Shown piece after piece: positions 1 through 64,000 of a stretch of 64,000 nt of DNA. The stretch covers positions 1-64,000 of the forward strand of contig NZ_LT629735.1 in NCBI RefSeq assembly GCF_900104925.1, given 5' to 3'. Below the pieces are notes generated by a model. The model did no database searches. It worked only from the letters and a program-made list of their open reading frames with translations, and was not told the origin of the DNA. The position numbers and the translations under genes were made by a program. Source of the DNA: Opitutus sp. GAS368. GTDB lineage: Bacteria; Verrucomicrobiota; Verrucomicrobiia; Opitutales; Opitutaceae. Position 1 is the stretch's first letter. Every line of letters starts with the position of its first letter.

Positions 1-1
1 G

Positions 2-2674
2 ATCCAGGTCGACCTCGACCCGCAGGCGCTGCAGGCGAAGGGCCTCACGCCCGCCGATGTCGCCAACGCGATCAACCTCCAGAACCTCACCCTGCCCGCC
101 GGCACCGCCAAGATCGGCGACCGCGAATACAACGTCCTCCTCAACAGCAGCCCCGACCTCGTCGCCGGCCTCAACGACCTCCCGATCAAGGTCGTCAACG
201 GCAGCACGATCTACATCCGCGACGTCGCCCAGGTCCGCGACGGCAACGCCCCCCAGACCAACATCGTCCGCCAGAACGGCACCCGCGGCGCCCTCCTGCC
301 CATCCTGAAGAGCGGCACCGCCTCCACGCTCGACATCATCAAGCGCGTCCGCGCCGCCCTGCCCCGCATCCAGAGCACGCTGCCGCCGGAGCTCGACCTC
401 AAGCCGCAGTTCGACCAGTCGATCTTCGTCCGCGCCGCGCTCAACGGCGTGCTGAACGAGGCGCTGCTGGCGACACTCCTCACCTCGGCGATGATCCTGC
501 TCTTCCTCGGCACGTGGCGCAACACGCTCGTCGTCGCCCTTTCCATCCCGCTCTCGATCTTCTGCTCGGTCATCACGCTGAACATCTTCGGGCAGACCAT
601 CAACGCCATGACCCTCGGCGGCCTCGCGCTCGCCGTCGGCATCCTGGTCGACGACGCCACGGTCACCATCGAGAACATCGACCGCAACCTCGGCCTGAAG
701 AAGCCGCTCATCCAGGCCATCCTCGACGGCGCCGAGCAGATCGCCATGCCGGCCTTCGTTTCGACGCTCTGCATCTGCATCGTCTTCGTCCCGATCTTCC
801 TGCTCGAGGGCACGGCCAAATACCTCTTCGGCCCGCTGGCGATGGCGGTCATCTTCGCGATGCTCGCCTCGTATCTGCTGTCCCGGACCGTGGTGCCGAC
901 CTTCGTGCATTACCTGCTGCACGGCCAGCCGGTCTTCCACGACGCCGAGGACGGTCACGTCGACCCGGGCGCGCCCAAGGGGGACATCTTCTGGCGCATC
1001 CACGTCCGCTTCAACCGCCACTTCGCCCGCCTGCGCGGCGCCTACACACGGGCGCTCGACTGGTGCCTGAACCGCAAGCAGACGATCGCCTTCGCCTCCG
1101 TCGCGGTCGTCCTGCTCACGGCCGTGCTCCTGCCCTTCCTCGGGCGCGACTTCTTCCCGATCGTCGACGCCGGCCAGTTCCGCCTCCACGTCCGCGCGCC
1201 CGCCGGCACGCGCATCGAGGAGACCGAGCGGGTCTTCACCCGGGTGGAAAACACCATCCGCGAGATCATCCCGGCGGGGGAGCTCACCGCCATCCTCGAC
1301 AACATCGGCCTGCCGGCGGGCAGCACCGCCCTCGCCTTCAGCGACTCCGTCACCATCGGCTCGGCCGACGGCGAGATCCTCGTCTCGCTCAATCCCGACA
1401 AGCACGGCTCCACCTGGGAATATGTCCGCCGCATCCGCGCGCGCCTGACCCACGACTACCCCGACTACGTCTTCTTCACGCAGCCGTCCGACATCGTCGG
1501 CCAGATCCTCAACTTCGGACTGCCGGCGCCCATCGACGTCCAGATCGCCGGCCGCGACCGCGCAACCAACTACGCCCTCGCCCAGCAGCTCGCGACCCGC
1601 ATCGCCGCCATCCGCGGCGCGGTCGACGTCCACGTCCACCAGGTCGTCAACGCCCCCTCGCTCAAGGTCAACGTCGACCGCGCGCGCGCCGAGCAGCTCG
1701 GCCTGACGCAGCGTGACGTAGCCGGCAACCTCCTCATCTCGCTCAGCGGCTCGGGCCAGTCCGCTCCGAACTACTGGCTGAGCCCGCAGAACGGCGTGCA
1801 ATACCTCGTCGCCACGCAGACGCCGCAGTTCCTCATCGACTCGATCGACGCCCTCCAGGCCACGCCGGTCGGCGTCAGCGGCCGGGCCAACACCCCGCAA
1901 ATCCTCGGCAATGTCGCCAGCGTCGAGCGCACCGTCAGCGCGGCGGTCGTCGGCCACTACAACATCCAGCCGGTCTTCGACGTCTACGCCAACGTGGACC
2001 AGCGCGACCTCGGCGGGGTCGCCACCGAGGTGCGCAAGCTGATCAGGGAATTCGAGCCGCAGCTCCCGCGCGGCAGCTTCATCACCCTGCGCGGTCAGGT
2101 GCAGAGCATGGACGCCTCCTTCATCGGGCTCGGCATCGGCGTGCTCTTCGCCATCCTGCTGGTCTACCTGCTCATGGTGGTGAACTTCCAGTCCTGGCTC
2201 GACCCGTTCATCATCATCATGGCGCTGCCCGGGGCGCTTTGCGGCATCGTCTGGATCCTCTTCCTCACGCGCACCACGCTCAGCGTGCCCTCGCTGATGG
2301 GCGCCATCATGAGCGTCGGTGTCGCCACGGCCAACTCCATCCTGCTGGTGACCTTCGCCAACGACCTGCGCAAGGAGGGCAAGGACGCCCGTGCCGCCGC
2401 CCTCGAGGCCGGGCACACGCGCCTGCGCCCCGTGCTCATGACCGCGCTGGCCATGATCATCGGCATGCTGCCGATGTCCCTCGGCCTCGGCGAGGGCGGC
2501 GAACAGAACGCCCCGCTCGGCCGCGCCGTCATCGGCGGCCTGCTGGTCGCCACCCTGGCCACCCTCTTTCTCGTGCCGGTCGTCTACGCCGCCCTGCGCC
2601 GCAAGGCCGCCCACCGCCCCGACGAGACCATCAGCGAAGAGATGGCCGAATGCCACCTCGAGCCGAAGCCTTGA
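2..2674 (+). CDS. RND efflux transporter permease, 5' end missing
   Basis: This is the C-terminal ~890 residues of an inner-membrane proton-driven RND pump (AcrB/HAE1 superfamily); the frame is open from base 2, so the start lies outside the window. Full-length members are about 1,030-1,060 residues, so roughly 150 are missing. The TM4 motif ILVDDATVTIENIDRNL, with the paired Asp that carries protons, lies near visible residues 214-230. Hydrophobic helices follow it and recur at about residues 705-890, with a large periplasmic domain between. The stop is 11 bases before the adaptor gene, so the two form an operon in permease-first order. No outer-membrane TolC-type gene follows. Substrate cannot be told from sequence. 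Confidence 0.93.
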   Translation: MQVDLDPQALQAKGLTPADVANAINLQNLTLPAGTAKIGDREYNVLLNSSPDLVAGLNDLPIKVVNGSTIYIRDVAQVRDGNAPQTNIVRQNGTRGALLPILKSGTASTLDIIKRVRAALPRIQSTLPPELDLKPQFDQSIFVRAALNGVLNEALLATLLTSAMILLFLGTWRNTLVVALSIPLSIFCSVITLNIFGQTINAMTLGGLALAVGILVDDATVTIENIDRNLGLKKPLIQAILDGAEQIAMPAFVSTLCICIVFVPIFLLEGTAKYLFGPLAMAVIFAMLASYLLSRTVVPTFVHYLLHGQPVFHDAEDGHVDPGAPKGDIFWRIHVRFNRHFARLRGAYTRALDWCLNRKQTIAFASVAVVLLTAVLLPFLGRDFFPIVDAGQFRLHVRAPAGTRIEETERVFTRVENTIREIIPAGELTAILDNIGLPAGSTALAFSDSVTIGSADGEILVSLNPDKHGSTWEYVRRIRARLTHDYPDYVFFTQPSDIVGQILNFGLPAPIDVQIAGRDRATNYALAQQLATRIAAIRGAVDVHVHQVVNAPSLKVNVDRARAEQLGLTQRDVAGNLLISLSGSGQSAPNYWLSPQNGVQYLVATQTPQFLIDSIDALQATPVGVSGRANTPQILGNVASVERTVSAAVVGHYNIQPVFDVYANVDQRDLGGVATEVRKLIREFEPQLPRGSFITLRGQVQSMDASFIGLGIGVLFAILLVYLLMVVNFQSWLDPFIIIMALPGALCGIVWILFLTRTTLSVPSLMGAIMSVGVATANSILLVTFANDLRKEGKDARAAALEAGHTRLRPVLMTALAMIIGMLPMSLGLGEGGEQNAPLGRAVIGGLLVATLATLFLVPVVYAALRRKAAHRPDETISEEMAECHLEPKP

Positions 2675-2685
2675 ACTTTCCATCC

Positions 2686-3783
2686 ATGAAACCCGCCCGC
2701 CTGCTCCCCGCTTTTGCCGCGCTCGCGGCCCTCGCCGCCACCATGCCGTCATCCGCCGCCGAGGCCGGCGCCGCCCGCCGCCCGACGGTCAACATCGTCA
2801 TCGCGCACAAGGCCGCCGCCAGCACCGACCTCGTGCTGCCGGCCGGCCTCCAGGCCTTCCAGGAGGCGCTGATCTACGCGCGCACCACCGGCTACCTCTC
2901 CAAGTGGCTCGTCGACATCGGTGACGAGGTGAAGGCCGGCCAGGTGCTGGCCGTCATCGACTCGCCGGAGGTCGACCAGCAGCTGCTCGTCGCCCAGGCC
3001 GCCCTGCTGCAGGCGCAGGCCAACGCCACGCTGGCCCGCGCCACCGCCACGCGCTGGGAGGCGCTCGGCGCGCAAAACGCGGTCTCGCACCAGGAGACCG
3101 ACGAGAAGAACGCCGCCGCCGCCGCCAGCGAGGCGAACGTCCAGGCCGCCACGGCCGAGGTCGCGCGCCTCACGCAGCTCAAGGGCTTCGAGACGGTCAC
3201 CGCGCCCTTCGCCGGCGTCATCGCCGCCCGCGGCGCCGACATCGGCACGCTCATCACCACCGACACCAACCGCCCGCTCCTCTTCCGCCTCACCCAGCAG
3301 TCGGTGCTGCGCGTCTACGCCGGCATTCCGCAGGCCTATATGCGTGCCGTCAGCCCGGGCCTCGCAGTCGACGTGCTCGCCAGCGAGTTCCCCGACCGCG
3401 CGTTCAAGGGCCGGATCGCCCGCGTCGCCGGCGCCCTCGACGCCGCGTCGCGCACCCTGCAGGTCGAGGTGCAGATCCCGAACGAGAACGGCGAACTGCT
3501 CCCGGGCATGTTCGTCCAGCTGCGCTTCAAGCTCGTCTCGCCCCAGCCGCCGCTGCTGGTGCCGTCCAACGCCACCATCATCCGGCCCGACGGCAACTAT
3601 GTCGCCGTCGTCGACGCCCAGGACAAGGTCCGCCTGCAGAAGGTCGCCTTCGGTCGCGACTACGGCACGCAGATCGAGATCACCGGCGGCCTCGCCGAAA
3701 ACGCGCAGGTTGTCGCCAACCCGAGCGACGCCCTCGTCGACGGCCAGGCCGTGGAACCGCTGCGGCCCGACACCAAGAAATAA
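2686..3783 (+). CDS. RND efflux periplasmic adaptor (HlyD/membrane fusion protein)
   Basis: The 365-residue protein bridges the inner-membrane pump to an outer-membrane channel. Residues 1-24 form a signal peptide (MKPARLLPAFAALAALAATM). The first half of the lipoyl/barrel-sandwich domain is around residues 67-100 (YLSKWLVDIGDEVKAGQVLA). An alanine-rich coiled-coil hairpin covers about 103-163, and the second lipoyl half (TVTAPFAGVIAARGADIG) follows near 170. Beta-barrel and membrane-proximal domains complete the chain. The ATG at 2686 is chosen because the signal peptide starts there; the frame is open further upstream but that part overlaps the permease. It is probably co-transcribed with the permease. 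Confidence 0.92.
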   Translation: MKPARLLPAFAALAALAATMPSSAAEAGAARRPTVNIVIAHKAAASTDLVLPAGLQAFQEALIYARTTGYLSKWLVDIGDEVKAGQVLAVIDSPEVDQQLLVAQAALLQAQANATLARATATRWEALGAQNAVSHQETDEKNAAAAASEANVQAATAEVARLTQLKGFETVTAPFAGVIAARGADIGTLITTDTNRPLLFRLTQQSVLRVYAGIPQAYMRAVSPGLAVDVLASEFPDRAFKGRIARVAGALDAASRTLQVEVQIPNENGELLPGMFVQLRFKLVSPQPPLLVPSNATIIRPDGNYVAVVDAQDKVRLQKVAFGRDYGTQIEITGGLAENAQVVANPSDALVDGQAVEPLRPDTKK

Positions 3784-3792
3784 GGTGGGATT

Positions 3793-3824
3793 ATGGAGGG
3801 CTCAGCTGGAGCTGAGCCCTCCAT
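3793..3824. terminator. Perfect 15-bp hairpin between convergent genes
   Basis: ATGGAGGGCTCAGCT at 3793-3807 and its exact reverse complement at 3810-3824 are separated by only two bases. It sits between the adaptor gene and the convergent peptidase gene, so it can serve as a bidirectional terminator. It lacks a long T tract on either side. Confidence 0.6.
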
Positions 3825-3844
3825 CAAGACAGTGCTTTACCCTC

Positions 3845-5983
3845 TCACTTCCCCCAGCCGGTGAAATGCGCGCCGAACCCCATGCGGTAGGCCCAGTCGG
3901 CGATGGTTTTGGAGACCGGTGAGGTGCCGCTGGAGCCGCCGTGACCGGCGTTGGCCTCGATGTGGATGAGCACCGGACCGGCGTCCGCCGCCACCGCCTG
4001 CTGCATCGTGGCCACATATTTGTAGGAATGCGCCGGAAACACGCGGTCGTCGTGGTCGCCGGTCGTCACGAGGACAGCCGGATACCTGGCGCCGGCCTTC
4101 ACGGTGTGCAGCGGCGAATAGGCCGCGAGATACTTGAAGCCCTCGGGCGTGTCCGAGTTGCCGTAGTCCGACGCCCAGGCGGCGCCGACGGTGAATTTGT
4201 GGTAGCGCAGCATGTCCATCACGCCGACTGCGGGCACGGCCGCGCCGGCGAGGTCGGGCCGCTGGTTGACGACGGCGCCGAGCAGCAGCCCGCCGTTGGA
4301 GCGGCCGTCGAGCACGATCTTCCGATGTGTCGTGTAGTGCTGGACCACCAGCCAGTCGGCGGCGGCGATGTAGTCGTCAAACACGTTCTGCTTGCGCTCC
4401 TTGGTGCCGGCCTTGTGCCAATCCTCGCCGTATTCGCCGCCGCCGCGCAGGCAGGCGTCGGCATAAATGCCGCCGCGCTCGATCCAGACGAGCGGCGGCA
4501 CCGCGAAGGCCGGCTTGTGCGTGATGTTGAAGCCACCGTAGCCGTAGAGCCACGTCGGCGCCGTGCCGTCGAGCTTCAGGCCCTTCTTGTAGACGAGAAA
4601 CATCGGGATCTTCGTGCCGTCCTTCGACGGGTAGAACACCTGCTTCACCTCGAATTGGGTGAGGTCGAGCGGCATCTTTGTCTCGTTGAAGACCTCCGTC
4701 ATGCCGCTGGCCAGGTCGTGGCGGAGCGTGGTGCCGGGCGCGAGGTAGGACGAGTAACTGATGAAGATCTCGGGATCCTTGAACTTGCCCGAGACGGCAC
4801 CGACCGAGCCGACGCCCGGCAGCTTGATCTCGCCCGCGGCGCTGCCGTCGAGGTTGCACAGCACCACGCGATTCACGGCGTCGTGCATGTAGGTGAGCAC
4901 GAACTTGCCGGCGGAAATGCGGACGCCCTCCATTGTGTCGGCCGACTCGGGCACCACTGTCACGGCCGGGGCCGCCGGGTGGTCGAGGTCGAGCGCGACG
5001 ATGCGGTTGCGCGGCGCGCCCTCGTCCGTGCTGAAATAGAACGTGCGGCCGGCGTTGCCGAGGAAGTTGTAGCCGCTCACGAACTGGTCGATGAGCTTCA
5101 CGACCGGGCCGTCGAACGACGGCTTCTGCGCATCGCCGAGGTCGAGATAATACACGCTGTTGCCCAGCTTGCCCGGCTGCGAAACCGAGATGAGCAGGTA
5201 ACGGCCGTCGGACGACACCGCGCCGCCGGGAAACCACGCGGGCTGGTCCGGCATCGCATACACCATGCGGTCCTCGGACTGCGGCGTGCCGACGCGGTGG
5301 TAATAGAGCTGCCGGTTCTCCAGCTTCGTGAAGACCTTCGGGTTGCCGTCGGCGGGCGCCGGGTAGCGCGAATAGAAGAAGCCTTTCCCGTCGTGCGTCC
5401 AGCTCATGCCCGTGAACTTCGCCCACTTGATCGAGTCGGGCGCGTCCTGGCCGGTGGCGACGTCGCGCAGCCGTAGCTCACGCCAGTCGGAGCCGCCGGT
5501 GGCCAGGCCGTAGCCGAGCCACTTGCCGTCGGGTGACGGCGAGGTGAGGGCAAGCGCGACCGTGCCGTCGGCCGACAGCGTGTTGGGATCGAGCAGCAGG
5601 CGCTCGGCCCCGCGCAGGCCGTCGGTCACGTAGAGCGGCGACTGGTTCTGCAGACCGTCGTTCTTGGTGTAGAAATACCAGTTGGCCTCCTTGAACGGCA
5701 GGCCGGTGCGCGGGTAATTCCACAGCTCGGTCAGGCGCTGCTTGATGACGGCGCGCTCGGGAAAGGCGTCCACGACGGAATCGGTCAGCGCGTTCTGCGC
5801 GGCGACCCACGCCTTGGTGTCGGGGGAGTCGAGTTCCTCCAGCCACCGGTAGGGATCGGCGACCTTGGTGCCGTGGTAGTCGTCGGTGTGGTCGACGGTC
5901 TCGCTGGGCGGATAACTGACGGCCGCGAGCGCCAGAACCGGCGCGAGGGCTGCCACGAGGGGAAGGCGGGCAATTTTTCGCAT
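3845..5983 (-). CDS. Prolyl oligopeptidase (S9A family), secreted
   Basis: This 712-residue serine peptidase cleaves short peptides after proline. An N-terminal signal peptide (about residues 1-21, [20 protein letters not shown]) points to export. The family hallmark DPYRWLEE follows near residue 43, then a beta-propeller region to about 430, then the alpha/beta-hydrolase domain. The catalytic triad is visible: Ser562 in GRSNGG, Asp645 in DHDDRV with the substrate-binding Arg after it, and His681 in NAGHGG. Length matches the family (~700). The gene is divergent from the membrane/spermidine-synthase fusion and convergent with the RND adaptor gene. Confidence 0.95.
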
Positions 5984-6079
5984 CCCGCCAAAAAGAACCG
6001 GATCCGCCCCCCGCGCAAGCCGTCAGAAATCCCGGCGCGGGGTTGCGCTTCCGGCATCCCGGGGTTTTTCTCCCCCCGC

Positions 6080-8440
6080 GTGGATTCCGCCCCTCCAGCC
6101 AATGCCGACCCCCGCGAACACCCGCGCTTCCTGCCCGTGTTGCTCGCGCTTTCCGCCGGCAGCGGCTGTGCCGCGCTGATCTACGAGGTCGTCTGGTTCC
6201 AGCAACTGCAGCTGGTCATCGGGTCGTCCGCCCTCTCGCTTGCGCTGCTGCTTGGCACGTTCATGGGTGGACTCTGCCTCGGCAATCTCGCCCTCCCCCG
6301 CCTCGTGTCCGCCGCCCGCCATCCCCTGCGGGTCTATGCCCTGATTGAACTCGGCCTCGGGTTGCTGGCCATCCTGCTTTTGTTTGTGCTGCCCGCCCTC
6401 GGCCGGGATTTCCCCGGATGGCTGGGCGCCGGCCCGGCCGACGGCGGGTGGCGGGCCGGGCTGGGCGCGATGTGCCTGCTCCCGCCGACGATGCTGATGG
6501 GCGCCACGCTGCCCGCGATCGCCCGGTGGCTCGGGACCACTCCGCGGGACCTCTCGCAACTGGGACTGGTCTACGCCGCCAACACGGTGGGCGCCGTCGC
6601 GGGCAGTCTGCTCGCGGGATTTTATCTGCTCCGGGTTTACGACACGGTCGTCGCCACGCTGGTCGCGGCCGCGCTCAACGCCGTCATCGCCGCCGGAGCG
6701 CTCGGTCTCGCGCGGGGCGCGAAGGCCGGCCAGGCCGCGGCACCCGGAGCACCGTCGGCTGCGACGCTCGGGGCGCCGGCGGTGCTCGTCACGATCGCGT
6801 TGTCCGGCTTCTGCGCGCTGGGCGCCGAGGTGGTGTGGACCCGTCTGCTGTCGCTGCTGCTGGGCGCCACGGTCTATGCTTTCTCCATCATCCTCGCCGC
6901 CTTCCTGACGGGGCTCAGCCTGGGCGGGGTGGGCGGAGCGCTCATGGCGCGGCGGACGACCCGCCCGGGCTTCGCGCTGGGCTGCTGCCAGCTGCTGCAG
7001 ATCCTGGCGATCGGCTGGGCGTCGGACATGCTCGCGCGGACGCTGGTGTTCCGGCCCGTGGATTATGCCGCCGAGGCGGCGGCCGGGATCCGCTTCTGGT
7101 CCGAGCTCATTCGTTGCGGCGTCGCCATCCTGCCGGCCGCGTGCCTGTGGGGTGCGAGTTTTCCTCTCGCCCTCGCGGCGGCCGGCGGCACCGGCCGGGA
7201 CCCCGCACGAGTGGCCGGCCGCATCGGAGCCGCGAACACGATCGGGGCGGTGCTGGGCGCCGCCGTCGCCAGCCCTTGGTTGCTGCCGCTGCTGGGCACC
7301 GCCCGCACCGAGTGGCTGCTCATTGCCCTGTCCACACTCGGCGCCTTTCTGGTGCTGCGGCCGCGCCGCGCCGCGGATTGGATCATCTTCGCCGGCGCGG
7401 CCGCGCTCGGCGGGCTCGTGGGGGCCACCACCCCGGGCGTGCCGTGGCAGCTGGTCAGCTACGGCGCGTATGCGACCGCCGGCGACCAGACGGCCCGCGT
7501 GCTCTACCTCGGGGAAGGCGCCACCGCGACCGTCGCCGTCACCCAGTCGGCGGGCGGCACGAAATATTTCCACGTCAGCGGGAAAACCGAGGCCTCCAGC
7601 CATCCCCGGGACATGCGCATGCAGCGGATGCTCGGCGACCTGCCGGCGCTCGTGCACCCGGCGCCGCGGTCGGTGCTCGTGGTCGGCTGCGGCGCGGGCG
7701 TCACCGCGGGCTCGTTCGTGCCCCACCCTTCGGTCACGCGCCTCGTCATCTGCGAGATCGAGCCGCTGATCCCGCGGTTCGTGGCCCCCTTGTTCAGCGA
7801 GGAGAACCACGCCGTGCTGACGGACCCGCGGGTGGAGATCGTCCACGATGATGCCCGACATTTCCTGGCGACCACGAGCGAGAAATTCGATGTCATCACG
7901 TCCGACCCGATCCATCCGTGGGTCAAGGGCGCCGCGGTGCTGTATACCGCGGAATATTTCGCGCTCTGCCGCGCGCACCTCCGGCCGGGCGGCGTGGCCG
8001 CGCAATGGGTCCCGCTCTACAACAGCAACCGCGCCGCGGTGCAGAGCGAGCTGGCCACCTTCGGCACGGCGTTCCCCGCCGCCACGGTCTGGGGCAACGA
8101 GGGCGAGGACGGCGGCGGCTATGATGTGGTCGTGCTCGGCACGGAGGCGCCCCCGGTTCTCGACGACGGGGCGCTGCAACGGCGGCTCGACCGGCCTGAC
8201 CATGCTGGGGTGAAGGCGTCGCTGGCCGGCGTCGGCCTGGGTTCGGCCAGGGCGTTGCTCGGGATCTACGCGGGGCGCCTGGCCGACCTGCACGCCTGGC
8301 TGGCCGGCGCCGAAATCAACCGCGACCGGAACCTGCGGCTGCAATATCTCGCCGGCGCGGCGCGCAATTCCCGCGAGGGTCGCGCCGCTTATGCCGAGAT
8401 GCTGGCCCTCCGCCACCCGCCCGCCGCGCCCGCCCGCTGA
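6080..8440 (+). CDS. Multi-pass membrane protein fused to spermidine synthase-like domain
   Basis: The 786-residue protein has an N-terminal block of about 12 hydrophobic segments (residues 15-470), with an internal repeat visible as SGCAALIYEVVWFQQL early and SGFCALGAEVVWTRLL later. A C-terminal class I methyltransferase-fold domain of spermidine synthase type (about 490-725) follows. The nucleotide-binding loop VVGCGAGVTAG is near 535, the acidic CEIEPL near 558 and DDAR near 590. The expected catalytic DxxDP region reads SDPIHPW (about 606), so true aminopropyltransferase activity is doubtful. The GTG at 6080 is preferred because it starts just before the first hydrophobic repeat; no good Shine-Dalgarno is seen. 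No polyamine genes are nearby. Confidence 0.82.
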   Translation: MDSAPPANADPREHPRFLPVLLALSAGSGCAALIYEVVWFQQLQLVIGSSALSLALLLGTFMGGLCLGNLALPRLVSAARHPLRVYALIELGLGLLAILLLFVLPALGRDFPGWLGAGPADGGWRAGLGAMCLLPPTMLMGATLPAIARWLGTTPRDLSQLGLVYAANTVGAVAGSLLAGFYLLRVYDTVVATLVAAALNAVIAAGALGLARGAKAGQAAAPGAPSAATLGAPAVLVTIALSGFCALGAEVVWTRLLSLLLGATVYAFSIILAAFLTGLSLGGVGGALMARRTTRPGFALGCCQLLQILAIGWASDMLARTLVFRPVDYAAEAAAGIRFWSELIRCGVAILPAACLWGASFPLALAAAGGTGRDPARVAGRIGAANTIGAVLGAAVASPWLLPLLGTARTEWLLIALSTLGAFLVLRPRRAADWIIFAGAAALGGLVGATTPGVPWQLVSYGAYATAGDQTARVLYLGEGATATVAVTQSAGGTKYFHVSGKTEASSHPRDMRMQRMLGDLPALVHPAPRSVLVVGCGAGVTAGSFVPHPSVTRLVICEIEPLIPRFVAPLFSEENHAVLTDPRVEIVHDDARHFLATTSEKFDVITSDPIHPWVKGAAVLYTAEYFALCRAHLRPGGVAAQWVPLYNSNRAAVQSELATFGTAFPAATVWGNEGEDGGGYDVVVLGTEAPPVLDDGALQRRLDRPDHAGVKASLAGVGLGSARALLGIYAGRLADLHAWLAGAEINRDRNLRLQYLAGAARNSREGRAAYAEMLALRHPPAAPAR

Positions 8441-8493
8441 TGCCCCCGCACCTCCCGCATTGCGCTCCCGGTCATTAGGGTTTTTTGTGGAGC

Positions 8494-9156
8494 ATGAGCC
8501 GCTTGCCCCGTTTCCTCCCCCGCATCCTTGCCGCGCTGCTGCTGGCCGTCCCGGCCTGCGCCACGCCCGACCAGTGGGCCGCCGATATCGGCAAGTTCAC
8601 CGCGGCCGATGCCGCCCACCCGCCGGCCCACGGCGCGGTCGTATTTGTCGGCAGCTCCTCGATCCGCTTTTGGACAACCTTGGCGGAGGATTTCCCGGGT
8701 GTGGCCACCATCAACCGCGGCTTCGGCGGCTCCGAGCTCGCGGACAGCGTCTTCTACGCCGACCGCATCGTGATTTCCTACGCGCCACGCCTCGTGGTTG
8801 TCTACGCCGGGGAAAACGATATCGCCGCGGGCAAGTCGCCGGAGACCGTCCTCGCGGATTTCCGGGCCTTCCGCACCAAGGTCCACGCCGCGCTGCCGAA
8901 AACCCGGATCCTCTTCCTCAGTCTCAAGGAAAGCCCGGTGCGCGCCAAGGTCCGCCCGCAGGTGCTCGCCACCAACCGGCTCATCGCCGCCGATTGCGCG
9001 ACGGATGCGCGCTGCACGTTTGTCGACGTCGCCACGCCGCTGCTGGGCGCCGCTGGCGCCTACCGCCCCGAGTTGTTCCGCCCGGACCAGCTGCACATGC
9101 TCCCCGCCGGCTATGCCATCTGGACCAAGGTCCTCGCCCCCTACCTCAAACCATAA
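8494..9156 (+). CDS. SGNH/GDSL-type hydrolase, exported
   Basis: The 220-residue predicted lipase/esterase has a signal peptide at residues 1-23 (MSRLPRFLPRILAALLLAVP). The SGNH blocks are present: block I FVGSSSIRFW with nucleophile Ser in GSSS (53-56), block II glycine in NRGFGGSE, block III Asn in VYAGENDIAAG (about 105), and block V Asp198/His201 in DQLHML. It resembles the acetylhydrolase or lysophospholipase-like members, but no substrate can be assigned. The ATG at 8494 is preferred over an in-frame TTG nine bases upstream because it gives the cleaner signal peptide. Confidence 0.88.
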   Translation: MSRLPRFLPRILAALLLAVPACATPDQWAADIGKFTAADAAHPPAHGAVVFVGSSSIRFWTTLAEDFPGVATINRGFGGSELADSVFYADRIVISYAPRLVVVYAGENDIAAGKSPETVLADFRAFRTKVHAALPKTRILFLSLKESPVRAKVRPQVLATNRLIAADCATDARCTFVDVATPLLGAAGAYRPELFRPDQLHMLPAGYAIWTKVLAPYLKP

Positions 9157-9179
9157 GCAACATCACCGGCTTTGTTGTC

Positions 9180-9232
9180 GGAGCCTGCTTGCAGGCGACC
9201 TCGACGCCCTGAATCGCCTGCAAGCAGGCTCC
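9180..9232. repeat. Palindromic repeat, family A (GCCTGCTTGCAGGC type)
   Basis: Two inverted arms, GGAGCCTGCTTGCAGGCGA (9180-9198) and its exact reverse complement (9214-9232), surround a 15-base spacer. Each arm contains an internal palindrome (GCCTGCTTGCAGGC). The same arms recur at 20546-20622 and 28427-28501 with different spacers, which makes this a dispersed repeat family. It fills the gap between the SGNH and HD hydrolase genes. Confidence 0.9.
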
Positions 9233-9249
9233 TCCATTTACTACCAGCC

Positions 9250-9858
9250 ATGAATCCCGCCTCCGCCGAACGCCTGCGCCGCCAGATCGCCTTCATCACC
9301 GAGGTCGACAAGCTCAAGGACGTCTTTCGCCAGACCATCGTCACGCAGAGCCGCCGGCCCGAGAACAGCGCGGAGCACTCCTGGCATTTTGCGCTCATGA
9401 TCATCGTGCTCGCCGAGCACTCCAACCACCAGCCGCTCGACGTGCTCCGCATCCTCAAGATGGTGCTCATCCACGACCTCGTGGAGATCGACGCCGGCGA
9501 CACCTTCGCCTACGACGTGAAGAACATGGCCGACCAGCATGAGCGCGAGGCCAAGGCCGCCACGCGCATCTTCGGCCTGCTCCCGCCGGATCAGACCGCC
9601 GAGTTCCGCGCCCTGTGGGACGAATTCGAAGAACAAAAGACGCCCGAGGCGAAGTTCGCCGCCGCCTGCGACCGCTTTCACCCGATGCTGCTCAACTGCC
9701 TGACCGACGGCCATGCCTGGCAGAAACACGGCGTCACCCACGACCGCGTCCTGGCCCGCAACGCCCATGTCGCCGCCGGTTCGCAGGCCATCTGGGAATA
9801 CGCGGTCCGCTTGATCGACGACGCGGTGGCCGCCGGCCACCTCGCGCCCAAGCCCTGA
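9250..9858 (+). CDS. HD domain hydrolase (HDDC2/YfbR-like nucleotidase)
   Basis: The 202-residue protein carries the full HD metal-binding set: His43 in AEHSWHF, His75-Asp76 in VLIHDLVEIDAGD, and Asp141 in ACDRFHPML. The layout (ENSAEHSWH, IHDLVEIDAGDTFAYD) matches the HD_3 family that includes human HDDC2 and bacterial YfbR 5'-deoxyribonucleotidase, so hydrolysis of nucleoside monophosphates is likely. The ATG at 9250 begins 18 bases after the upstream palindromic repeat. It is probably transcribed alone; a short hairpin overlaps its stop codon. Confidence 0.86.
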   Translation: MNPASAERLRRQIAFITEVDKLKDVFRQTIVTQSRRPENSAEHSWHFALMIIVLAEHSNHQPLDVLRILKMVLIHDLVEIDAGDTFAYDVKNMADQHEREAKAATRIFGLLPPDQTAEFRALWDEFEEQKTPEAKFAAACDRFHPMLLNCLTDGHAWQKHGVTHDRVLARNAHVAAGSQAIWEYAVRLIDDAVAAGHLAPKP

Positions 9859-9880
9859 GCGCACGGAGATCAGTGCGCTC
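9857..9880. terminator. Hairpin overlapping the HD gene stop
   Basis: GAGCGCAC (9857-9864) and GTGCGCTC (9873-9880) form an exact 8-bp stem with an 8-base loop starting inside the TGA codon. There is no T tract, so function as a terminator is tentative. Confidence 0.35.
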
Positions 9881-9941
9881 CACCTTGGAGCCCGGGCCAC
9901 TTGGCTTGAAGCCTGCTGCATTGGGGCCGAGCACTTCCTCC

Positions 9942-10427
9942 ATGATCCGCCGCGCCACGACCGCCGACGCCGCCGCGATTGCCGCCATCTACAATCACTA
10001 TGTGGCGAACACGATCGTCACCTTCGAGGAGGAGGCGGTGCCGGCGGCCGACATGGCCCAGCGCATCGGCGAGGTTTTCGCCGCCGGCCTGCCCTGGTTG
10101 GCCGCGACCGAGGGCGACCGCGTGCTGGGCTACGCCTACGCGGGCAAATGGAAGGCGCGCTGCTCGTATCGCTTCTCCCTGGAGACCACGGTCTACCTTG
10201 ACCCGGCCGCCACCGGCCGCGGCCTCGGCACGCAGCTTTACACCGCGCTCATTGCCGCGGTGCGGCCACAGGGCATGCATGCGCTGATCGGGGGCGTCGC
10301 CCTGCCCAACGCCGCCAGCGTGGCGCTGCATGAGAAACTCGGGTTCCAAAAGGTCGCCCACTTCCGCGAGGTCGGCTGGAAGTTCAACCAGTGGATTGAC
10401 GTCGGCTACTGGGAATTGCTGCTGTAG
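9942..10427 (+). CDS. GNAT N-acetyltransferase, phosphinothricin acetyltransferase family
   Basis: The 161-residue acetyl-CoA-dependent acyltransferase begins MIRRATTADAAAIAAIYNHYV, typical of the Pat/Bar/YncA group. It has the EETTVY-like strand (LETTVYLDP) before the acetyl-CoA pyrophosphate loop TGRGLGTQLY (91-100), then GGVALPNAASVALHEKLGF and WQR-type WKFNQWIDVGYWE at the C-terminus. Members N-acetylate phosphinothricin, methionine sulfoximine or other amino-compounds; the true substrate is unknown. The ATG at 9942 fits the family N-terminus exactly. Confidence 0.9.
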   Translation: MIRRATTADAAAIAAIYNHYVANTIVTFEEEAVPAADMAQRIGEVFAAGLPWLAATEGDRVLGYAYAGKWKARCSYRFSLETTVYLDPAATGRGLGTQLYTALIAAVRPQGMHALIGGVALPNAASVALHEKLGFQKVAHFREVGWKFNQWIDVGYWELLL

Positions 10428-10577
10428 CCGTGCGAAATCGCCGCCGCGTTGCGTGGCGATGCCGCCGGCACCTTGCGGCTTCCTTAAGCCAACCTTAAGC
10501 AAAGTTAACTAAACCGGCTCTGGACGGCCGCAGGTGGGCAAGTAGTCTGATCGCATCCGGTCAGCCCTTCCGGTCGC

Positions 10578-13500
10578 ATGCTCAACCTCTCCCGCCCCTT
10601 TCTTCAGCGCCCCAAGGCCACGGCCTTGCTCGTCGCCGGGTTTTTCGCCCTGGGCGTCGGCGCCTACTTCCAGCTGCCGATCTCCGCGCTGCCCGACGTC
10701 GATTTCCCCACCATCAACGTCAACGCCTCGCTGCCGGGCGCAAGCGCGGAGACGATGGCCAGCTCCGTCGCCAGCCCGCTCGAGCGCGCCTTCGCCAACA
10801 TCCCCTACGTGACGTCGATGAGCTCCTCCAGCTCGCTGGGCCAGGCGCAGATCGTGGTGCAGTTCCAGCTCGACCGTGACATCGACGCGGCGAGCCAGGA
10901 CATCCAGGCCGCGATCAGCGCCGCCGCCGGCCAGCTGCCGAAGGACATGCCCAATCCGCCTTCCTACAAGAAGGCCAACCCGAACGGCTTTTCCATCATG
11001 TCGCTGTCGGTTTATTCCGACACGCTGCCGCTCTCGGAGGTCTACGACTACGCCGACAATGTCATCGCCCGCGCCATCGCCCGCCTGCCGGGCGTCGGCC
11101 AGGTCGACTATCACGGCGACCAGGTGCCGGCCATCCGCGTCCAGATCAACCCGCGGGCGCTCGCCGCCCGCAACCTCGACCTCGAGGACGTGCGCACCGC
11201 GCTGGGCGCCGCCACGGCCAACAATCCCAAGGGCTCCGTCGACGGCAGCCAGAAGACCCTGCTCATCCAGTCCAACGACCAGCTGCTCAAGGCCGCCGAT
11301 TACAACAGCCAGATCCTCGCCTGGCGTGGCGGTTCGCCCACCCGCGTCGCCGATGTCGGCTCCGCCCGCGATTCCGTGCTGGACCTGAAGTCCGCCGGCT
11401 GGGTCGGGGCGCGCCGCGCCATCATCGTCGACGTGCACAAGCAGACCGGCGCCAAGGTCGACGTGCCCGCCCTCATTGACACCATCAAGGCCATGCTGCC
11501 GGAGCTGGAGAAGGGCCTGCCGCCGGCCATCAAGGTGGGCGTGGTCATGGACCGCACGCAAAACATCCGCGCCGGCATCGTCGACGTGCAGCTCACCCTC
11601 GCCATCACCATCGGGCTCGTAGCGCTGGTCATCTTCCTCTTCCTGCGCGACTCGATGGCCACGCTCATCTCGGGCATCTCCATCCCCCTGTCGCTGATCG
11701 GCACCTTCCCCCTGATGTATCTCCTCGGCTTCAGCCTGGACAACATCTCCCTCATGGGTCTCACCATCGCCGTGGGCTTCGTGGTGGACGACGCGATTGT
11801 CGTCCTGGAAAACATCATGCGCCACCTCGAGATGGGCAAGCCGCGCTTCCAGGCCGCCCTCGACGGCGCGGGCGAGGTGGGCTTCACCGTCCTCTCCATG
11901 ACGCTGTCGCTGATCGGCGTCTTCCTCCCGCTGCTGCTCATGACCGGCATTGTCGGCCGCGTCTTTCGCGAGTTCGCCATCACGGTCAGCATCGCCCTCA
12001 TCCTGTCCGCCATCATCTCCCTCAGCCAGACCGCCGTGTCGTGCAGCCTCTTTCTGCGCCCGCCCGCGGAGCATGGCCGCGGCCGCTTCTACCGCGCCAT
12101 CGAGCGCCTGTTCAACCGGCTGCTGGCGGTCTACCGCGCGGGCCTGCTGCGCACGCTCGACCACCAGCGCGCGGGCCTGCTGCTGACCCTCGGTCTGCTC
12201 GTGGCCTCCTTCGGGCTGTTCATCGTCATCCCCAAGGGCTTCATCCCCGAGCAGGACAACGGGATCATCTTCGCCTCCACCGAGGCGAGCCCCGACATCC
12301 CGTTCGCCGAGATGTGCGCCAAAAACTCCGCCATCGCCCGCATCATCGCGGAAGATCCCAACGTCGACCACACCTACGCCTTCGTGGAATCGCGCCCGGC
12401 CACGAACCTCGGCCGCGTCACCATTGTGCTGAAGCCCTCCGACCAGCGCAAGAGCACCGCCGTCCAGGTCATGGCCCGCCTCCGCCCGAAGGTGAAGGCC
12501 GTGCCGGGCATGAAGGTCTACCTCAAGGCCGTGCAGGACATCACCATCGGCACCGGCGGCTCGAAGACGCTCTACCAGTTCGTGCTGCAGGATACCGACA
12601 TCAACGAACTCTATGACGCCGCCCTGCTTTACCAGCGCAAGCTGCAGACCCTGCCCGAGCTGCAGGACGTGGGCAGCGACCTCTCCGCCCTCGCGCCCGC
12701 CGTCGCCGTCGTCATCGACCGCGACAAGGCCGCGAGCTACGGCATCAGCGCCGTCGCGATCGACCAGATCCTCTACGACGCCTTTGGCCAGCGGCAGGTC
12801 GCGACGCTCTACACCCAGCTGAACCAATACAAGGTGATCCTCGAGGTTTCGCCGGAATGGCACCTCGACGCCACCAGCCTGCAGGCGCTGCAGGTCCGCT
12901 CGCCCAAGAGCGGTCAGCAGATCCCCCTGAGCAGTTTCACCCGCCTCGAGCCCGGCCTCGCACCGCTCACCGTGGGGCACCTCGGCGCCTTTCCGGCCGT
13001 CACGTTGTCCTTCAACGTCGCCTCGGGCAAGTCGCTGGGTGACGCCGTCGCCGCCATCCAGCGGGCCGAGGCCCAGCTGCACAAGCCCGGCGGCCTGCGC
13101 ACCTCCTTCCAGGGTTCCGCGCAGGCCTTCCAGGACTCGCTCTCCAGCCAGCCGCTGCTGATCCTGGCCGCCATCGCCGTGGTCTACATCATCCTCGGCG
13201 TCCTCTACGAGAGTTTCGCCCACCCGATCACCATCCTCTCGTCGCTGCCTTCCGCCACCTTCGGCGCGCTGCTGGCCATGTGGCTCTTCCGCATCGATCT
13301 CTCGGTCATCACCCTCATCGGCCTCATCCTGCTCGTCGGCATCGTCAAGAAGAACGCCATCATGATGGTGGACGTCGCCCTCAAGCTCCAGCGCGAGGAG
13401 GGCCGCAGCGCGCGCGACGCCATCTTTGAGGCCTGCCTGCTGCGCTTCCGGCCCATCATGATGACCACCATGGCGGCCTTACTCGGCGCCATTCCGCTCG

Positions 13501-13697
13501 CGGTGGGCACCGGCGCGGGCTCCGAGCTCCGCCAGCCACTGGGCATCGCCATTGTCGGCGGCCTGCTGGTCTCGCAGTTCGTCACCCTCTACACCGTGCC
13601 GATCATCTTCCTCTACGTCGACCGCGCCACCCAGTGGCTGGGACGGAAACGCCGTCCCGCGCCGCTGCCCGCCGCCGCCGTCCCCGTCCTCGACTAA
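10578..13697 (+). CDS. RND multidrug efflux permease (MdtB/MdtC/AcrB type)
   Basis: This complete 1,039-residue inner-membrane pump matches HAE1-family length. It starts MLNLSRPFLQRPKATALLVA and continues YFQLPISALPDVDFPTINV, as in the MdtBC branch. The proton relay is intact: Asp404-Asp405 in GFVVDDAIVVLENI and Lys924/925 in GIVKKNAIMMV. Two blocks of about six helices (near 330-530 and 865-1030) enclose the porter domains. A 12-base gap separates it from the adaptor gene. The 150-base leader contains two CTTAAG half repeats (about 10493-10510) of unknown meaning. Confidence 0.95.
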   Translation: MLNLSRPFLQRPKATALLVAGFFALGVGAYFQLPISALPDVDFPTINVNASLPGASAETMASSVASPLERAFANIPYVTSMSSSSSLGQAQIVVQFQLDRDIDAASQDIQAAISAAAGQLPKDMPNPPSYKKANPNGFSIMSLSVYSDTLPLSEVYDYADNVIARAIARLPGVGQVDYHGDQVPAIRVQINPRALAARNLDLEDVRTALGAATANNPKGSVDGSQKTLLIQSNDQLLKAADYNSQILAWRGGSPTRVADVGSARDSVLDLKSAGWVGARRAIIVDVHKQTGAKVDVPALIDTIKAMLPELEKGLPPAIKVGVVMDRTQNIRAGIVDVQLTLAITIGLVALVIFLFLRDSMATLISGISIPLSLIGTFPLMYLLGFSLDNISLMGLTIAVGFVVDDAIVVLENIMRHLEMGKPRFQAALDGAGEVGFTVLSMTLSLIGVFLPLLLMTGIVGRVFREFAITVSIALILSAIISLSQTAVSCSLFLRPPAEHGRGRFYRAIERLFNRLLAVYRAGLLRTLDHQRAGLLLTLGLLVASFGLFIVIPKGFIPEQDNGIIFASTEASPDIPFAEMCAKNSAIARIIAEDPNVDHTYAFVESRPATNLGRVTIVLKPSDQRKSTAVQVMARLRPKVKAVPGMKVYLKAVQDITIGTGGSKTLYQFVLQDTDINELYDAALLYQRKLQTLPELQDVGSDLSALAPAVAVVIDRDKAASYGISAVAIDQILYDAFGQRQVATLYTQLNQYKVILEVSPEWHLDATSLQALQVRSPKSGQQIPLSSFTRLEPGLAPLTVGHLGAFPAVTLSFNVASGKSLGDAVAAIQRAEAQLHKPGGLRTSFQGSAQAFQDSLSSQPLLILAAIAVVYIILGVLYESFAHPITILSSLPSATFGALLAMWLFRIDLSVITLIGLILLVGIVKKNAIMMVDVALKLQREEGRSARDAIFEACLLRFRPIMMTTMAALLGAIPLAVGTGAGSELRQPLGIAIVGGLLVSQFVTLYTVPIIFLYVDRATQWLGRKRRPAPLPAAAVPVLD

Positions 13698-13709
13698 CCC
13701 GTCACCCCC

Positions 13710-14831
13710 ATGTCATCCCCGCTCCTCCATCTTCTCTTCCGGCTGCTCCCGGCCGGCCTGCTCCTGCTCGCGGGCGGCCTCGCCCCCGCCGCCCGCGCGG
13801 AAGGCGATGCCATTCCTGTCGTGGTCGCCACCGTCAAACGGCAGGACATGCCCGTCTACCTCGACGCGCTGGGCAAGGTGCAGGCCATGAACACCGTCAC
13901 CGTGCGCACCCAGGTCGACGGCAAGATCGAGCAGATCGCCTTTCGCGACGGCCAGGAGGTGCATGCCGGCGACCTGCTGGTGCAGATCGACCCGCGCCCT
14001 TACCAGGCGGAGCTCGACCAGACCCTCGCCAAGCGCGACCAGGACCTCGCCCAGCTGGCCTACGCCGAGCGCGTGCTGGAACGTGACAGCGGCCTGATGA
14101 AACAGGGATCGCTCGACCAGCAGACCTACGACCTGCAGCAGGCCACGGTCGCGCAGCTCAAGGCCCTCACCAAGGCCGACGACGCCACCGTTGCCAGCGC
14201 CCGCGTGCGGCTCGACTTCACGCACATCACCGCGCCGATCACCGGCCGCGTCGGCCTGCGGCTCATTGATCAGGGCAACCTTGTCCGCGCCAACGACGCC
14301 ACCGGCCTCCTGATCATCAATCAGATTCACCCGATCACTGTGGTCTTCACGCTGCCCGAGCAGGACTTCCAGGAAGTGCACACGGCCGCGCGCCGGGCCA
14401 CGGAGGAGGCGCCGCTCACCGCCCTCGCCTTGGAACGCAACAATCAGGAGATTCTCGACACCGGCCGGCTCGACGCCATCGACAACCAGATCGACGAGGC
14501 CAGCGGCACCATCCGCCTGAAGGCCGTGTTTGAAAACAAGGGCCGCAACCTCTGGCCGGGCCAGTTTGTCAACCTGCGGCTGCGGGTCGCCGAGCAGCAG
14601 GCCGTGCTCGTCGTTCCCACCGCCGCGGTCAAGGCCGGGGCGGACGGCGACTATGTCTACACCATCGGCGCCGACAACACCGCCGCGCTCAAGATCGTGA
14701 AGGTAGCCCACACCGAGGCCGGCCTTGCGCTGGTCGCCAGCGGCCTCACGGAAGGCGAGAGGGTGGTCGTGGACGGGCAATACCTGCTCCAGCCGAAGGT
14801 CCGCGTGCAGATCAAGTCCACCCGCCCCTGA
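13710..14831 (+). CDS. RND efflux periplasmic adaptor (MdtA-like)
   Basis: The 373-residue membrane fusion protein partners the permease just upstream. A signal peptide covers about residues 1-30 (ending APAARAEG). The sequence PVYLDALGKVQAMNTVTVRT is the MdtA/AcrA signature near residues 48-67. It is followed by lipoyl halves (GQEVHAGDLLVQIDPRPYQ and ITAPITGRVGLRLIDQGN), a coiled-coil hairpin (about 105-165), the barrel and a C-terminal VLVVPTAAVKAG / GEGRVV-type domain. Order is again permease then adaptor, the reverse of most proteobacterial operons. No TolC-type gene follows. Confidence 0.94.
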   Translation: MSSPLLHLLFRLLPAGLLLLAGGLAPAARAEGDAIPVVVATVKRQDMPVYLDALGKVQAMNTVTVRTQVDGKIEQIAFRDGQEVHAGDLLVQIDPRPYQAELDQTLAKRDQDLAQLAYAERVLERDSGLMKQGSLDQQTYDLQQATVAQLKALTKADDATVASARVRLDFTHITAPITGRVGLRLIDQGNLVRANDATGLLIINQIHPITVVFTLPEQDFQEVHTAARRATEEAPLTALALERNNQEILDTGRLDAIDNQIDEASGTIRLKAVFENKGRNLWPGQFVNLRLRVAEQQAVLVVPTAAVKAGADGDYVYTIGADNTAALKIVKVAHTEAGLALVASGLTEGERVVVDGQYLLQPKVRVQIKSTRP

Positions 14832-14915
14832 ACCCCGGCCGGGCACCGGCGGGGACTCATCGGAGTTGACGCCCCCCGCCGCAGGCTGGTTTTCTGGCGT
14901 GGCCACCCTCCACGC

Positions 14916-15416
14916 ATGACCTCCCGCCAGCTCGTCCCCGCCCTGATCATTCCTTTCGTCGCCTGGCGGGTCTACCTGCGGGTCCGCCGCAACATCGGCC
15001 GGCAGCCCTTCCGGCCGGACCGCCTGAAGGTCAGCGTCGGCATCTTCGCCACGATCGTCCTGATCTTCGCTGCGACCGGCCTCATGTATCCGCCCGTCCT
15101 CGCCGCGCTCGCCGGCGGCCTCGCCCTCAGCGTGCCCATCGCGCTCGGCGGCCTGAAACTGACGAAGTTCGAGGACACCCCGCAGGGCAAATTCTACACG
15201 CCCAACACCGCGCTCGGCATCGGCATCAGCGCGCTGTTCCTCGGCCGCATCGCCTACCGCTTCCTCGTGCTCTACGCCGTGACGGACCTGCAGACCCCGC
15301 AGGCCCCGCAGCCTTTCCAGAGTCCGCTGACCTTCTTCCTATTCGGTCTCAGTGCCGGGTATTTCATCGCCTACCAGACCGGCGTACTCATTCGCAGCCA
15401 CAAGCCGGCGGCCTGA
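14916..15416 (+). CDS. Small integral membrane protein, possibly DUF1453/CcdC-like
   Basis: The 166-residue protein has about five hydrophobic segments (roughly residues 5-20, 42-60, 62-82, 100-125, 140-162). Its conserved-looking core, FYTPNTALGIGISALFLGRI, resembles the tyrosine/asparagine and GRI motif of DUF1453 (CcdC-like) proteins, but I hold that assignment lightly. No enzymatic residues are evident. It lies 84 bases after the MdtA-like gene, beyond a GC-rich spacer containing a TTGACG hexamer near 14867, so it may have its own promoter. Confidence 0.7.
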   Translation: MTSRQLVPALIIPFVAWRVYLRVRRNIGRQPFRPDRLKVSVGIFATIVLIFAATGLMYPPVLAALAGGLALSVPIALGGLKLTKFEDTPQGKFYTPNTALGIGISALFLGRIAYRFLVLYAVTDLQTPQAPQPFQSPLTFFLFGLSAGYFIAYQTGVLIRSHKPAA

Positions 15417-15468
15417 GCGGGGCACGACAGCACCGGCAAGCTCGATACGATCCTCCGGACGTAAGGCC

Positions 15469-15540
15469 TGTAGGGTCGCCGCTTGCCGGCGGACCGAGAT
15501 CCACGCGCAATGCGGTCCGGCGACAAGCGCCGACCCTACA
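15469..15540. repeat. Palindromic repeat, family C (TGTAGGGTCGCCGC type)
   Basis: Left arm TGTAGGGTCGCCGCTTGCC at 15469 pairs imperfectly with the right arm ending GGCGCTTGTCGCCGG in complement, closing with CGACCCTACA at 15540. Related copies or single arms lie at 23041, 32317, 35347 and 46848. It occupies most of the 194-base gap between two membrane-protein genes. Confidence 0.85.
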
Positions 15541-15610
15541 TCGAGGTCAATCAATAGCATTGCCGCCCACGGACCCTCCGGCTTGAGTCCCGCCCGGGCC
15601 GACTCACTGC

Positions 15611-16939
15611 ATGGACAACAAAATCCGCTGGCTGCTGGGCGAGATTGAACGCTGGAAGGCGGACGGTCTTGTCTCGACCGAACAGGCCGACCGGCTGCGC
15701 CAGCGCTACGACCAGCCCCCGGCCCCGCCCGCGGCCGAGGCCGTCCCGTGGGGCCTGCTGGTCTTCGCCTCCGCCGGCGCGATCGTCATCGGCCTCGGGG
15801 TCATCCTGCTTTTCGCCTACAATTGGGCCGAGATCCCGAAATTCGGAAAACTCGCGCTGGTCTTCCTCGCCATCATCGGTGCCCACGCCGGCGGCATCCG
15901 GCTGCTGGCCCGCCCCGGCTGGCAGCCCAAGCTCGGCGAGGCGCTGGCCGCCCTCGGCACCATGTTCTACGGCGCGGGCATCTGGCTCGTCGCCCAGATC
16001 TACAACATCGACGAGCACTACCCCAACGGCTTCCTGTTCTGGGCGCTCGGGGCGCTCGCCATGGCCTGGGCCATCCGCTCCACCGCCAACGGCCTGCTGG
16101 CCGTCGTCCTCCTCACCATCTGGGGCTGCTGTGAGACGTTTGATTTCCGGGCGCCGGAACTCTGGTCGGTGCTGCTGGTCGCGGCCGGCCTGCTGCCGCT
16201 GGCGTGGAAAGAACGTTCGGCCCTCCTGCTGGCCGCCACGCTCGCTTCCATCCAGCTCCTGCTCGCCGTCAACACCGTCAACTGGGGCGGTGGGGCCCAC
16301 GCCTTCACCGCCACCCTCGCCTGGGCCGTGCTGCTGGTCGCCACCTCGCGCCTGACCGACGCCGACCGGCCGGACTTCATGGGCGGCGCGACCGTGATGG
16401 CCTTCTTCGGTTTCGGCGCTTTCTTCGTCTGCGCCTACCTGCTCACGTTTCAGCGTTCCGCCGACAGCCTGCTCGACTGGACCCGCCAATATGGCCCGCG
16501 CCCCGATCTGGCCCACGCCTTCAGCTGGTCGCTCTTCGCCCTCGGCCTCGGCGGCTGGGGCTGGATCGCCCGCCGCAGCCTGCTGCAACGCGAGCTGGAA
16601 GTTCATCGCGAGGACTGGTTGCTGCCCATCGCGCTGCTTTACTGCTTCGGCCTCGCCACGCTGAATCAACGCGGTTGGGGTCAGTTTGTTTCGTTGTCCT
16701 TCAATCTGATGCTGCTCGGCATCGCCGTCATGTGGATGTGGCGCGGCTGCCAGGAAAGCCGGCTGCGGCCGACCGTGCTGGGCTCGCTGCTGCTGGGCGC
16801 CGTGGTGCTGGCGCGCTACTTCGACCTGTTCCAGAGCCTGGCCTCGCGCGGCCTGGCGTTCATCGTCCTCGGCATCATCTTCGTCGCCGAGGCGATGTTT
16901 TACCGGAAGATGCGGCAGACCAAGGGAGGTGCCGCGTGA
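15611..16939 (+). CDS. DUF2157 domain membrane protein
   Basis: The 442-residue protein begins with a short cytosolic helical segment (WLLGEIERWKADGLVSTEQADRLRQRY), the DUF2157 signature, followed by about 11-12 transmembrane helices from residue 46 on. AYNWAEIPKFGKLA is the typical family motif after TM1-2. Function is unknown. Its TGA overlaps the GTG start of the next gene (GTGA at 16936-16939), and that gene is a GDYXXLXY protein, the usual partner of DUF2157, so the two are almost certainly co-translated and act together at the membrane. Confidence 0.88.
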   Translation: MDNKIRWLLGEIERWKADGLVSTEQADRLRQRYDQPPAPPAAEAVPWGLLVFASAGAIVIGLGVILLFAYNWAEIPKFGKLALVFLAIIGAHAGGIRLLARPGWQPKLGEALAALGTMFYGAGIWLVAQIYNIDEHYPNGFLFWALGALAMAWAIRSTANGLLAVVLLTIWGCCETFDFRAPELWSVLLVAAGLLPLAWKERSALLLAATLASIQLLLAVNTVNWGGGAHAFTATLAWAVLLVATSRLTDADRPDFMGGATVMAFFGFGAFFVCAYLLTFQRSADSLLDWTRQYGPRPDLAHAFSWSLFALGLGGWGWIARRSLLQRELEVHREDWLLPIALLYCFGLATLNQRGWGQFVSLSFNLMLLGIAVMWMWRGCQESRLRPTVLGSLLLGAVVLARYFDLFQSLASRGLAFIVLGIIFVAEAMFYRKMRQTKGGAA

Positions 16940-17991
16940 AGGTGAAACTGGCCCTCCTCGCCGCGGCGCTCCAGGTGCTCGTGCTGGCCTTCATGGGCGG
17001 CCAGCGCGAATGGATCATGCGCACCGGCACGCCGCTGGTGCTGCGCACGGCGCCCATCGACCCCAACGACCCGATGCGCGGCGCCTTTGTCCGCCTCACC
17101 TACGAGATCAGCACGGTGCCGGCGGTGCTTTGCCGCGGCGAAACGGCCAAGTGGGCGAAGGGTTACGACTACCGCGAGTCGCAGAAAATCCGCGACCGCG
17201 TCGTCTATGCCGCCGTGAGCGTCAATGCCTACGGCCTCGCCGAGCTGACTTCGCTGAGCGACACCCCGCCGGCCAGCGGCCCCTACCTGCGCGGCCGGGT
17301 GGAGTCCGCCGATACCAACGGCGTGCGCGTCCGCTACGGCATCGAGGCCTACTTCATGCACCAGGACGCCGCCCGCCGGATGGAAACCATGGGCGCGGAA
17401 AAGGCCGGCGCCCCGATGGACGTCACCGTGGCGGTCGGCTCGTCGGGCCTCGCCGTGCTGAAGGACACCAGCTGGGAGCCGCTGGGCATCACGTTCGCCG
17501 TTGATCGCCGGCCGCCGCAACCCAACCGCGTGCCCGGCCAGCCCTGGCAGCCGCCGCCGGGCATCGCCGGCCTGACCGTCACGCTGCACAACTACGGCGA
17601 CAAGGATCTCGCCATCGTGAATCTCCCGGATGGGCAGTCCTTCCGCCTGCTGGCGAACACCCGCTTCAACGGTAACAATTATGCCTGGGTCGGCGAGAAA
17701 TCCGACAACCGGCCGGCGCCGGCGGCCAAAGACATCATTGTCCTCAAGCCCGGCGCCAAGCACGACGTCCACCTCGACCTCACGCAGTCGCAATGGTGGG
17801 TGACCGACATCCGCAAACCGAACGCCGAGCCGATGCCGTTGCAGAAGGTGACGGACGGCTGGTCCGCCAGCTTCCGCCTCGAATACTCCCCGCCGTCCGC
17901 CGACGCCGTCCGCGGCCTGCCGCACGCCGACCTCATCCGCCACGCCCCGGTCCGCTCCCGCGCCTTCAACGCAAATCAGGGTGTGGATTAA
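16936..17991 (+). CDS. GDYXXLXY domain protein
   Basis: The 351-residue protein has an N-terminal membrane anchor (VKLALLAAALQVLVLAFMGG) followed by an extracytoplasmic domain. The family motif region reads DPNDPMRGAFVRLTYEIS (about residues 40-57), with GAFVRLTY in place of GDYVxLxY, so the motif Asp is altered. GTG at 16936 is a confident start: GGAGGT lies at 16925-16930, five bases upstream, and the codon overlaps the preceding stop. A C-terminal part (about 185-351) with VTLHNYGDKDLAIVNLPDG extends beyond the usual length of the family. Role unknown; presumably works with the DUF2157 partner. Confidence 0.82.
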   Translation: MKVKLALLAAALQVLVLAFMGGQREWIMRTGTPLVLRTAPIDPNDPMRGAFVRLTYEISTVPAVLCRGETAKWAKGYDYRESQKIRDRVVYAAVSVNAYGLAELTSLSDTPPASGPYLRGRVESADTNGVRVRYGIEAYFMHQDAARRMETMGAEKAGAPMDVTVAVGSSGLAVLKDTSWEPLGITFAVDRRPPQPNRVPGQPWQPPPGIAGLTVTLHNYGDKDLAIVNLPDGQSFRLLANTRFNGNNYAWVGEKSDNRPAPAAKDIIVLKPGAKHDVHLDLTQSQWWVTDIRKPNAEPMPLQKVTDGWSASFRLEYSPPSADAVRGLPHADLIRHAPVRSRAFNANQGVD

Positions 17992-18012
17992 GGAGTGTTT
18001 TCAAACCCGGTT

Positions 18013-18101
18013 TGTCATCCTGAGCGGAGCGAAGGATCCACGGCAACGAAGGCCATATCGCGAGCGAATGCATGGATTCTTCACTTCGTTCAGAATGACA
18101 G
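18013..18101. repeat. Dispersed inverted repeat of the CATCCTGAGCGGAGCGAAGG type
   Basis: TGTCATCCTGAGCGGAGCGA at 18013 faces GAAGTGAAGAATCC-type sequence in complement (ATTCTTCACTTCGTTCAGAA, ending GACA at 18100). Similar inverted elements are widespread between genes in many phyla. Only one copy is in this window. It lies in the 219-base gap after the GDYXXLXY gene, where I see nothing else. Confidence 0.7.
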
Positions 18102-18210
18102 GAAGCGGGTATTTGTTGGGTTTGAAAGCACTCCCTAGTGTAAGTATCTTAGCTGCGCTCCATATTCGATGCGCCTTCCAGCGCTAAGGAAGAGCATCCT
18201 TAGATCCTGA

Positions 18211-19050
18211 TCACCGTGCCGTCAGTCCAGCCGGAGAGGAAATCTCAGATGCGGCGGACCGCTTGCCCTGAATGGAACGGGCGAAATCTGAACCACCCTT
18301 CGGCACGTTAGCCAGCAACAGCGCGATTCCGCTCATGGCGAGTGCTTCGAATACCGCCGTGGTCTCGTTCGCGTTGCTCAGATCGGCGAGGGCCCGCGGG
18401 ATGTGCAGCAGGACGACCCAGGAAAAAATCATCGCTGCACTCAGCCCCGCGGCGAGCCGGGCCGTCGGCCGGAGCTGCATGCCCACGCCGCCCGCAATGA
18501 GAGCGACACCGGCAAAGCAGGTCCAGAACTGGGCGCCGGGAATCCACGCGGGCACGAGGGTCATCACAAAGCGCACCCAGATGAAATGCTGGATCCCGCC
18601 GAGAATGAAAAACCCGCCCAGGCAGGCCCGACCGACGGGAACCAGCCAGCGGGCTCCACGCGCCCCGTTGTGGATCGTAGCCGCGACGACCAGCGCGCCG
18701 CCACCGAGGGCGAACGCCTTACCCGCGTTCGTCCAATCGCCGCCCCAGTTGGGCCCGGCAACAGCCGCCGGCAGCGCCAGCAACACGGCGGCGAGGAGAG
18801 TCTGCTCTCCGAGGAACAGCGCGGCGCGGCGGGCCGTTTGCTCAAAGAGAAGCGCCGCGCCCGCGATGATCAGCCCAACACCGACCACATAAGGCCAGAT
18901 TGGGCCGGCCGGGACCCAGGCCGGCCACGCGGGCATGATGCGGGTGACGAACTTGCCGTAGAGGAGATGCTGCGCGCCGAAAAAAATGACGGCCACCGCG
19001 TAGAAGACGCGACCGATGGTCCGGAACCAAGTATGCGAGATTGGAATCAT
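18211..19050 (-). CDS. DoxX-like integral membrane protein
   Basis: The 279-residue protein has about eight hydrophobic helices arranged as two similar halves. The first contains FFGAQHLLYGKFVTRIMPAW PAWVPAGP and the second LGGIQHFIWVRFVMTLVPAW (about residues 22-50 and 150-185), so it looks like an internally duplicated DoxX-type four-helix unit. Both repeats keep the Q-H and P-A-W motif. The last ~40 residues are polar and low in structure. Members of the superfamily are linked to respiratory or thiol chemistry, but nothing here fixes a function. It is transcribed alone. Confidence 0.75.
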   Translation of the reverse strand: MIPISHTWFRTIGRVFYAVAVIFFGAQHLLYGKFVTRIMPAWPAWVPAGPIWPYVVGVGLIIAGAALLFEQTARRAALFLGEQTLLAAVLLALPAAVAGPNWGGDWTNAGKAFALGGGALVVAATIHNGARGARWLVPVGRACLGGFFILGGIQHFIWVRFVMTLVPAWIPGAQFWTCFAGVALIAGGVGMQLRPTARLAAGLSAAMIFSWVVLLHIPRALADLSNANETTAVFEALAMSGIALLLANVPKGGSDFARSIQGKRSAASEISSPAGLTAR

Positions 19051-19151
19051 GGGGCGCCAGCAAACTGACGGGATGACGCGCCAAGTCGATCAGGCAGCGG
19101 CAAGTCAGACGAAAGCCCAGACAAGCGCGGAAAAAACGCCGTCAAGTCAAG

Positions 19152-19205
19152 CTGTAGGAGGAACTTTGCGCCCCGATTCATCGCGGGGTAAACCCGCTCC
19201 TACAG
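19152..19205. repeat. Palindromic repeat, family B (CTGTAGGAGG...CTCCTACAG)
   Basis: CTGTAGGAGGAACTTTGCGC at 19152 faces GGGTAAACCCGCTCCTACAG ending at 19205. It is a diverged copy of the element at 23799-23868. It lies upstream of the DoxX-like gene and downstream of dgt. Confidence 0.75.
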
Positions 19206-19224
19206 TTCAAACCAACACCGATTG

Positions 19225-19254
19225 CATCCGTGTCTATCCGTGCAATCCGTGGTT
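19225..19254. repeat. Short direct ATCCGTG repeats
   Basis: ATCCGTG, ATCCGTG-like and ATCCGTGG occur in close succession just after the end of dgt. They resemble the ATTCGTG array before hemE at 48793-48870. Confidence 0.45.
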
Positions 19255-19261
19255 AAAACGC

Positions 19262-20533
19262 TCAGCTCAGGTCCCGGAAGCTGCCGAACTCCGGGTCGAA
19301 CAGACGCCGGTAGGTGCGGACGACCATGCCGTCGGTCTGGCCGGAGAGGAAATCACAGATGCGGCGGGCCTTCCCGTCCTGGGTCTTCTCGGCCTCGATG
19401 AGACGGCTGACGTGGTTGGGCAGGATGCGAATGACGCGCTCGTTGCGCTCGGCGTAGTTCTCCCAGATGGCGTTGTAGAGGGCGTTGATGATCGTGCGCG
19501 CCTTGTATTCGAGCTGCTCGAGCTGCGGGCTCTCAAAGATGATGTCGTTCGCCATCTTCTTGAAGAAGTCCGCCTCGCTGCGCGCCACCGGGTCGATGAC
19601 GAGGTCGAATTTGTAGCGGTTGGTCTTCTCGGCCATGAAGTTGTCGCGCGGCTTGAGCCGGCAGGCCTGGATGAAGGCGCCCGTCTTCTTCGAGAAGGTG
19701 TTCTCCAGCCGGTCGCGCCGGATGGCGTCGAACAGCGTGTCGAGGTGCCGCTGCTCGGCGGCGCCGATGGTCTCGCCGTCGGCCCAGCGCTCGACGCGCT
19801 CGACCGTGAGGAAGCCGGCGCGCACGCCGTCCACGATGTCGTTGAGCGAGTAGGCCGCGTCGTCCGACCAGTCCATGATCTGGCACTCGACGCTCTTGAA
19901 GTCGTTGAGCGCGTCGCCGCGCATGAGGGCGCCGGGGAGCTTGGTGCCGCCGAACACCCAGTCGCGTACGGGGGCCTGGCCGTCGTAGATGAAGTGGTTG
20001 ATCGGCGGCGTGGCGAACTCGGTGTAGAGCTTCTTGTATTTGAGCACGCCGTCGAGCAGCGCACGGGTGGGCTGCATGCCCTTCACGCCGGACTCGTTCT
20101 GGTAGATGCTCTCGCAGAGCAGGTGCAGCGTCTGGGCGTTGCCCTCGAAGCCGCCGCGCCGCTTCATCAGCTCCTGCAGCGTGCGTTCGCCGGAATGCCC
20201 GAACGGCGGGTGGCCCATGTCGTGCGCCAGGCTGCAGGCCTCGACGAGGTCGGAGTCGATGTAGAAGTCGTCGGTCAGCGGGTCGCCGCGGCTGCGGAGG
20301 TAGTGGCAGATGGAGCGCCCGATCTGCGCGACCTCCATCGAGTGCGTGAGCCGGGTGCGGTAGAAGTCGTATTCGCCGCTGAGGAACACCTGGGTCTTCG
20401 ACTGGAGCTTGCGGAAGGCGTGCGCGTGGATGATGCGGTCGCGGTCGATCTGGAACGGGCTGCGGTAGTCCGTCCGCCGGGCGGTGCCCCACTCCTGCAG
20501 GTCGAAGGCGTTGTAGAAACGGTTCTGCGGCAT
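19262..20533 (-). CDS. dgt: Deoxyguanosinetriphosphate triphosphohydrolase
   Basis: The 423-residue cytosolic enzyme hydrolyses dGTP (or other dNTPs) to the nucleoside and triphosphate. The N-terminus RTDYRSPFQIDRDRIIHAHA and FRKLQSKTQVF are characteristic of the dGTPase family. HD-domain metal ligands are His64 in RLTHSMEVAQ and His104-Asp105 in AHDMGHPPFGHSGE, with the additional His108/His113; a C-terminal Asp-containing region completes the site. Length is close to that of the shorter dGTPase-like branch. The start codon ATG lies just outside family-A repeat 20546-20622, so that element is in its promoter/leader region. Confidence 0.93.
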   Translation of the reverse strand: MPQNRFYNAFDLQEWGTARRTDYRSPFQIDRDRIIHAHAFRKLQSKTQVFLSGEYDFYRTRLTHSMEVAQIGRSICHYLRSRGDPLTDDFYIDSDLVEACSLAHDMGHPPFGHSGERTLQELMKRRGGFEGNAQTLHLLCESIYQNESGVKGMQPTRALLDGVLKYKKLYTEFATPPINHFIYDGQAPVRDWVFGGTKLPGALMRGDALNDFKSVECQIMDWSDDAAYSLNDIVDGVRAGFLTVERVERWADGETIGAAEQRHLDTLFDAIRRDRLENTFSKKTGAFIQACRLKPRDNFMAEKTNRYKFDLVIDPVARSEADFFKKMANDIIFESPQLEQLEYKARTIINALYNAIWENYAERNERVIRILPNHVSRLIEAEKTQDGKARRICDFLSGQTDGMVVRTYRRLFDPEFGSFRDLS

Positions 20534-20545
20534 GGTGTCTTATTT

Positions 20546-20622
20546 GTAGGAGCCTGCTTGCAGGCGATCTGAAGCCCCGGCGGCCTGCTTGCATCCCGGA
20601 TCGCCTGCAAGCAGGCTCCTAC
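20546..20622. repeat. Palindromic repeat, family A
   Basis: GTAGGAGCCTGCTTGCAGGC at 20546 and its reverse complement ending CTCCTAC at 20622 enclose a 31-base spacer. The spacer itself holds a partial arm (GGCCTGCTTGC). This is the longest copy of the family here. The rest of the 239-base gap up to the S9 peptidase shows no further feature I can name. Confidence 0.9.
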
Positions 20623-20772
20623 AGGCGGAATGATTGAAGCGGACGGACGAAATGTAAGTGGACGGAGACATCAGGATTCGTTTCGACAGAAGCACGGGAT
20701 TTCACAGGATGCCAGCCTTATGCCGCCCTCCTTTGCCAAGGCCCCGGAGGGCAGGCTCCATTCCCTTCCCCT

Positions 20773-23031
20773 ATGCTGAACTCACGTCTTCTCCTGTTCC
20801 TGGCGGCCCTGTGTGTCGCCAGTCTACCCATCCTGCGCGGCGCCGAGCCCGTCGCCCAGACTCCGATCACCGCGGCCGACCTGTTCAACATCAAGACGGT
20901 CGAGACTCCCGCCCTCTCGCCCGACGGCAAGTGGGTCGCTTATGTGCTCCGCACCATCGAAAAGACGACCGGGTCCGCCGAAGCCTCGATGAAGGAGGAC
21001 TGGACCTATCGCACGCAACTCTGGCTCGCCGCCACGGACGGCCAGACCCCGCCGCGCCAGCTGACCTTCGGCGTCGCCCGCAACTCCAGCCCGGCCTGGT
21101 CGCCGGCCGGCGACCGTCTCGCCTTCGTCCGCACCGTCGAAAAGGAAAAGCCGCAGGTCTATGTCCTCCCGATTGCCGGCGGCGAAGCCCTGCCGCTCAC
21201 CAAGATCGAGACCGGCGCCACCAGTCCACGCTGGTCGCCGGACGGCACGAAGATCCTCTTCACCAGCTCGCTGTCCTACGCGCAGGTGCGCGCCGCGCTG
21301 GAGAAGAAGTCGGCCGAGGCCGCGCCGGCCTGGAGCAATGAGAAGCCCCGCCGCAAGGCCAACGACACGGCCAACTGGGGCGCAAAAAAATCGGCAAAAG
21401 AAGGTGACAAGGCCAAGCCGGACCTGTCAGCCGAAGCCTTGGCGAAGGCTGACGGCACGCCGCAGGAAATCCGCGAGTGGCTCGCCAGGAACGAGGCCGA
21501 CGGCAACCCGCGCGTCATGGACCGCCTCAACTTCCTGGCCGAGGGCGACCTGCAGGTGGACCCCGAGTTCAACGAGTTCTACGCGGTGGAAGCCAGGGAA
21601 GGCGCCGAGCCGCAGGCGATCACGCTCGGTTACGAGGGCTATGCCGCCGCCAGCTGGCTGGCCGACGGCAAGGGCATCATCTGCACCGGCCCGCGCGACC
21701 CCAAGCTCCACCCCGACCGCGACAGGCTGAGCAGCCTCTACACCATCGACGTCGCGACCGGCGCGGCGAAGGTGCTGCTGGAGGAACCCGGGTGCAATTA
21801 TGGCGGGCCGACCGCCTCGCCCGACGGCAAGTGGATCGCCTACGCGGTCGGCCCGGGCGGCGAACTCAGCTTCAACCAGCCGATGGTCGCCATCGTGCCC
21901 GCGGGCGGCGGCACGCCGAAGGTGCTGACGCCCGATCTCGACCGCGCGGTGGCCAGGCTCAAATGGTCGTCCGACTCGAAGTTCGTGTATTTCACCGCGC
22001 CCGACCGCGGGCGTTTTCCGCTTTACCGCGCGGCGGTCGACCGGACCGTGCCGGAGACCCTGACCCCGCAGACCGACTGGGGGGTCAATGACTTCGACGT
22101 CCGGGCCGGCGCGCTCGTGCAGGCCGTGACCAACCCGGGCAATCCCTCGGAGCTCTACCGCGGCCCGGCCGACGGCAAGATGCCGCAACCCCTCACCCGC
22201 GGCAACAGCTCCTGGCTGCAGGACCGGAAGCTCAGCACCTACGAGGGGCACCGGCTGGTGCAGGCGGACGGCATCACGGTCGACTACTGGACCCTCAAGC
22301 CGGCCAACTTCGACCCGAAGAAAAAATACCCGCTGCTCGTCCAGATCCACGGCGGTCCTTCCGCCATGTGGGGCCCGGGCGAGGCGAGCATGTGGCACGA
22401 ATTCCAGTTCTATGCCGCGCGCGGCTATGTCGTGATGTTCGCCAATCCCCGCGGCTCGGGCGGTTACGGCAGGGATTACCAGCGCGCGAATTTCAAGGAC
22501 TGGGGCATCGGGCCCGCGAGCGACGTGCTCGCGGCCGCGAGCTTCACCGCCAAGGAGGCTTACGTGGACAAGGACCGGCAGGTGCTGACCGGCGGCTCCT
22601 ACGGCGGCTACCTGACGGCGTGGATCGTCGGCCACGACCATCGCTTCAAGGCGGCGGTCGCCCAGCGCGGCGTCTACGATCTCTCGACCTTCTTCGGCGA
22701 GGGCAACGCCTGGTTCCTGCTGCCGCTCTATTGGGGGGGTTATCCCTGGCAGAAGGACGTCCGGCCCCTGCTCGACCGCGACTCGCCGCTGACCTACGTG
22801 GACAACATCAGGACGCCGCTGCTCATCCAGCATGGCGACGTGGATTTCCGCACCGGCTTCGTGCAGAGCCAGGTCCTCTACAAGAGCCTCAAGCAGCTCG
22901 GCCGCGACGTGGAATACGTCCGCTACCCGCGCGCCACGCACGAACTCAGCCGCAGCGGCGAGCCCAAGCAGCGCCTCGACACGCTCGTGCGCTACGAGGA
23001 GTTCTTCCGCCGCTACATCGGGGAGAATTAA
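20773..23031 (+). CDS. S9 family peptidase (dipeptidyl/acylaminoacyl peptidase type), exported
   Basis: The 752-residue serine peptidase has a signal peptide (about 1-24, LLLFLAALCVASLPILRG). The beta-propeller domain shows repeated SPDGKWVAY / SPAGDRLAF / SPDGTKILF / SPDGKWIAY blades. The catalytic alpha/beta-hydrolase domain starts near residue 500, with oxyanion region IHGGPSAMWG. The triad is Ser609 in GGSYGGYL, Asp691 in HGDVDFRTG and His723 in RATHELS. This arrangement fits S9B/S9C peptidases that trim peptides in the periplasm or outside. A lysine-rich insertion near 190-225 interrupts the propeller. No operon partner is evident. Confidence 0.93.
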   Translation: MLNSRLLLFLAALCVASLPILRGAEPVAQTPITAADLFNIKTVETPALSPDGKWVAYVLRTIEKTTGSAEASMKEDWTYRTQLWLAATDGQTPPRQLTFGVARNSSPAWSPAGDRLAFVRTVEKEKPQVYVLPIAGGEALPLTKIETGATSPRWSPDGTKILFTSSLSYAQVRAALEKKSAEAAPAWSNEKPRRKANDTANWGAKKSAKEGDKAKPDLSAEALAKADGTPQEIREWLARNEADGNPRVMDRLNFLAEGDLQVDPEFNEFYAVEAREGAEPQAITLGYEGYAAASWLADGKGIICTGPRDPKLHPDRDRLSSLYTIDVATGAAKVLLEEPGCNYGGPTASPDGKWIAYAVGPGGELSFNQPMVAIVPAGGGTPKVLTPDLDRAVARLKWSSDSKFVYFTAPDRGRFPLYRAAVDRTVPETLTPQTDWGVNDFDVRAGALVQAVTNPGNPSELYRGPADGKMPQPLTRGNSSWLQDRKLSTYEGHRLVQADGITVDYWTLKPANFDPKKKYPLLVQIHGGPSAMWGPGEASMWHEFQFYAARGYVVMFANPRGSGGYGRDYQRANFKDWGIGPASDVLAAASFTAKEAYVDKDRQVLTGGSYGGYLTAWIVGHDHRFKAAVAQRGVYDLSTFFGEGNAWFLLPLYWGGYPWQKDVRPLLDRDSPLTYVDNIRTPLLIQHGDVDFRTGFVQSQVLYKSLKQLGRDVEYVRYPRATHELSRSGEPKQRLDTLVRYEEFFRRYIGEN

Positions 23032-23040
23032 GGCATCTAC

Positions 23041-23068
23041 TGTAGGGTCGCCGCTCGCCGGCGGACCG
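23041..23068. repeat. Single arm of family C repeat
   Basis: TGTAGGGTCGCCGCTCGCC followed by GGCGGACCG matches the left arm of the element at 15469, without a clear right arm. Confidence 0.7.
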
Positions 23069-23080
23069 CGGTTATGTCCT

Positions 23081-23178
23081 ACACACCCCGCCCTGCGGGC
23101 ACGCCTCTCAAGAGGGGATTCCCATATACATGTCTGGATCCCCTCTTGAGAGGGGTGGCGCGAAGCGACGGGGTGTGT
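23081..23178. repeat. Long inverted repeat (ACACACCCCG...CGGGGTGTGT)
   Basis: ACACACCCCG at 23081 pairs with CGGGGTGTGT ending at 23178. Inside, CCTCTCAAGAGGGGAT (23104-23119) faces ATCCCCTCTTGAGAGG (23138-23153). The result is a near-100-base hairpin element between the S9 peptidase and the alkyltransferase gene. It is a separate family from those beginning TGTAG. Confidence 0.8.
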
Positions 23179-23269
23179 CGCCCGAATATAACGCCCGATT
23201 AACGCTCTTGGCCCTCGCCGCCGCAGGTGCCTGCTTGCGGTCATGCTTGCCGCCACCATAGTTCCCGCC

Positions 23270-23794
23270 ATGCCCCACGTCCTCTTCCCCACCCCGTTCG
23301 GGACCTGCGGCATCGCTTGGAACGACACCGGGCTGACCGGCTTCCAACTGCCCGAGGAAACCGCGGCGCTCACCGAGCAGCACCTCGCCCGCAAGGCCCG
23401 CAGCCAGCCGGCCACGGAGCCGCCGCCCGAGTGGGTGCAAGGCCTCATCGGCCGCGTCCAGCAGCACCTCGAAGGCCAGCTGCAGGATTTCGCCGGCACC
23501 GAGCTCGACTGGTCGCGCGTGACGGATTTCCAACAGGCGGTCTATCTGCAGGCGCAGGCGATCAAGCCCGGCTACAAGAAGAGCTATGGCGAGATCGCCA
23601 AGCTGATGGCCCTCGGCCACGAGGCGGCGCGCGCCGTCGGCGTCGCCCTCGCGACGAATCCCTGGCCGCTGATCGTGCCCTGCCACCGCGTGGTGTCGGC
23701 CGGCGACAAGATGACGGGCTTCTCCGCGCCGGGCGGCGTCCGCACCAAGACCCGCCTGCTCACGCTGGAAGGCGCGGAACTGCTCTCGGAATGA
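23270..23794 (+). CDS. ogt: Methylated-DNA-protein cysteine methyltransferase (Ogt/MGMT)
   Basis: The 174-residue suicide repair protein transfers alkyl groups from O6-alkylguanine to its own cysteine. The active site is IVPCHRVVSA with acceptor Cys138 (numbered from 23270). The following MTGFSAPGGVRTKTRLLTLEG is the conserved C-terminal stretch, and YGEIAKLMA with the arginine-finger region AARAVGVALATNPWPL precedes it. ATG at 23270 starts MPHVLFPTPFGTCGIAW as in family members; an in-frame ATG nine codons upstream (23243) is possible. It precedes a DNA glycosylase gene with related function, separated by a family-B repeat. Confidence 0.92.
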   Translation: MPHVLFPTPFGTCGIAWNDTGLTGFQLPEETAALTEQHLARKARSQPATEPPPEWVQGLIGRVQQHLEGQLQDFAGTELDWSRVTDFQQAVYLQAQAIKPGYKKSYGEIAKLMALGHEAARAVGVALATNPWPLIVPCHRVVSAGDKMTGFSAPGGVRTKTRLLTLEGAELLSE

Positions 23795-23798
23795 TTTA

Positions 23799-23868
23799 CT
23801 GTAGGAGGGGCTTTACGCCCCGATGGAACTACGCGTAATTCGGTCGGGGCATAAAGCCCCTCCTACAG
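23799..23868. repeat. Palindromic repeat, family B
   Basis: CTGTAGGAGGGGCTTTACGC at 23799 pairs with GCATAAAGCCCCTCCTACAG ending at 23868. The right arm ends one base before the ATG of the next gene (23870), so the element forms the entire leader of that gene. Confidence 0.9.
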
Positions 23869-23869
23869 G

Positions 23870-24502
23870 ATGAAACCCAAACTCCAATTCGACCCCGTCG
23901 CCGCCCTCGCGCACCTCCGGGCCGGCGACACCGAGCTGGCCGCACTGATCGACCGGGTCGGGCCGTTCACGATGGAATTGAACCCGGCCCCCAGCCTCTT
24001 TGAGGCGCTGCTGCGCTCGATCGTCTACCAGCAGCTGCACGGCAAGGCTGCGGCTTCGATCCACGGCCGCGTGCTGGCCGAGTTGGCGAAGCACGGCGGC
24101 CCGACGCCCGCGGCCCTGACCAAGGCGTCGGACGCCGCGCTGCGCGGCGCCGGGTTGTCCGGCAACAAGCTGCTGGCCGTGCGGGACCTCGCCCGCAAGT
24201 GCATCGCGGGCACCGTGCCGTCGCTCAAGGTGGCGGCGAAACTCGGTGACGAGGAGCTGGTGACGCGCCTGACCGAGGTGCGCGGCATCGGGCCGTGGAC
24301 GGTGCACATGCTGCTGATTTTCCACCTCGGCCGGCCGGACGTGATGCCGACGGGCGATTTCGCCATCCGGCTGGGGTTCAAAAAACTCTATCGCAAGCGC
24401 AAGGACCCGACGCCCGAAGCCATCATCAAACACGCGCGGCGCTGGTCGCCCTACCGGTCGGTCGCGAGCTGGTATCTGTGGCGTTCGCTCGACACGGGTT
24501 GA
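23870..24502 (+). CDS. DNA-3-methyladenine glycosylase (AlkA-like, HhH-GPD)
   Basis: The 210-residue base-excision glycosylase removes alkylated bases. The helix-hairpin-helix is LTEVRGIGPWTVHMLLIF (about residues 134-151), and the catalytic Asp163 is in MPTGDFAIRLG. The sequence FEALLRSIVYQQLHGKAAASI is the typical AlkA/MPG1 N-terminal helix pair. It lacks the AlkA N-terminal domain and an iron-sulfur cluster, so it matches the short MPG1-like branch. Together with the adjacent ogt-type gene it makes an alkylation-repair pair, though a palindromic repeat separates them. Confidence 0.92.
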   Translation: MKPKLQFDPVAALAHLRAGDTELAALIDRVGPFTMELNPAPSLFEALLRSIVYQQLHGKAAASIHGRVLAELAKHGGPTPAALTKASDAALRGAGLSGNKLLAVRDLARKCIAGTVPSLKVAAKLGDEELVTRLTEVRGIGPWTVHMLLIFHLGRPDVMPTGDFAIRLGFKKLYRKRKDPTPEAIIKHARRWSPYRSVASWYLWRSLDTG

Positions 24503-24614
24503 GAGCCTCGCGGGCTTCCCGGCCGCACCGGGTCAGGAATAACCTGAAAGGCGTATGCCTTCGGAGTTGTTTCCCAGGGAACCGCGCCTAGGTTGTCGGC
24601 CAACCCATTCCCTC

Positions 24615-25655
24615 ATGTCCACCACCATGCGCGCCATCGTGAAGCCCACTGCCGGCCCCGGCCTCATCATGACCCAGGTCCCGGTGCCCCGGCCGGGCGT
24701 CAACGATGTGCTCATCAAGATCAAGAAGACCTCCATCTGCGGCACCGACGTGCACATCAACAAGTGGGACTCGTGGGCCCAGCGCGTCATCAAGCCGCCG
24801 CTGGTCATCGGCCACGAATATGTCGGCACCGTCGAGGACCTGGGCAACGGTGTCACGGGGTTCACCAAGGGTCAGGTCGTTACCGGCGAGGGGCACATCG
24901 TGTGCGGCCACTGCCGCAACTGCCTCGCCGGCCGCCGCCACCTCTGCCCCAACACCGTCGGCGTCGGCGTGAACCGCGACGGCGCGTTCGCCGACTACGT
25001 TTCCATACCGGCCAGCAACGTCTGGAAGGTGCCCGCCGGCATGGACCTCGACGTCGTCTCCTGCTTCGACCCGCTCGGCAATGCCGTGCACACCACCCTC
25101 TCCTACGACATGGTCGGCGAGGACGTCCTCATCACCGGCGCCGGCCCCATCGGCTGCATGGCCATCGCTGTCGCCAAGCACGCCGGCGCCCGCAAGGTCG
25201 TCATCACCGACATCAACGACGGCCGGCTCGAGCTCGCGAAAAAATTCGGGCCGACGCGCACGGTGAACACCGCGAAGGAAAACCTTTCCGATGTCTGGCA
25301 CAAGGAGCTCGGCATGACCGAGGGCTTCGACGTCGGCCTCGAGATGTCCGGCAGCGCCATCGCCCTGAACCAGATGATCGACAACATGATCATGGGCGGC
25401 CGCATCGCGCTGCTCGGCACGCACTCCGCCAAGGCCGAGGTCGACTGGAACAAGATCGTCTTCAAGATGCTTCACCTGAAGGGCATTTACGGCCGCGAGA
25501 TGTTCGAGACGTGGTATAAAATGACCGCGCTCGTGCAAGGCGGCATGGACATCACGCCCGTCATCACCCACCGGATGCCCGTCGCCAATTTCCAGGAGGG
25601 CTTCGACCTCATGGGCGCGGGCAAGTCCGGCAAGATCGTGCTGAACTGGGAGTGA
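24615..25655 (+). CDS. tdh: L-threonine 3-dehydrogenase
   Basis: The 346-residue zinc- and NAD-dependent dehydrogenase oxidises L-threonine to 2-amino-3-ketobutyrate. The catalytic zinc ligand Cys42 is in [13 protein letters not shown], followed by GHEYVG. The structural zinc site is [15 protein letters not shown]. The Rossmann loop is [20 protein letters not shown] and the C-terminus ([14 protein letters not shown]) is typical of Tdh. E. coli Tdh is 341 residues. The next enzyme of the pathway, Kbl, lies 1.6 kb downstream on the same strand, with an oppositely oriented two-gene unit between. An in-frame ATG at 24627 is an alternative start. Confidence 0.95.
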
Positions 25656-25666
25656 GAGGGGCACTC

Positions 25667-25696
25667 TGGAAGGCCCAGGTGGACGTGGGTTCTCCA
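25667..25696. terminator. Imperfect hairpin after tdh
   Basis: TGGAAGGCCCA (25667-25677) and TGGGTTCTCCA (25686-25696) pair at 9 of 11 positions in the gap between convergent tdh and the satD-linked membrane gene. Confidence 0.35.
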
Positions 25697-25706
25697 CCAA
25701 ACCGCC

Positions 25707-26459
25707 TCAGTGCCGCAGCAGCCAGTGCACCAGGCCGCCGGTCGCCAGCGCCAGGCAGGCGGACAGCAGCGTGCCGATCAGCACGTATTCCGCGAACGGC
25801 CGGTCGTCGAGCGCCTTGAAGCGCGTGAAGGCCTTCGCCGCCAGGATGAACCCGATGGCGCCGTATTGGGCCTGCAGGACGAAGCTGTAGAGCAGCACGC
25901 GCTCGAGGATGCCGATGACCCGGCCCCGGTTGAACTCGCCGATGTCGATCGTGCTGCCGTCCGGACGCGCCGACAGAAAGCGCGGCTTCAGGTCCAGCCA
26001 GTCGAAGACCGCCCGGATGACCAGGTTCGCCTCGTTGGCCGAGAGCAACAGGCCGAAAAGCACGAGCTGGAACCGGACACCGCCCAGCACCTGCAGCAAT
26101 GGGGTGAGCACGGTCCAATGCCCGAGGCGGCCACTCCACTCACCCAGCTCCGGCCGGAAGGCCAGGCCCAGGCGCGGGGAAAAACAAATGCTCCACGCCA
26201 CCAGCCCGAGCAGGCCCAGCGCCAGCCGGGCAAAGTCCTTGCGCCCGGCCCGGCGCTCCAGCCGGTAGCCCAGGATGTTCAGCGCGACCACCGCGGCCGC
26301 CGCCGCCAGCCAGACACCGCCGCAGGGGTAAAGCACCGCCAGCGCGATGAGCTCGATCCCCGCCTTGATGCGCCACACCCGCCCGTCCACCGCGTCATCG
26401 CGAAACAGGCTGACGAGCCGGGTGAGAAGCCAGAGGTTGGCGAAGACCAGGAAGTTCAT
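25707..26459 (-). CDS. SatD-linked integral membrane protein (DUF3307-like C-terminus)
   Basis: The 250-residue protein has about seven hydrophobic helices. Its C-terminal third (GRVIGILERVLLYSFVLQ, then AIGFILAAKAFTRF and EYVLIGTLLSA, about residues 165-240) resembles the C-terminus of DUF3307 proteins that usually accompany SatD. The usual N-terminal DUF3307 part is not recognisable here. Its ATG overlaps the satD stop (ATGA at 26456-26459), which implies translational coupling. Function is unknown. It lies convergent to tdh. Confidence 0.75.
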   Translation of the reverse strand: MNFLVFANLWLLTRLVSLFRDDAVDGRVWRIKAGIELIALAVLYPCGGVWLAAAAAVVALNILGYRLERRAGRKDFARLALGLLGLVAWSICFSPRLGLAFRPELGEWSGRLGHWTVLTPLLQVLGGVRFQLVLFGLLLSANEANLVIRAVFDWLDLKPRFLSARPDGSTIDIGEFNRGRVIGILERVLLYSFVLQAQYGAIGFILAAKAFTRFKALDDRPFAEYVLIGTLLSACLALATGGLVHWLLRH

Positions 26460-27100
26460 GGGGTCTTGAGTTCGTGATTCAGCAGACGCGTGATTTCTTT
26501 GCAGAGTCCCTGCAGTTCGTCGAGCGCGGCCGCATTGATATTTTTGTAGACCGCCACATTGCTGATGCGGAGCTCTTTCTCCAGCGTGCCCACCGATTCC
26601 TCCTTGAGCAGGCCCTGCATGATGCGCAGGCGGTTGCGCGTCCACCCATCCATCTTATGGCTCACGAGGTTGAGCAGATGGTTGATGAGTATCCAACGGT
26701 CATAGGCCGCATCCTTGGCGGGATCGCCCTGCAGTCGCAGCAGGTAGGAGGTCTTCTTCAACCCGGTGATGGCCTCGCGGGCCCGGTGAAACGCCGGGCC
26801 GTCCATGCCGAGCGCCTGCTTCCGGTTGATCTCCGTGCTGATCACGCCCACGCCGACCGCGAAGCGGGCCTGCGCGGGATGGATCTGGCACAAGATGGAG
26901 AAAATATCCGCGAACAGCGTGTCGGCCGACTTGTAGACGGCCTGGAATTCGTCGCCGAGCGTGATGGTATAGGGCGAAGCCAGCGCCGGGTTGCGGCTGC
27001 TGATTTCCTTCAAGAAAGCCGCCAGCTCCGTCTGGAACTGATCCCGCCGGGGCAGCGCCTTCGAGTCCACGATGTCGCCGATGAGCGCGAGGTATTTCAT
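26456..27100 (-). CDS. SatD family protein
   Basis: The 214-residue cytosolic protein opens with MKYLALIGDIVDSKALPRRD, the family signature (IGDIxxS). It continues with TITLGDEFQAVYKSAD and VGVGVISTEINRKQALGMDG, which suggest a nucleotide-cyclase-like alpha/beta fold. The C-terminal part (about 165-214; ESVGTLEKELRISNVAVYKN) looks like a helix-turn-helix, so it may bind DNA. The family is named after satD in the Streptococcus mutans secretion and acid tolerance operon; its biochemical role is not established. Base composition is lower in GC than its neighbours. Three palindromic operators lie directly upstream. Confidence 0.85.
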   Translation of the reverse strand: MKYLALIGDIVDSKALPRRDQFQTELAAFLKEISSRNPALASPYTITLGDEFQAVYKSADTLFADIFSILCQIHPAQARFAVGVGVISTEINRKQALGMDGPAFHRAREAITGLKKTSYLLRLQGDPAKDAAYDRWILINHLLNLVSHKMDGWTRNRLRIMQGLLKEESVGTLEKELRISNVAVYKNINAAALDELQGLCKEITRLLNHELKTP

Positions 27101-27111
27101 GAGGCTATGAG

Positions 27112-27185
27112 TTAACCATTTTGGTTAGATTGTCAATATTCTAACCAATTCGGTTAATTTCATCATAATTAACCGAATCGGTTAA
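27112..27185. promoter_or_regulatory. Triple TAACC-N5-GGTTA operator between satD and kbl
   Basis: Three identical-format palindromes occur at 27113-27127 (spacer ATTTT), 27142-27156 (AATTC) and 27170-27184 (GAATC), with centres 29 and 28 bases apart. The block is AT-rich in a GC-rich genome. A possible promoter toward kbl is TTGTCA (27130-27135), 17 bases, GTTAAT (27153-27158). Toward satD, TATGAT reads on the minus strand at 27167-27162. The operators would overlap both, so divergent repression is plausible. The regulator is unknown; the helix-turn-helix-like end of SatD is one candidate. Confidence 0.8.
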
Positions 27186-27239
27186 CCCGGCCGTGCGGGC
27201 CCTTGCCGCGTCCGGTTTTTTCCCAACGCTGGCGGGCAA

Positions 27240-28430
27240 ATGAATTCCGCCTACTCCGACCACCTGACGAAGACTCTCGGCGAAATCGAGGCCGCCGGGC
27301 TTTACAAGCGCGAGCGGATCATCACCACACACCAGACGGCCCACATCGCCGTGGCGTCCGGCCAGAAGGTGCTGAACCTGTGTGCCAACAACTACCTCGG
27401 CCTGGCCGACAACCCGGAGTTGATCACGGCCGCGCGCGAGTCCCTCGACCGCTGGGGCTACGGCTTGGCCTCGGTGCGCTTCATCTGCGGTACCCAGCAA
27501 ATCCACAAGGACCTCGAGGCGACCCTCGCCGGGTTCCTCGGCACCGAAGACACCATTCTCTACTCGTCCTGCTTCGACGCCAACGGCGGCCTCTTCGAGA
27601 CCCTGCTCGGGGCGGAGGATGCTGTCATTTCCGACGAGCTGAACCACGCCTCGATCATCGACGGCGTGCGGCTCTGCAAGGCGCAACGCTACCGCTACAA
27701 GAACAACAATCTCGAGGACCTCGAGGCCAAGCTGAAGGAGGCCGACGCCGCCAAGGCCCGCTTCAAGCTCATCGCCACCGACGGCGTGTTCTCGATGGAC
27801 GGCTTCATCGCCAACCTGAAAGGCATCTGCGACCTGGCCGACAAATACGGCGCGCTGGTGATGGTGGACGACAGCCATTCCGTTGGCTTCATGGGCCGGA
27901 CCGGTCGCGGCACGCACGAACACTGCGGCGTCATGGGCCGCGTCGACGTCTTCACCGGCACGCTCGGCAAGGCGCTCGGCGGCGCCACCGGCGGCTACAC
28001 CAGCGGCCGGAAGCAGATCATCGACCTGCTCCGCCAGCGCTCCCGGCCCTACCTTTTCTCCAACACCATCGCCCCGAGCGTCGCCGCCGCGTCCATCAAG
28101 TGCCTCGAGATGCTCAGCCGCTCGACCGAATTGCGCGACAAGCTCGAGGCCAACACCAGGTTTTTCCGCGAGGGCCTGACCAAGGCCGGCCTGACGATCC
28201 GCCCCGGCACGCACCCGATCGTGCCGGTCATGCTCGGCGACGCCGCGTTGTCGCAGAAGGTCGCCGCCCGCATGCTCGAGAAGGGCGTCTACGTCATCGG
28301 CTTCTTCTATCCCGTCGTGCCGCAGGGCATGGCCCGCATCCGCACGCAGGTGTCCGCGGCGCACAGCCGCGAAGACCTGGAATTTGCCATCAAGGCCTTC
28401 GCCGAAGTGAAGACAGAGTTTGGCTTGTAG
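27240..28430 (+). CDS. kbl: Glycine C-acetyltransferase (2-amino-3-ketobutyrate CoA ligase)
   Basis: The 396-residue PLP enzyme splits 2-amino-3-ketobutyrate with CoA into glycine and acetyl-CoA, the second step of threonine breakdown after Tdh. The PLP lysine is Lys244 in [13 protein letters not shown]. Other family motifs are [25 protein letters not shown] and [13 protein letters not shown]. Length equals E. coli Kbl (398). The stop codon TAG (28428-28430) is part of the family-A repeat that follows. Its promoter probably overlaps the triple operator shared with satD. Confidence 0.96.
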
Positions 28431-28501
28431 GAGCCTGCTTGCAGGCGATACAAACTCGCGCCGACACACCGCGTCCTGATCGCCTGCAAGCAGGCTCCTA
28501 C
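28427..28501. repeat. Palindromic repeat, family A, joining kbl stop to cdd start
   Basis: GTAGGAGCCTGCTTGCAGGC starts at 28427 and supplies the TAG stop of kbl. The right arm ends CTCCTAC at 28501, immediately before the ATG of cdd at 28502. The whole intergenic region is therefore the repeat. Confidence 0.92.
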
Positions 28502-28918
28502 ATGAAGAATCCCACCCCCGCCCAACTCAGGCAGCTCAAGGCCGCCGCCAAGACAGCCGCCGGCCGGGCCTACGCCCCCTACTCCAAGTTCACGGTCGGC
28601 GCCGCGATCCTGACCTCGACCGACAGGATCTACTCGGGCTGCAATGTCGAGAACGCCTCCTACGGCCTGACCAATTGCGCCGAACGCACCGCCATATTCA
28701 ACGCCGTGGCCGCCGGGGAAAAGCGGCTGAGACTGAAGTGCGTCGTCGTTTACACCCCGACCGACATACCGACGGCCCCGTGTGGCGCGTGCCGGCAGGT
28801 CATCAACGAATTCGGGCCCGACGCCCGCATCCTGTCCGTTTGCCGCGGCAAGGGCCACATCGCCTCCAGCACGCGCGAGCTGCTGCCCGGCGCCTTCGGT
28901 CCGGCCGACCTTGCTTGA
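28502..28918 (+). CDS. cdd: Cytidine deaminase
   Basis: The 138-residue enzyme converts cytidine and deoxycytidine to uridine forms in pyrimidine salvage. It is the short, tetrameric zinc type. Ligands are Cys59 in NCAERTAIF with catalytic Glu61, and Cys94/Cys97 in PCGACRQVI; YSKFTVGAAI and GCNVENASYG are substrate-binding motifs. The ATG abuts a family-A repeat, so there is no Shine-Dalgarno apart from what the repeat arm offers. The C-terminus ends ELLPGAFGPADL as usual. Confidence 0.95.
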   Translation: MKNPTPAQLRQLKAAAKTAAGRAYAPYSKFTVGAAILTSTDRIYSGCNVENASYGLTNCAERTAIFNAVAAGEKRLRLKCVVVYTPTDIPTAPCGACRQVINEFGPDARILSVCRGKGHIASSTRELLPGAFGPADLA

Positions 28919-28933
28919 TTCGGCCCCTGCCAC

Positions 28934-29761
28934 CTAAAGCGAGTCCGTGAACTTTCGGAACTCTTCCCAGTAGCGCGGCCCGGTGAAGTCGCCGAGACCG
29001 GCGTGGGGCCCTCCCTCGACGAAGAGCTTCTGCTTTCGCGCGGTGATCGTCTCGTAGAGTTTCTCGCCCTGCCAGAACGGCACGGTGTTGTCCGCCGTGC
29101 CGTGGATGACAAACACCGGCAACTTGAGTTCGGGCACCTTGGCAAGGTTCACGAACTTGTCGCCCGGAAAGAGGGGAACCCTGGTCATCACCCGGTAGGC
29201 GCTGACGAACGCGCCCTGGATGACAAGCCCGGCGGCCGGCTGGTGCCGGGCCAGTTCGATCCCCGGACCGGACCCAAGTGAGTAGCCGAAAATGATGATC
29301 CGATCGGCCGGCACGCCCAGGTTCGTGCGCAGATAATCGTAGGCCAGCCGGGCATCGGCATAGAGGTTGGCTTCCGTCGGTGTCCCCTCGCTGCGGCCGT
29401 AACCGTGGTAGTCTATGGCGAAGACCGCGTAGCCCGCCACCACAAACTGCGGCAGGTATTCGCCGATGCTGCCCAGTTCCTCGTAGTTGCCGTGCAGGTA
29501 GAGCAGCGTGTATTTCGCCTTCGGGTTCGGCCAGTGCCGCGCGGCGATCTTCACGCCGTCCGGCGCCGTCAGCTGGAGGTAGTCCGGCCCCAGTTCGTAT
29601 TTCACCGGGGGTCGCGGGAAGATCATCGACTGCGCCAGGAAATGCGCCCCGACCGCCAGCAGCCCATAGACCGCCAACAGCAGAAGCCCGATCCGACCCG
29701 CAATAGCGATCATCTCCGGCATGGTGGACTGGTCTGGATTCCGCCCGGAATAGTGGGCCAT
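28934..29761 (-). CDS. Alpha/beta hydrolase, membrane-anchored
   Basis: The 275-residue protein has one N-terminal hydrophobic segment (about 20-43) followed by an alpha/beta-hydrolase domain. It has the oxyanion region YLHGNYEELGSIG, a DYHGYGRSEG loop, a nucleophile elbow FGYSLGSGPG, Asp in VIHGTADNTVPF and a final His in GGPHAGLGD. This fits the BEM46/YfhR (serine hydrolase) group with a periplasmic-facing domain. The ATG at 29761 lies four bases after the hisS stop, suggesting co-transcription; MPEM thirteen codons later is an alternative start. Substrate unknown. Confidence 0.86.
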   Translation of the reverse strand: MAHYSGRNPDQSTMPEMIAIAGRIGLLLLAVYGLLAVGAHFLAQSMIFPRPPVKYELGPDYLQLTAPDGVKIAARHWPNPKAKYTLLYLHGNYEELGSIGEYLPQFVVAGYAVFAIDYHGYGRSEGTPTEANLYADARLAYDYLRTNLGVPADRIIIFGYSLGSGPGIELARHQPAAGLVIQGAFVSAYRVMTRVPLFPGDKFVNLAKVPELKLPVFVIHGTADNTVPFWQGEKLYETITARKQKLFVEGGPHAGLGDFTGPRYWEEFRKFTDSL

Positions 29762-29765
29762 GGTC

Positions 29766-31151
29766 TCAGTGCCCCGTGAGCAGCTCGCGCACCAGCGCCA
29801 CCACCCGGCCGCGCGGGATCTCGCGCTCGGCCCGGTCGGCCAGGTCGCGCAGTTTCACGACGCCCTTGGCCAACTCGTCGCCGCCGTAGATGAGCGCGAT
29901 CTTCGCCCCGGACTCGGAGGCCGCCTTGAACTGCTTCCCGAACGCCAGGTCCTTGAAGGGATACTCGACCCTGAAGCCGGCCGCGCGCAGCGCCTGGATG
30001 TCGGCAAAGGCCGCCTTCCGCTCCGCCTCGCCGCCCATGACGACGTAGACTTGGGGCGCAGTCCCGTGGGCCGGGGCCAGCCCGCGCTGCTCGATCAGCA
30101 GGCTGGTGGTCACATCGCCGATGGCGAAACCCACCGCCGGCAGATCGGCATAGCCGAGTTTCTTGATGAGATCGTTGTAGCGGCCACCACCGGCCAGCGC
30201 GCGCAGGTCGCCCTTCCGGTCAAAAGCTTCGAAGACGAAACCCGTGTAGTAGGCCAGCCCACGAACCACACTGAGATCGACTTGAACAAAATCCTTTAGC
30301 CCCATGGCCTCAAGCCTAGCCAGCACCTTCTTCCAATCGAGTAAGCGCATGGCAAGAGGAAGTGCTTTAGCTGTGACGTCCGCCACCTGCGCAGAAAAAT
30401 CACCAGCCTTGAGTGATTCCTTTACGGTTTCACCGGGTATTGTCTGCGTTATCGTTCGTTCAAGTGCATCAACTGACTTCACCTGAAGAAAAGCTAGTAT
30501 CTTTTCCTTTTTGTCGGCGGACATAGCACCGTGCGCCTCGGTGTAGACCTTAAAGGCGTCGTCACCAGCCTTCTCGTAGCGGTCGATGGCCGTCAGGACG
30601 CTGCGCGCCTGGGCATCGGTGAAGCCCAGCGCCTCCAAATAGAAAAACCACAAGTCGCGATCGCTCAGTCGGACGTAGAAGTCGTCCTTGGTCAGGCCGA
30701 AGCCGGCGAGGCACTGGATGAGCAGGGCGATGAGCTCGATCTCGGCCTCCGGGCCGGCTTCGCCAAAGATGTCGGCGTTGAACTGGTGGAAGGCGCGCAA
30801 CCGGCCCTTCTGGGCACGCTCATAGCGGTAAAACTCGGCGATGCTGAACCATTTGATCGGCCGCTTCAGGGCGCCGGCCTTCTCGCCGACCATCCGGCAG
30901 ACCGTGGGGGTCATCTCGGGCCGCAAGGATACCTCGCGGTCACCTTTGTCCTTGAAGCTGAACAGCTGTGCCTCGATCTCGTCGCCCGACTTGGTCTTGT
31001 AGAGTTCCAGCGGCTCGAGGACCGGGGCGTCGTATTCCTGAAAGCCAAAACTGACCGCCGCCTGCCGCCAGGTGCGGAAGATGTGCTGACGGCGGGAAAA
31101 ATCCTCCGGATAGAAATCCCGGAAGCCCGGAAGCGACTGGAAGCCGGCCAT
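29766..31151 (-). CDS. hisS: Histidyl-tRNA synthetase
   Basis: The 461-residue class II synthetase charges tRNA-His. Motif 2 region EVSLRPEMTPTVCRMV, the YERAQKGRLRAFHQFNADIF loop, the histidine motif VVRGLAYYTGFVFEAF and motif 3 GGGRYNDLIKKLG / PAVGFAIGDVTTSL are present, followed by an anticodon-binding domain. The RGLAYYTG form (Ala where E. coli has Asp) is found in a distinct HisRS branch. A stretch at about 30240-30530 (residues 207-304) has GC near 51% against 60-67% at its edges, yet the frame is intact. An HU-type gene lies just upstream. Confidence 0.94.
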   Translation of the reverse strand: MAGFQSLPGFRDFYPEDFSRRQHIFRTWRQAAVSFGFQEYDAPVLEPLELYKTKSGDEIEAQLFSFKDKGDREVSLRPEMTPTVCRMVGEKAGALKRPIKWFSIAEFYRYERAQKGRLRAFHQFNADIFGEAGPEAEIELIALLIQCLAGFGLTKDDFYVRLSDRDLWFFYLEALGFTDAQARSVLTAIDRYEKAGDDAFKVYTEAHGAMSADKKEKILAFLQVKSVDALERTITQTIPGETVKESLKAGDFSAQVADVTAKALPLAMRLLDWKKVLARLEAMGLKDFVQVDLSVVRGLAYYTGFVFEAFDRKGDLRALAGGGRYNDLIKKLGYADLPAVGFAIGDVTTSLLIEQRGLAPAHGTAPQVYVVMGGEAERKAAFADIQALRAAGFRVEYPFKDLAFGKQFKAASESGAKIALIYGGDELAKGVVKLRDLADRAEREIPRGRVVALVRELLTGH

Positions 31152-31175
31152 GCCTCGCTGCGACTAAGCGCGCGC

Positions 31176-31514
31176 TCAGGCCGAGGCCGGGGGCGGCGGG
31201 TTGCTGCGCAGTTTCTCGAGGCTGAGCTGCTTGATCTTCTGCTTGAGAATCTTGCCCGACTTGAACTTCACCACGGCGCGCTCCGGGATCACGACCTCGG
31301 TCTCGGGTTTGTTCGGATTGCGGCCCACCCGGGCCTTCCGGACCTGCACCTCGAGGACGCCGAAGTTGCGGAGCTCGACGTTGCGGCCGGCTGCAAGTGC
31401 ATCCATGACAATATCGAGCGTCATTTGCACCGTGTCTTGAATTTGCTTCTGCGGGAAACCGGTCTTCTCGTAGATTTCGAGCACGATCTCACGTTTGGTC
31501 AGGTTGGTCGACAT
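31176..31514 (-). CDS. HU/IHF family DNA-binding protein
   Basis: The 112-residue histone-like protein bends and packs DNA. The sequence follows the family throughout: LTKREIVLEIYEKTGFPQKQ, VELRNFGVLEV, VRKARVGRNPNKPET and the C-terminal helix AVVKFKSGKILKQKI. The RNPNKP tip, equivalent to RNPxTG, intercalates DNA. The tail (LRSNPPPPASA) is a short proline extension. The gene is divergent from ubiE/menG and 24 bases upstream of hisS, with which it may share a transcript. Confidence 0.94.
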   Translation of the reverse strand: MSTNLTKREIVLEIYEKTGFPQKQIQDTVQMTLDIVMDALAAGRNVELRNFGVLEVQVRKARVGRNPNKPETEVVIPERAVVKFKSGKILKQKIKQLSLEKLRSNPPPPASA

Positions 31515-31562
31515 GGCTGGGCGTGGGTTGAAATTTTTGGTGTGCTAAGGCTTACAGCCGCA

Positions 31563-31591
31563 AATAATTCACTACCCTGTGCTTGCGTCAA
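31563..31591 (-). promoter_or_regulatory. Probable sigma-70 promoter of the HU-type gene
   Basis: On the minus strand TTGACG (31591-31586) and ATTATT (31568-31563) are 17 bases apart, about 50 bases before the start codon at 31514. This is inferred from match and spacing only. Confidence 0.5.
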
Positions 31592-31623
31592 CCGCAAAGC
31601 CGCACAAAGCCTAGGGCTTAACC

Positions 31624-32319
31624 ATGCCCGATCCGAAGGCTGTAAACAGCATGTTTGCCCGTATTGCGGGCCGCTATGACCTCGCCAACCACCTCCTGAG
31701 CGGGGGCGTGGACTATTGGTGGCGCCAGCGACTCGTGCGGGCCGTCCACGACACCCGTCCGGGAGCTGTTCTCGACCTGGCCACAGGGAGTGGCGACGTG
31801 GCCTTTGCCTTGGCCGACGGACTGCCGGCGGGCACCCGGATCACCGGAATGGACTTCTGTGAACCGATGCTTGAAGAAGCCGTAAAAAAACGCGCCGATA
31901 GCCCCCGGTGGACCGCCATTGAGTTTCGGCACGGCGACGGCCTGGCTCTGCCTCTGCCTGACGGGTCGTTTGATGCCGTCACGATTTCCTTCGGGCTGCG
32001 CAACATGGCTGACCGCCACCAAGCCTTGGGCGAGATGCGCCGGGTGCTGCGGCCTGGCGGCCGGCTGTTCCTGCTGGAATTCTCCCAACCTTTCTTCTGG
32101 TTCCGGCCGTTCTACTACGCCTATCTGAAGTTCGTGCTGCCCGCCGTCGCCGCGGTCGTGACAGGCGATCGCTCGGCCTATGAATATCTCTGTGGTTCGA
32201 TCGGGCTGTTTCCTGACCGGGCGGGCATCGCCGCGGAGATCCGTCAGGCCGGTTTCAGTTCAGTCGCCGCGACGCCCATGACGTTCGGCATCGTCGCCCT
32301 GCACGTCGCGCAAGTTTAG
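31624..32319 (+). CDS. menG: Ubiquinone/menaquinone biosynthesis C-methyltransferase
   Basis: The 231-residue SAM-dependent enzyme adds the last methyl group in menaquinone (or ubiquinone) synthesis. Motifs are MFARIAGRYDLANHLLSGG at the N-terminus, the SAM loop VLDLATGSGDVAFAL, GMDFCEPML, FDAVTISFGLRNMAD and YEYLCGSI...F near the end, all typical of UbiE/MenG. MenG is preferred because Verrucomicrobiota-like organisms mostly use menaquinone, but the sequence alone does not decide. The stop TAG (32317-32319) is formed by a family-C repeat arm. Confidence 0.9.
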   Translation: MPDPKAVNSMFARIAGRYDLANHLLSGGVDYWWRQRLVRAVHDTRPGAVLDLATGSGDVAFALADGLPAGTRITGMDFCEPMLEEAVKKRADSPRWTAIEFRHGDGLALPLPDGSFDAVTISFGLRNMADRHQALGEMRRVLRPGGRLFLLEFSQPFFWFRPFYYAYLKFVLPAVAAVVTGDRSAYEYLCGSIGLFPDRAGIAAEIRQAGFSSVAATPMTFGIVALHVAQV

Positions 32320-32384
32320 GGTCGCCGCTAGTCGGCGGACCGCTTCGCGAATTGAACACGGCCCGGCGCCAAGCACCGGCCCGG
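32317..32384. repeat. Family C repeat fused to the menG stop codon
   Basis: TAGGGTCGCCGC at 32317 begins the left arm and supplies the TAG stop. The weak right arm is CCAAGCACCGGCCC near 32369-32382. It is a diverged copy of the element at 15469. Confidence 0.7.
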
Positions 32385-32399
32385 CATTCAAATAGCAAT

Positions 32400-32717
32400 T
32401 CAGTTGAACGATTTCCCGCAGCCGCAGGTGCTCTGCGCATTGGGATTCTTGATCTCGAAGCCCTTGCCGTGGAGGCCGTCGTCAAAGTCGATGCTGCAGC
32501 CAGTGAGGTAGGCGAGGCTGGTTGGATCCACCAGCACCTGCACGCCTTCGCTCTCGAACACGTTGTCGTCCGCCTTGGGCAGGTCGAAGGACATGCCGTA
32601 TTCGAAGCCCGAGCAGCCGCCGCTTTCCACGAACACGCGCAGTTGCTTCGCGGCATCGGCCTGCGCCGTGCGCATCGTCTGCACCTGGCGGGCGGCGCGG
32701 TTGGAAAGGGTGACCAT
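32400..32717 (-). CDS. erpA: A-type iron-sulfur carrier (ErpA/IscA/HesB)
   Basis: The 105-residue protein carries and inserts Fe-S clusters into client enzymes such as aconitase. The three ligand cysteines are Cys35 in VESGGCSGFEYG and Cys98/Cys100 in STCGCGKSF. The core VLVDPTSLAYLTGCSIDF is standard. Length equals ErpA/IscA. It is transcribed alone, convergent with menG. The ErpA label rests on overall similarity; IscA-type naming would be equally defensible. Confidence 0.92.
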   Translation of the reverse strand: MVTLSNRAARQVQTMRTAQADAAKQLRVFVESGGCSGFEYGMSFDLPKADDNVFESEGVQVLVDPTSLAYLTGCSIDFDDGLHGKGFEIKNPNAQSTCGCGKSFN

Positions 32718-32850
32718 GGGCGCAACCTAGGCGCGTCACCCCGGCTGTCAACCGGCGCTTCCAACCGGCCGGCGCCAGCCCATAGCAGGAAGTGTGCAAT
32801 TTAGCGCATGAGTTCTTGCCACACAGGAAACCGGCCGTTTTTGTGAGGCC

Positions 32851-33861
32851 GTGCCCACGCCCGCCCTCAAGCACATCTTCAACGAACTCCAATACGAGCT
32901 GACCAACAAGCTCGCCGAAGGCGGCATGGGCCTGGTCTACGAGGCCGTGCAAAAGGGCACGGGCAACTTCCGCAAGGCCGTCGCCATCAAGCTCATTCGC
33001 GAGGAGTATTCCAGCATCCCGGAGTTCCAGAAGAATTTCATCGGCGAGGCCCGGCTGGTGGCTGACCTCATCCACACCAACATCGTCCAGACCTACCACC
33101 TCGGCCAGATTGGCGGACAATATTTCATGACGATGGAGTTCGTCCATGGCGTGAACCTGGAACAGTTCATAGACCGCCACATCGAGCTGGGCCGGCAGGT
33201 GCCGATCGACATGGCGGTCTTCATCGCCTCCCGCGTCTGCCGCGGACTCAGCTACGCCCACGCCAAGCGCGACACCGAGGGCCGCCTGGTCGGCATCGTC
33301 CACCGCGACGTCAACCCGAAGAACGTCATGCTCGCCATCGAGGGCGACGTGAAGCTCACGGACTTCGGCATCGCGAAGGCTCTCGACCTGATGTATAACG
33401 AGGAAGGCAAGGTGATCCCGGGCAAGGACGAGTATCTTTCGCCCGAGGGTGCCAGCTACGCCGTCACCGACGGCCGCTCCGACCTCTTCCCGCTCGGCAT
33501 CGTCCTGACCGAAATCCTGCTGGGCAAAAACATCTTCCGGGGCGCCACCCGCGTGGAGTCGCGCCGCAACATCCTCACGCTGCCCATCCCGGACTTCCAC
33601 ACGCTCCGCGCCGACATCGACCCCAAGCTCGACGCCATCCTCCACCGGGCCTTGGAGCGCGACCGCGACAAGCGCTACCAATCCGCCTTCGAGATGCTCA
33701 CCGACCTCGAGATGTATCTCTACAGCGACCGTTACGGCCCGACCAACGAGAAGCTGGCCGTCTACCTCGCCGAAGTCTTTCCCCCCGCCAAACCCGGCTC
33801 CAACCCCGCCGTCCCGACCTCCGCCCTACCCCGCGTGTCCACGCTCGAAAGCCAGAGGTAA
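32851..33861 (+). CDS. Eukaryotic-type serine/threonine protein kinase
   Basis: The 336-residue soluble kinase has a glycine loop [12 protein letters not shown] (21-32), ATP Lys47 in VAIKLI, catalytic loop [10 protein letters not shown] with Asp153, DFG at 171-173 and a modified APE region (YLSPEGAS). The catalytic loop has Asn in place of the usual Lys after Asp+1 (HRDVNP for HRDxKP), as in some myxobacterial-type kinases. There is no transmembrane or sensor domain; the tail (300-336) is proline-rich. GTG at 32851 is the only start before an upstream stop. It lies 12 bases before rpoN, so kinase and sigma-54 are one operon. Confidence 0.92.
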
Positions 33862-33873
33862 CCCCTTGCGCGC

Positions 33874-35331
33874 ATGAGCGGCCCCGGACTCAACCAGAGC
33901 TTCCACCAGAGGCAGACGCAGCAGCTTGTGCTGGCGCCACAGATGCGCCAGTCGCTGAAGATCCTGCAGGTCGCGGCGCTCGACCTGCGCGCCACCGTCC
34001 AGGAGGAGCTGCAGTCCAACCCGACCCTCGAGGAGCTGCCGATGGACGATGTCAGCCTCGAGAAGGAGGCGGGCAACGGGGACGACAACGCGACGCCCGC
34101 CGACGATCCCCGCGAGGAGATGGATTTTTCCAAGGATTTCCAGGTGCTCGAGAAAATCGGGCAGGATTGGAAGGACCACCTTTCCGACGCCGGCGGGGTG
34201 CGCCAGACCTCGAGCGAGGAGGACGAGCGCCGCCAGCACTTCTTCGACTCGCTGACCACCGAGACCTCGCTGCAGGAGCACCTCATGGGCCAGGCCGAGC
34301 AGTCCGACTCCCCGCCCCCGGTGCTCACGGCCCTGCGCTTCCTCGTCGGCAGCCTCGATGACCGCGGCTACCTCACCTCGACGCTCTCCGACCTCGCCCT
34401 GCTGGCCAACCTGCCGCTGTCGACGATGCAGGAGGCCGCCAAGCTGCTGAAGACCTTCGAACCGGCCGGCATCGGCGCCGAAAGCCTCGCCGACTGCCTG
34501 CTCATCCAGCTCGCCCAGAAGGGCCGCGAGAAATCCGTGGCGGCCCGCATCATCCGCGACCACTTCGACCTGCTGGTCCGCCGCCGCATCCCCGACCTGG
34601 CCCGCAAGACCGGCCTCGCCCCCGAGGTCATCCAGGAGGCCATCGAGGAGATCGGCACCCTTGACCCCGCGCCCGGCCGGCGCTTCGCCGACGATGCCAA
34701 CCGTGTGGTCGTGCCCGATGTCACCGTCGAGAAGGATGGCGAGGAGTGGAAGATAATCCTCAACCAGGACTACATCCCGCGCCTGCGGCTGAGCAACACC
34801 TACAAGGAGCTCATCGCGAAGGGCAAGCTGAGCAAACAGGAGGGCGACTATCTCCGCGAAAAGCTGCGCTCGGGCAAGTTCATCATCAATGCCATCGAGC
34901 AGCGCCAGCGCACGATCGAGCGCATCACCCGCGAGATCATCAAGCACCAGGGCGAGTTCTTCGCGGAGGGCGTCGCGAAGCTGAAGCCGCTCACGATGAC
35001 GCAGATTGCGGACATCATCGGCGTGCACGAGACGACCGTCAGCCGCGCGCTGGCCAACAAATACATCAAGACCCCGCACGGCGTCTTCGAGATGAAGTTC
35101 TTCTTCACCTCGGGCTACCAGTCGGACGCCGGCGAGGCGGTCGCCAACACCAGCGTGAAGGAGATGATCGCCGACATCATCGCCAGCGAGGACCCGGGCA
35201 AGCCCCTCAGCGACCAGGAAATCGTCGGCCTGTTGGAAGCCAAGGGCCTGAAGATCGCCCGCCGGACCGTTGCGAAATACCGCGAGGAACTCGGCCTGCT
35301 GCCGAGCAACCTGCGCCGGCGGTATGATTGA
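33874..35331 (+). CDS. rpoN: RNA polymerase sigma-54 factor
   Basis: The 485-residue sigma factor directs polymerase to -24/-12 promoters and needs AAA+ activators. Region I is glutamine-rich (SFHQRQTQQLVLAPQMRQSL, about 9-28), the acidic region II follows, and the C-terminal helix-turn-helix and RpoN box ARRTVAKYRE (462-471) are intact. No enhancer-binding activator gene is within the window. Co-transcription with a Ser/Thr kinase is unusual. A family-C repeat follows the stop. Confidence 0.97.
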   Translation: MSGPGLNQSFHQRQTQQLVLAPQMRQSLKILQVAALDLRATVQEELQSNPTLEELPMDDVSLEKEAGNGDDNATPADDPREEMDFSKDFQVLEKIGQDWKDHLSDAGGVRQTSSEEDERRQHFFDSLTTETSLQEHLMGQAEQSDSPPPVLTALRFLVGSLDDRGYLTSTLSDLALLANLPLSTMQEAAKLLKTFEPAGIGAESLADCLLIQLAQKGREKSVAARIIRDHFDLLVRRRIPDLARKTGLAPEVIQEAIEEIGTLDPAPGRRFADDANRVVVPDVTVEKDGEEWKIILNQDYIPRLRLSNTYKELIAKGKLSKQEGDYLREKLRSGKFIINAIEQRQRTIERITREIIKHQGEFFAEGVAKLKPLTMTQIADIIGVHETTVSRALANKYIKTPHGVFEMKFFFTSGYQSDAGEAVANTSVKEMIADIIASEDPGKPLSDQEIVGLLEAKGLKIARRTVAKYREELGLLPSNLRRRYD

Positions 35332-35346
35332 TCGCGTTGTTTTCTT

Positions 35347-35418
35347 TGTAGGGCCGGTGCTTGTCGCCGGGCCGCGAAGAACGCCCGGCGTGGTCCACCG
35401 GCAAGCGGCGACCCTACA
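35347..35418. repeat. Palindromic repeat, family C
   Basis: TGTAGGGCCGGTGCTTGTCG at 35347 pairs imperfectly with CAAGCGGCGACCCTACA ending at 35418. It fills the gap between convergent rpoN and the receiver gene. Confidence 0.85.
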
Positions 35419-35424
35419 TTTGCC

Positions 35425-35865
35425 TCACGCCGAGCGGCTCGCGGCCGTCTGGTCGTGGAGCTTGGCCGCTTCCAGCACCGTCTTGACCAGCTCCGGCAGC
35501 GACACGGGTTTGAGCAGATAGCGGTAAAGCGCGGCCTCGTTCACGCTGCGCAGCAGCATCTCGGGCTTCATGTAGCCCGTGACGAGCACGCGCTGCATTT
35601 CGGGATATTCTTCCCGGGCGTCGACGAGAAAGCTCAGGCCGTTGCCGCCCGGCATCAGGTGGTCGCACACGACAACCTTGAAGGCCTTCTTGTGGAGGAT
35701 GTATCCGGCCTCCCGGGTGCTGGTGGCCAGCACGCACTCGAAATGGGGGGAAAGCGCCTCGGCGAACAACTCGATCAGCGGCTTTTCATCATCGATCAGC
35801 AGCACTGCGCCCAGCTTGGGCTTGGTGATGGCCGGTTCGGTGGTTGGGGCGGTCGACACGCCCAA
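35425..35865 (-). CDS. Single-domain response regulator (CheY-like receiver)
   Basis: The 146-residue protein is a lone receiver domain with an ~18-residue unstructured lead. Acidic pair Asp25-Asp26, phospho-acceptor Asp68 in VVVCDHLMPGGNG, Thr96 in VLVTGYM and Lys119 in YLLKPVS are all present. It has no output domain, so it must act through a partner protein or in a phosphorelay. No histidine kinase is adjacent. It resembles receivers with RpfG-type LLKPV motifs. Convergent with rpoN. Confidence 0.92.
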   Translation of the reverse strand: MGVSTAPTTEPAITKPKLGAVLLIDDEKPLIELFAEALSPHFECVLATSTREAGYILHKKAFKVVVCDHLMPGGNGLSFLVDAREEYPEMQRVLVTGYMKPEMLLRSVNEAALYRYLLKPVSLPELVKTVLEAAKLHDQTAASRSA

Positions 35866-35976
35866 AACAGTGCTTCACTGCCCACTCTTGGCAAACCCAA
35901 ATCGCCGGTTGCTTGCCGGTGACCGGTTTTGGTTTGCGTGCCCCCGCAGTGGCGTATTTTTTTGGCAGGCACTGGC

Positions 35977-37002
35977 ATGGACAACCCCGATTTGCACGCC
36001 GCCGCCCGCGCCGGCTCCCTCTCCGCGTCACCTGCCGCCCTTACGGCGGAGGCCCTGGCCAAGGGCAATGCCTCGGGCAACACCCCCTTGCACATCGCCG
36101 CGAAATACGGCCATCTCGACCAGGTCCCGGCCACCTTTCTCACCGGTGAGAACCTCCTGCGCAAGAACGACGCCGGCTACACCCCGCTCCACCTCGCCGC
36201 CCGGCACGGGCACCTCCGGCAGGTCCCGGCCGCCCTGCTCACCCGCGAACACCTGCTCATCCGCTCCAATAGCGGCTACACTCCGCTCCACCAGGCCGCC
36301 GCCGGCGCCTCGCTCGACCAGTTGCCGGCCGGCCTGCTCACCACCGACCTGGTGCTGACCAAGACCGACACGGGCAACACGCTGTTGCACGAGGCCGCCG
36401 AGCACGGCACGCTCGACCGCTTCCCCGCCACTTTCCTCACCGCCGCCACGCTCACCACGGCCAACATCAGCGGCGAGACCGTGCTGCATGTCGCCGTCTT
36501 CAACGGCCACCTCGACCAGGTCCCGCGCGCCCTGCTCACGGCGGAGAACATGCTGACCAAGACCTCGAACCACGACACCTGCCTGCACGCCGCCGCCATC
36601 TCCGGCCATCTCGACCAGATTCCCGCCGAGATCCTCACCCACGACAATCTCGTGCTGCCCAGCAAGTCGGGCCACACGCCGATCCACGCGGCCGCCGAGT
36701 CCGGTTACATCCACCAGATCCCGCGCGAACACCTGACCGTCGACCTGCTCATCAGCCGCAACGACTTTGGCGACACGCCGCTGCACGCCGCCGCCGTCGA
36801 GGGCCACCTCAAGGAGATCCCGCGCGAGTTCCTGAACCGCGCGACGCTGCTCATCCGCAATTACAATGGCGGCACGCCCATCGGCGCCGCCATCCGCTAC
36901 GGCCACGCCGACCAGCTGCCGGCGGAGTTCATCCCCAAGCCGCCGAGCGCCTTCCAGAAATTCCTCTACCAGCTCGGCGTCTCCCGCCCGCCTTTCGGCT
37001 AG
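35977..37002 (+). CDS. Ankyrin-like protein of ten 33-residue repeats
   Basis: The 341-residue protein is almost entirely a solenoid of ten 33-residue units with consensus xTPLHxAAxxGHLDQVPxxLL followed by TxENLLxKxNxG. The TPLHxAA/GHL core is ankyrin, but the middle DQVPxxLLT replaces the usual ankyrin VxxLLxxGA segment. Units begin at about residues 2, 33, 66, 99 and so on; the first and last are degenerate caps. No signal peptide or membrane segment is seen, so a cytosolic protein-binding role is likely. The ATG at 35977 is chosen because repeat 1 starts there. Confidence 0.85.
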   Translation: MDNPDLHAAARAGSLSASPAALTAEALAKGNASGNTPLHIAAKYGHLDQVPATFLTGENLLRKNDAGYTPLHLAARHGHLRQVPAALLTREHLLIRSNSGYTPLHQAAAGASLDQLPAGLLTTDLVLTKTDTGNTLLHEAAEHGTLDRFPATFLTAATLTTANISGETVLHVAVFNGHLDQVPRALLTAENMLTKTSNHDTCLHAAAISGHLDQIPAEILTHDNLVLPSKSGHTPIHAAAESGYIHQIPREHLTVDLLISRNDFGDTPLHAAAVEGHLKEIPREFLNRATLLIRNYNGGTPIGAAIRYGHADQLPAEFIPKPPSAFQKFLYQLGVSRPPFG

Positions 37003-38364
<1,362 letters not shown>

Positions 38365-38446
38365 GGCTTGCCGCGGGCACGCGGCCTGCTATCGACTCCA
38401 GCCTACGAAGCCGACCTAACACCAAGCTTCGCCAACACACACCGGG

Positions 38447-38478
38447 AAAGGCCGGGCCGCAAGGTCCGGCCTTTTCTA
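38447..38478 (+). terminator. Rho-independent terminator of eno
   Basis: AAAGGCCGGGCC (38447-38458), loop GCAA, GGTCCGGCCTTT (38463-38474) then TTCTATT. An outer pair TTCGCCAA (38429) and TTGGCGAA (38480) could extend it. Confidence 0.85.
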
Positions 38479-38547
38479 TTGGCGAAACCTCCGCCCGCGG
38501 CAAATGTCTGCACTGGTCCGACCTTCCACCCAAACCCAGCTCCCCCC

Positions 38548-39060
38548 GTGAACCACCTCCTTCTTCCCCGCCGCTTGCTTGTTCTTTTCGCCGTTAGCGC
38601 GGCCCTGCTGCTCCGCGCCGCCGAGCCGGCCAAACCCGTCGATCAGCCCAAACCGGCCGAACCGGCGAAGGCGGATCCGGCTCTCACTCCCGCGGACCAG
38701 GAGGTGCTCAAGCTGCCCAAGGTCGAGGTGACTTCCGCCCGCATCAAGGCCATCGACGCCGAGCTGAAGAAAATCGACAAGCAGATCGCCCGGGAGAAAA
38801 AGAACATCAAGGGGACCGACTTGGACAAATCGCTCAACAGCGACAAGCTCGCCAAGTCCGCCGCGATCTTCGGGGGCAACTCCGCCTCGCACATGGAGGC
38901 CGTGGCCGCCACCCGCGTCGCCCTGCTCGAGAACGAGCGCGAAATGCTCGAGCGACTCAAGTTTCCCCGGACCGAGGAAGACAAGGCCCTGATCGAAAAG
39001 GAACTGGAGAACATCCGGAAGACCCGCCGCGAGCTCGACGACGCCGCCAAGCAGCGGTGA
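38548..39060 (+). CDS. Secreted helical protein of unknown function
   Basis: The 170-residue protein has a signal peptide (about 1-24, LLVLFAVSAALLLRAAEP), a proline/alanine/lysine linker (25-46) and a charged, alpha-helical, coiled-coil-like body from about 60 to 170 with heptad-like runs (AIDAELKKIDKQIAREKKN; LLENEREMLERLKFPRTEED). The short LPKVEVTSARI stretch is seen in other secreted proteins of this type of organism, but no domain can be named. GTG at 38548 is chosen because the signal peptide starts there. It is separated from eno by the terminator. Confidence 0.65.
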   Translation: MNHLLLPRRLLVLFAVSAALLLRAAEPAKPVDQPKPAEPAKADPALTPADQEVLKLPKVEVTSARIKAIDAELKKIDKQIAREKKNIKGTDLDKSLNSDKLAKSAAIFGGNSASHMEAVAATRVALLENEREMLERLKFPRTEEDKALIEKELENIRKTRRELDDAAKQR

Positions 39061-39079
39061 GGCGATTCTCCTGCCTTTG

Positions 39080-39143
39080 GGAGGGCCCGCGTCCCTGCGG
39101 GCCGCGACTGGGTTGAACGGTCCGCAGGGACGCGGACCCTCCA
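39080..39143. repeat. Palindromic repeat, family D (GGAGGGCCCGCGTCCCTGCG type)
   Basis: GGAGGGCCCGCGTCCCTGCG at 39080 pairs with CGCAGGGACGCGGACCCTCC ending at 39142. It ends next to the stop codon of the rRNA methyltransferase gene (39144-39146). Related copies are at 46913 and 47755. Confidence 0.88.
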
Positions 39144-40358
39144 CTACTCCACCCGCAGGATATACCCGCGGAGGTATTCGCTCTCGGGCATCGTCACCAG
39201 CACCGGATGGTCCGCCGGTTGGTGGCAGAATTCCAACACGTGCACGCGCCGCTTCGCATCGGCCGCGGCCTCGGCGAGGATCTCGCGCAGCTGGGCGTCC
39301 TGCATGTGGTGCGAACAGGTGTAAGTCGCCAGCACCCCGCCGGACATGAGGGACTTCATCGCCCGGAGGTTGAGCTCCTTGTAGCCGCGCAGGGCGCCTT
39401 CCAGCGCCGACTTCGATTTCGCGAACGGCGGCGGGTCGAGAATGATCAGGTCCCATGCCGGCGCGGCGTCGCGCTGCGCCGTGAACCAGTCGAAGACATT
39501 CGCCCCGGTGAACTCCGCCTTCAGACCGTTGCGGTCGGCGTTTTTCTTGGCCTGCCCGACGGCGTCGAAGGCGCTGTCGAGCCCGAGCACGCTCGCCGCC
39601 CCGGCCTTGGCGCAGTGCAGCGCAAACGAGCCCTGGTTGCAAAACGCATCGAGCACGCGCTTGCCCGCGGCGTATTTCGCCACCACCGCATGCTGGAGGC
39701 GTTGATCGAGATAAAATCCCGTCTTCTGCCCGCCCTGCAGGTCGAGCCAGTAGTCGAGGCCGTCGATCTTCACCCAGCGCGGAGCCCACGCCGCGCCGGA
39801 ACGCGTGTGCACCTCGCTGGGCAGGCCCTCGAGTTTCCGGATGTTGGCATCGTTGCGGAAAATGATCTCCTTGGCGCCGGTCAGCTCGGCCAGCAGGTCG
39901 CCGAGAGCCGCCGCGCGCTTCTCCATCGCCAGCGTCTGGATCTGCACCACCAGTGTGTCGCCGAACTGGTCCGCCACCACGCCGGGCAGGTCGTCGGACT
40001 CGGACCAGACGAGGCGCTGGAAAGGTAGGGCGCGGACCCCGCTCCGCGCCACATCCCCGGCGGGCAAGGGACTGCCCGCCTCACCCTCGGCGCGCCGGTC
40101 AATTGCCTTCGTCAGCGCCGCGCGCAGATAGGCGGCATCGAGCGTCACCCGGTCCCGGCTCAGCCGTCGCCAGACGATCTGCGACTTGCTGTTGTAGATG
40201 CCCGTGCCAAGGAAGCGCCCGGTGCGATCGCGACATTCCACCACTTCGCCGTCGTGTTCGGCCGGCAGCAGGGCCTCGCATTCGTTGGCGAACACCCAGG
40301 GGTGGCCGCCGAGCACGCGGGAAGTGGCGTTGGGCTTGAGCTTGAGGCTGGCGGACAT
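39144..40358 (-). CDS. Class I rRNA large subunit methyltransferase (RlmI-like)
   Basis: The 404-residue protein has an N-terminal PUA domain (SRVLGGHPWVFANECEAL), the RlmI central fold and a C-terminal SAM methyltransferase with FLDQR-type GFYLDQRLQH, SAM loop VLDAFCNQGSFALHCAKAGA and catalytic DPPPFAKSKSA. Family members methylate a cytosine in 23S rRNA (RlmI, m5C1962). About 18 extra residues near 93-112 (AGSPLPAGDVARSGVRALPF) are encoded by two tandem hairpins and are absent from the typical family. The GGVLATYTCSHH motif is intact, so it is probably functional. Confidence 0.9.
   Translation of the reverse strand: MSASLKLKPNATSRVLGGHPWVFANECEALLPAEHDGEVVECRDRTGRFLGTGIYNSKSQIVWRRLSRDRVTLDAAYLRAALTKAIDRRAEGEAGSPLPAGDVARSGVRALPFQRLVWSESDDLPGVVADQFGDTLVVQIQTLAMEKRAAALGDLLAELTGAKEIIFRNDANIRKLEGLPSEVHTRSGAAWAPRWVKIDGLDYWLDLQGGQKTGFYLDQRLQHAVVAKYAAGKRVLDAFCNQGSFALHCAKAGAASVLGLDSAFDAVGQAKKNADRNGLKAEFTGANVFDWFTAQRDAAPAWDLIILDPPPFAKSKSALEGALRGYKELNLRAMKSLMSGGVLATYTCSHHMQDAQLREILAEAAADAKRRVHVLEFCHQPADHPVLVTMPESEYLRGYILRVE
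40029..40080. repeat. Two tandem hairpins inside the rRNA methyltransferase gene
   Basis: GGCGCGGA-ccccgc-TCCGCGCC (40029-40050) and GGCGGGCA-agggac-TGCCCGCC (40059-40080) each have exact 8-bp arms and 6-base loops, 8 bases apart. They encode the extra linker residues in frame. Confidence 0.8.
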
Positions 40359-40430
40359 GCCCGGACTCTCCGGGGGTTTGCCGGAGCTTAGAAGCTCAAA
40401 ATGATGCCGGCGCCGCCGCGGCGCCCATTC

Positions 40431-40625
40431 TCAGCCCGTGCGTTCCCACTCGCCCTCGGCCGGATCGCCATAAACCAAGGTTTGCGGCGCCAACTCCGCC
40501 TCCAACGCAAAACGATTGGCCCGCTCCGCCCTTTGCCGTGCCGCCCCGACCCTGACCGCCAGGACCAAAAGACTGGCGGCGTGTATCAGGCATCCGACCA
40601 AGGCCAAGAAAGTCCAAGCATTCAT
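40431..40625 (-). CDS. Small single-span membrane protein
   Basis: The 64-residue frame has one hydrophobic helix (residues 4-26, WTFLALVGCLIHAASLLVLA) and a charged tail (RQRAERANRFALEAELAPQ). It starts 27 bases after the end of another small membrane protein in the same direction. No family is recognised. The support is composition, the clean helix and the tandem arrangement; it could be a chance frame. Confidence 0.45.
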   Translation of the reverse strand: MNAWTFLALVGCLIHAASLLVLAVRVGAARQRAERANRFALEAELAPQTLVYGDPAEGEWERTG

Positions 40626-40652
40626 TGTGCGGAAGTGCGTGTGTCCTTCGGT

Positions 40653-40859
40653 TCAGGCCGCCAGTTGCGGGTCATCCGGTTTCCGTCGCCCTGAGGCCTG
40701 GCGTCGATCCGTGAAGGCATCGTAGTAAGACGGCTGGTTCGGGCGGCTCGTCCGGCGCTCTACGTGCGCCTTGTCTGCGGCGGACTGATAGCGGTCCAAA
40801 AGCGCCAGCATGCCAAGCGCGAGCGCGGAGAAAAGGATGACGATGGCGGCGAGAAGCAT
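40653..40859 (-). CDS. Small single-span membrane protein
   Basis: The 68-residue frame has one hydrophobic helix (2-22, LLAAIVILFSALALGMLALL), then a polar tail rich in Arg, Asp and Pro (RRTSRPNQPSYYDAFTDRR). It is the upstream member of a tandem of two small membrane proteins and lies below a CTACGGG palindrome. No family is recognised. Confidence 0.5.
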   Translation of the reverse strand: MLLAAIVILFSALALGMLALLDRYQSAADKAHVERRTSRPNQPSYYDAFTDRRQASGRRKPDDPQLAA

Positions 40860-40935
40860 GGGAGATGGTTGGGTTGTAGGCTCAATCTACATGAAAATGC
40901 CTGATTGGCCTATCCGGCTCCGGCCGTAACCTGAC

Positions 40936-40952
40936 CTACGGGAACCCCGTAG
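40936..40952. promoter_or_regulatory. CTACGGG-N3-CCCGTAG palindrome
   Basis: An exact 7-bp inverted repeat with a 3-base spacer lies 77 bases upstream of the small membrane protein pair and 100 bases upstream of prfC. It is a candidate operator of NarL/LuxR format, by shape only. Confidence 0.4.
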
Positions 40953-41051
40953 TGTAAAAACACCCTCTGGTCGGCCCGATTGGGGACCGCGGCGCCCGAT
41001 CTTCAGAAAAGGCTTTCCCTCCGGGCCTTTGCGGCTTTGCGTGACCCCTTC

Positions 41052-42689
41052 ATGTCCACGCCTGCCCAGGAAATCGCCCGCCGCCGCACCTTTGCGATCA
41101 TTTCGCACCCAGATGCGGGCAAGACGACCCTGACCGAGAAGTTCCTGCTCTACGGCAACGCCATCCACCTCGCCGGCGCCGTCAAGGACCGCAAGAACCA
41201 GCGGGCCACCGCGTCTGACTGGATGGAGCTGGAGAAGCAGCGCGGAATTTCCATCTCCTCCACCGTCCTCCAGTTCGACTACGCCGGCTGCGCCGTGAAC
41301 CTCCTCGACACCCCGGGCCACAAGGACTTCTCCGAGGACACCTATCGCGTGCTTACCGCGGTCGACGCCGCCTTGATGGTCATCGACGCCGCCAAGGGCG
41401 TCGAGACGCAGACGCGCAAACTCTTCGAAGTCTGCCGTCGCCGCGGCGTGCCCATCTTCACGTTCATGAACAAGTGCGACCGGCCCACGCGCAGCCCGAT
41501 CGACCTGCTCGACGAACTCGAGAACGTCCTCGGCCTGCAGTCGTCGCCCGTCATCTGGCCGCTCGGCAACGGCCCGACCTTCAAGGGGGTCTTCGACCGC
41601 CGCTCCAAGGAGGTCCACCTTTTCGAGCGCGTCCCGGGTGGCAAGTTCCAGGCGCCGGTCAACGTCACCTCGCTCGATGACGACGCCGTCCGCAGCAAGC
41701 TCGACGACTACACCTTGGAGCAGGTGAAGGACCAGCTCGCGATGCTCGACGGCGCGGGCCATCCGTTCGACCTCAAGGCCGTGCAGGCCGGCCAGCAGAC
41801 CCCCGTCTACTTCGGCTCCGCCGTGAACAATTTCGGCATCCAGCTCCTGCTTGACGGCTTCCTGAAGGACTCCGTGCCGCCCGCGCCACGCAAATCGGTC
41901 AGCATCACCGTGCCGGGATTCCCCCAGCCGACCACCGCCCGCGAGGTGCCGGTCGACGACCCGAAGTTCTCCGGCTTCATCTTCAAGATCCAGGCCAACA
42001 TGGACGCGAAGCACCGCGACCGCATCGCCTTCTGCCGCATTTGCTCCGGCAAATTCGACCGCGACATGGTCGTCACTCACCAGCGGACTGGCAAGTCCGT
42101 CCGCCTCTCCTCCTCGCACAAGCTCTTCGGCCGCGAACGCGAGACGGTGGACGAGGCCTGGCCGGGCGACGTCATCGGCCTCGTCGGCCACAGCGAGTTC
42201 GGCATCGGCGACACGCTCACGCAGGACCGCAGCATCTGCTACGATGAGATCCCGCGCTTCCCGTCCGAGGTCTTCTCCTACATCGCCAACCCGAACACCG
42301 GCGACTCGAAGAAATACCGCGCCGGCCTCGAGCAGCTCCTGCAGGAGGGCGTCGTCCAGTCCTTCACCGCCAAGAGCGCCCCATCCGGCGCCACGCTGCT
42401 CGCCGCGGTCGGCCCGTTGCAGTTCGAGGTCGTGCAGTGGCGCCTCCAGAGCGAATACGGCGCCGAGTCCCGCCTCACGCCCGCGCCGTGGACGATGCTC
42501 CGCTGGGTCGAACCGCACCCGTTGCTCAAGGATCCGACCCGCCTCATCATCGCCACCGGCGTCAGCTTCGGCGCCGACAAGTTCGAGAATCCCGTTGTTC
42601 TTTTCCCCAACGAGTGGACCATGCGCTACTTTCAGGAGAAGAACCCCGAGCTGAAGCTCCACGCCCTGCCGCTGGAACAGACGAAATAA
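41052..42689 (+). CDS. prfC: Peptide chain release factor 3
   Basis: The 545-residue GTPase removes RF1/RF2 from the ribosome after termination. GTPase motifs: G1 SHPDAGKTTLTEKFL (18-32), G2/switch ISISSTVLQF, G3 DTPGHKDFSEDTYR, G4 NKCDRPTR. RF3-specific regions follow, including GAVKDRKNQRATASDWMELE and the C-terminal domain III. It is slightly longer than E. coli RF3 (529). ATG at 41052 matches the family N-terminus; upstream in-frame codons are a repeat-like CCTTTGCGGC leader. Confidence 0.96.
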   Translation: MSTPAQEIARRRTFAIISHPDAGKTTLTEKFLLYGNAIHLAGAVKDRKNQRATASDWMELEKQRGISISSTVLQFDYAGCAVNLLDTPGHKDFSEDTYRVLTAVDAALMVIDAAKGVETQTRKLFEVCRRRGVPIFTFMNKCDRPTRSPIDLLDELENVLGLQSSPVIWPLGNGPTFKGVFDRRSKEVHLFERVPGGKFQAPVNVTSLDDDAVRSKLDDYTLEQVKDQLAMLDGAGHPFDLKAVQAGQQTPVYFGSAVNNFGIQLLLDGFLKDSVPPAPRKSVSITVPGFPQPTTAREVPVDDPKFSGFIFKIQANMDAKHRDRIAFCRICSGKFDRDMVVTHQRTGKSVRLSSSHKLFGRERETVDEAWPGDVIGLVGHSEFGIGDTLTQDRSICYDEIPRFPSEVFSYIANPNTGDSKKYRAGLEQLLQEGVVQSFTAKSAPSGATLLAAVGPLQFEVVQWRLQSEYGAESRLTPAPWTMLRWVEPHPLLKDPTRLIIATGVSFGADKFENPVVLFPNEWTMRYFQEKNPELKLHALPLEQTK

Positions 42690-42802
42690 CGGAGCCGACC
42701 GGCCTGCACCGGTGAGGCCGCTACCGTGACCCAAATGTAACATCCGGTGTCGGGGTCGCCATTGCCCTGCCGGCGATAGCCGGCATCGTTCGCGATCGAC
42801 CC

Positions 42803-43156
42803 ATGAAAATCAAGCTGTTCAACACCGATACCGAGTTTGTCAGTTATTCCGCCGGCCAGACGGTGTTTCGGGAGGGTGACGGCGGCGAGCTGATGTTCGC
42901 CGTCATCGAAGGCGCCGTGGAGATCCACATCAAGGGGAAGCTGGTGGAGACCATCGAGGCCGGCGGCGTTTTCGGCGAGATGGCGCTGATCGAATCGCGT
43001 CCGCGCATCGCCACCGCCCTGGTGAAGACGGACGCGAAGCTCGTGCCCGTCGACCGCAAGCGTTTCGAGTTTCTGGTGCAGCAGAGCCCGTTCTTTGCCC
43101 TGCAGCTGATGACGATCATGGCCGCGCGGTTGCGGCGGATGGACGAGAAGCTCTAG
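42803..43156 (+). CDS. Stand-alone cyclic nucleotide-binding domain protein
   Basis: The 117-residue protein is only a cNMP-binding (CAP_ED) domain: FREGDGGELMFAVIEGAVEI, the phosphate-binding cassette GGVFGEMALIESRPRIATAL (with Arg and Glu) and LVPVDRKRFEFLVQQSP. The cassette FGEMALI-x4-RxATA is typical of cAMP/cGMP binders. It has no DNA-binding or catalytic part, so it must act through a partner. It lies between prfC and an esterase gene with no operon relation evident. Confidence 0.9.
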   Translation: MKIKLFNTDTEFVSYSAGQTVFREGDGGELMFAVIEGAVEIHIKGKLVETIEAGGVFGEMALIESRPRIATALVKTDAKLVPVDRKRFEFLVQQSPFFALQLMTIMAARLRRMDEKL

Positions 43157-43220
43157 ACCGGCCACAAGGAGGCGCATGTCCGCGTTAGGCCACGCCACGC
43201 AGGTTGACCGGAGGAGTAAT

Positions 43221-44021
43221 GTGCGCCAAAATACCCGCATGAGACTCCGCCTGCTCGCCCTGCTCGGATTTGCCTGCTTTGCCTTCCTGCCGGCGGCGGA
43301 GCCTGCGCCGGCGGCCAATGTTGCCCCGGCCATCAAGCAGCCCGTCTTGGTGGCCGTCCATGGCGCCTGGGCCGGCGGCTGGCACTTCAAGAAAATCGCG
43401 CCGCTCCTCGAGGCGAAGGGCTGGAAGGTTTACCGGCCGTCCTTGAGCGGCCTGGGCGAGCACTTCAACACCGCCCGCACCGACATCGGTCTCGCCACGC
43501 ACATCGACGACATCGTGAACCTGATCCTCTTCGAGGATTTGCACGACGTCATCCTCCTCGGCCACAGCTACGGCGGCATGGTCATCACGGGCGTCGCCGA
43601 CCGCATCCCGGAGCGCATCGGCCGGCTCGTCTACCTCGATGCCTGCCTGCCGGTGGATGGCGAAAGTCTCCTCACCCTCCATAAACCGGGCGCGACGTTC
43701 GATCTGGATAAGATGACCAGGGACGGCTTCGTCATTCCCGACTGGGTCAAGCCCGGCAAACCCTTTCCCATCGACGTGCCCCATCCGCGCAAGACCTTCA
43801 CCGATCCGATCGCGCTCAAGAATCAGGCCGCGGCGGCGAAAATCCCGGCGACCTACATCCTCACCGTCGATAAGGGCAAGCAGCCCGAGGAGGATGACTT
43901 CTATGCCGCTTCCGAGCGCGCCAGGGCCCGCGGCTGGCCGGTGATCATCATGGAAGCCGACCATAACCCGCAATGGCATCAGCCCGAGGCGCTGGCCAAT
44001 CTGCTGCTGGACCTCCACTGA
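43221..44021 (+). CDS. Alpha/beta hydrolase, exported (EstC/pyrethroid-hydrolase group)
   Basis: The 266-residue esterase-like protein has a signal peptide (RLRLLALLGFACFAFLPA, ending near residue 27). Oxyanion motif LVAVHGAWAGGWHFKKIAPL, nucleophile Ser116 in LLGHSYGGMVITG, Asp in the VDKGKQPE-type loop and His near the end (EADHNPQWHQPEAL) form the active site. GTG at 43221 is chosen because GGAGGAG (43210-43216) is four bases upstream; an ATG at 43239 is a fallback. Members hydrolyse esters or form plant-type salicylate/methyl ester products; the substrate is unknown. Confidence 0.85.
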   Translation: MRQNTRMRLRLLALLGFACFAFLPAAEPAPAANVAPAIKQPVLVAVHGAWAGGWHFKKIAPLLEAKGWKVYRPSLSGLGEHFNTARTDIGLATHIDDIVNLILFEDLHDVILLGHSYGGMVITGVADRIPERIGRLVYLDACLPVDGESLLTLHKPGATFDLDKMTRDGFVIPDWVKPGKPFPIDVPHPRKTFTDPIALKNQAAAAKIPATYILTVDKGKQPEEDDFYAASERARARGWPVIIMEADHNPQWHQPEALANLLLDLH

Positions 44022-44037
44022 GCCGGCCCCCCGCCCG

Positions 44038-44445
44038 ATGCGCCCGCAGTTCGACCACTCCCTCGGCCGGGCCAAGCCCGTGCATCGCCACCAATGGCTC
44101 TGGGAACCGCTGGAGATGGAACCGGGGTTTCTCCTGCGCTCGATGTTTGGCGCCAAGGCGGTCTATCTCGGAGGCAGGCTGATGTTCTGTTTCTGCGCTG
44201 GCGACGAACCCTGGCGCGGGATGCTGGTGAGCACCGACCGGGCGCGCCATGCCGCGCTGCAGGCGGAATTCCCCGAGCTCCGGCCCCATTCGATTTTGCC
44301 CAAGTGGCTTTACCTGCCGGAAACGTCCGAGCACTTCGAACGCACGGCCACCCGCCTCGTCACGCTGGCCCGCCGCCGCGACCCGCGGATCGGCATCATC
44401 CCCCCGCCCAAAAAAGGCCGCGTCATCGGCAAGCGCGCCAAATGA
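44038..44445 (+). CDS. Conserved protein, distantly TfoX-N-like
   Basis: The 135-residue protein is not assigned. The segment LRSMFGAKAVYLGGRLMFCF (33-52) resembles the RRMFGGxGLYxxG motif of TfoX N-terminal domains, followed by MLVSTDRARHAALQAEFPEL and LPKWLYLPE. The C-terminus is basic (PPPKKGRVIGKRAK). It starts 16 bases after the esterase gene, so it may be co-transcribed with it. Function unknown. Confidence 0.7.
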   Translation: MRPQFDHSLGRAKPVHRHQWLWEPLEMEPGFLLRSMFGAKAVYLGGRLMFCFCAGDEPWRGMLVSTDRARHAALQAEFPELRPHSILPKWLYLPETSEHFERTATRLVTLARRRDPRIGIIPPPKKGRVIGKRAK

Positions 44446-44502
44446 AATAATGACCGGCCGGGGTGTCCCGTTTGGTAGTTACGCGCCGGACGGGGCACGC
44501 TG

Positions 44503-45336
44503 CTAGTGGTCATTTACCGTGGTCGGGCGTCGGTCATCGCGGTTTTGCGACGAAGACTCGGAACGCGCCGGCGGATCGGAGCGCACCGGCGCCGGCGGCG
44601 TGTAAGCGGGTCGCGGCGCAGTGGAGCCGCCACCCGGGGAGGCCGGACGGTCTCGTCCCCCATCGCGCGAACCGCCGCCATCGCGTTTGCGGCCGCCATC
44701 ATCGGGGTGGTTGCGCGCCCCGTTTCGCGGGTTGGGATTGTCCGGGTGATCACGGTCGCGCCACCGCGGCTGATCGGGATCCGGCCGTTTGTTGTCCCAG
44801 CGGGTGGGCACGGTGCGCGGGTGGTCGGGCTTGTCCCCGGGGCGATCGTCGGGCTTGTGATCGCGGCGCGGCGCGGGCCGGGTGTAATAGCCGTAGTTGT
44901 AGTCAAAGGGGTCGTAGTAGCCATAACGCGCCAAGCCGTCGTAGCCGGCGTTGTAGCCGTAGTAATCGTAGGGGTCGTAGTCATCCGGGCCCGGGTAGGC
45001 CGCGAGGATCGTGTAGGTGCGCGTCGGAAGGCTGCCGATCCGCACGATCGCCCACTGTTCTTCGTCGCCGGGGTTTTCCCCGGGGAAGCTGATCTTGACG
45101 TAATACCGCCGGTTGCTGGTGAGCCCTTGCTCATGCAGATAGTTGGCCACCGCTTCGCGCAATTCGCCGAGCTGTGCCGGCGTCAGTTCCTTCTGCGTGG
45201 AGCTCTCGACCACCGTGAACTCCGCCACGGGCCGGGCCCGCGTGACGCGGGCGGATCGCGGGGTGGCGCAACCGGAGAAAAACAGGACCGTGCCGAGCAC
45301 CGCCGCAACCGGGGCAAAACGTGCGAGGTTTTTCAT
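44503..45336 (-). CDS. Lipoprotein with Tyr/Asp/Gly and Pro/Arg/Asp-rich tail
   Basis: The 277-residue protein has a lipoprotein signal (ARFAPVAAVLGTVLFFSGC, Cys about 22). A folded-looking domain (about 35-110: EFTVVESSTQKELTPAQLGE, YYVKISFPGENPGDEEQWAI) is followed by a low-complexity region: YDPYDYYGYNAGYDGLARYG (about 113-140), then Arg/Asp/Pro repeats to the end. The tail is probably disordered and may bind polyanions or cell-wall polymers. The ATG at 45336 is selected from the signal. No family is recognised. Confidence 0.7.
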   Translation of the reverse strand: MKNLARFAPVAAVLGTVLFFSGCATPRSARVTRARPVAEFTVVESSTQKELTPAQLGELREAVANYLHEQGLTSNRRYYVKISFPGENPGDEEQWAIVRIGSLPTRTYTILAAYPGPDDYDPYDYYGYNAGYDGLARYGYYDPFDYNYGYYTRPAPRRDHKPDDRPGDKPDHPRTVPTRWDNKRPDPDQPRWRDRDHPDNPNPRNGARNHPDDGGRKRDGGGSRDGGRDRPASPGGGSTAPRPAYTPPAPVRSDPPARSESSSQNRDDRRPTTVNDH

Positions 45337-45481
45337 GGGGTGAGATCCAAGGCAAGGGTGGGTTGACCTGCTGCGGGAAGCTACCCTGCCTGGCACCGTC
45401 TCACAAGTGTCATTTGGCCCGCGCCCGGCGTCCCGTGACTTTTGCTTTGTCTGCCGGGCGACTCTACCCAAAGTGTCCCCC

Positions 45482-46837
45482 ATGCGTCTCCTCCTCCCGT
45501 CATTCTTCCTGGCCGTGGGTCTTGCCACCGCCCTGTCCGCGGCCCCGCAGTCCGGCGCCGTCGAAACCAAGGTCCTGCCGCTCCTCGTCGTGAAGGCCGC
45601 GCACCTCGTCGACCCCGCCACCGGCCGGGTTCTCGCCAATCAGGCCGTCGTCATCGAGGGCGACCGCGTCAAGGCGGTCGTCGCGGTGGCCGATCTCGCG
45701 AAGATAATCCCCGCCGGCACCAGCGCCCGCGTCATCGACCTCGGCGGCGCCACCATCCTGCCCGGCCTGATCGACTGCCACACCCACGTCACCAGCCAGC
45801 CGGAGAATTTCTACGAGGACATCTTCCGCAAGAGCCCGATCGACGAGGCGGTCACCGCCCACATCTACGCGCGGCGCACCCTCGAGGCCGGCTTCACCAC
45901 CATCCGCAACGTCGGTGCGGGCAACTACATCGACTTCGCGCTGCGCAACGCCATCAACGCCGGCAAGATCCCCGGCCCGCGCATGCTGGCCAGCGGCCCG
46001 GCGCTCAGCGCCACCGGCGGCCACGGCGACCTCAACGGCATGTCCCCCTACGTCCATTTCCAAGGCGACATCGACGGCGTGGCCGACGGGGTCGACGCCA
46101 TCCGCAAGAAGGTCCGCGAGAACATCAAGTATGGCGCCGATCTGATCAAGATCCTCGCCACCGCCGGCGTGCTCTCCGAGGAGGAGTCGGTCGGCGCGCC
46201 GCAATATTCCCTTGAGGAGATGAAGGCCGCGGTCGACGAGGCCGCGATGTGGGGCCGCAAGGTCGCCGCCCACGCCCACGGCACACTGGGCATCAAGATG
46301 GCGATCCGCGCCGGCGTCGCCTCCATCGAGCACGCCAGCTTCATCGACGACGAGGGCATCGCCCTCGCCAAGGAACACGGCACCTACCTTGTGCCCGACA
46401 TCTACAACGACGACTATATCCTGGCCGAATACGGCCGCCTCGGCTACCCGGACAGGATCCTCGCCAAGGAGCGCCTCGTCGGCCGCACCCAGCGCGAGAA
46501 CTTCACGAAGGCCGTGAAGGCCGGCTGCAAGATCGCCTACGGCACCGACGCGGGCGTCTATCCGCACGGCTGGAACGGCAAGCAGTTCTTCCACATGGTC
46601 AAGTGGGGCATGACCCCGATGCAGGCGATCCAGTCCGCCACCGTGAATGCGGCGGACCTGCTCGGCTGGCAAAACAAGGTCGGCCAGCTGGCGCCCGGGT
46701 TCTACGCCGATCTCATCGCCGTGTCAGGCGACCCGCTCGCCGATGTCACCGTGCTCGAGCAGGTCGGGTTTGTCATGAAGGGCGGTCAGATCGTGAAGAA
46801 CAACCTGACCGGCGAACCAGCCGACCGGATGGAGTAA
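45482..46837 (+). CDS. Amidohydrolase (imidazolonepropionase-like), exported
   Basis: The 451-residue metal hydrolase has a signal peptide (1-21, LLLPSFFLAVGLATALSAAP). It shows the amidohydrolase metal set: His100/His102 in DCHTHV, probable carboxylated Lys223 in LIKILATAGV, His264 or His266 in AAHAHG, His284 in SIEHAS and Asp356 in GTDAGV. AYGTDAGVYPHG and the C-terminal VKAGQIAPGFYADLIAV-type segment (GQLAPGFYADLIAV) match the exported Xaa-Pro/imidazolonepropionase-like group that cleaves dipeptides or organophosphates. Substrate unknown; monocistronic. Confidence 0.9.
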   Translation: MRLLLPSFFLAVGLATALSAAPQSGAVETKVLPLLVVKAAHLVDPATGRVLANQAVVIEGDRVKAVVAVADLAKIIPAGTSARVIDLGGATILPGLIDCHTHVTSQPENFYEDIFRKSPIDEAVTAHIYARRTLEAGFTTIRNVGAGNYIDFALRNAINAGKIPGPRMLASGPALSATGGHGDLNGMSPYVHFQGDIDGVADGVDAIRKKVRENIKYGADLIKILATAGVLSEEESVGAPQYSLEEMKAAVDEAAMWGRKVAAHAHGTLGIKMAIRAGVASIEHASFIDDEGIALAKEHGTYLVPDIYNDDYILAEYGRLGYPDRILAKERLVGRTQRENFTKAVKAGCKIAYGTDAGVYPHGWNGKQFFHMVKWGMTPMQAIQSATVNAADLLGWQNKVGQLAPGFYADLIAVSGDPLADVTVLEQVGFVMKGGQIVKNNLTGEPADRME

Positions 46838-46847
46838 GGGTTCTGAA

Positions 46848-46875
46848 TGTAGGGTCGCCGCTCGCCGGCGGACCG
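46848..46875. repeat. Single arm of family C repeat
   Basis: TGTAGGGTCGCCGCTCGCC followed by GGCGGACCG, nearly identical to the arm at 23041, ten bases after the amidohydrolase stop. Confidence 0.7.
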
Positions 46876-46912
46876 TTTTTCCCGGGCGGGATCATCGATC
46901 GCGCCTTTTTCT

Positions 46913-46951
46913 TTGGAGGGGCCGCGGCGCGCAGGGACGTGCGCCCTCCAC
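46913..46951. repeat. Diverged family D repeat
   Basis: TTTGGAGGGGCCGCGGCGCG and CAGGGACGTGCGCCCTCCA form a degenerate palindrome related to 39080-39143. Confidence 0.55.
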
Positions 46952-46954
46952 CAG

Positions 46955-47671
46955 TCAGTGCTCCAGCACGATCAGCAGCGCCCCGAGCAAGGTGAAGAGC
47001 GCGCCAAGCAGTCCGGCCTCGTAGCGCTCGAAATTTTTCACCTCGAACTTCTCCAGCCCGACCAAGGTCAGCCAGGTGAAGAGCATCATGCCGCCGAGCG
47101 TCGCCGTGGCGAGGATCAGGCTGAGCACCACGAAACCGCGCCAGCCGAACTGCACGCCGGACAAATAGACCGGCAGGAAGCCCTCGCAGGGTGACAGCGT
47201 CAGCATCACGAACAGCCCGCTGATGGCGGTCCAGTCGCCCGTCTTGGTCTCGACCAGCCGGCTGTCCTTCAATTCCTCGTCCCAATGGCTGCGCTCGTGT
47301 TCGTGGCCGCACTGCTCGCTCGGGTGGTGGTGGGCCCCGAGGACGTGGTGGTGCACCACCCCGCCGCGCCACTGCCGCCAGAAATAATACAGGCCGATCG
47401 CCAGCAGGATGCCGCCCGCGATCCACGGGAACAGCCGCCCGAGCTTCTCGTCGAGCTGGAAACCGAACCACGCAATGGCCAGCCCGAGCAGGGTCGTCAG
47501 GGCCACGTGTCCCAGTCCGGCCAGCGCCGCTACGGCGAGGGTCTTCGTCCGGCTCCAGCCCCGCGCCCGTGAAACCAGCACGAACGGCAGCCAGTGCGTC
47601 GGGATCGCCGCATGGAAGAACGCCACGGTGAAACCGGTGGCGGCGATGGTGGTGAGCACGGCGGAATTCAT
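46955..47671 (-). CDS. Membrane protein with His-rich loop, NicO/RcnA-like metal exporter candidate
   Basis: The 238-residue protein has about six helices. The motif HAAIPTHWLPFVLVSRARGW (about 20-39) resembles the HxxxPxHW of nickel/cobalt exporters and urease accessory UreH-like transporters. A cytoplasmic or periplasmic loop (about 105-130) is His-rich (VVHHHVLGAHHHPSEQC then GHEHERSHW), as in RcnA. LSPCEGFLPVYL (about 155) is the second conserved motif, a Pro-Cys-Glu site. Metal transport is inferred from these. The gene stands alone, flanked on both sides by palindromic repeats. Confidence 0.78.
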   Translation of the reverse strand: MNSAVLTTIAATGFTVAFFHAAIPTHWLPFVLVSRARGWSRTKTLAVAALAGLGHVALTTLLGLAIAWFGFQLDEKLGRLFPWIAGGILLAIGLYYFWRQWRGGVVHHHVLGAHHHPSEQCGHEHERSHWDEELKDSRLVETKTGDWTAISGLFVMLTLSPCEGFLPVYLSGVQFGWRGFVVLSLILATATLGGMMLFTWLTLVGLEKFEVKNFERYEAGLLGALFTLLGALLIVLEH

Positions 47672-47675
47672 GTTT

Positions 47676-47732
47676 GGTGGTGGAGCGCGTTGACCTCAAC
47701 GCGCTATGCGGCTTGAGGTCAAGCCGCACCAC
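47676..47732. repeat. Inverted repeat GGTGGTGGAGCGCG...GCACCACC
   Basis: GGTGGTGGAGCGCGTTGACC faces AGGTCAAGCCGCACCACC, each arm with an internal TTGACCTCAA-type core. It lies in the promoter region of the exporter-like gene. Confidence 0.7.
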
Positions 47733-47754
47733 CCTAGCAAAGTCGTCAAGCCCG

Positions 47755-47832
47755 AGTGGAGGGCCCGCGTCCCTGCGGGCCGGGATTGGTTATGGCGCAC
47801 CAACGGCCCGCAGGGAGGCGGGCCCTCCACCT
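47755..47832. repeat. Palindromic repeat, family D
   Basis: TGGAGGGCCCGCGTCCCTGC and GCAGGGAGGCGGGCCCTCCA enclose a 38-base spacer, a good copy of the element at 39080. It lies 54 bases before hemF. Confidence 0.88.
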
Positions 47833-47885
47833 GAGGTTTTTCGTGTATTTTTGTGACTCTTTGTGGCTACCTGTCTCCTTCCTCC

Positions 47886-48794
47886 ATGGTTCCCGATCTC
47901 AACGCCGTCAGCTCCTACCTGCGCGCCCTGCAGGACGCGCTGTGCACGGCACTGGCGCGCGAGGATGGCGGGCAGTTTAGCGAGGATGCCTGGACGCGTC
48001 CCGAGGGTGGCGGCGGCCGCTCGCGGGTGCTGACCGACGGCGCCGTATTCGAGAAGGCCGGCGTGGGTTTCTCCCACGTCAGTGGCGCCGCCCTGCCCGC
48101 TTCCGCCACGGCGGCGCGCCCCGAAATGGCCGGCAAGGCCTTTCAGGCGATGGGCGTGTCGCTCGTCATCCATCCGCGCAATCCCTACGTGCCAACGGTC
48201 CACATGAACGTGCGCTTCCTCCAGGCCGGCGCCGGCGACCAGGCCGTCTGGTGGTTCGGCGGCGGCTTTGACCTGACGCCCTGCTACGGCTTCGAGGAGG
48301 ACGCCGGGCACTGGCACCGCACCGCCCGCGCCGCGTGCGACCCGCACGGTCGGGAACTCTATCCGAAATTCAAGCAGTGGTGCGACGATTACTTCTTCCT
48401 CAAGCACCGCGGCGAGCCGCGCGGCGTCGGCGGCATTTTCTTCGACGATTTCAACGCCCCGGGTTTCGCGCAGTCCTTCGCCTTTCTCCGCAGCGTGGGC
48501 GATGCCTTCCTGCCGGCCTACCTGCCGATCGTGCAAAAACGCAAAGCGACGCCCTTCGGCAAACGCGAGCGCGACTTCCAGCTCTACCGGCGGGGCCGCT
48601 ATGTGGAGTTCAACCTGGTTCAGGACCGCGGCACGATCTTCGGCCTGCAGAGCGGCGGCCGCACCGAGTCCATTCTCATGTCGCTCCCGCCGCTCGTCGC
48701 GTGGCGCTACGACTGGAAGCCCGCGCCCGGCACGCCCGAGGCGCGGCTCTACGACGTCTTCCTCAAACCCAGAAACTGGGCAAACCAGGCTTAA
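47886..48794 (+). CDS. hemF: Oxygen-dependent coproporphyrinogen III oxidase
   Basis: The 302-residue enzyme decarboxylates coproporphyrinogen III to protoporphyrinogen IX with O2. Characteristic stretches are [49 protein letters not shown] and [20 protein letters not shown], which together identify HemF. Length fits (299 in E. coli). It heads the hemF-hemE-hemY cluster; each gene is separated from the next by a palindromic repeat, so they may be one transcript without tight coupling. The ATG at 47886 is preferred over an open but unlikely 11-codon extension. Confidence 0.97.
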
Positions 48795-48870
48795 CCACGA
48801 ATGGACACCAATGGACACTAACCCCGAAAATCATTTCTCAATTCGTGTGAATTCGTGTCCATTCGTGGTT
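48793..48870. repeat. Inverted repeat of ATTCGTG/CACGAAT units between hemF and hemE
   Basis: AACCACGAATGGACACCAAT at 48793 faces ATTCGTGTCCATTCGTGGTT ending at 48870. It overlaps the hemF stop by two bases and ends five bases before the hemE start. It acts as the leader of hemE. Confidence 0.75.
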
Positions 48871-48875
48871 TTAAA

Positions 48876-49901
48876 ATGAATTCCCGAGAAAGATTCCTCG
48901 CCGCCGTCGCCTGCACCCCGCTCGACCGTCCACCGGTCTGGATCATGCGCCAGGCCGGGCGCTACCTGCCGGAATACCGCGACCTGAAGGCGAAATCCTC
49001 CTTCCTCGAGATGGTGAAGACCCCTGAGCTGGCCGCCGAGGTCACGCTGCAGCCGTTGCGGCGCTTCGCCCTCGATGCCGCGATCATCTTCTCGGACATC
49101 CTTGTGCTCCCCGAAGCCCTGGGCCAGGGCTACAAGTTCCGCGACGAAGGCGGCATCGCGATGGATTTCCGCCTGGAAACGAAAGCCCAGCTGGACCGCC
49201 TCAACCCGGTGGGCGTCGCCGCGCGGCTTGACTATGTCGGCCAGGCGCTGACCCGCGTGAAGGCGGAGCTGAAGGGCGAGAAGGCCCTGCTCGGCTTCGG
49301 CGGTTCGCCCTGGACGCTCGCCACGTATATGCTCGAGGGTGGCAGCGCGGACGACTTCGAGCGCAGCAAGGCCGTGTTCTATTCCGACCGGCCGTTGTTC
49401 AACGCCCTGATGGAGAAACTCACCGCCGCGCTCATCGAATATTTCCAGATGCAGATCCGCGCCGGCGTCGATGCCATCCAGATCTTCGATTCGTGGGGCG
49501 GCATCGTGGCGGGCCAGGATTACGAGGCTGCGTCGCTGCGCTGGATTCGCGCCATCATCACCGCGCTGCCCAAGGGTTTTCCCGTGATCCTCTACGCCAA
49601 GGGCACTCCGTCCCAGCTGACCGACCAGGCCTTCAGCGGCGCGAGCGTGCTGGGCGTGGACTGGACCGTCGACCTCGGGGTCGTCCGCCGGCTCGTGCCG
49701 GGCAACATCGCGCTGCAGGGCAACCTCGACCCGGTGCTCATGAACACGACCCCGGCGATCGTCCGCCGCGAAACCACCCGTTTGCTGGAAACCATGCGCG
49801 GCTCGAACGGTCATATCTTCAACCTGGGGCACGGCATCATGCCGCAAGCGAAGATCGAATGCGTCGAGGCGCTGGTCGAGACCGTGACAACCTGGAAGTA
49901 A
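48876..49901 (+). CDS. hemE: Uroporphyrinogen decarboxylase
   Basis: The 341-residue enzyme decarboxylates uroporphyrinogen III to coproporphyrinogen III. PPVWIMRQAGRYLPEYR is the N-terminal active-site signature with the catalytic Arg/Asp set; DAAIIFSDILVLPEALG and GFGGSPWTLATYMLEG follow. QIFDSWGGIVAG and NLGHGIMPQA are conserved C-terminal motifs. Length equals the family (354 in E. coli). The ATG at 48876 is preferred over an upstream in-frame GTG that is within the repeat. Confidence 0.97.
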   Translation: MNSRERFLAAVACTPLDRPPVWIMRQAGRYLPEYRDLKAKSSFLEMVKTPELAAEVTLQPLRRFALDAAIIFSDILVLPEALGQGYKFRDEGGIAMDFRLETKAQLDRLNPVGVAARLDYVGQALTRVKAELKGEKALLGFGGSPWTLATYMLEGGSADDFERSKAVFYSDRPLFNALMEKLTAALIEYFQMQIRAGVDAIQIFDSWGGIVAGQDYEAASLRWIRAIITALPKGFPVILYAKGTPSQLTDQAFSGASVLGVDWTVDLGVVRRLVPGNIALQGNLDPVLMNTTPAIVRRETTRLLETMRGSNGHIFNLGHGIMPQAKIECVEALVETVTTWK

Positions 49902-49902
49902 T

Positions 49903-50015
49903 GGCCGCAAAAAGGCACAAAGAATCATTCCGTAGCCCCGCCCTCGTCACCGCGCCTATAGGCGCGCGGAACGTGCAATCGAAGCCACAAACCCCTTTTG
50001 CCCTTTTTTGTGGCT
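49903..50015. repeat. Inverted repeat around the hemE-hemY gap
   Basis: GGCCGCAAAAAGGCACAAA (49903-49921) faces TTTTGCCCTTTTTTGTGGCT (49996-50015), which in complement is AGCCACAAAAAAGGGCAAAA. The right arm contains the GTG start of hemY (50010-50012). Confidence 0.6.
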
Positions 50016-51398
50016 AAAAACTCTGCCTCTTCCATCGCGGTCGTCGGCGGCGGCCTCACCGGCCTGACCGCCGCGTGGCGGCTGCACCAAGCCGGCCACC
50101 GCGTCACCGTCTTCGAGAAGGCCCCGCAGGTCGGGGGCGCCATCGTCACGACGGAGAGGGACGGCTGGCTCGTCGAGGGTGGACCGAATTCGCTGCAGGA
50201 AACGCCCGAGGTCGCCGCCCTGATCGCGGAGCTGGGGCTGACGGACCAACGGGCCCTCGTGAGTCCCACCGCCAGGAAGCGTTTCATCGTGCGCGACGGC
50301 CGGCCGGTCATGGTGCCGCTCTCCCCCGCCGGCCTGCTGACCTCACCGCTTTTCTCCCTCGGCGCCCGGTTGCGCGTGCTCACCGAGTTGCTCACCCGGC
50401 CGCGTGTGCGCACCACCGACGTCAATCTCGCCTCCTTCGTTGCCTCCCATTTCGGCCGCGAAATCGTGGACTACGGCCTGAATCCTTTCGTCTTGGGGGT
50501 GTATGCGGGTGATCCCGAGAAGCTCTCCGCCCGCTACGCCTTCCCCAATCTCTGGCAACTCGAGCGCTCCCACGGTTCGCTGCTCCGCGGTTTCCGGGCC
50601 CAGGCCGCCGAGCGCCGGACCCGCGGCGACGCGGCGGGCGTCGTGCCGATCATCTCGTTTCAACACGGCCTGCAAACCCTGCCGCGGGCGCTCGCGGCCG
50701 CCTTGCCCGCCGGCACCGTGCAGACCGAGGCCACCGTCACCAGCCTCATCCCCGGCCAGCCGTGGAAGCTGATCTGGACCCGCGCCGACGCCGTGACGAC
50801 CGTCGAATTCGACGCCGTCGTCCTCGCCTTGCCGGCCACGGGTCTTGCCCAGCTGGTTTTCAGCACCTTGGGCGAGCGCACTCTGGCCTCGCTTGACCAT
50901 CAGCCTCACCCGCCGGTCAGTTCGCTCTTCCTCGGTTTCAGGCGCGAGCAGGTGGCGCATCCGCTCGACGGCTTTGGCGCCCTCGTGCCGGCCCGCGAGC
51001 AACGCAGCCTCCTCGGCGTGCTGTTCTCGTCGTCGCTCTTCGCCGGACGGGCGCCAGACGGCCACGTGGCCTTGACGGTGTTTGCCGGCGGCATGCGCCA
51101 GCCGGAGACCGGCCGGCTGGACACCGCCACGCTTCTCGCCCGCGTGCTGCCCGACCTGCGCGAGCTGCTCGGCGTGACGGGTGACCCGGTGTTCACGCAC
51201 CACACGTTCTGGCCCAAGGCCATTCCCCAATACAATCTCGGTCACGAGCGCTTTCTCGAACCGCTCGCCCGCTGCGAGGTCCAGCACAAGGGCCTCTTCA
51301 TCGGCGGCAACGCCCGCGACGGGATTTCGCTCCCGGATTGCCTCAAATCCGGCGCGGAACTGGCCCGGAAAACGGGCGAATTCGTCACCAAACTGTAG
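50010..51398 (+). CDS. hemY: Protoporphyrinogen oxidase (HemY/PPOX type)
   Basis: The 462-residue FAD enzyme oxidises protoporphyrinogen IX (or coproporphyrinogen III in Gram-positive type) to the porphyrin. FAD loop IAVVGGGLTGLTAAWRLHQA, then EKAPQVGGAIVTT and GPNSLQETPEV are PPOX hallmarks; NPFVLGVYAGDPEKLSARYA and KGLFIGGNARDGISLPDC (C-terminal FAD) complete it. GTG at 50010 is chosen because TTG at 49998 is part of a repeat. The stop TAG (51396-51398) is supplied by a family-E repeat. With HemF present upstream, the protoporphyrin route is most likely. Confidence 0.93.
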   Translation: MAKNSASSIAVVGGGLTGLTAAWRLHQAGHRVTVFEKAPQVGGAIVTTERDGWLVEGGPNSLQETPEVAALIAELGLTDQRALVSPTARKRFIVRDGRPVMVPLSPAGLLTSPLFSLGARLRVLTELLTRPRVRTTDVNLASFVASHFGREIVDYGLNPFVLGVYAGDPEKLSARYAFPNLWQLERSHGSLLRGFRAQAAERRTRGDAAGVVPIISFQHGLQTLPRALAAALPAGTVQTEATVTSLIPGQPWKLIWTRADAVTTVEFDAVVLALPATGLAQLVFSTLGERTLASLDHQPHPPVSSLFLGFRREQVAHPLDGFGALVPAREQRSLLGVLFSSSLFAGRAPDGHVALTVFAGGMRQPETGRLDTATLLARVLPDLRELLGVTGDPVFTHHTFWPKAIPQYNLGHERFLEPLARCEVQHKGLFIGGNARDGISLPDCLKSGAELARKTGEFVTKL

Positions 51399-51445
51399 CG
51401 GCGGTCTATGACCACCGGACGGCGCTCACAGAGCGCCGCTACAGA
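51394..51445. repeat. Palindromic repeat, family E (CTGTAGCGGCGGTC type)
   Basis: CTGTAGCGGCGGTC at 51394 supplies the hemY stop TAG and faces AGAGCGCCGCTACAG ending at 51445. A second copy lies at 63558-63605. Confidence 0.85.
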
Positions 51446-51468
51446 GGAATTTATCCCCGTCTCGCCAC

Positions 51469-51496
51469 TTGACTACCCCCCCTGCATGGGTAGCCT
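51469..51496 (+). promoter_or_regulatory. Possible promoter of ileS
   Basis: TTGACT (51469-51474), a 16-base spacer and TAGCCT (51491-51496), ending 17 bases before the ATG. A weak match. Confidence 0.3.
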
Positions 51497-51513
51497 CCCG
51501 CCCCTTATTTCCG

Positions 51514-54357
51514 ATGGCGCAAGAACTCAAAGACACCCTCCTGCTTCCCAAGACCGATTTCCCCATGCGGGCGGGCCTGGTGCAACGCGAGCCGGGCCGG
51601 GTCGCCCACTGGGAGAAGACCGGTCTCTACAACCAGATCCAGCAGGTCCGCGCCGGGCGCCCCGCCTTCGTGTTGCACGACGGCCCGCCGTTCACCAACG
51701 GTGACGTCCACATCGGCACCGCGCTCAACAAGACCCTCAAGGACATCGTCAACCGCTACAAGTCCATGCGCGGCTTCCGCACGCCTTATGTGCCGGGCTG
51801 GGACTGCCACGGCCTGCCCATCGAGCAGAAGGTCTCGCGCGAGCTGAAGGACCAGAACCTCACCCCTTCCACCGCGGAGCTGCGCGCCAAGTGCGACGAG
51901 TTTTCCGAGAGTTGGATCGGCAAGCAGACCGCGCAGTTCAAGCGCGTCGGCGTCCTCGCCGACTGGAAGCACGAATACAAGACCAAGGCGCCGGCCTTCG
52001 AGGCCGACATCCTCCGCACCTTCGCCGCGTTCGTCGAGCAGGGCCTCGTCTACCGCAGCAAGAAGCCCGTTTACTGGTCCATCCCTTTCGAGACCGCGCT
52101 CGCCGAGGCGGAGATCGAATACAAGGACCACACCTCGATCGCCATCTGGGTAAAGTTCCTCGTGCCCGTGGAGGAGGCGAAGAAGTTCGGCCTGCCGACC
52201 GACAAACCGCTTTATATCGTCATCTGGACGACCACCCCGTGGACGATCCCCGCCAACCTCGCGATCGCCCTGCATCCCGAGGTGGACTACGTCGTCGCCG
52301 ACACCGGCGCCGACCGCATCATCGTCGCCCGGGCGCTGCTCGGCCAGGTCGCCGCGGCCGCCAAGCTTGAGCCCCTGCCCGCCATCGTGCAGACGCTGCC
52401 CGGCGCCAAGCTGGAGAAGCTGCAGGCCCGCCATCCCTTCATCGACCGCGCTTCGCCGGTGGTGCTCGCCGATTACGTCACGACCGACAGCGGCACCGGC
52501 GCCGTCCACACCGCGCCCGGCCACGGCGCCGAGGATTACCAGACCGGCCTGAAATACGGCCTCGAGGTCTACTGCCCGGTCGGCGACGACGGCAAATACC
52601 TGGACGACGGCCGCGTGCCGGCCGATCTCGTCGGCCTGACCACGCTCGAGACCGTCGAGGACCTGGCCGCCAAGAAGCCCGCGCCCGCCAACCTCGGCGT
52701 GCTGAAGAAGCTCGACGCCGTCGGCGCGCTGCTGGCCAAGGCCAAGTATCCGCACAGCTACCCGCATTGCTGGCGCTCCAAGACCCCGATCATCTTCCGC
52801 GCCGTCGACCAGTGGTTCGTCTCCCTCGACAAGGCCGGCCACCGCCAGGTCGCCCTCCGGGAGATCACCAAGATCGCCGAACATCAGGGCTGGATCCCCG
52901 CCTGGGGTGAGGCCCGCATCCGCAGCGCCGTCGAGTCGCGCCCGGACTGGTGTATCAGCCGCCAGCGCTCGTGGGGCGTGCCGATCATCGCCTTTTACGG
53001 CCCGGACAAGAAGCCCTACCTCGACGCCGGCGTGGTCCGCGCGGTAGCCGACAAGGTCGCGACCAAGGGCACCAACTTCTGGTATGACGCCAAGCCGGCC
53101 GAGATCCTCGCCGGCGTGAAGCTCCCCGCCGGCTGGCCGGCGGCCGACATGCTCACCTGCGGCCGTGATACCCTCGACGTCTGGATCGACTCCGGTTCGA
53201 CGCAGGCCGCCGTGCTCAAGCGCGGCCAGGGTGGCACGCACTGGCCGGCCGACCTCTACCTCGAGGGCAGCGACCAGCACCGCGGCTGGTTCCAGTCGTC
53301 GCTCTGGAACAGCGTCATCGCCTTCGGTGCCGCCCCCTACCAGGCCGTCCTCACCCACGGCTTCATCGTCGACAAGAACCGCCAGAAAATCTCCAAGAGC
53401 TCGACCTACCAGAAGCCCCAGACGGCCGACGCCTACATCGCCCAGCACGGCGCCGACGTCATCCGCCTCTGGATCGCCTCGCAGGATTTCCGCGACGACA
53501 TCCCGGTGGACGACGAGATCCTCAAGCACGTGGGCGAGGCCTACCGCCTTTTCCGCAACACCCTCCGCTTCCAGCTTTCCAACCTGTTCGACTTCGACGC
53601 CGCGCAACACGCCGTGCCGGTGGAAAAGATGGACGTCCTCGACCGCTGGGCGCTGCACCAGACCGCCGTCCTCATCGACGAGTGCACGAAGGCCTACGAC
53701 GCCTACGAGTTCCACCGCGTCTACCAACTCTGCAACCAATTCTGCTCGGTCACGCTGTCAGCCACCTACCATGACATCCTGAAGGACCGCCTCTACACGC
53801 TCGGCGCCGCCCACCCGCTCCGCCGCTCGTCGCAGACCGCCATTGCCGCCATCTTCGACGCCCTCGTGAAGATCCTCGCGCCCTTCATCACCTTCACGGC
53901 CGACGAGGCCTGGAGCTACGCCAAGACCAACCAGGAATACTCCGCCGCGTCCATCCACCTGCAGGACTGGCCGGTCACACCCGCGGCGTGGCGCAGCAGC
54001 GAGGTCGAGTCTGATTTCGCCGTCCTGTTCCAGCAGCGCGCCAAGGTCACCGAGACGCTCGAGCCCCTTCGCCAGGCCGGCACCATTGGCAAGTCGCTGG
54101 ACGCCGTTGTGGCGCTCACCGGCGCGGCGGACGATGCCGCCTTCAAGGTGCTGGAAAAGCACCGGAGATTTCTACCCGAACTCTTTATCGTCTCCGATGT
54201 CAGTCTCGCAGCCGGTCCCGGCGTGGCGCCCACCGCCCGCCACGCTCAGGAAGCCGGCCACACCCGCTGCCCGCGCTGCTGGCGGTGGGTGCCGAAAGTT
54301 GTTCACACCCCGCACGGAGAAGTTTGCCCTCGGTGCGCAGAAGCCCTTAACTCCTAA
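51514..54357 (+). CDS. ileS: Isoleucyl-tRNA synthetase
   Basis: The 947-residue class I synthetase charges tRNA-Ile. The HIGH motif is NGDVHIGTALNK (His66), followed by YVPGWDCHGLPIEQKV. The editing CP1 domain has TTTPWTIPANLAIALHP and GTGAVHTAPGHGAEDY. The KMSKS motif reads KISKS (625-629). A C-terminal zinc-binding module has CPRCWRWV and CPRCAEAL. This is the bacterial zinc type IleRS. It is followed after 11 bases by the DksA-like gene and then lspA; ileS-lspA linkage is common in bacteria. Confidence 0.98.
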   Translation: MAQELKDTLLLPKTDFPMRAGLVQREPGRVAHWEKTGLYNQIQQVRAGRPAFVLHDGPPFTNGDVHIGTALNKTLKDIVNRYKSMRGFRTPYVPGWDCHGLPIEQKVSRELKDQNLTPSTAELRAKCDEFSESWIGKQTAQFKRVGVLADWKHEYKTKAPAFEADILRTFAAFVEQGLVYRSKKPVYWSIPFETALAEAEIEYKDHTSIAIWVKFLVPVEEAKKFGLPTDKPLYIVIWTTTPWTIPANLAIALHPEVDYVVADTGADRIIVARALLGQVAAAAKLEPLPAIVQTLPGAKLEKLQARHPFIDRASPVVLADYVTTDSGTGAVHTAPGHGAEDYQTGLKYGLEVYCPVGDDGKYLDDGRVPADLVGLTTLETVEDLAAKKPAPANLGVLKKLDAVGALLAKAKYPHSYPHCWRSKTPIIFRAVDQWFVSLDKAGHRQVALREITKIAEHQGWIPAWGEARIRSAVESRPDWCISRQRSWGVPIIAFYGPDKKPYLDAGVVRAVADKVATKGTNFWYDAKPAEILAGVKLPAGWPAADMLTCGRDTLDVWIDSGSTQAAVLKRGQGGTHWPADLYLEGSDQHRGWFQSSLWNSVIAFGAAPYQAVLTHGFIVDKNRQKISKSSTYQKPQTADAYIAQHGADVIRLWIASQDFRDDIPVDDEILKHVGEAYRLFRNTLRFQLSNLFDFDAAQHAVPVEKMDVLDRWALHQTAVLIDECTKAYDAYEFHRVYQLCNQFCSVTLSATYHDILKDRLYTLGAAHPLRRSSQTAIAAIFDALVKILAPFITFTADEAWSYAKTNQEYSAASIHLQDWPVTPAAWRSSEVESDFAVLFQQRAKVTETLEPLRQAGTIGKSLDAVVALTGAADDAAFKVLEKHRRFLPELFIVSDVSLAAGPGVAPTARHAQEAGHTRCPRCWRWVPKVVHTPHGEVCPRCAEALNS

Positions 54358-54368
54358 TCCGACCCTTT

Positions 54369-55298
54369 ATGGCCACGACGAAAAAGACACCCGCGAAGAA
54401 GCCCGCCGCCAAGAAAGCCCCGGCCCCCAAACCGGCGAAGGCCCCGGCCAAACCGGTGGCGACCGCAAAGCCCACGGCAAAATCAGCGCCCAAGGCCGCC
54501 GCCCCCGTGGGCAAGCCCGCCCCGGCCGCCAAGGGCAAGGCCGTGTCCGCCGCCGACCTCAAGCGCCTGCTCCTCGAGCGCAAGGCCGCCCCCAAGGCCA
54601 TCGCCTTCAGCCTCGATGAGGTCCGCGAGATCGCGAAGAAGAACGAGAAGCAGGTCGAAAGCTCCGCCAAGAACGGCAAAAACGGCAAGCCCGGCGCCGC
54701 CACCAAGCCCACCTCGCTCACCACCGACCTGGCCAAGCCCCACAAGCCGCACCACGTGAAGACCGCCTCGCTGGCGGACATCCTCGGCTTCAACCCCGCC
54801 AGGGGCAAGAAGGCGCCGGCCGCGATGGTCGACGAGGCCGAGGTGCCCGAGAAATTCCGCCGTTACTACCGCCTGCTGCTCGAGCTGCGCCACCACGTGC
54901 TCGTCCAGCTGGGCGAACACACCGAGGAGACGCTGCTCAAGTCCGCCAAAGACGACTCGGGCGACCTCTCGGGCTACGGCCAGCACATGGCCGACGCCGG
55001 CACCGACACCTTTGACCGCGACTTCGCCCTGAGCCTCGTCTCCAACGAGCAGGAGGCCCTCTCCGAGATCGAGGCCGCCATCAAGCGCATCCACGCCGGC
55101 ACCTACGGCATCTGCGAGACGACCCAGAAGCCCATCGCCAAGGAGCGCCTGCTGGCCGTGCCCTTCACGCGCTACTCCACCGAGGCCAAGAAGGAAGTGG
55201 AGCGCCACTCCCATCGCTCCGTCGAGCGCGGCGGCCTGTTCGGCGACGGCGCCGAGGAGGAAGGCGGCAAGATCTCCGACGGCGGCGACGACGAATAA
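54369..55298 (+). CDS. DksA/TraR-like protein with histone-H1-like N-terminus
   Basis: The 309-residue protein has an N-terminal 1-85 region of repeated Lys-Ala-Pro (KKTPAKKPAAKKAPAPKPAK) like histone H1 tails. A linker and a DksA/TraR domain follow from about 155. The coiled-coil tip motif DTFDRDFAL (213-221) keeps both aspartates of DxxDxA. The C4 zinc-finger region reads GICETTQKPIAKERLLAVP; aligned with DksA, only Cys249 of the four cysteines is left (the others being Thr, Ser and Ala). It probably binds RNA polymerase and DNA. Lies between ileS and lspA, so it is expressed with them. Confidence 0.83.
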   Translation: MATTKKTPAKKPAAKKAPAPKPAKAPAKPVATAKPTAKSAPKAAAPVGKPAPAAKGKAVSAADLKRLLLERKAAPKAIAFSLDEVREIAKKNEKQVESSAKNGKNGKPGAATKPTSLTTDLAKPHKPHHVKTASLADILGFNPARGKKAPAAMVDEAEVPEKFRRYYRLLLELRHHVLVQLGEHTEETLLKSAKDDSGDLSGYGQHMADAGTDTFDRDFALSLVSNEQEALSEIEAAIKRIHAGTYGICETTQKPIAKERLLAVPFTRYSTEAKKEVERHSHRSVERGGLFGDGAEEEGGKISDGGDDE

Positions 55299-55335
55299 AG
55301 GCCGAAGCAAGAGTTAAGCATTAAGAATCCAGCCG

Positions 55336-55929
55336 ATGTCCGGTTTGCCTAAATCCGCGGAACCGGGAAAAGCCGTCGTCTCACCTTCCACGTCTGCGGG
55401 CGATGACCGTGTTTTCTTAAATCATCCTTCTCACTTCAGCCGTTTTTTCGCCTACCGTCGGCTCTGGCTGCTGGGGATCATTGTCTTTGCGCTGGACCAG
55501 CTGACGAAATACTGGATCAACGCCCGCCTGCCCTTCGGCAGCTACGGTCCCGGCGCCAGCGTCACGGTCTTCCCGAATTTCTTCTACCTGGTCCATGTCG
55601 GCAACACGGGCGCGGCCTGGAGCATGTTCGCCGGGGCCAGCCTGTGGCTCGCCCTCCTCGCCGCGGGCACGCTGGTGGCGATCTTCTTCTGGCGCCGGCC
55701 GCTCGGCCTCCGCTCGCCCTCCGCGCAGGCCGCCTTCGGGCTGCTCTGCGGCGGCATCGTGGGCAATCTGGTCGACCGGATCGTGCACCATCACGTCATC
55801 GACTTCCTCGACTTCCACTTCGGCAGCTATATCTACCCGACGTTCAACGTCGCGGACATCGGGATCTGCCTCGGTGTCTTCTGGTATGTGCTCTGGTCGC
55901 TGAAGCAGCCGGCCGTGCCAACCAGCTGA
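55336..55929 (+). CDS. lspA: Lipoprotein signal peptidase II
   Basis: The 197-residue membrane aspartyl protease cleaves the signal from prolipoproteins. Catalytic residues are Asp147 in GNLVDRIVHHHVIDFLDF and Asp174 in YPTFNVADIGIC. Four helices are present, and ALDQLTKYWI marks the start of the core. The first ~36 residues (rich in Ser and Pro) are an extra cytosolic stretch. It is third in the ileS-dksA-like-lspA operon. Its clients here include the tyrosine-rich lipoprotein at 44.5-45.3 kb. Confidence 0.94.
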   Translation: MSGLPKSAEPGKAVVSPSTSAGDDRVFLNHPSHFSRFFAYRRLWLLGIIVFALDQLTKYWINARLPFGSYGPGASVTVFPNFFYLVHVGNTGAAWSMFAGASLWLALLAAGTLVAIFFWRRPLGLRSPSAQAAFGLLCGGIVGNLVDRIVHHHVIDFLDFHFGSYIYPTFNVADIGICLGVFWYVLWSLKQPAVPTS

Positions 55930-55933
55930 TTTT

Positions 55934-55994
55934 CACCACAACGACACGACGGCACCACGCCGATGGATTCGTTGAGTCGTCGTGCCGTCGTGGT
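55934..55994. repeat. Inverted repeat in the lspA-yicC gap
   Basis: CACCACAACGACACGACGGC faces GTCGTCGTGCCGTCGTGGT, between two convergent genes. It could also terminate transcription from both sides. Confidence 0.65.
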
Positions 55995-55997
55995 TGA

Positions 55998-56867
55998 TTA
56001 TTCCACGTTCGCGACCTGCTCGCGGATGCGCTCGAGCTCGTTCTTGAACTCGATCACCCGCTGCGCGATCGCCAGATCATTGGCCTTGCTGCCGATGGTG
56101 TGGATCTCACGGCCGATCTCCTGCAGGATGAACTCCGCCTTGCGGCCGACCTCGCCGTCGCCCCGCAACAGCTCCTTGAGCTGGCCCAGGTGGTGGCGCA
56201 GCCGGGTGATCTCCTCGGTGATATCCGCCCGGTCGGCGAACAGCGCCACTTCCTTGAGCACGCGCTCGTCGTTCACGTCGAGCGCCAGGCCGGCCGTCCG
56301 CAGGCGCTGCAGCAGCTGCTCCTTGTAGACGCCCGTGATCTGCGGCGCCCGGTGGGCGATGGCCTCGACCGCCGCGTGCAGTTTTTCCAGCCGGCCGAGG
56401 AAATCGACCAGCAGGGCCTCGCCTTCCTTGGCCCGCATGGCGCCCAGCCCGCGCAGCGCCTGGCCGAGGGTCTTGAGCAGCAGGGCCGACGTCTCGTCGT
56501 CCGCCGGCAGCTTGGTGCCGCTGCGCTGGGCGCTGGCGATCGCCCAGAGGAGTTCGCCGGTCACCTCGAAATTGATGTGCTTGGCCCGGGCGAACTTCGT
56601 GAGCTGCGCGAGCGTGGCCGTCAGGGCATCCTGGTCCCACTCCGCCGCCGCAGCGCCCTGCCCCGCCACCTCGACCGCCACGTGCACCTTGCCGCGCTGG
56701 ACCTGCTTGCGCACGGCGTCGCCCACGGCGGACTCGAAGGCCTGCCACTCATCGGGCAGCGACAGCGACAGGTCGAGCCCGCGGCGGTTCACCGAGTTGA
56801 CCTGCACGGTCAGGGTTTGGGTGCCGAGGGTGGCGGTTGCCCGCCCATAGCCAGTCATCGAATTCAT
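55998..56867 (-). CDS. yicC: YicC family endoribonuclease
   Basis: The 289-residue protein opens MNSMTGYGRATATLGTQTLTVQV, the family signature, followed by QVNSVNRRGLDLSLSLPDEW. The C-terminal DUF1732 part (about 205-289) has EVALFADRADITEEITRLRH and GRKAEFILQEIGREIHTIGSKAND. YicC in E. coli is an endoribonuclease that helps decay small RNAs; that role is assumed here. It is downstream of a four-helix-bundle gene on the same strand. Confidence 0.95.
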   Translation of the reverse strand: MNSMTGYGRATATLGTQTLTVQVNSVNRRGLDLSLSLPDEWQAFESAVGDAVRKQVQRGKVHVAVEVAGQGAAAAEWDQDALTATLAQLTKFARAKHINFEVTGELLWAIASAQRSGTKLPADDETSALLLKTLGQALRGLGAMRAKEGEALLVDFLGRLEKLHAAVEAIAHRAPQITGVYKEQLLQRLRTAGLALDVNDERVLKEVALFADRADITEEITRLRHHLGQLKELLRGDGEVGRKAEFILQEIGREIHTIGSKANDLAIAQRVIEFKNELERIREQVANVE

Positions 56868-56878
56868 TGCCTAAAGTC

Positions 56879-56908
56879 CAAACGCCAAAGCGCCAAAGGC
56901 CAAACAAA
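56879..56908. repeat. Left pair of nested inverted repeats around the four-helix-bundle gene
   Basis: CAAACGCCAAA (56879-56889) and CCAAACAAA (56900-56908). Exact reverse complements occur at 57308-57318 and 57282-57290 on the other side of the gene. Confidence 0.75.
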
Positions 56909-56925
56909 TCCGCAGGAAATCGTGG

Positions 56926-57279
56926 TCATTCCAATTTCTTGATGATGCTGGTAAAAATCAACTTTAGCTCATGCGCTTCCTGGCGGAGAATCTTTCGCGC
57001 GGTGTCGATCTCCGGGTTGTCACCCACATTCACCAGACGCAGCCACAGTTGGCATTCCTTTGCCTCCTTGCGGCTAATACGAAATCGCATGACGCGGTCC
57101 TTGTTGCCGAGGGCTTCATTGACCTCGATGCAGTTGGCCGCCACCGAACCAGAGGCGCGCACCAGCTGCTTGACGTCCTCGATGTTCGCTATCGTGCGTG
57201 GCAGCTGGCGGACAAACTTTCGGACATTTTCCGCAAAAAGTGCCGTCCTCTCCTCAAGATCAACGGGCTTTTTTTCCAT
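56926..57279 (-). CDS. Four-helix-bundle protein (23S rRNA intervening-sequence family)
   Basis: The 117-residue all-helical protein belongs to the S23/Avd-like four-helix-bundle family. Motifs are FAENVRKFVRQLPRTIANIE, VRASGSVAANCIEVNEAL and MRFRISRKEAKECQLWL. Relatives are encoded within intervening sequences of 23S rRNA or in diversity-generating retroelements. GC here is about 53% by hand count against about two-thirds around it. Nested exact inverted repeats flank it. Role unknown; acquired or mobile origin is likely. It lies between trpB and yicC, same strand. Confidence 0.9.
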   Translation of the reverse strand: MEKKPVDLEERTALFAENVRKFVRQLPRTIANIEDVKQLVRASGSVAANCIEVNEALGNKDRVMRFRISRKEAKECQLWLRLVNVGDNPEIDTARKILRQEAHELKLIFTSIIKKLE

Positions 57280-57281
57280 GG

Positions 57282-57318
57282 TTTGTTTGGAGTCTGGCCC
57301 ATTGTGATTTGGCGTTTG
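57282..57318. repeat. Right pair of nested inverted repeats around the four-helix-bundle gene
   Basis: TTTGTTTGG (57282-57290) and TTTGGCGTTTG (57308-57318), exact reverse complements of the left pair. TTTGTTTGG starts two bases before the gene's start on the minus strand. Confidence 0.75.
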
Positions 57319-57324
57319 AGGCTG

Positions 57325-58557
<1,233 letters not shown>

Positions 58558-58602
58558 CGCCTCAATCGCTAGGCGCCATACCGCCAAATGCAACGCGTTT
58601 TC

Positions 58603-60042
58603 TCACGTCCGCTTGACCGTCAGCAGTGTGTAGTCATCCCGCAGGCCGACTGTGCCGGAAAACCGCTGCACGGCGGCGAGAATGGCGTCGTTGACCTCCC
58701 GGGCGGAGCCGGTGTGCCCGGCGCGCAGCGCATCGGCCAGCCGCGCCCCGCCGAATTCCTGCTCCTGCTCGTTCGGCGCTTCGGTGAGGCCGTCGGTGTA
58801 GAGCACCAGGGTCGAGCCGGGGGCGAACCCCAGCGTCCGGTCCTCGATGACCGAGTCAAACAGCTCGGGATCCACCAATCCGACCGGCATGCCCTCGGAG
58901 CCGACATACTCGCTCAGGTAGGAACCCGTGTGCGGATCCCGGCGCGAGAGCAGCGTCAGTTCATGGCCGGCCCGGGCCACCGTCACCTGGTTCTTGCCGG
59001 CGTCCACCACGGCATACGCCATCGTGATATACATGCCCTCGCGCATGTCACCGGCCAGCGACCGGTTCAGTTCCGCCAGCACGCGGGCCGGCGAGGTGTG
59101 CATCGGGGCGATCTGCCGCAGCGTCGTCCGGCAGATGGCCATGAGCAGCGAGGCCGAGACGCCCTTCCCCGACACGTCGGCCACCGCCACGCCGACCCGG
59201 TCAAAGCCGAGCTTGAAGACATCGTAGAGGTCGCCGCTGACCTTCTGGGCCGCGAGGTAGCGGGCATCGATGTCGAGCCCGGGCACCACCGGCATGGTCC
59301 GCGGCAGCAGCATCTGCTGCACGTCGCTGGCCAGCGCGAGGTCGAGGTCGAGCCGTTGCTTGTCCACCTGGAGCGCGAGGAAATCCGCATTGTGCACCGC
59401 GAGGCCGGCCTGCTCGGCGAGCGCCTCCACGAGCGAATAGTCCGTCTCGGTGAACGGCAGGCCGTCGGAGGCGTTGCAGACGCACAGCACGCCGATGAGC
59501 CGCTTCCGCACCGTGATGGGCGCGGCGATGACCGAGCGCACCACCAGGGCCTCGTCCTCGTGCTTCACGATGCGGGGGTCGGCCGCCGCCTGGGCGACGA
59601 GCTCGCCGCGGCCGGTGGCCGCCACGCGGCCGACCACACCCTCGCCTACGGGGAACGACTCCGATTTCAACACCTGCTCGATGAACTTGGCGCGCGAGCC
59701 GAGCTTCATCTTGTGCGTATCGGCGATGGGCCGGTGCGGGGGAAACAGGCCCTCCACCGCCGCGCCGCGCATCATGTCGTCGGCGTCTTTCTCAAAGATG
59801 CAGGCGCTCAGCGCCCCCGTGCTCAGGATCGCCGCGTGCACGATCCGCTGGAACAGTTCCTCGCGCGGCAGGCGCTCGCCCACGGCGTCCACCATGGTGT
59901 GCATGTAATCCAGCACGATCTGCCGCTCCTCCATCAGCACCTGCTTCTCCTCCTCCAGCCGGGCCGCCGCGTGCTGGGCCCGCCAGTAGAACGCGTAGAC
60001 CAGCAGCGCGCCGAGGAGACCGCCAAGGACGAAGGACATCAT
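58603..60042 (-). CDS. Membrane-anchored GAF-PP2C (SpoIIE-type) phosphatase
   Basis: The 479-residue protein has one N-terminal helix (4-20, FVLGGLLGALLVYAFYW), a coiled coil, a GAF domain (about 55-215), a signalling helix (DVQQMLLPRTMP near 247) and a SpoIIE/RsbU PP2C domain (about 245-478). Conserved metal motifs are SGDLYDVFKL, VGVAVADVSGKGVSASL and VLYTDGLTEAPN, with DDYTLL at the end. Such phosphatases dephosphorylate STAS anti-anti-sigma factors. A STAS gene lies 100 bases upstream on the same strand. GAF ligand unknown. Confidence 0.93.
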   Translation of the reverse strand: MMSFVLGGLLGALLVYAFYWRAQHAAARLEEEKQVLMEERQIVLDYMHTMVDAVGERLPREELFQRIVHAAILSTGALSACIFEKDADDMMRGAAVEGLFPPHRPIADTHKMKLGSRAKFIEQVLKSESFPVGEGVVGRVAATGRGELVAQAAADPRIVKHEDEALVVRSVIAAPITVRKRLIGVLCVCNASDGLPFTETDYSLVEALAEQAGLAVHNADFLALQVDKQRLDLDLALASDVQQMLLPRTMPVVPGLDIDARYLAAQKVSGDLYDVFKLGFDRVGVAVADVSGKGVSASLLMAICRTTLRQIAPMHTSPARVLAELNRSLAGDMREGMYITMAYAVVDAGKNQVTVARAGHELTLLSRRDPHTGSYLSEYVGSEGMPVGLVDPELFDSVIEDRTLGFAPGSTLVLYTDGLTEAPNEQEQEFGGARLADALRAGHTGSAREVNDAILAAVQRFSGTVGLRDDYTLLTVKRT

Positions 60043-60068
60043 GGCGAAAAATTGAAGGACCGGGTTTC

Positions 60069-60139
60069 AAGTAACAAGTGGCAAGATAAGTGACCGGGCC
60101 AGGCCCTTGTTACTTGATCCCTGTTGCTTGTTACTTCCC
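60069..60139. repeat. CAAGTAACAAG / CTTGTTACTTG repeats
   Basis: CAAGTAACAAG (60069-60079) faces CTTGTTACTTG (60107-60117), and TTGCTTGTTACTTCC follows. They fill the STAS-PP2C gap. Confidence 0.6.
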
Positions 60140-60142
60140 GCA

Positions 60143-60652
60143 TCAGCGGCTTTCCACCCGGTTGCGCAGGAAGGCCAGCACGTCCTGGAACTTGGCGGCG
60201 TTGGCGGCATCGGCGCTGACCAGGTTCTCGTGGGCCTCCAGCACGAGCCGGGCGTTCTCGATCTCACTCTTGGCCCGGGTGTCGAGGCCGGTGGTGCCGC
60301 CACGGAAATTCATCTGGAAGCTCCCCGCGTCCACCGTGGCCAGCCGGTGCAGCCCGAGATTGCGGATCAGCTCGAGGTTGCGCTCCCCCACCCGCACGAG
60401 GGTCAGCGTGCCCGGCGGCTGCTGGCGGCGGAGTTCCAGCGCCGCCCCGGCCAGCACGCCGAGGAAGGTGCTGTCCATGCTCGTGCAGTCCTTGAAGTCG
60501 ACCACGAAGCTCTTGTGCCCGTGCTTGAGCATCTCCGCGAAGAAATCCCGCAGTCCGCCGCTGTTGGCGAACGACGCCCGGCCGTCGATCCGCACCAGCA
60601 CCGGGTTGGCGTAGGCGTCGACGAGGAAGGTCGGTTTGGTCGGCTCGGACAT
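60143..60652 (-). CDS. STAS domain anti-sigma factor antagonist
   Basis: The 169-residue protein has a STAS domain (about 8-108) and an extra C-terminal helical part (110-169). In SpoIIAA the phosphorylated Ser is in the MDSSGLG motif; here the motif is MDSTFLG, so Thr62 (or Ser61) is the likely phosphorylation site. FVVDFKDCTSMDSTFLGVLA is the switch region. It would be phosphorylated by a HPK-like kinase (not in the window) and dephosphorylated by the neighbouring SpoIIE-type phosphatase. Confidence 0.9.
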   Translation of the reverse strand: MSEPTKPTFLVDAYANPVLVRIDGRASFANSGGLRDFFAEMLKHGHKSFVVDFKDCTSMDSTFLGVLAGAALELRRQQPPGTLTLVRVGERNLELIRNLGLHRLATVDAGSFQMNFRGGTTGLDTRAKSEIENARLVLEAHENLVSADAANAAKFQDVLAFLRNRVESR

Positions 60653-60657
60653 GGGAC

Positions 60658-60695
60658 AAAAGCAGGGGCGCGGCGGTATTCCACCGCCGCGTCCC
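60658..60695 (-). terminator. Probable Rho-independent terminator of acnA
   Basis: GGGGCGCGGCGG (60665-60676) pairs with CCGCCGCGTCCC (60684-60695) with one G-U pair; read on the minus strand, the hairpin is followed by CTGCTTTTG. It lies just after the acnA stop and before the STAS start. Confidence 0.55.
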
Positions 60696-60707
60696 GGGAC
60701 AAGTCAA

Positions 60708-63533
<2,826 letters not shown>

Positions 63534-63557
63534 GGTGGTGACTTTAGATGGGTGAAA

Positions 63558-63605
63558 CTGTAGCGGCGGCCTGTGACCGCCGTCCGGCGCTCATGGAGCG
63601 CCGCA
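63558..63605. repeat. Palindromic repeat, family E
   Basis: CTGTAGCGGCGGCCTGTGAC at 63558 faces CGGCGCTCATGGAGCGCCGC, a copy of the repeat at 51394. It lies between acnA and the peroxiredoxin gene, ten bases from the stop of the latter. Confidence 0.8.
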
Positions 63606-63614
63606 AGAAATGCG

Positions 63615-64000
63615 TTACTTGGCGAGCGCAGCCTTGACGGCGTTGAAGTTCGGCAGGTCCTTCGGCGTCGGCGTCTGTTCGGCGTATTTGATGACGCCGT
63701 CCCGGCCGATGACGAACGCCGCGCGCGCGGAGGTGTCGCCCACGCCGGCCAGGTTCGGGAACACGACGTCGTAGGCCTTGGTGACGGTCTTGTTGAGGTC
63801 GGAAAGCAGGGGCACGGTGATCTTGCTGCTTTTCGCCCAGGCTTCCTGGGCGAACGGGCTGTCGACGCTGATGCCGTAGACTTCCGCGCCCAGGCCGGTG
63901 TAGCCGCTCAGGCCGTTCGAGATGTCGCACATCTCCTGCGTGCAGGTGCCGGTGTAGGCCAGCGGGAAGAACAGCAGCACGGTCTGTTTCTTGCCGAAAT
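63615..64000 (-). CDS. Peroxiredoxin, 5' end beyond the window
   Basis: The visible ~128 residues form the C-terminal part of a thiol peroxidase. PLAYTGTCTQEMCD holds the peroxidatic Cys in the PxxxTxxC signature and a second Cys five residues later. AEVYGISVDSPFAQEAWAK, VPLLSDLNKTVTKAYDV and AAFVIGRDGVIKYAEQ are standard AhpC/TSA-type regions. It belongs to the AhpE/BCP-like group in which the resolving cysteine varies. It reduces hydroperoxides. The start lies past base 64000, so promoter and first ~25 residues are unknown. Confidence 0.9.
   Translation of the reverse strand, partial: FGKKQTVLLFFPLAYTGTCTQEMCDISNGLSGYTGLGAEVYGISVDSPFAQEAWAKSSKITVPLLSDLNKTVTKAYDVVFPNLAGVGDTSARAAFVIGRDGVIKYAEQTPTPKDLPNFNAVKAALAK

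Follow-up and report, generated by a model that had tools for sequence, protein, structure and literature searches.

A conserved operator array upstream of satD and its probable recognition by SatD

The satD locus and its operator sites

The window, the whole 64-kb stretch of DNA analysed here, carries satD on the minus strand (26456–27100). Its product is a member of the SatD family (PF16264, E 1.2e-31; 110.5 bits against a curated cut-off of 29), which takes its name from the satD gene in the sat operon of Streptococcus mutans, and it combines a predicted cyclase/GGDEF-like N-terminal domain with a C-terminal helix-turn-helix. The satD stop codon overlaps, as ATGA, the start codon of a second minus-strand gene (25707–26459) encoding a membrane protein of 250 aa, an overlap suggesting that the two are probably translated together. 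Flanking this pair on the plus strand are tdh (L-threonine 3-dehydrogenase, 24555–25655; NF003808, E 1.5e-164) and kbl (glycine C-acetyltransferase, 27240–28430; NF005394, E 1.7e-201), the two halves of a tdh-kbl pair.

Exactly three matches to TAACC-N5-GGTTA occur in the window (none in 100 shuffles), and all three are positioned between satD (minus) and kbl (plus). Operator 1 (TAACCATTTTGGTTA, 27113–27127, centre 27120), operator 2 (TAACCAATTCGGTTA, 27142–27156, centre 27149) and operator 3 (TAACCGAATCGGTTA, 27170–27184, centre 27177) match exactly and are assigned no strand; their centres are separated by 29 bp and then 28 bp. The island that contains them (27106–27190, 85 bases) has a G+C content of 33%, compared with 66% for the window. 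The initial annotation of three such sites at 28–29 base spacing in an AT-rich island is borne out.

The best promoter candidate in the satD direction, TTGACA-18-ACTCAT, matches 9/12 consensus bases with a poor −10 element. Its probable −35 hexamer, TTGACA (27131–27136, minus strand), lies between operators 1 and 2, and operator 1, the site nearest satD at 20 bp before the ATG, falls within the presumed −35/−10 spacer. The best candidate in the kbl direction, TTGTCA-17-GTTAAT, scores equally (9/12). Both overlap the operators, as had been proposed. From this placement, the satD transcript in the window would start at about the ATG (27100), with little or no leader. In the window's group satD may be leaderless; some Fodinibius-type loci have AGGAGG before the start.

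Conservation and position of the array

We assembled 80 relatives by protein search together with 13 loci from within the family, including the window's own, for a total of 93 loci (L012–L104). One locus without a tblastn match (L104), eight near-duplicates and four loci with a truncated or unusable SatD frame (L074, L075, L078, L089) were dropped, leaving 80 non-redundant loci, the window's own (L092) among them. A motif-free count of the distances between palindrome centres in 79 satD upstream regions revealed peaks at 28 bp (48 pairs, 4.6 in shuffled sequence) and 29 bp (35 pairs, 1.7 shuffled), with echoes near 14, 42–44 and 56–58 bp, the 14 bp echo being one that the symmetry between two palindromes would lead one to expect.

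Arrays of the form NAACY-N5-RGTTN, with two to five sites each, were identified in 43/80 loci. Of the 68 spacings between adjacent sites in these arrays, 30 are 28 bp and 35 are 29 bp (65 together), the remaining three being 55, 56 and 57 bp. The sites had been thought to lie on the same face of the helix for cooperative binding. This does not hold, as 28–29 bp corresponds to about 2.7 turns and not to a whole number, and both steps are in use; we reject same-face cooperativity. When we allowed similar palindromes of whatever sequence, the step was found in 47/80 loci, compared with 1–5/80 in twelve control bands. This added 12 loci, in some of which the half-sites differ, GTGCAG and ATAAG being examples. 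A third, relaxed scan added five more. At least one of the three scans thus detects an array in 60/80 loci, a count to which the later scans, looser and devised after the data had been seen, contribute.

Similar palindromes with a 28 or 29 bp step precede satD in bacteria of many phyla and on plasmids of haloarchaea; the search of other genomes for the pattern gave the same step across phyla with a half-site sequence that varies. The satD promoter region therefore has a conserved operator, with no array by any of the three scans in 20/80 loci, mostly distant ones. Plasmids account for eight SatD records. We looked at five plasmid-borne loci: in four (L138–L141; three haloarchaeal, two of them nearly identical, and one from Sphingomonas) the palindrome list gives palindromes 28 or 29 bp apart together with further half-sites, and in the same list the Agrobacterium plasmid locus (L142) has no such spacing. 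SatD was found in no phage, and none of 17 candidate stretches in viral contigs was confirmed; SatD has no match in the PADLOC defence library, and its best E value against the PHROG phage families is 0.2.

Two groups with other half-sites were noted by eye. In Calditrichota (L071, L073, L074, L076, L087), a SatD recognition helix of the TQPAVSQ type goes with ATAAG...CTTAT-like palindromes, and L071, L073 and L087 pass the array filter. Four loci from genomes of the window's own family (L099–L102) encode a divergent SatD subfamily with an HRTSVERRRRS-like sequence in the tail and have TGTGCA...TGCACA-like palindromes upstream of satD; L102 alone passed the filter.

Genome-wide searches place the array at satD. 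Of 387 genomes of the phylum, three contain a strict array: in the window's own genome and in one other (G003) it lies at satD, and in the third it falls within a coding frame whose 3 kb locus contains no SatD. Two carriers of the divergent SatD (G020 and G064) are without a strict array in this search. A degenerate array occurs in the 4.15 Mb genome of the window only at this satD. We extended the degenerate search to 30 satD genomes. As 29 of them were chosen for an array noted beforehand, this search measures occurrence away from satD and not frequency. An array was found in 28/30, and in 28/28 it starts 45–177 bp before the SatD match. Arrays away from satD number two, compared with four hits in four genomes for a reversed-pattern control. 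We do not claim these two as SatD targets, as they are no more than the control gives; both are of CAACC type, one beside a DNA methylase gene (L171, G522 contig 11) and the other between two phoU genes (L172, G534 contig 222).

We also found six further TAACC-N5-GGTTA sites in the window's own genome (G000:C1, at 184429, 837921, 1690103, 2074524, 2161562 and 3946710), some inside open frames. Each stands alone and is built on a different core: the longer palindrome TTGTAACCYAWTRGGTTACAA is matched exactly by four of them and with one base off by the other two, and these copies are probably the site of another regulator or a repeat element. SatD targets elsewhere in this genome were rejected on these grounds, there being no other array and the six extra sites having another core.

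The position of the array between two divergent genes raises the question of which gene it serves. It had been suggested that the array ties SatD to threonine catabolism, which would hold if it mainly controlled kbl. In six loci kbl is divergent from satD at a distance of 132–155 bp, with tdh on the far side of satD in all six. The kbl-direction candidate in the window overlaps the array, and two more of the six loci also have a candidate scoring 9/12. These six are, however, the only loci of the 80 in which kbl was found next to satD (62/80 have at least 1,500 bp of upstream sequence), and all belong to the window's family or class. Within them the kbl candidates are scattered and not at one place, whereas the centre of the nearest operator always lies 18–20 bp before satD. 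In addition, we examined 14 loci without satD (12 from the same genus and two from other families of the order), in which tdh precedes kbl with a gap of 6–119 bp in 13 and about 450 bp in one (L112). No AACY-type palindrome occurs in the 150 bp before kbl in any of the 14. We therefore give the kbl reading very little chance: the link to threonine catabolism looks positional, the array is satD's and not kbl's, and kbl is probably a bystander on which the array may have side effects.

As relatives without satD have adjacent tdh and kbl and lack the motif, the satD cassette stands in antisense between tdh and kbl and carries its own operators with it. It seems to come and go, since satD was found in 3/24 relatives searched, own genome included. 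Between the window (25707–27100) and L111, whose kbl is 95% identical and which lacks satD, the cassette is present in one and absent in the other at the tdh-kbl site, a difference between close relatives that suggests gain or loss.

SatD and the outer base of the half-site

The AlphaFold2 model of SatD has a mean pLDDT of 96.9. Residues 1–150 of this predicted model share the fold of the nucleotidyl cyclase/GGDEF/palm superfamily: the best Foldseek match is soluble guanylate cyclase (E 2.6e-4, TM-score 0.40–0.43), and VIA gave Z 10.5 to 2qv6 (2.3 Å over 111 residues) and Z 9.2 to 9pd0. A Pfam search of SatD returned no match to cyclase, GGDEF, mCpol or GTP cyclohydrolase III families at E 0.001. 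The acidic residues Asp9, Asp50 and Glu51 do not vary across 73 sequences, which only suggests metal binding. The cyclase-like sensor suggests a nucleotide signal, and the N-terminal domain probably senses a nucleotide. The C-terminal part of the SatD profile matches GerE (1fse) weakly and below significance (E 0.022), with weak matches also to the helix-turn-helix domains of resolvase and UPF0122.

An association between SatD residues and the outermost base of the half-site was noticed by eye, and we then scored every SatD column against this base, using the 41 array loci that alignment A1 includes (of the 43, it lacks L094 and L096). Position 181 in the first row of the alignment, a row without the initiator Met, ranks highest (z 12.4); it corresponds to Val182 of the window's SatD, where the predicted recognition helix begins. 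Columns 184 and 179, second and third in rank (z 11.1 and 7.9), are in or just beside the same helix. Arg at the residue 182 column goes with G in 44/44 half-site letters (9 loci) and Lys with C in 23/24 (5 loci). Val goes with T (36), A (13) and C (1) in 9 loci, and Pro with T (19) and A (9) in 6 loci. Gln (13 C, 8 A and 1 G), Ser, Ala and Thr each go with a mixture of bases, and one exception, L094, has Ser with G in 4/6 letters. In loci outside the scan, counted with a looser pattern that puts no constraint on the outer base, Arg is again paired with G (26/26, 5 loci) and Lys with C (8/8, 2 loci), and one Ala locus has a mixed outer base; these sequences had been viewed before they were counted.

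Relatedness inflates covariation counts, which is why the 15 best SatD columns, many of them far from the helix, all beat each of 200 shuffles. Along a tree built from the N-terminal part, we count four changes in the Arg state and four in the G state. Only three independent Arg–G contrasts fall on well-supported branches, and all three agree (sign test p 0.25). Lys–C is weak on the tree (on average 0.7 of 2 pairs agree and 1.3 do not differ), as is Val–T.

DNA-binding-domain residues of SatD thus covary with the operator, which we take as good evidence that SatD itself probably reads the array. Palindromes of this kind suit many dimeric regulators, and the six other TAACC-N5-GGTTA sites in the window's own genome could be taken to speak for an unrelated regulator encoded elsewhere that controls satD, kbl or both. 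Those six sites are, however, single and built around a different core, arrays away from satD do not exceed the reversed-pattern control in the 30 satD genomes, and the outer base tracks a SatD residue across phyla, in the loci outside the scan as well. We accordingly lend very little credence to an unrelated regulator. Neither an absence of conservation in relatives nor binding by such a regulator, the two outcomes that would speak against the earlier proposal of autoregulation, was found when looked for, and that proposal is now well supported at the sequence level by the recurrent arrays, their near-restriction to satD in the genomes searched and the outer base that follows a recognition-helix residue.

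A proposed autorepressor of satD and its membrane-protein partner

The gene that overlaps satD is a regular companion. A related membrane protein is encoded downstream of satD in 71/80 loci, as detected with a profile built from first-round hits in the same 80 loci. Of the nine in which it was not found, two (L035, L045) have too little downstream sequence and seven (L024, L029, L055, L072, L099–L101) show no partner; a weak match in L102 (E 5e-4) is counted among the 71. The window's partner (25710–26459) gives no Pfam match up to E 1, not even to the candidate family DUF3307 (PF11750), and it has no NCBIfam match. Its C-terminal half does align with a haloarchaeal DUF3307-type partner (hhalign probability 99.4, E 9.8e-22, 107 columns), which itself matches PF11750 through its N-terminal part (E 3.3e-16). 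The partner model is all helical (pLDDT 93.3) and has no significant match in the PDB (best E 0.46).

We conclude that the three palindromes are very probably an operator array for SatD, which would act as a one-component autorepressor of satD and its partner and be released by a ligand. Next to the features computed here (the three sites with their step, the way they are conserved together with satD, the residue–base association, the predicted fold and the gene overlap), we infer a mechanism as follows. SatD would be a transcription factor of the one-component kind and probably dimeric. Its C-terminal helix-turn-helix would read each TAACC half-site with residue 182 (Val) at the outermost base. 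As a step of 28–29 bp is 2.7 turns, neighbouring dimers would face different sides of the DNA, and dimers bound to successive sites would probably wind around it cooperatively. SatD on the array would block the satD promoter, with the −35 element between operators 1 and 2 and operator 1 in the spacer, and the coupled membrane-protein gene would be repressed along with satD until the ligand, presumably a nucleotide, releases SatD.

The direction of control is suggested by promoter geometry in the 43 array loci, where 19 pairs have TTGA[CAT] beginning 16 or 17 bases ahead of the centre of an operator, a count made without a shuffled control; larger TTGA peaks at offsets +5 and −23 stem from the GGTTGA of the operators themselves. 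An operator that often lies within the promoter spacer points to repression, and autorepression of satD and the coupled membrane-protein gene is most likely on this reading of the promoters. SatD could instead activate its own promoter from the array: polymerase might be recruited through operators spaced regularly upstream, and in some array loci the nearest operator centre lies up to 60 bp before the satD start codon. We regard activation as unlikely, given that the 19 pairs put the operator in the spacer, as in the window, and that satD is reported (PMC11323703) to be essential in the S. pyogenes strains tested yet present in 178/249 genomes, a pattern better suited to a repressor of something harmful.

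A harmful-partner repressor would explain the status of satD in S. pyogenes, where the gene could not be lost as long as the partner gene is present; polar effects or other roles are also possible. More broadly, we put forward with considerable reserve that SatD and its membrane partner form a two-gene switch of ancient origin, widespread in both bacteria and archaea. In it, a repressor with a cyclase-like fold that senses a nucleotide would keep in check a membrane protein that is harmful or costly, and would release it when a nucleotide signal changes with phage, starvation or envelope stress. The array would wind around DNA at a fixed 28–29 bp step while the half-site drifts with one residue. 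If true, such a switch would account for satD being essential where present and missing from many S. pyogenes genomes.

The SatD family occupies very little text in the literature library searched. SatD is named as an acid-resistance protein in PMC10326533, and the passages found in the library connect PF16264 to secretion and acid tolerance and not to a transcription factor with operators. No description of SatD as a DNA-binding regulator was found in this library, whose scope leaves out most subscription journals and preprints. The family seems to act as a gene switch that controls itself and is widely distributed, and proteins labelled for acid tolerance would become self-regulating transcription factors with a one-residue DNA code.

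Among known systems, the multi-operator autorepressor lambda CI at OR1–OR3 resembles SatD in having three similar operators in a divergent region that overlap a promoter. The SatD array differs in its 28–29 bp step, in the fold of its protein and in a step that is kept across phyla while the half-site changes. In the model, the N-terminus of SatD shares its fold with class III nucleotidyl cyclases, GGDEF domains, mCpol and GTP cyclohydrolase III but, unlike these, is fused to a helix-turn-helix. SatD has a weak C-terminal likeness to helix-turn-helix regulators of the LuxR/GerE/NarL type, from which its sensor domain differs, and the nearest architecture is probably that of the mycobacterial cyclase–LuxR fusions, such as Rv0386.
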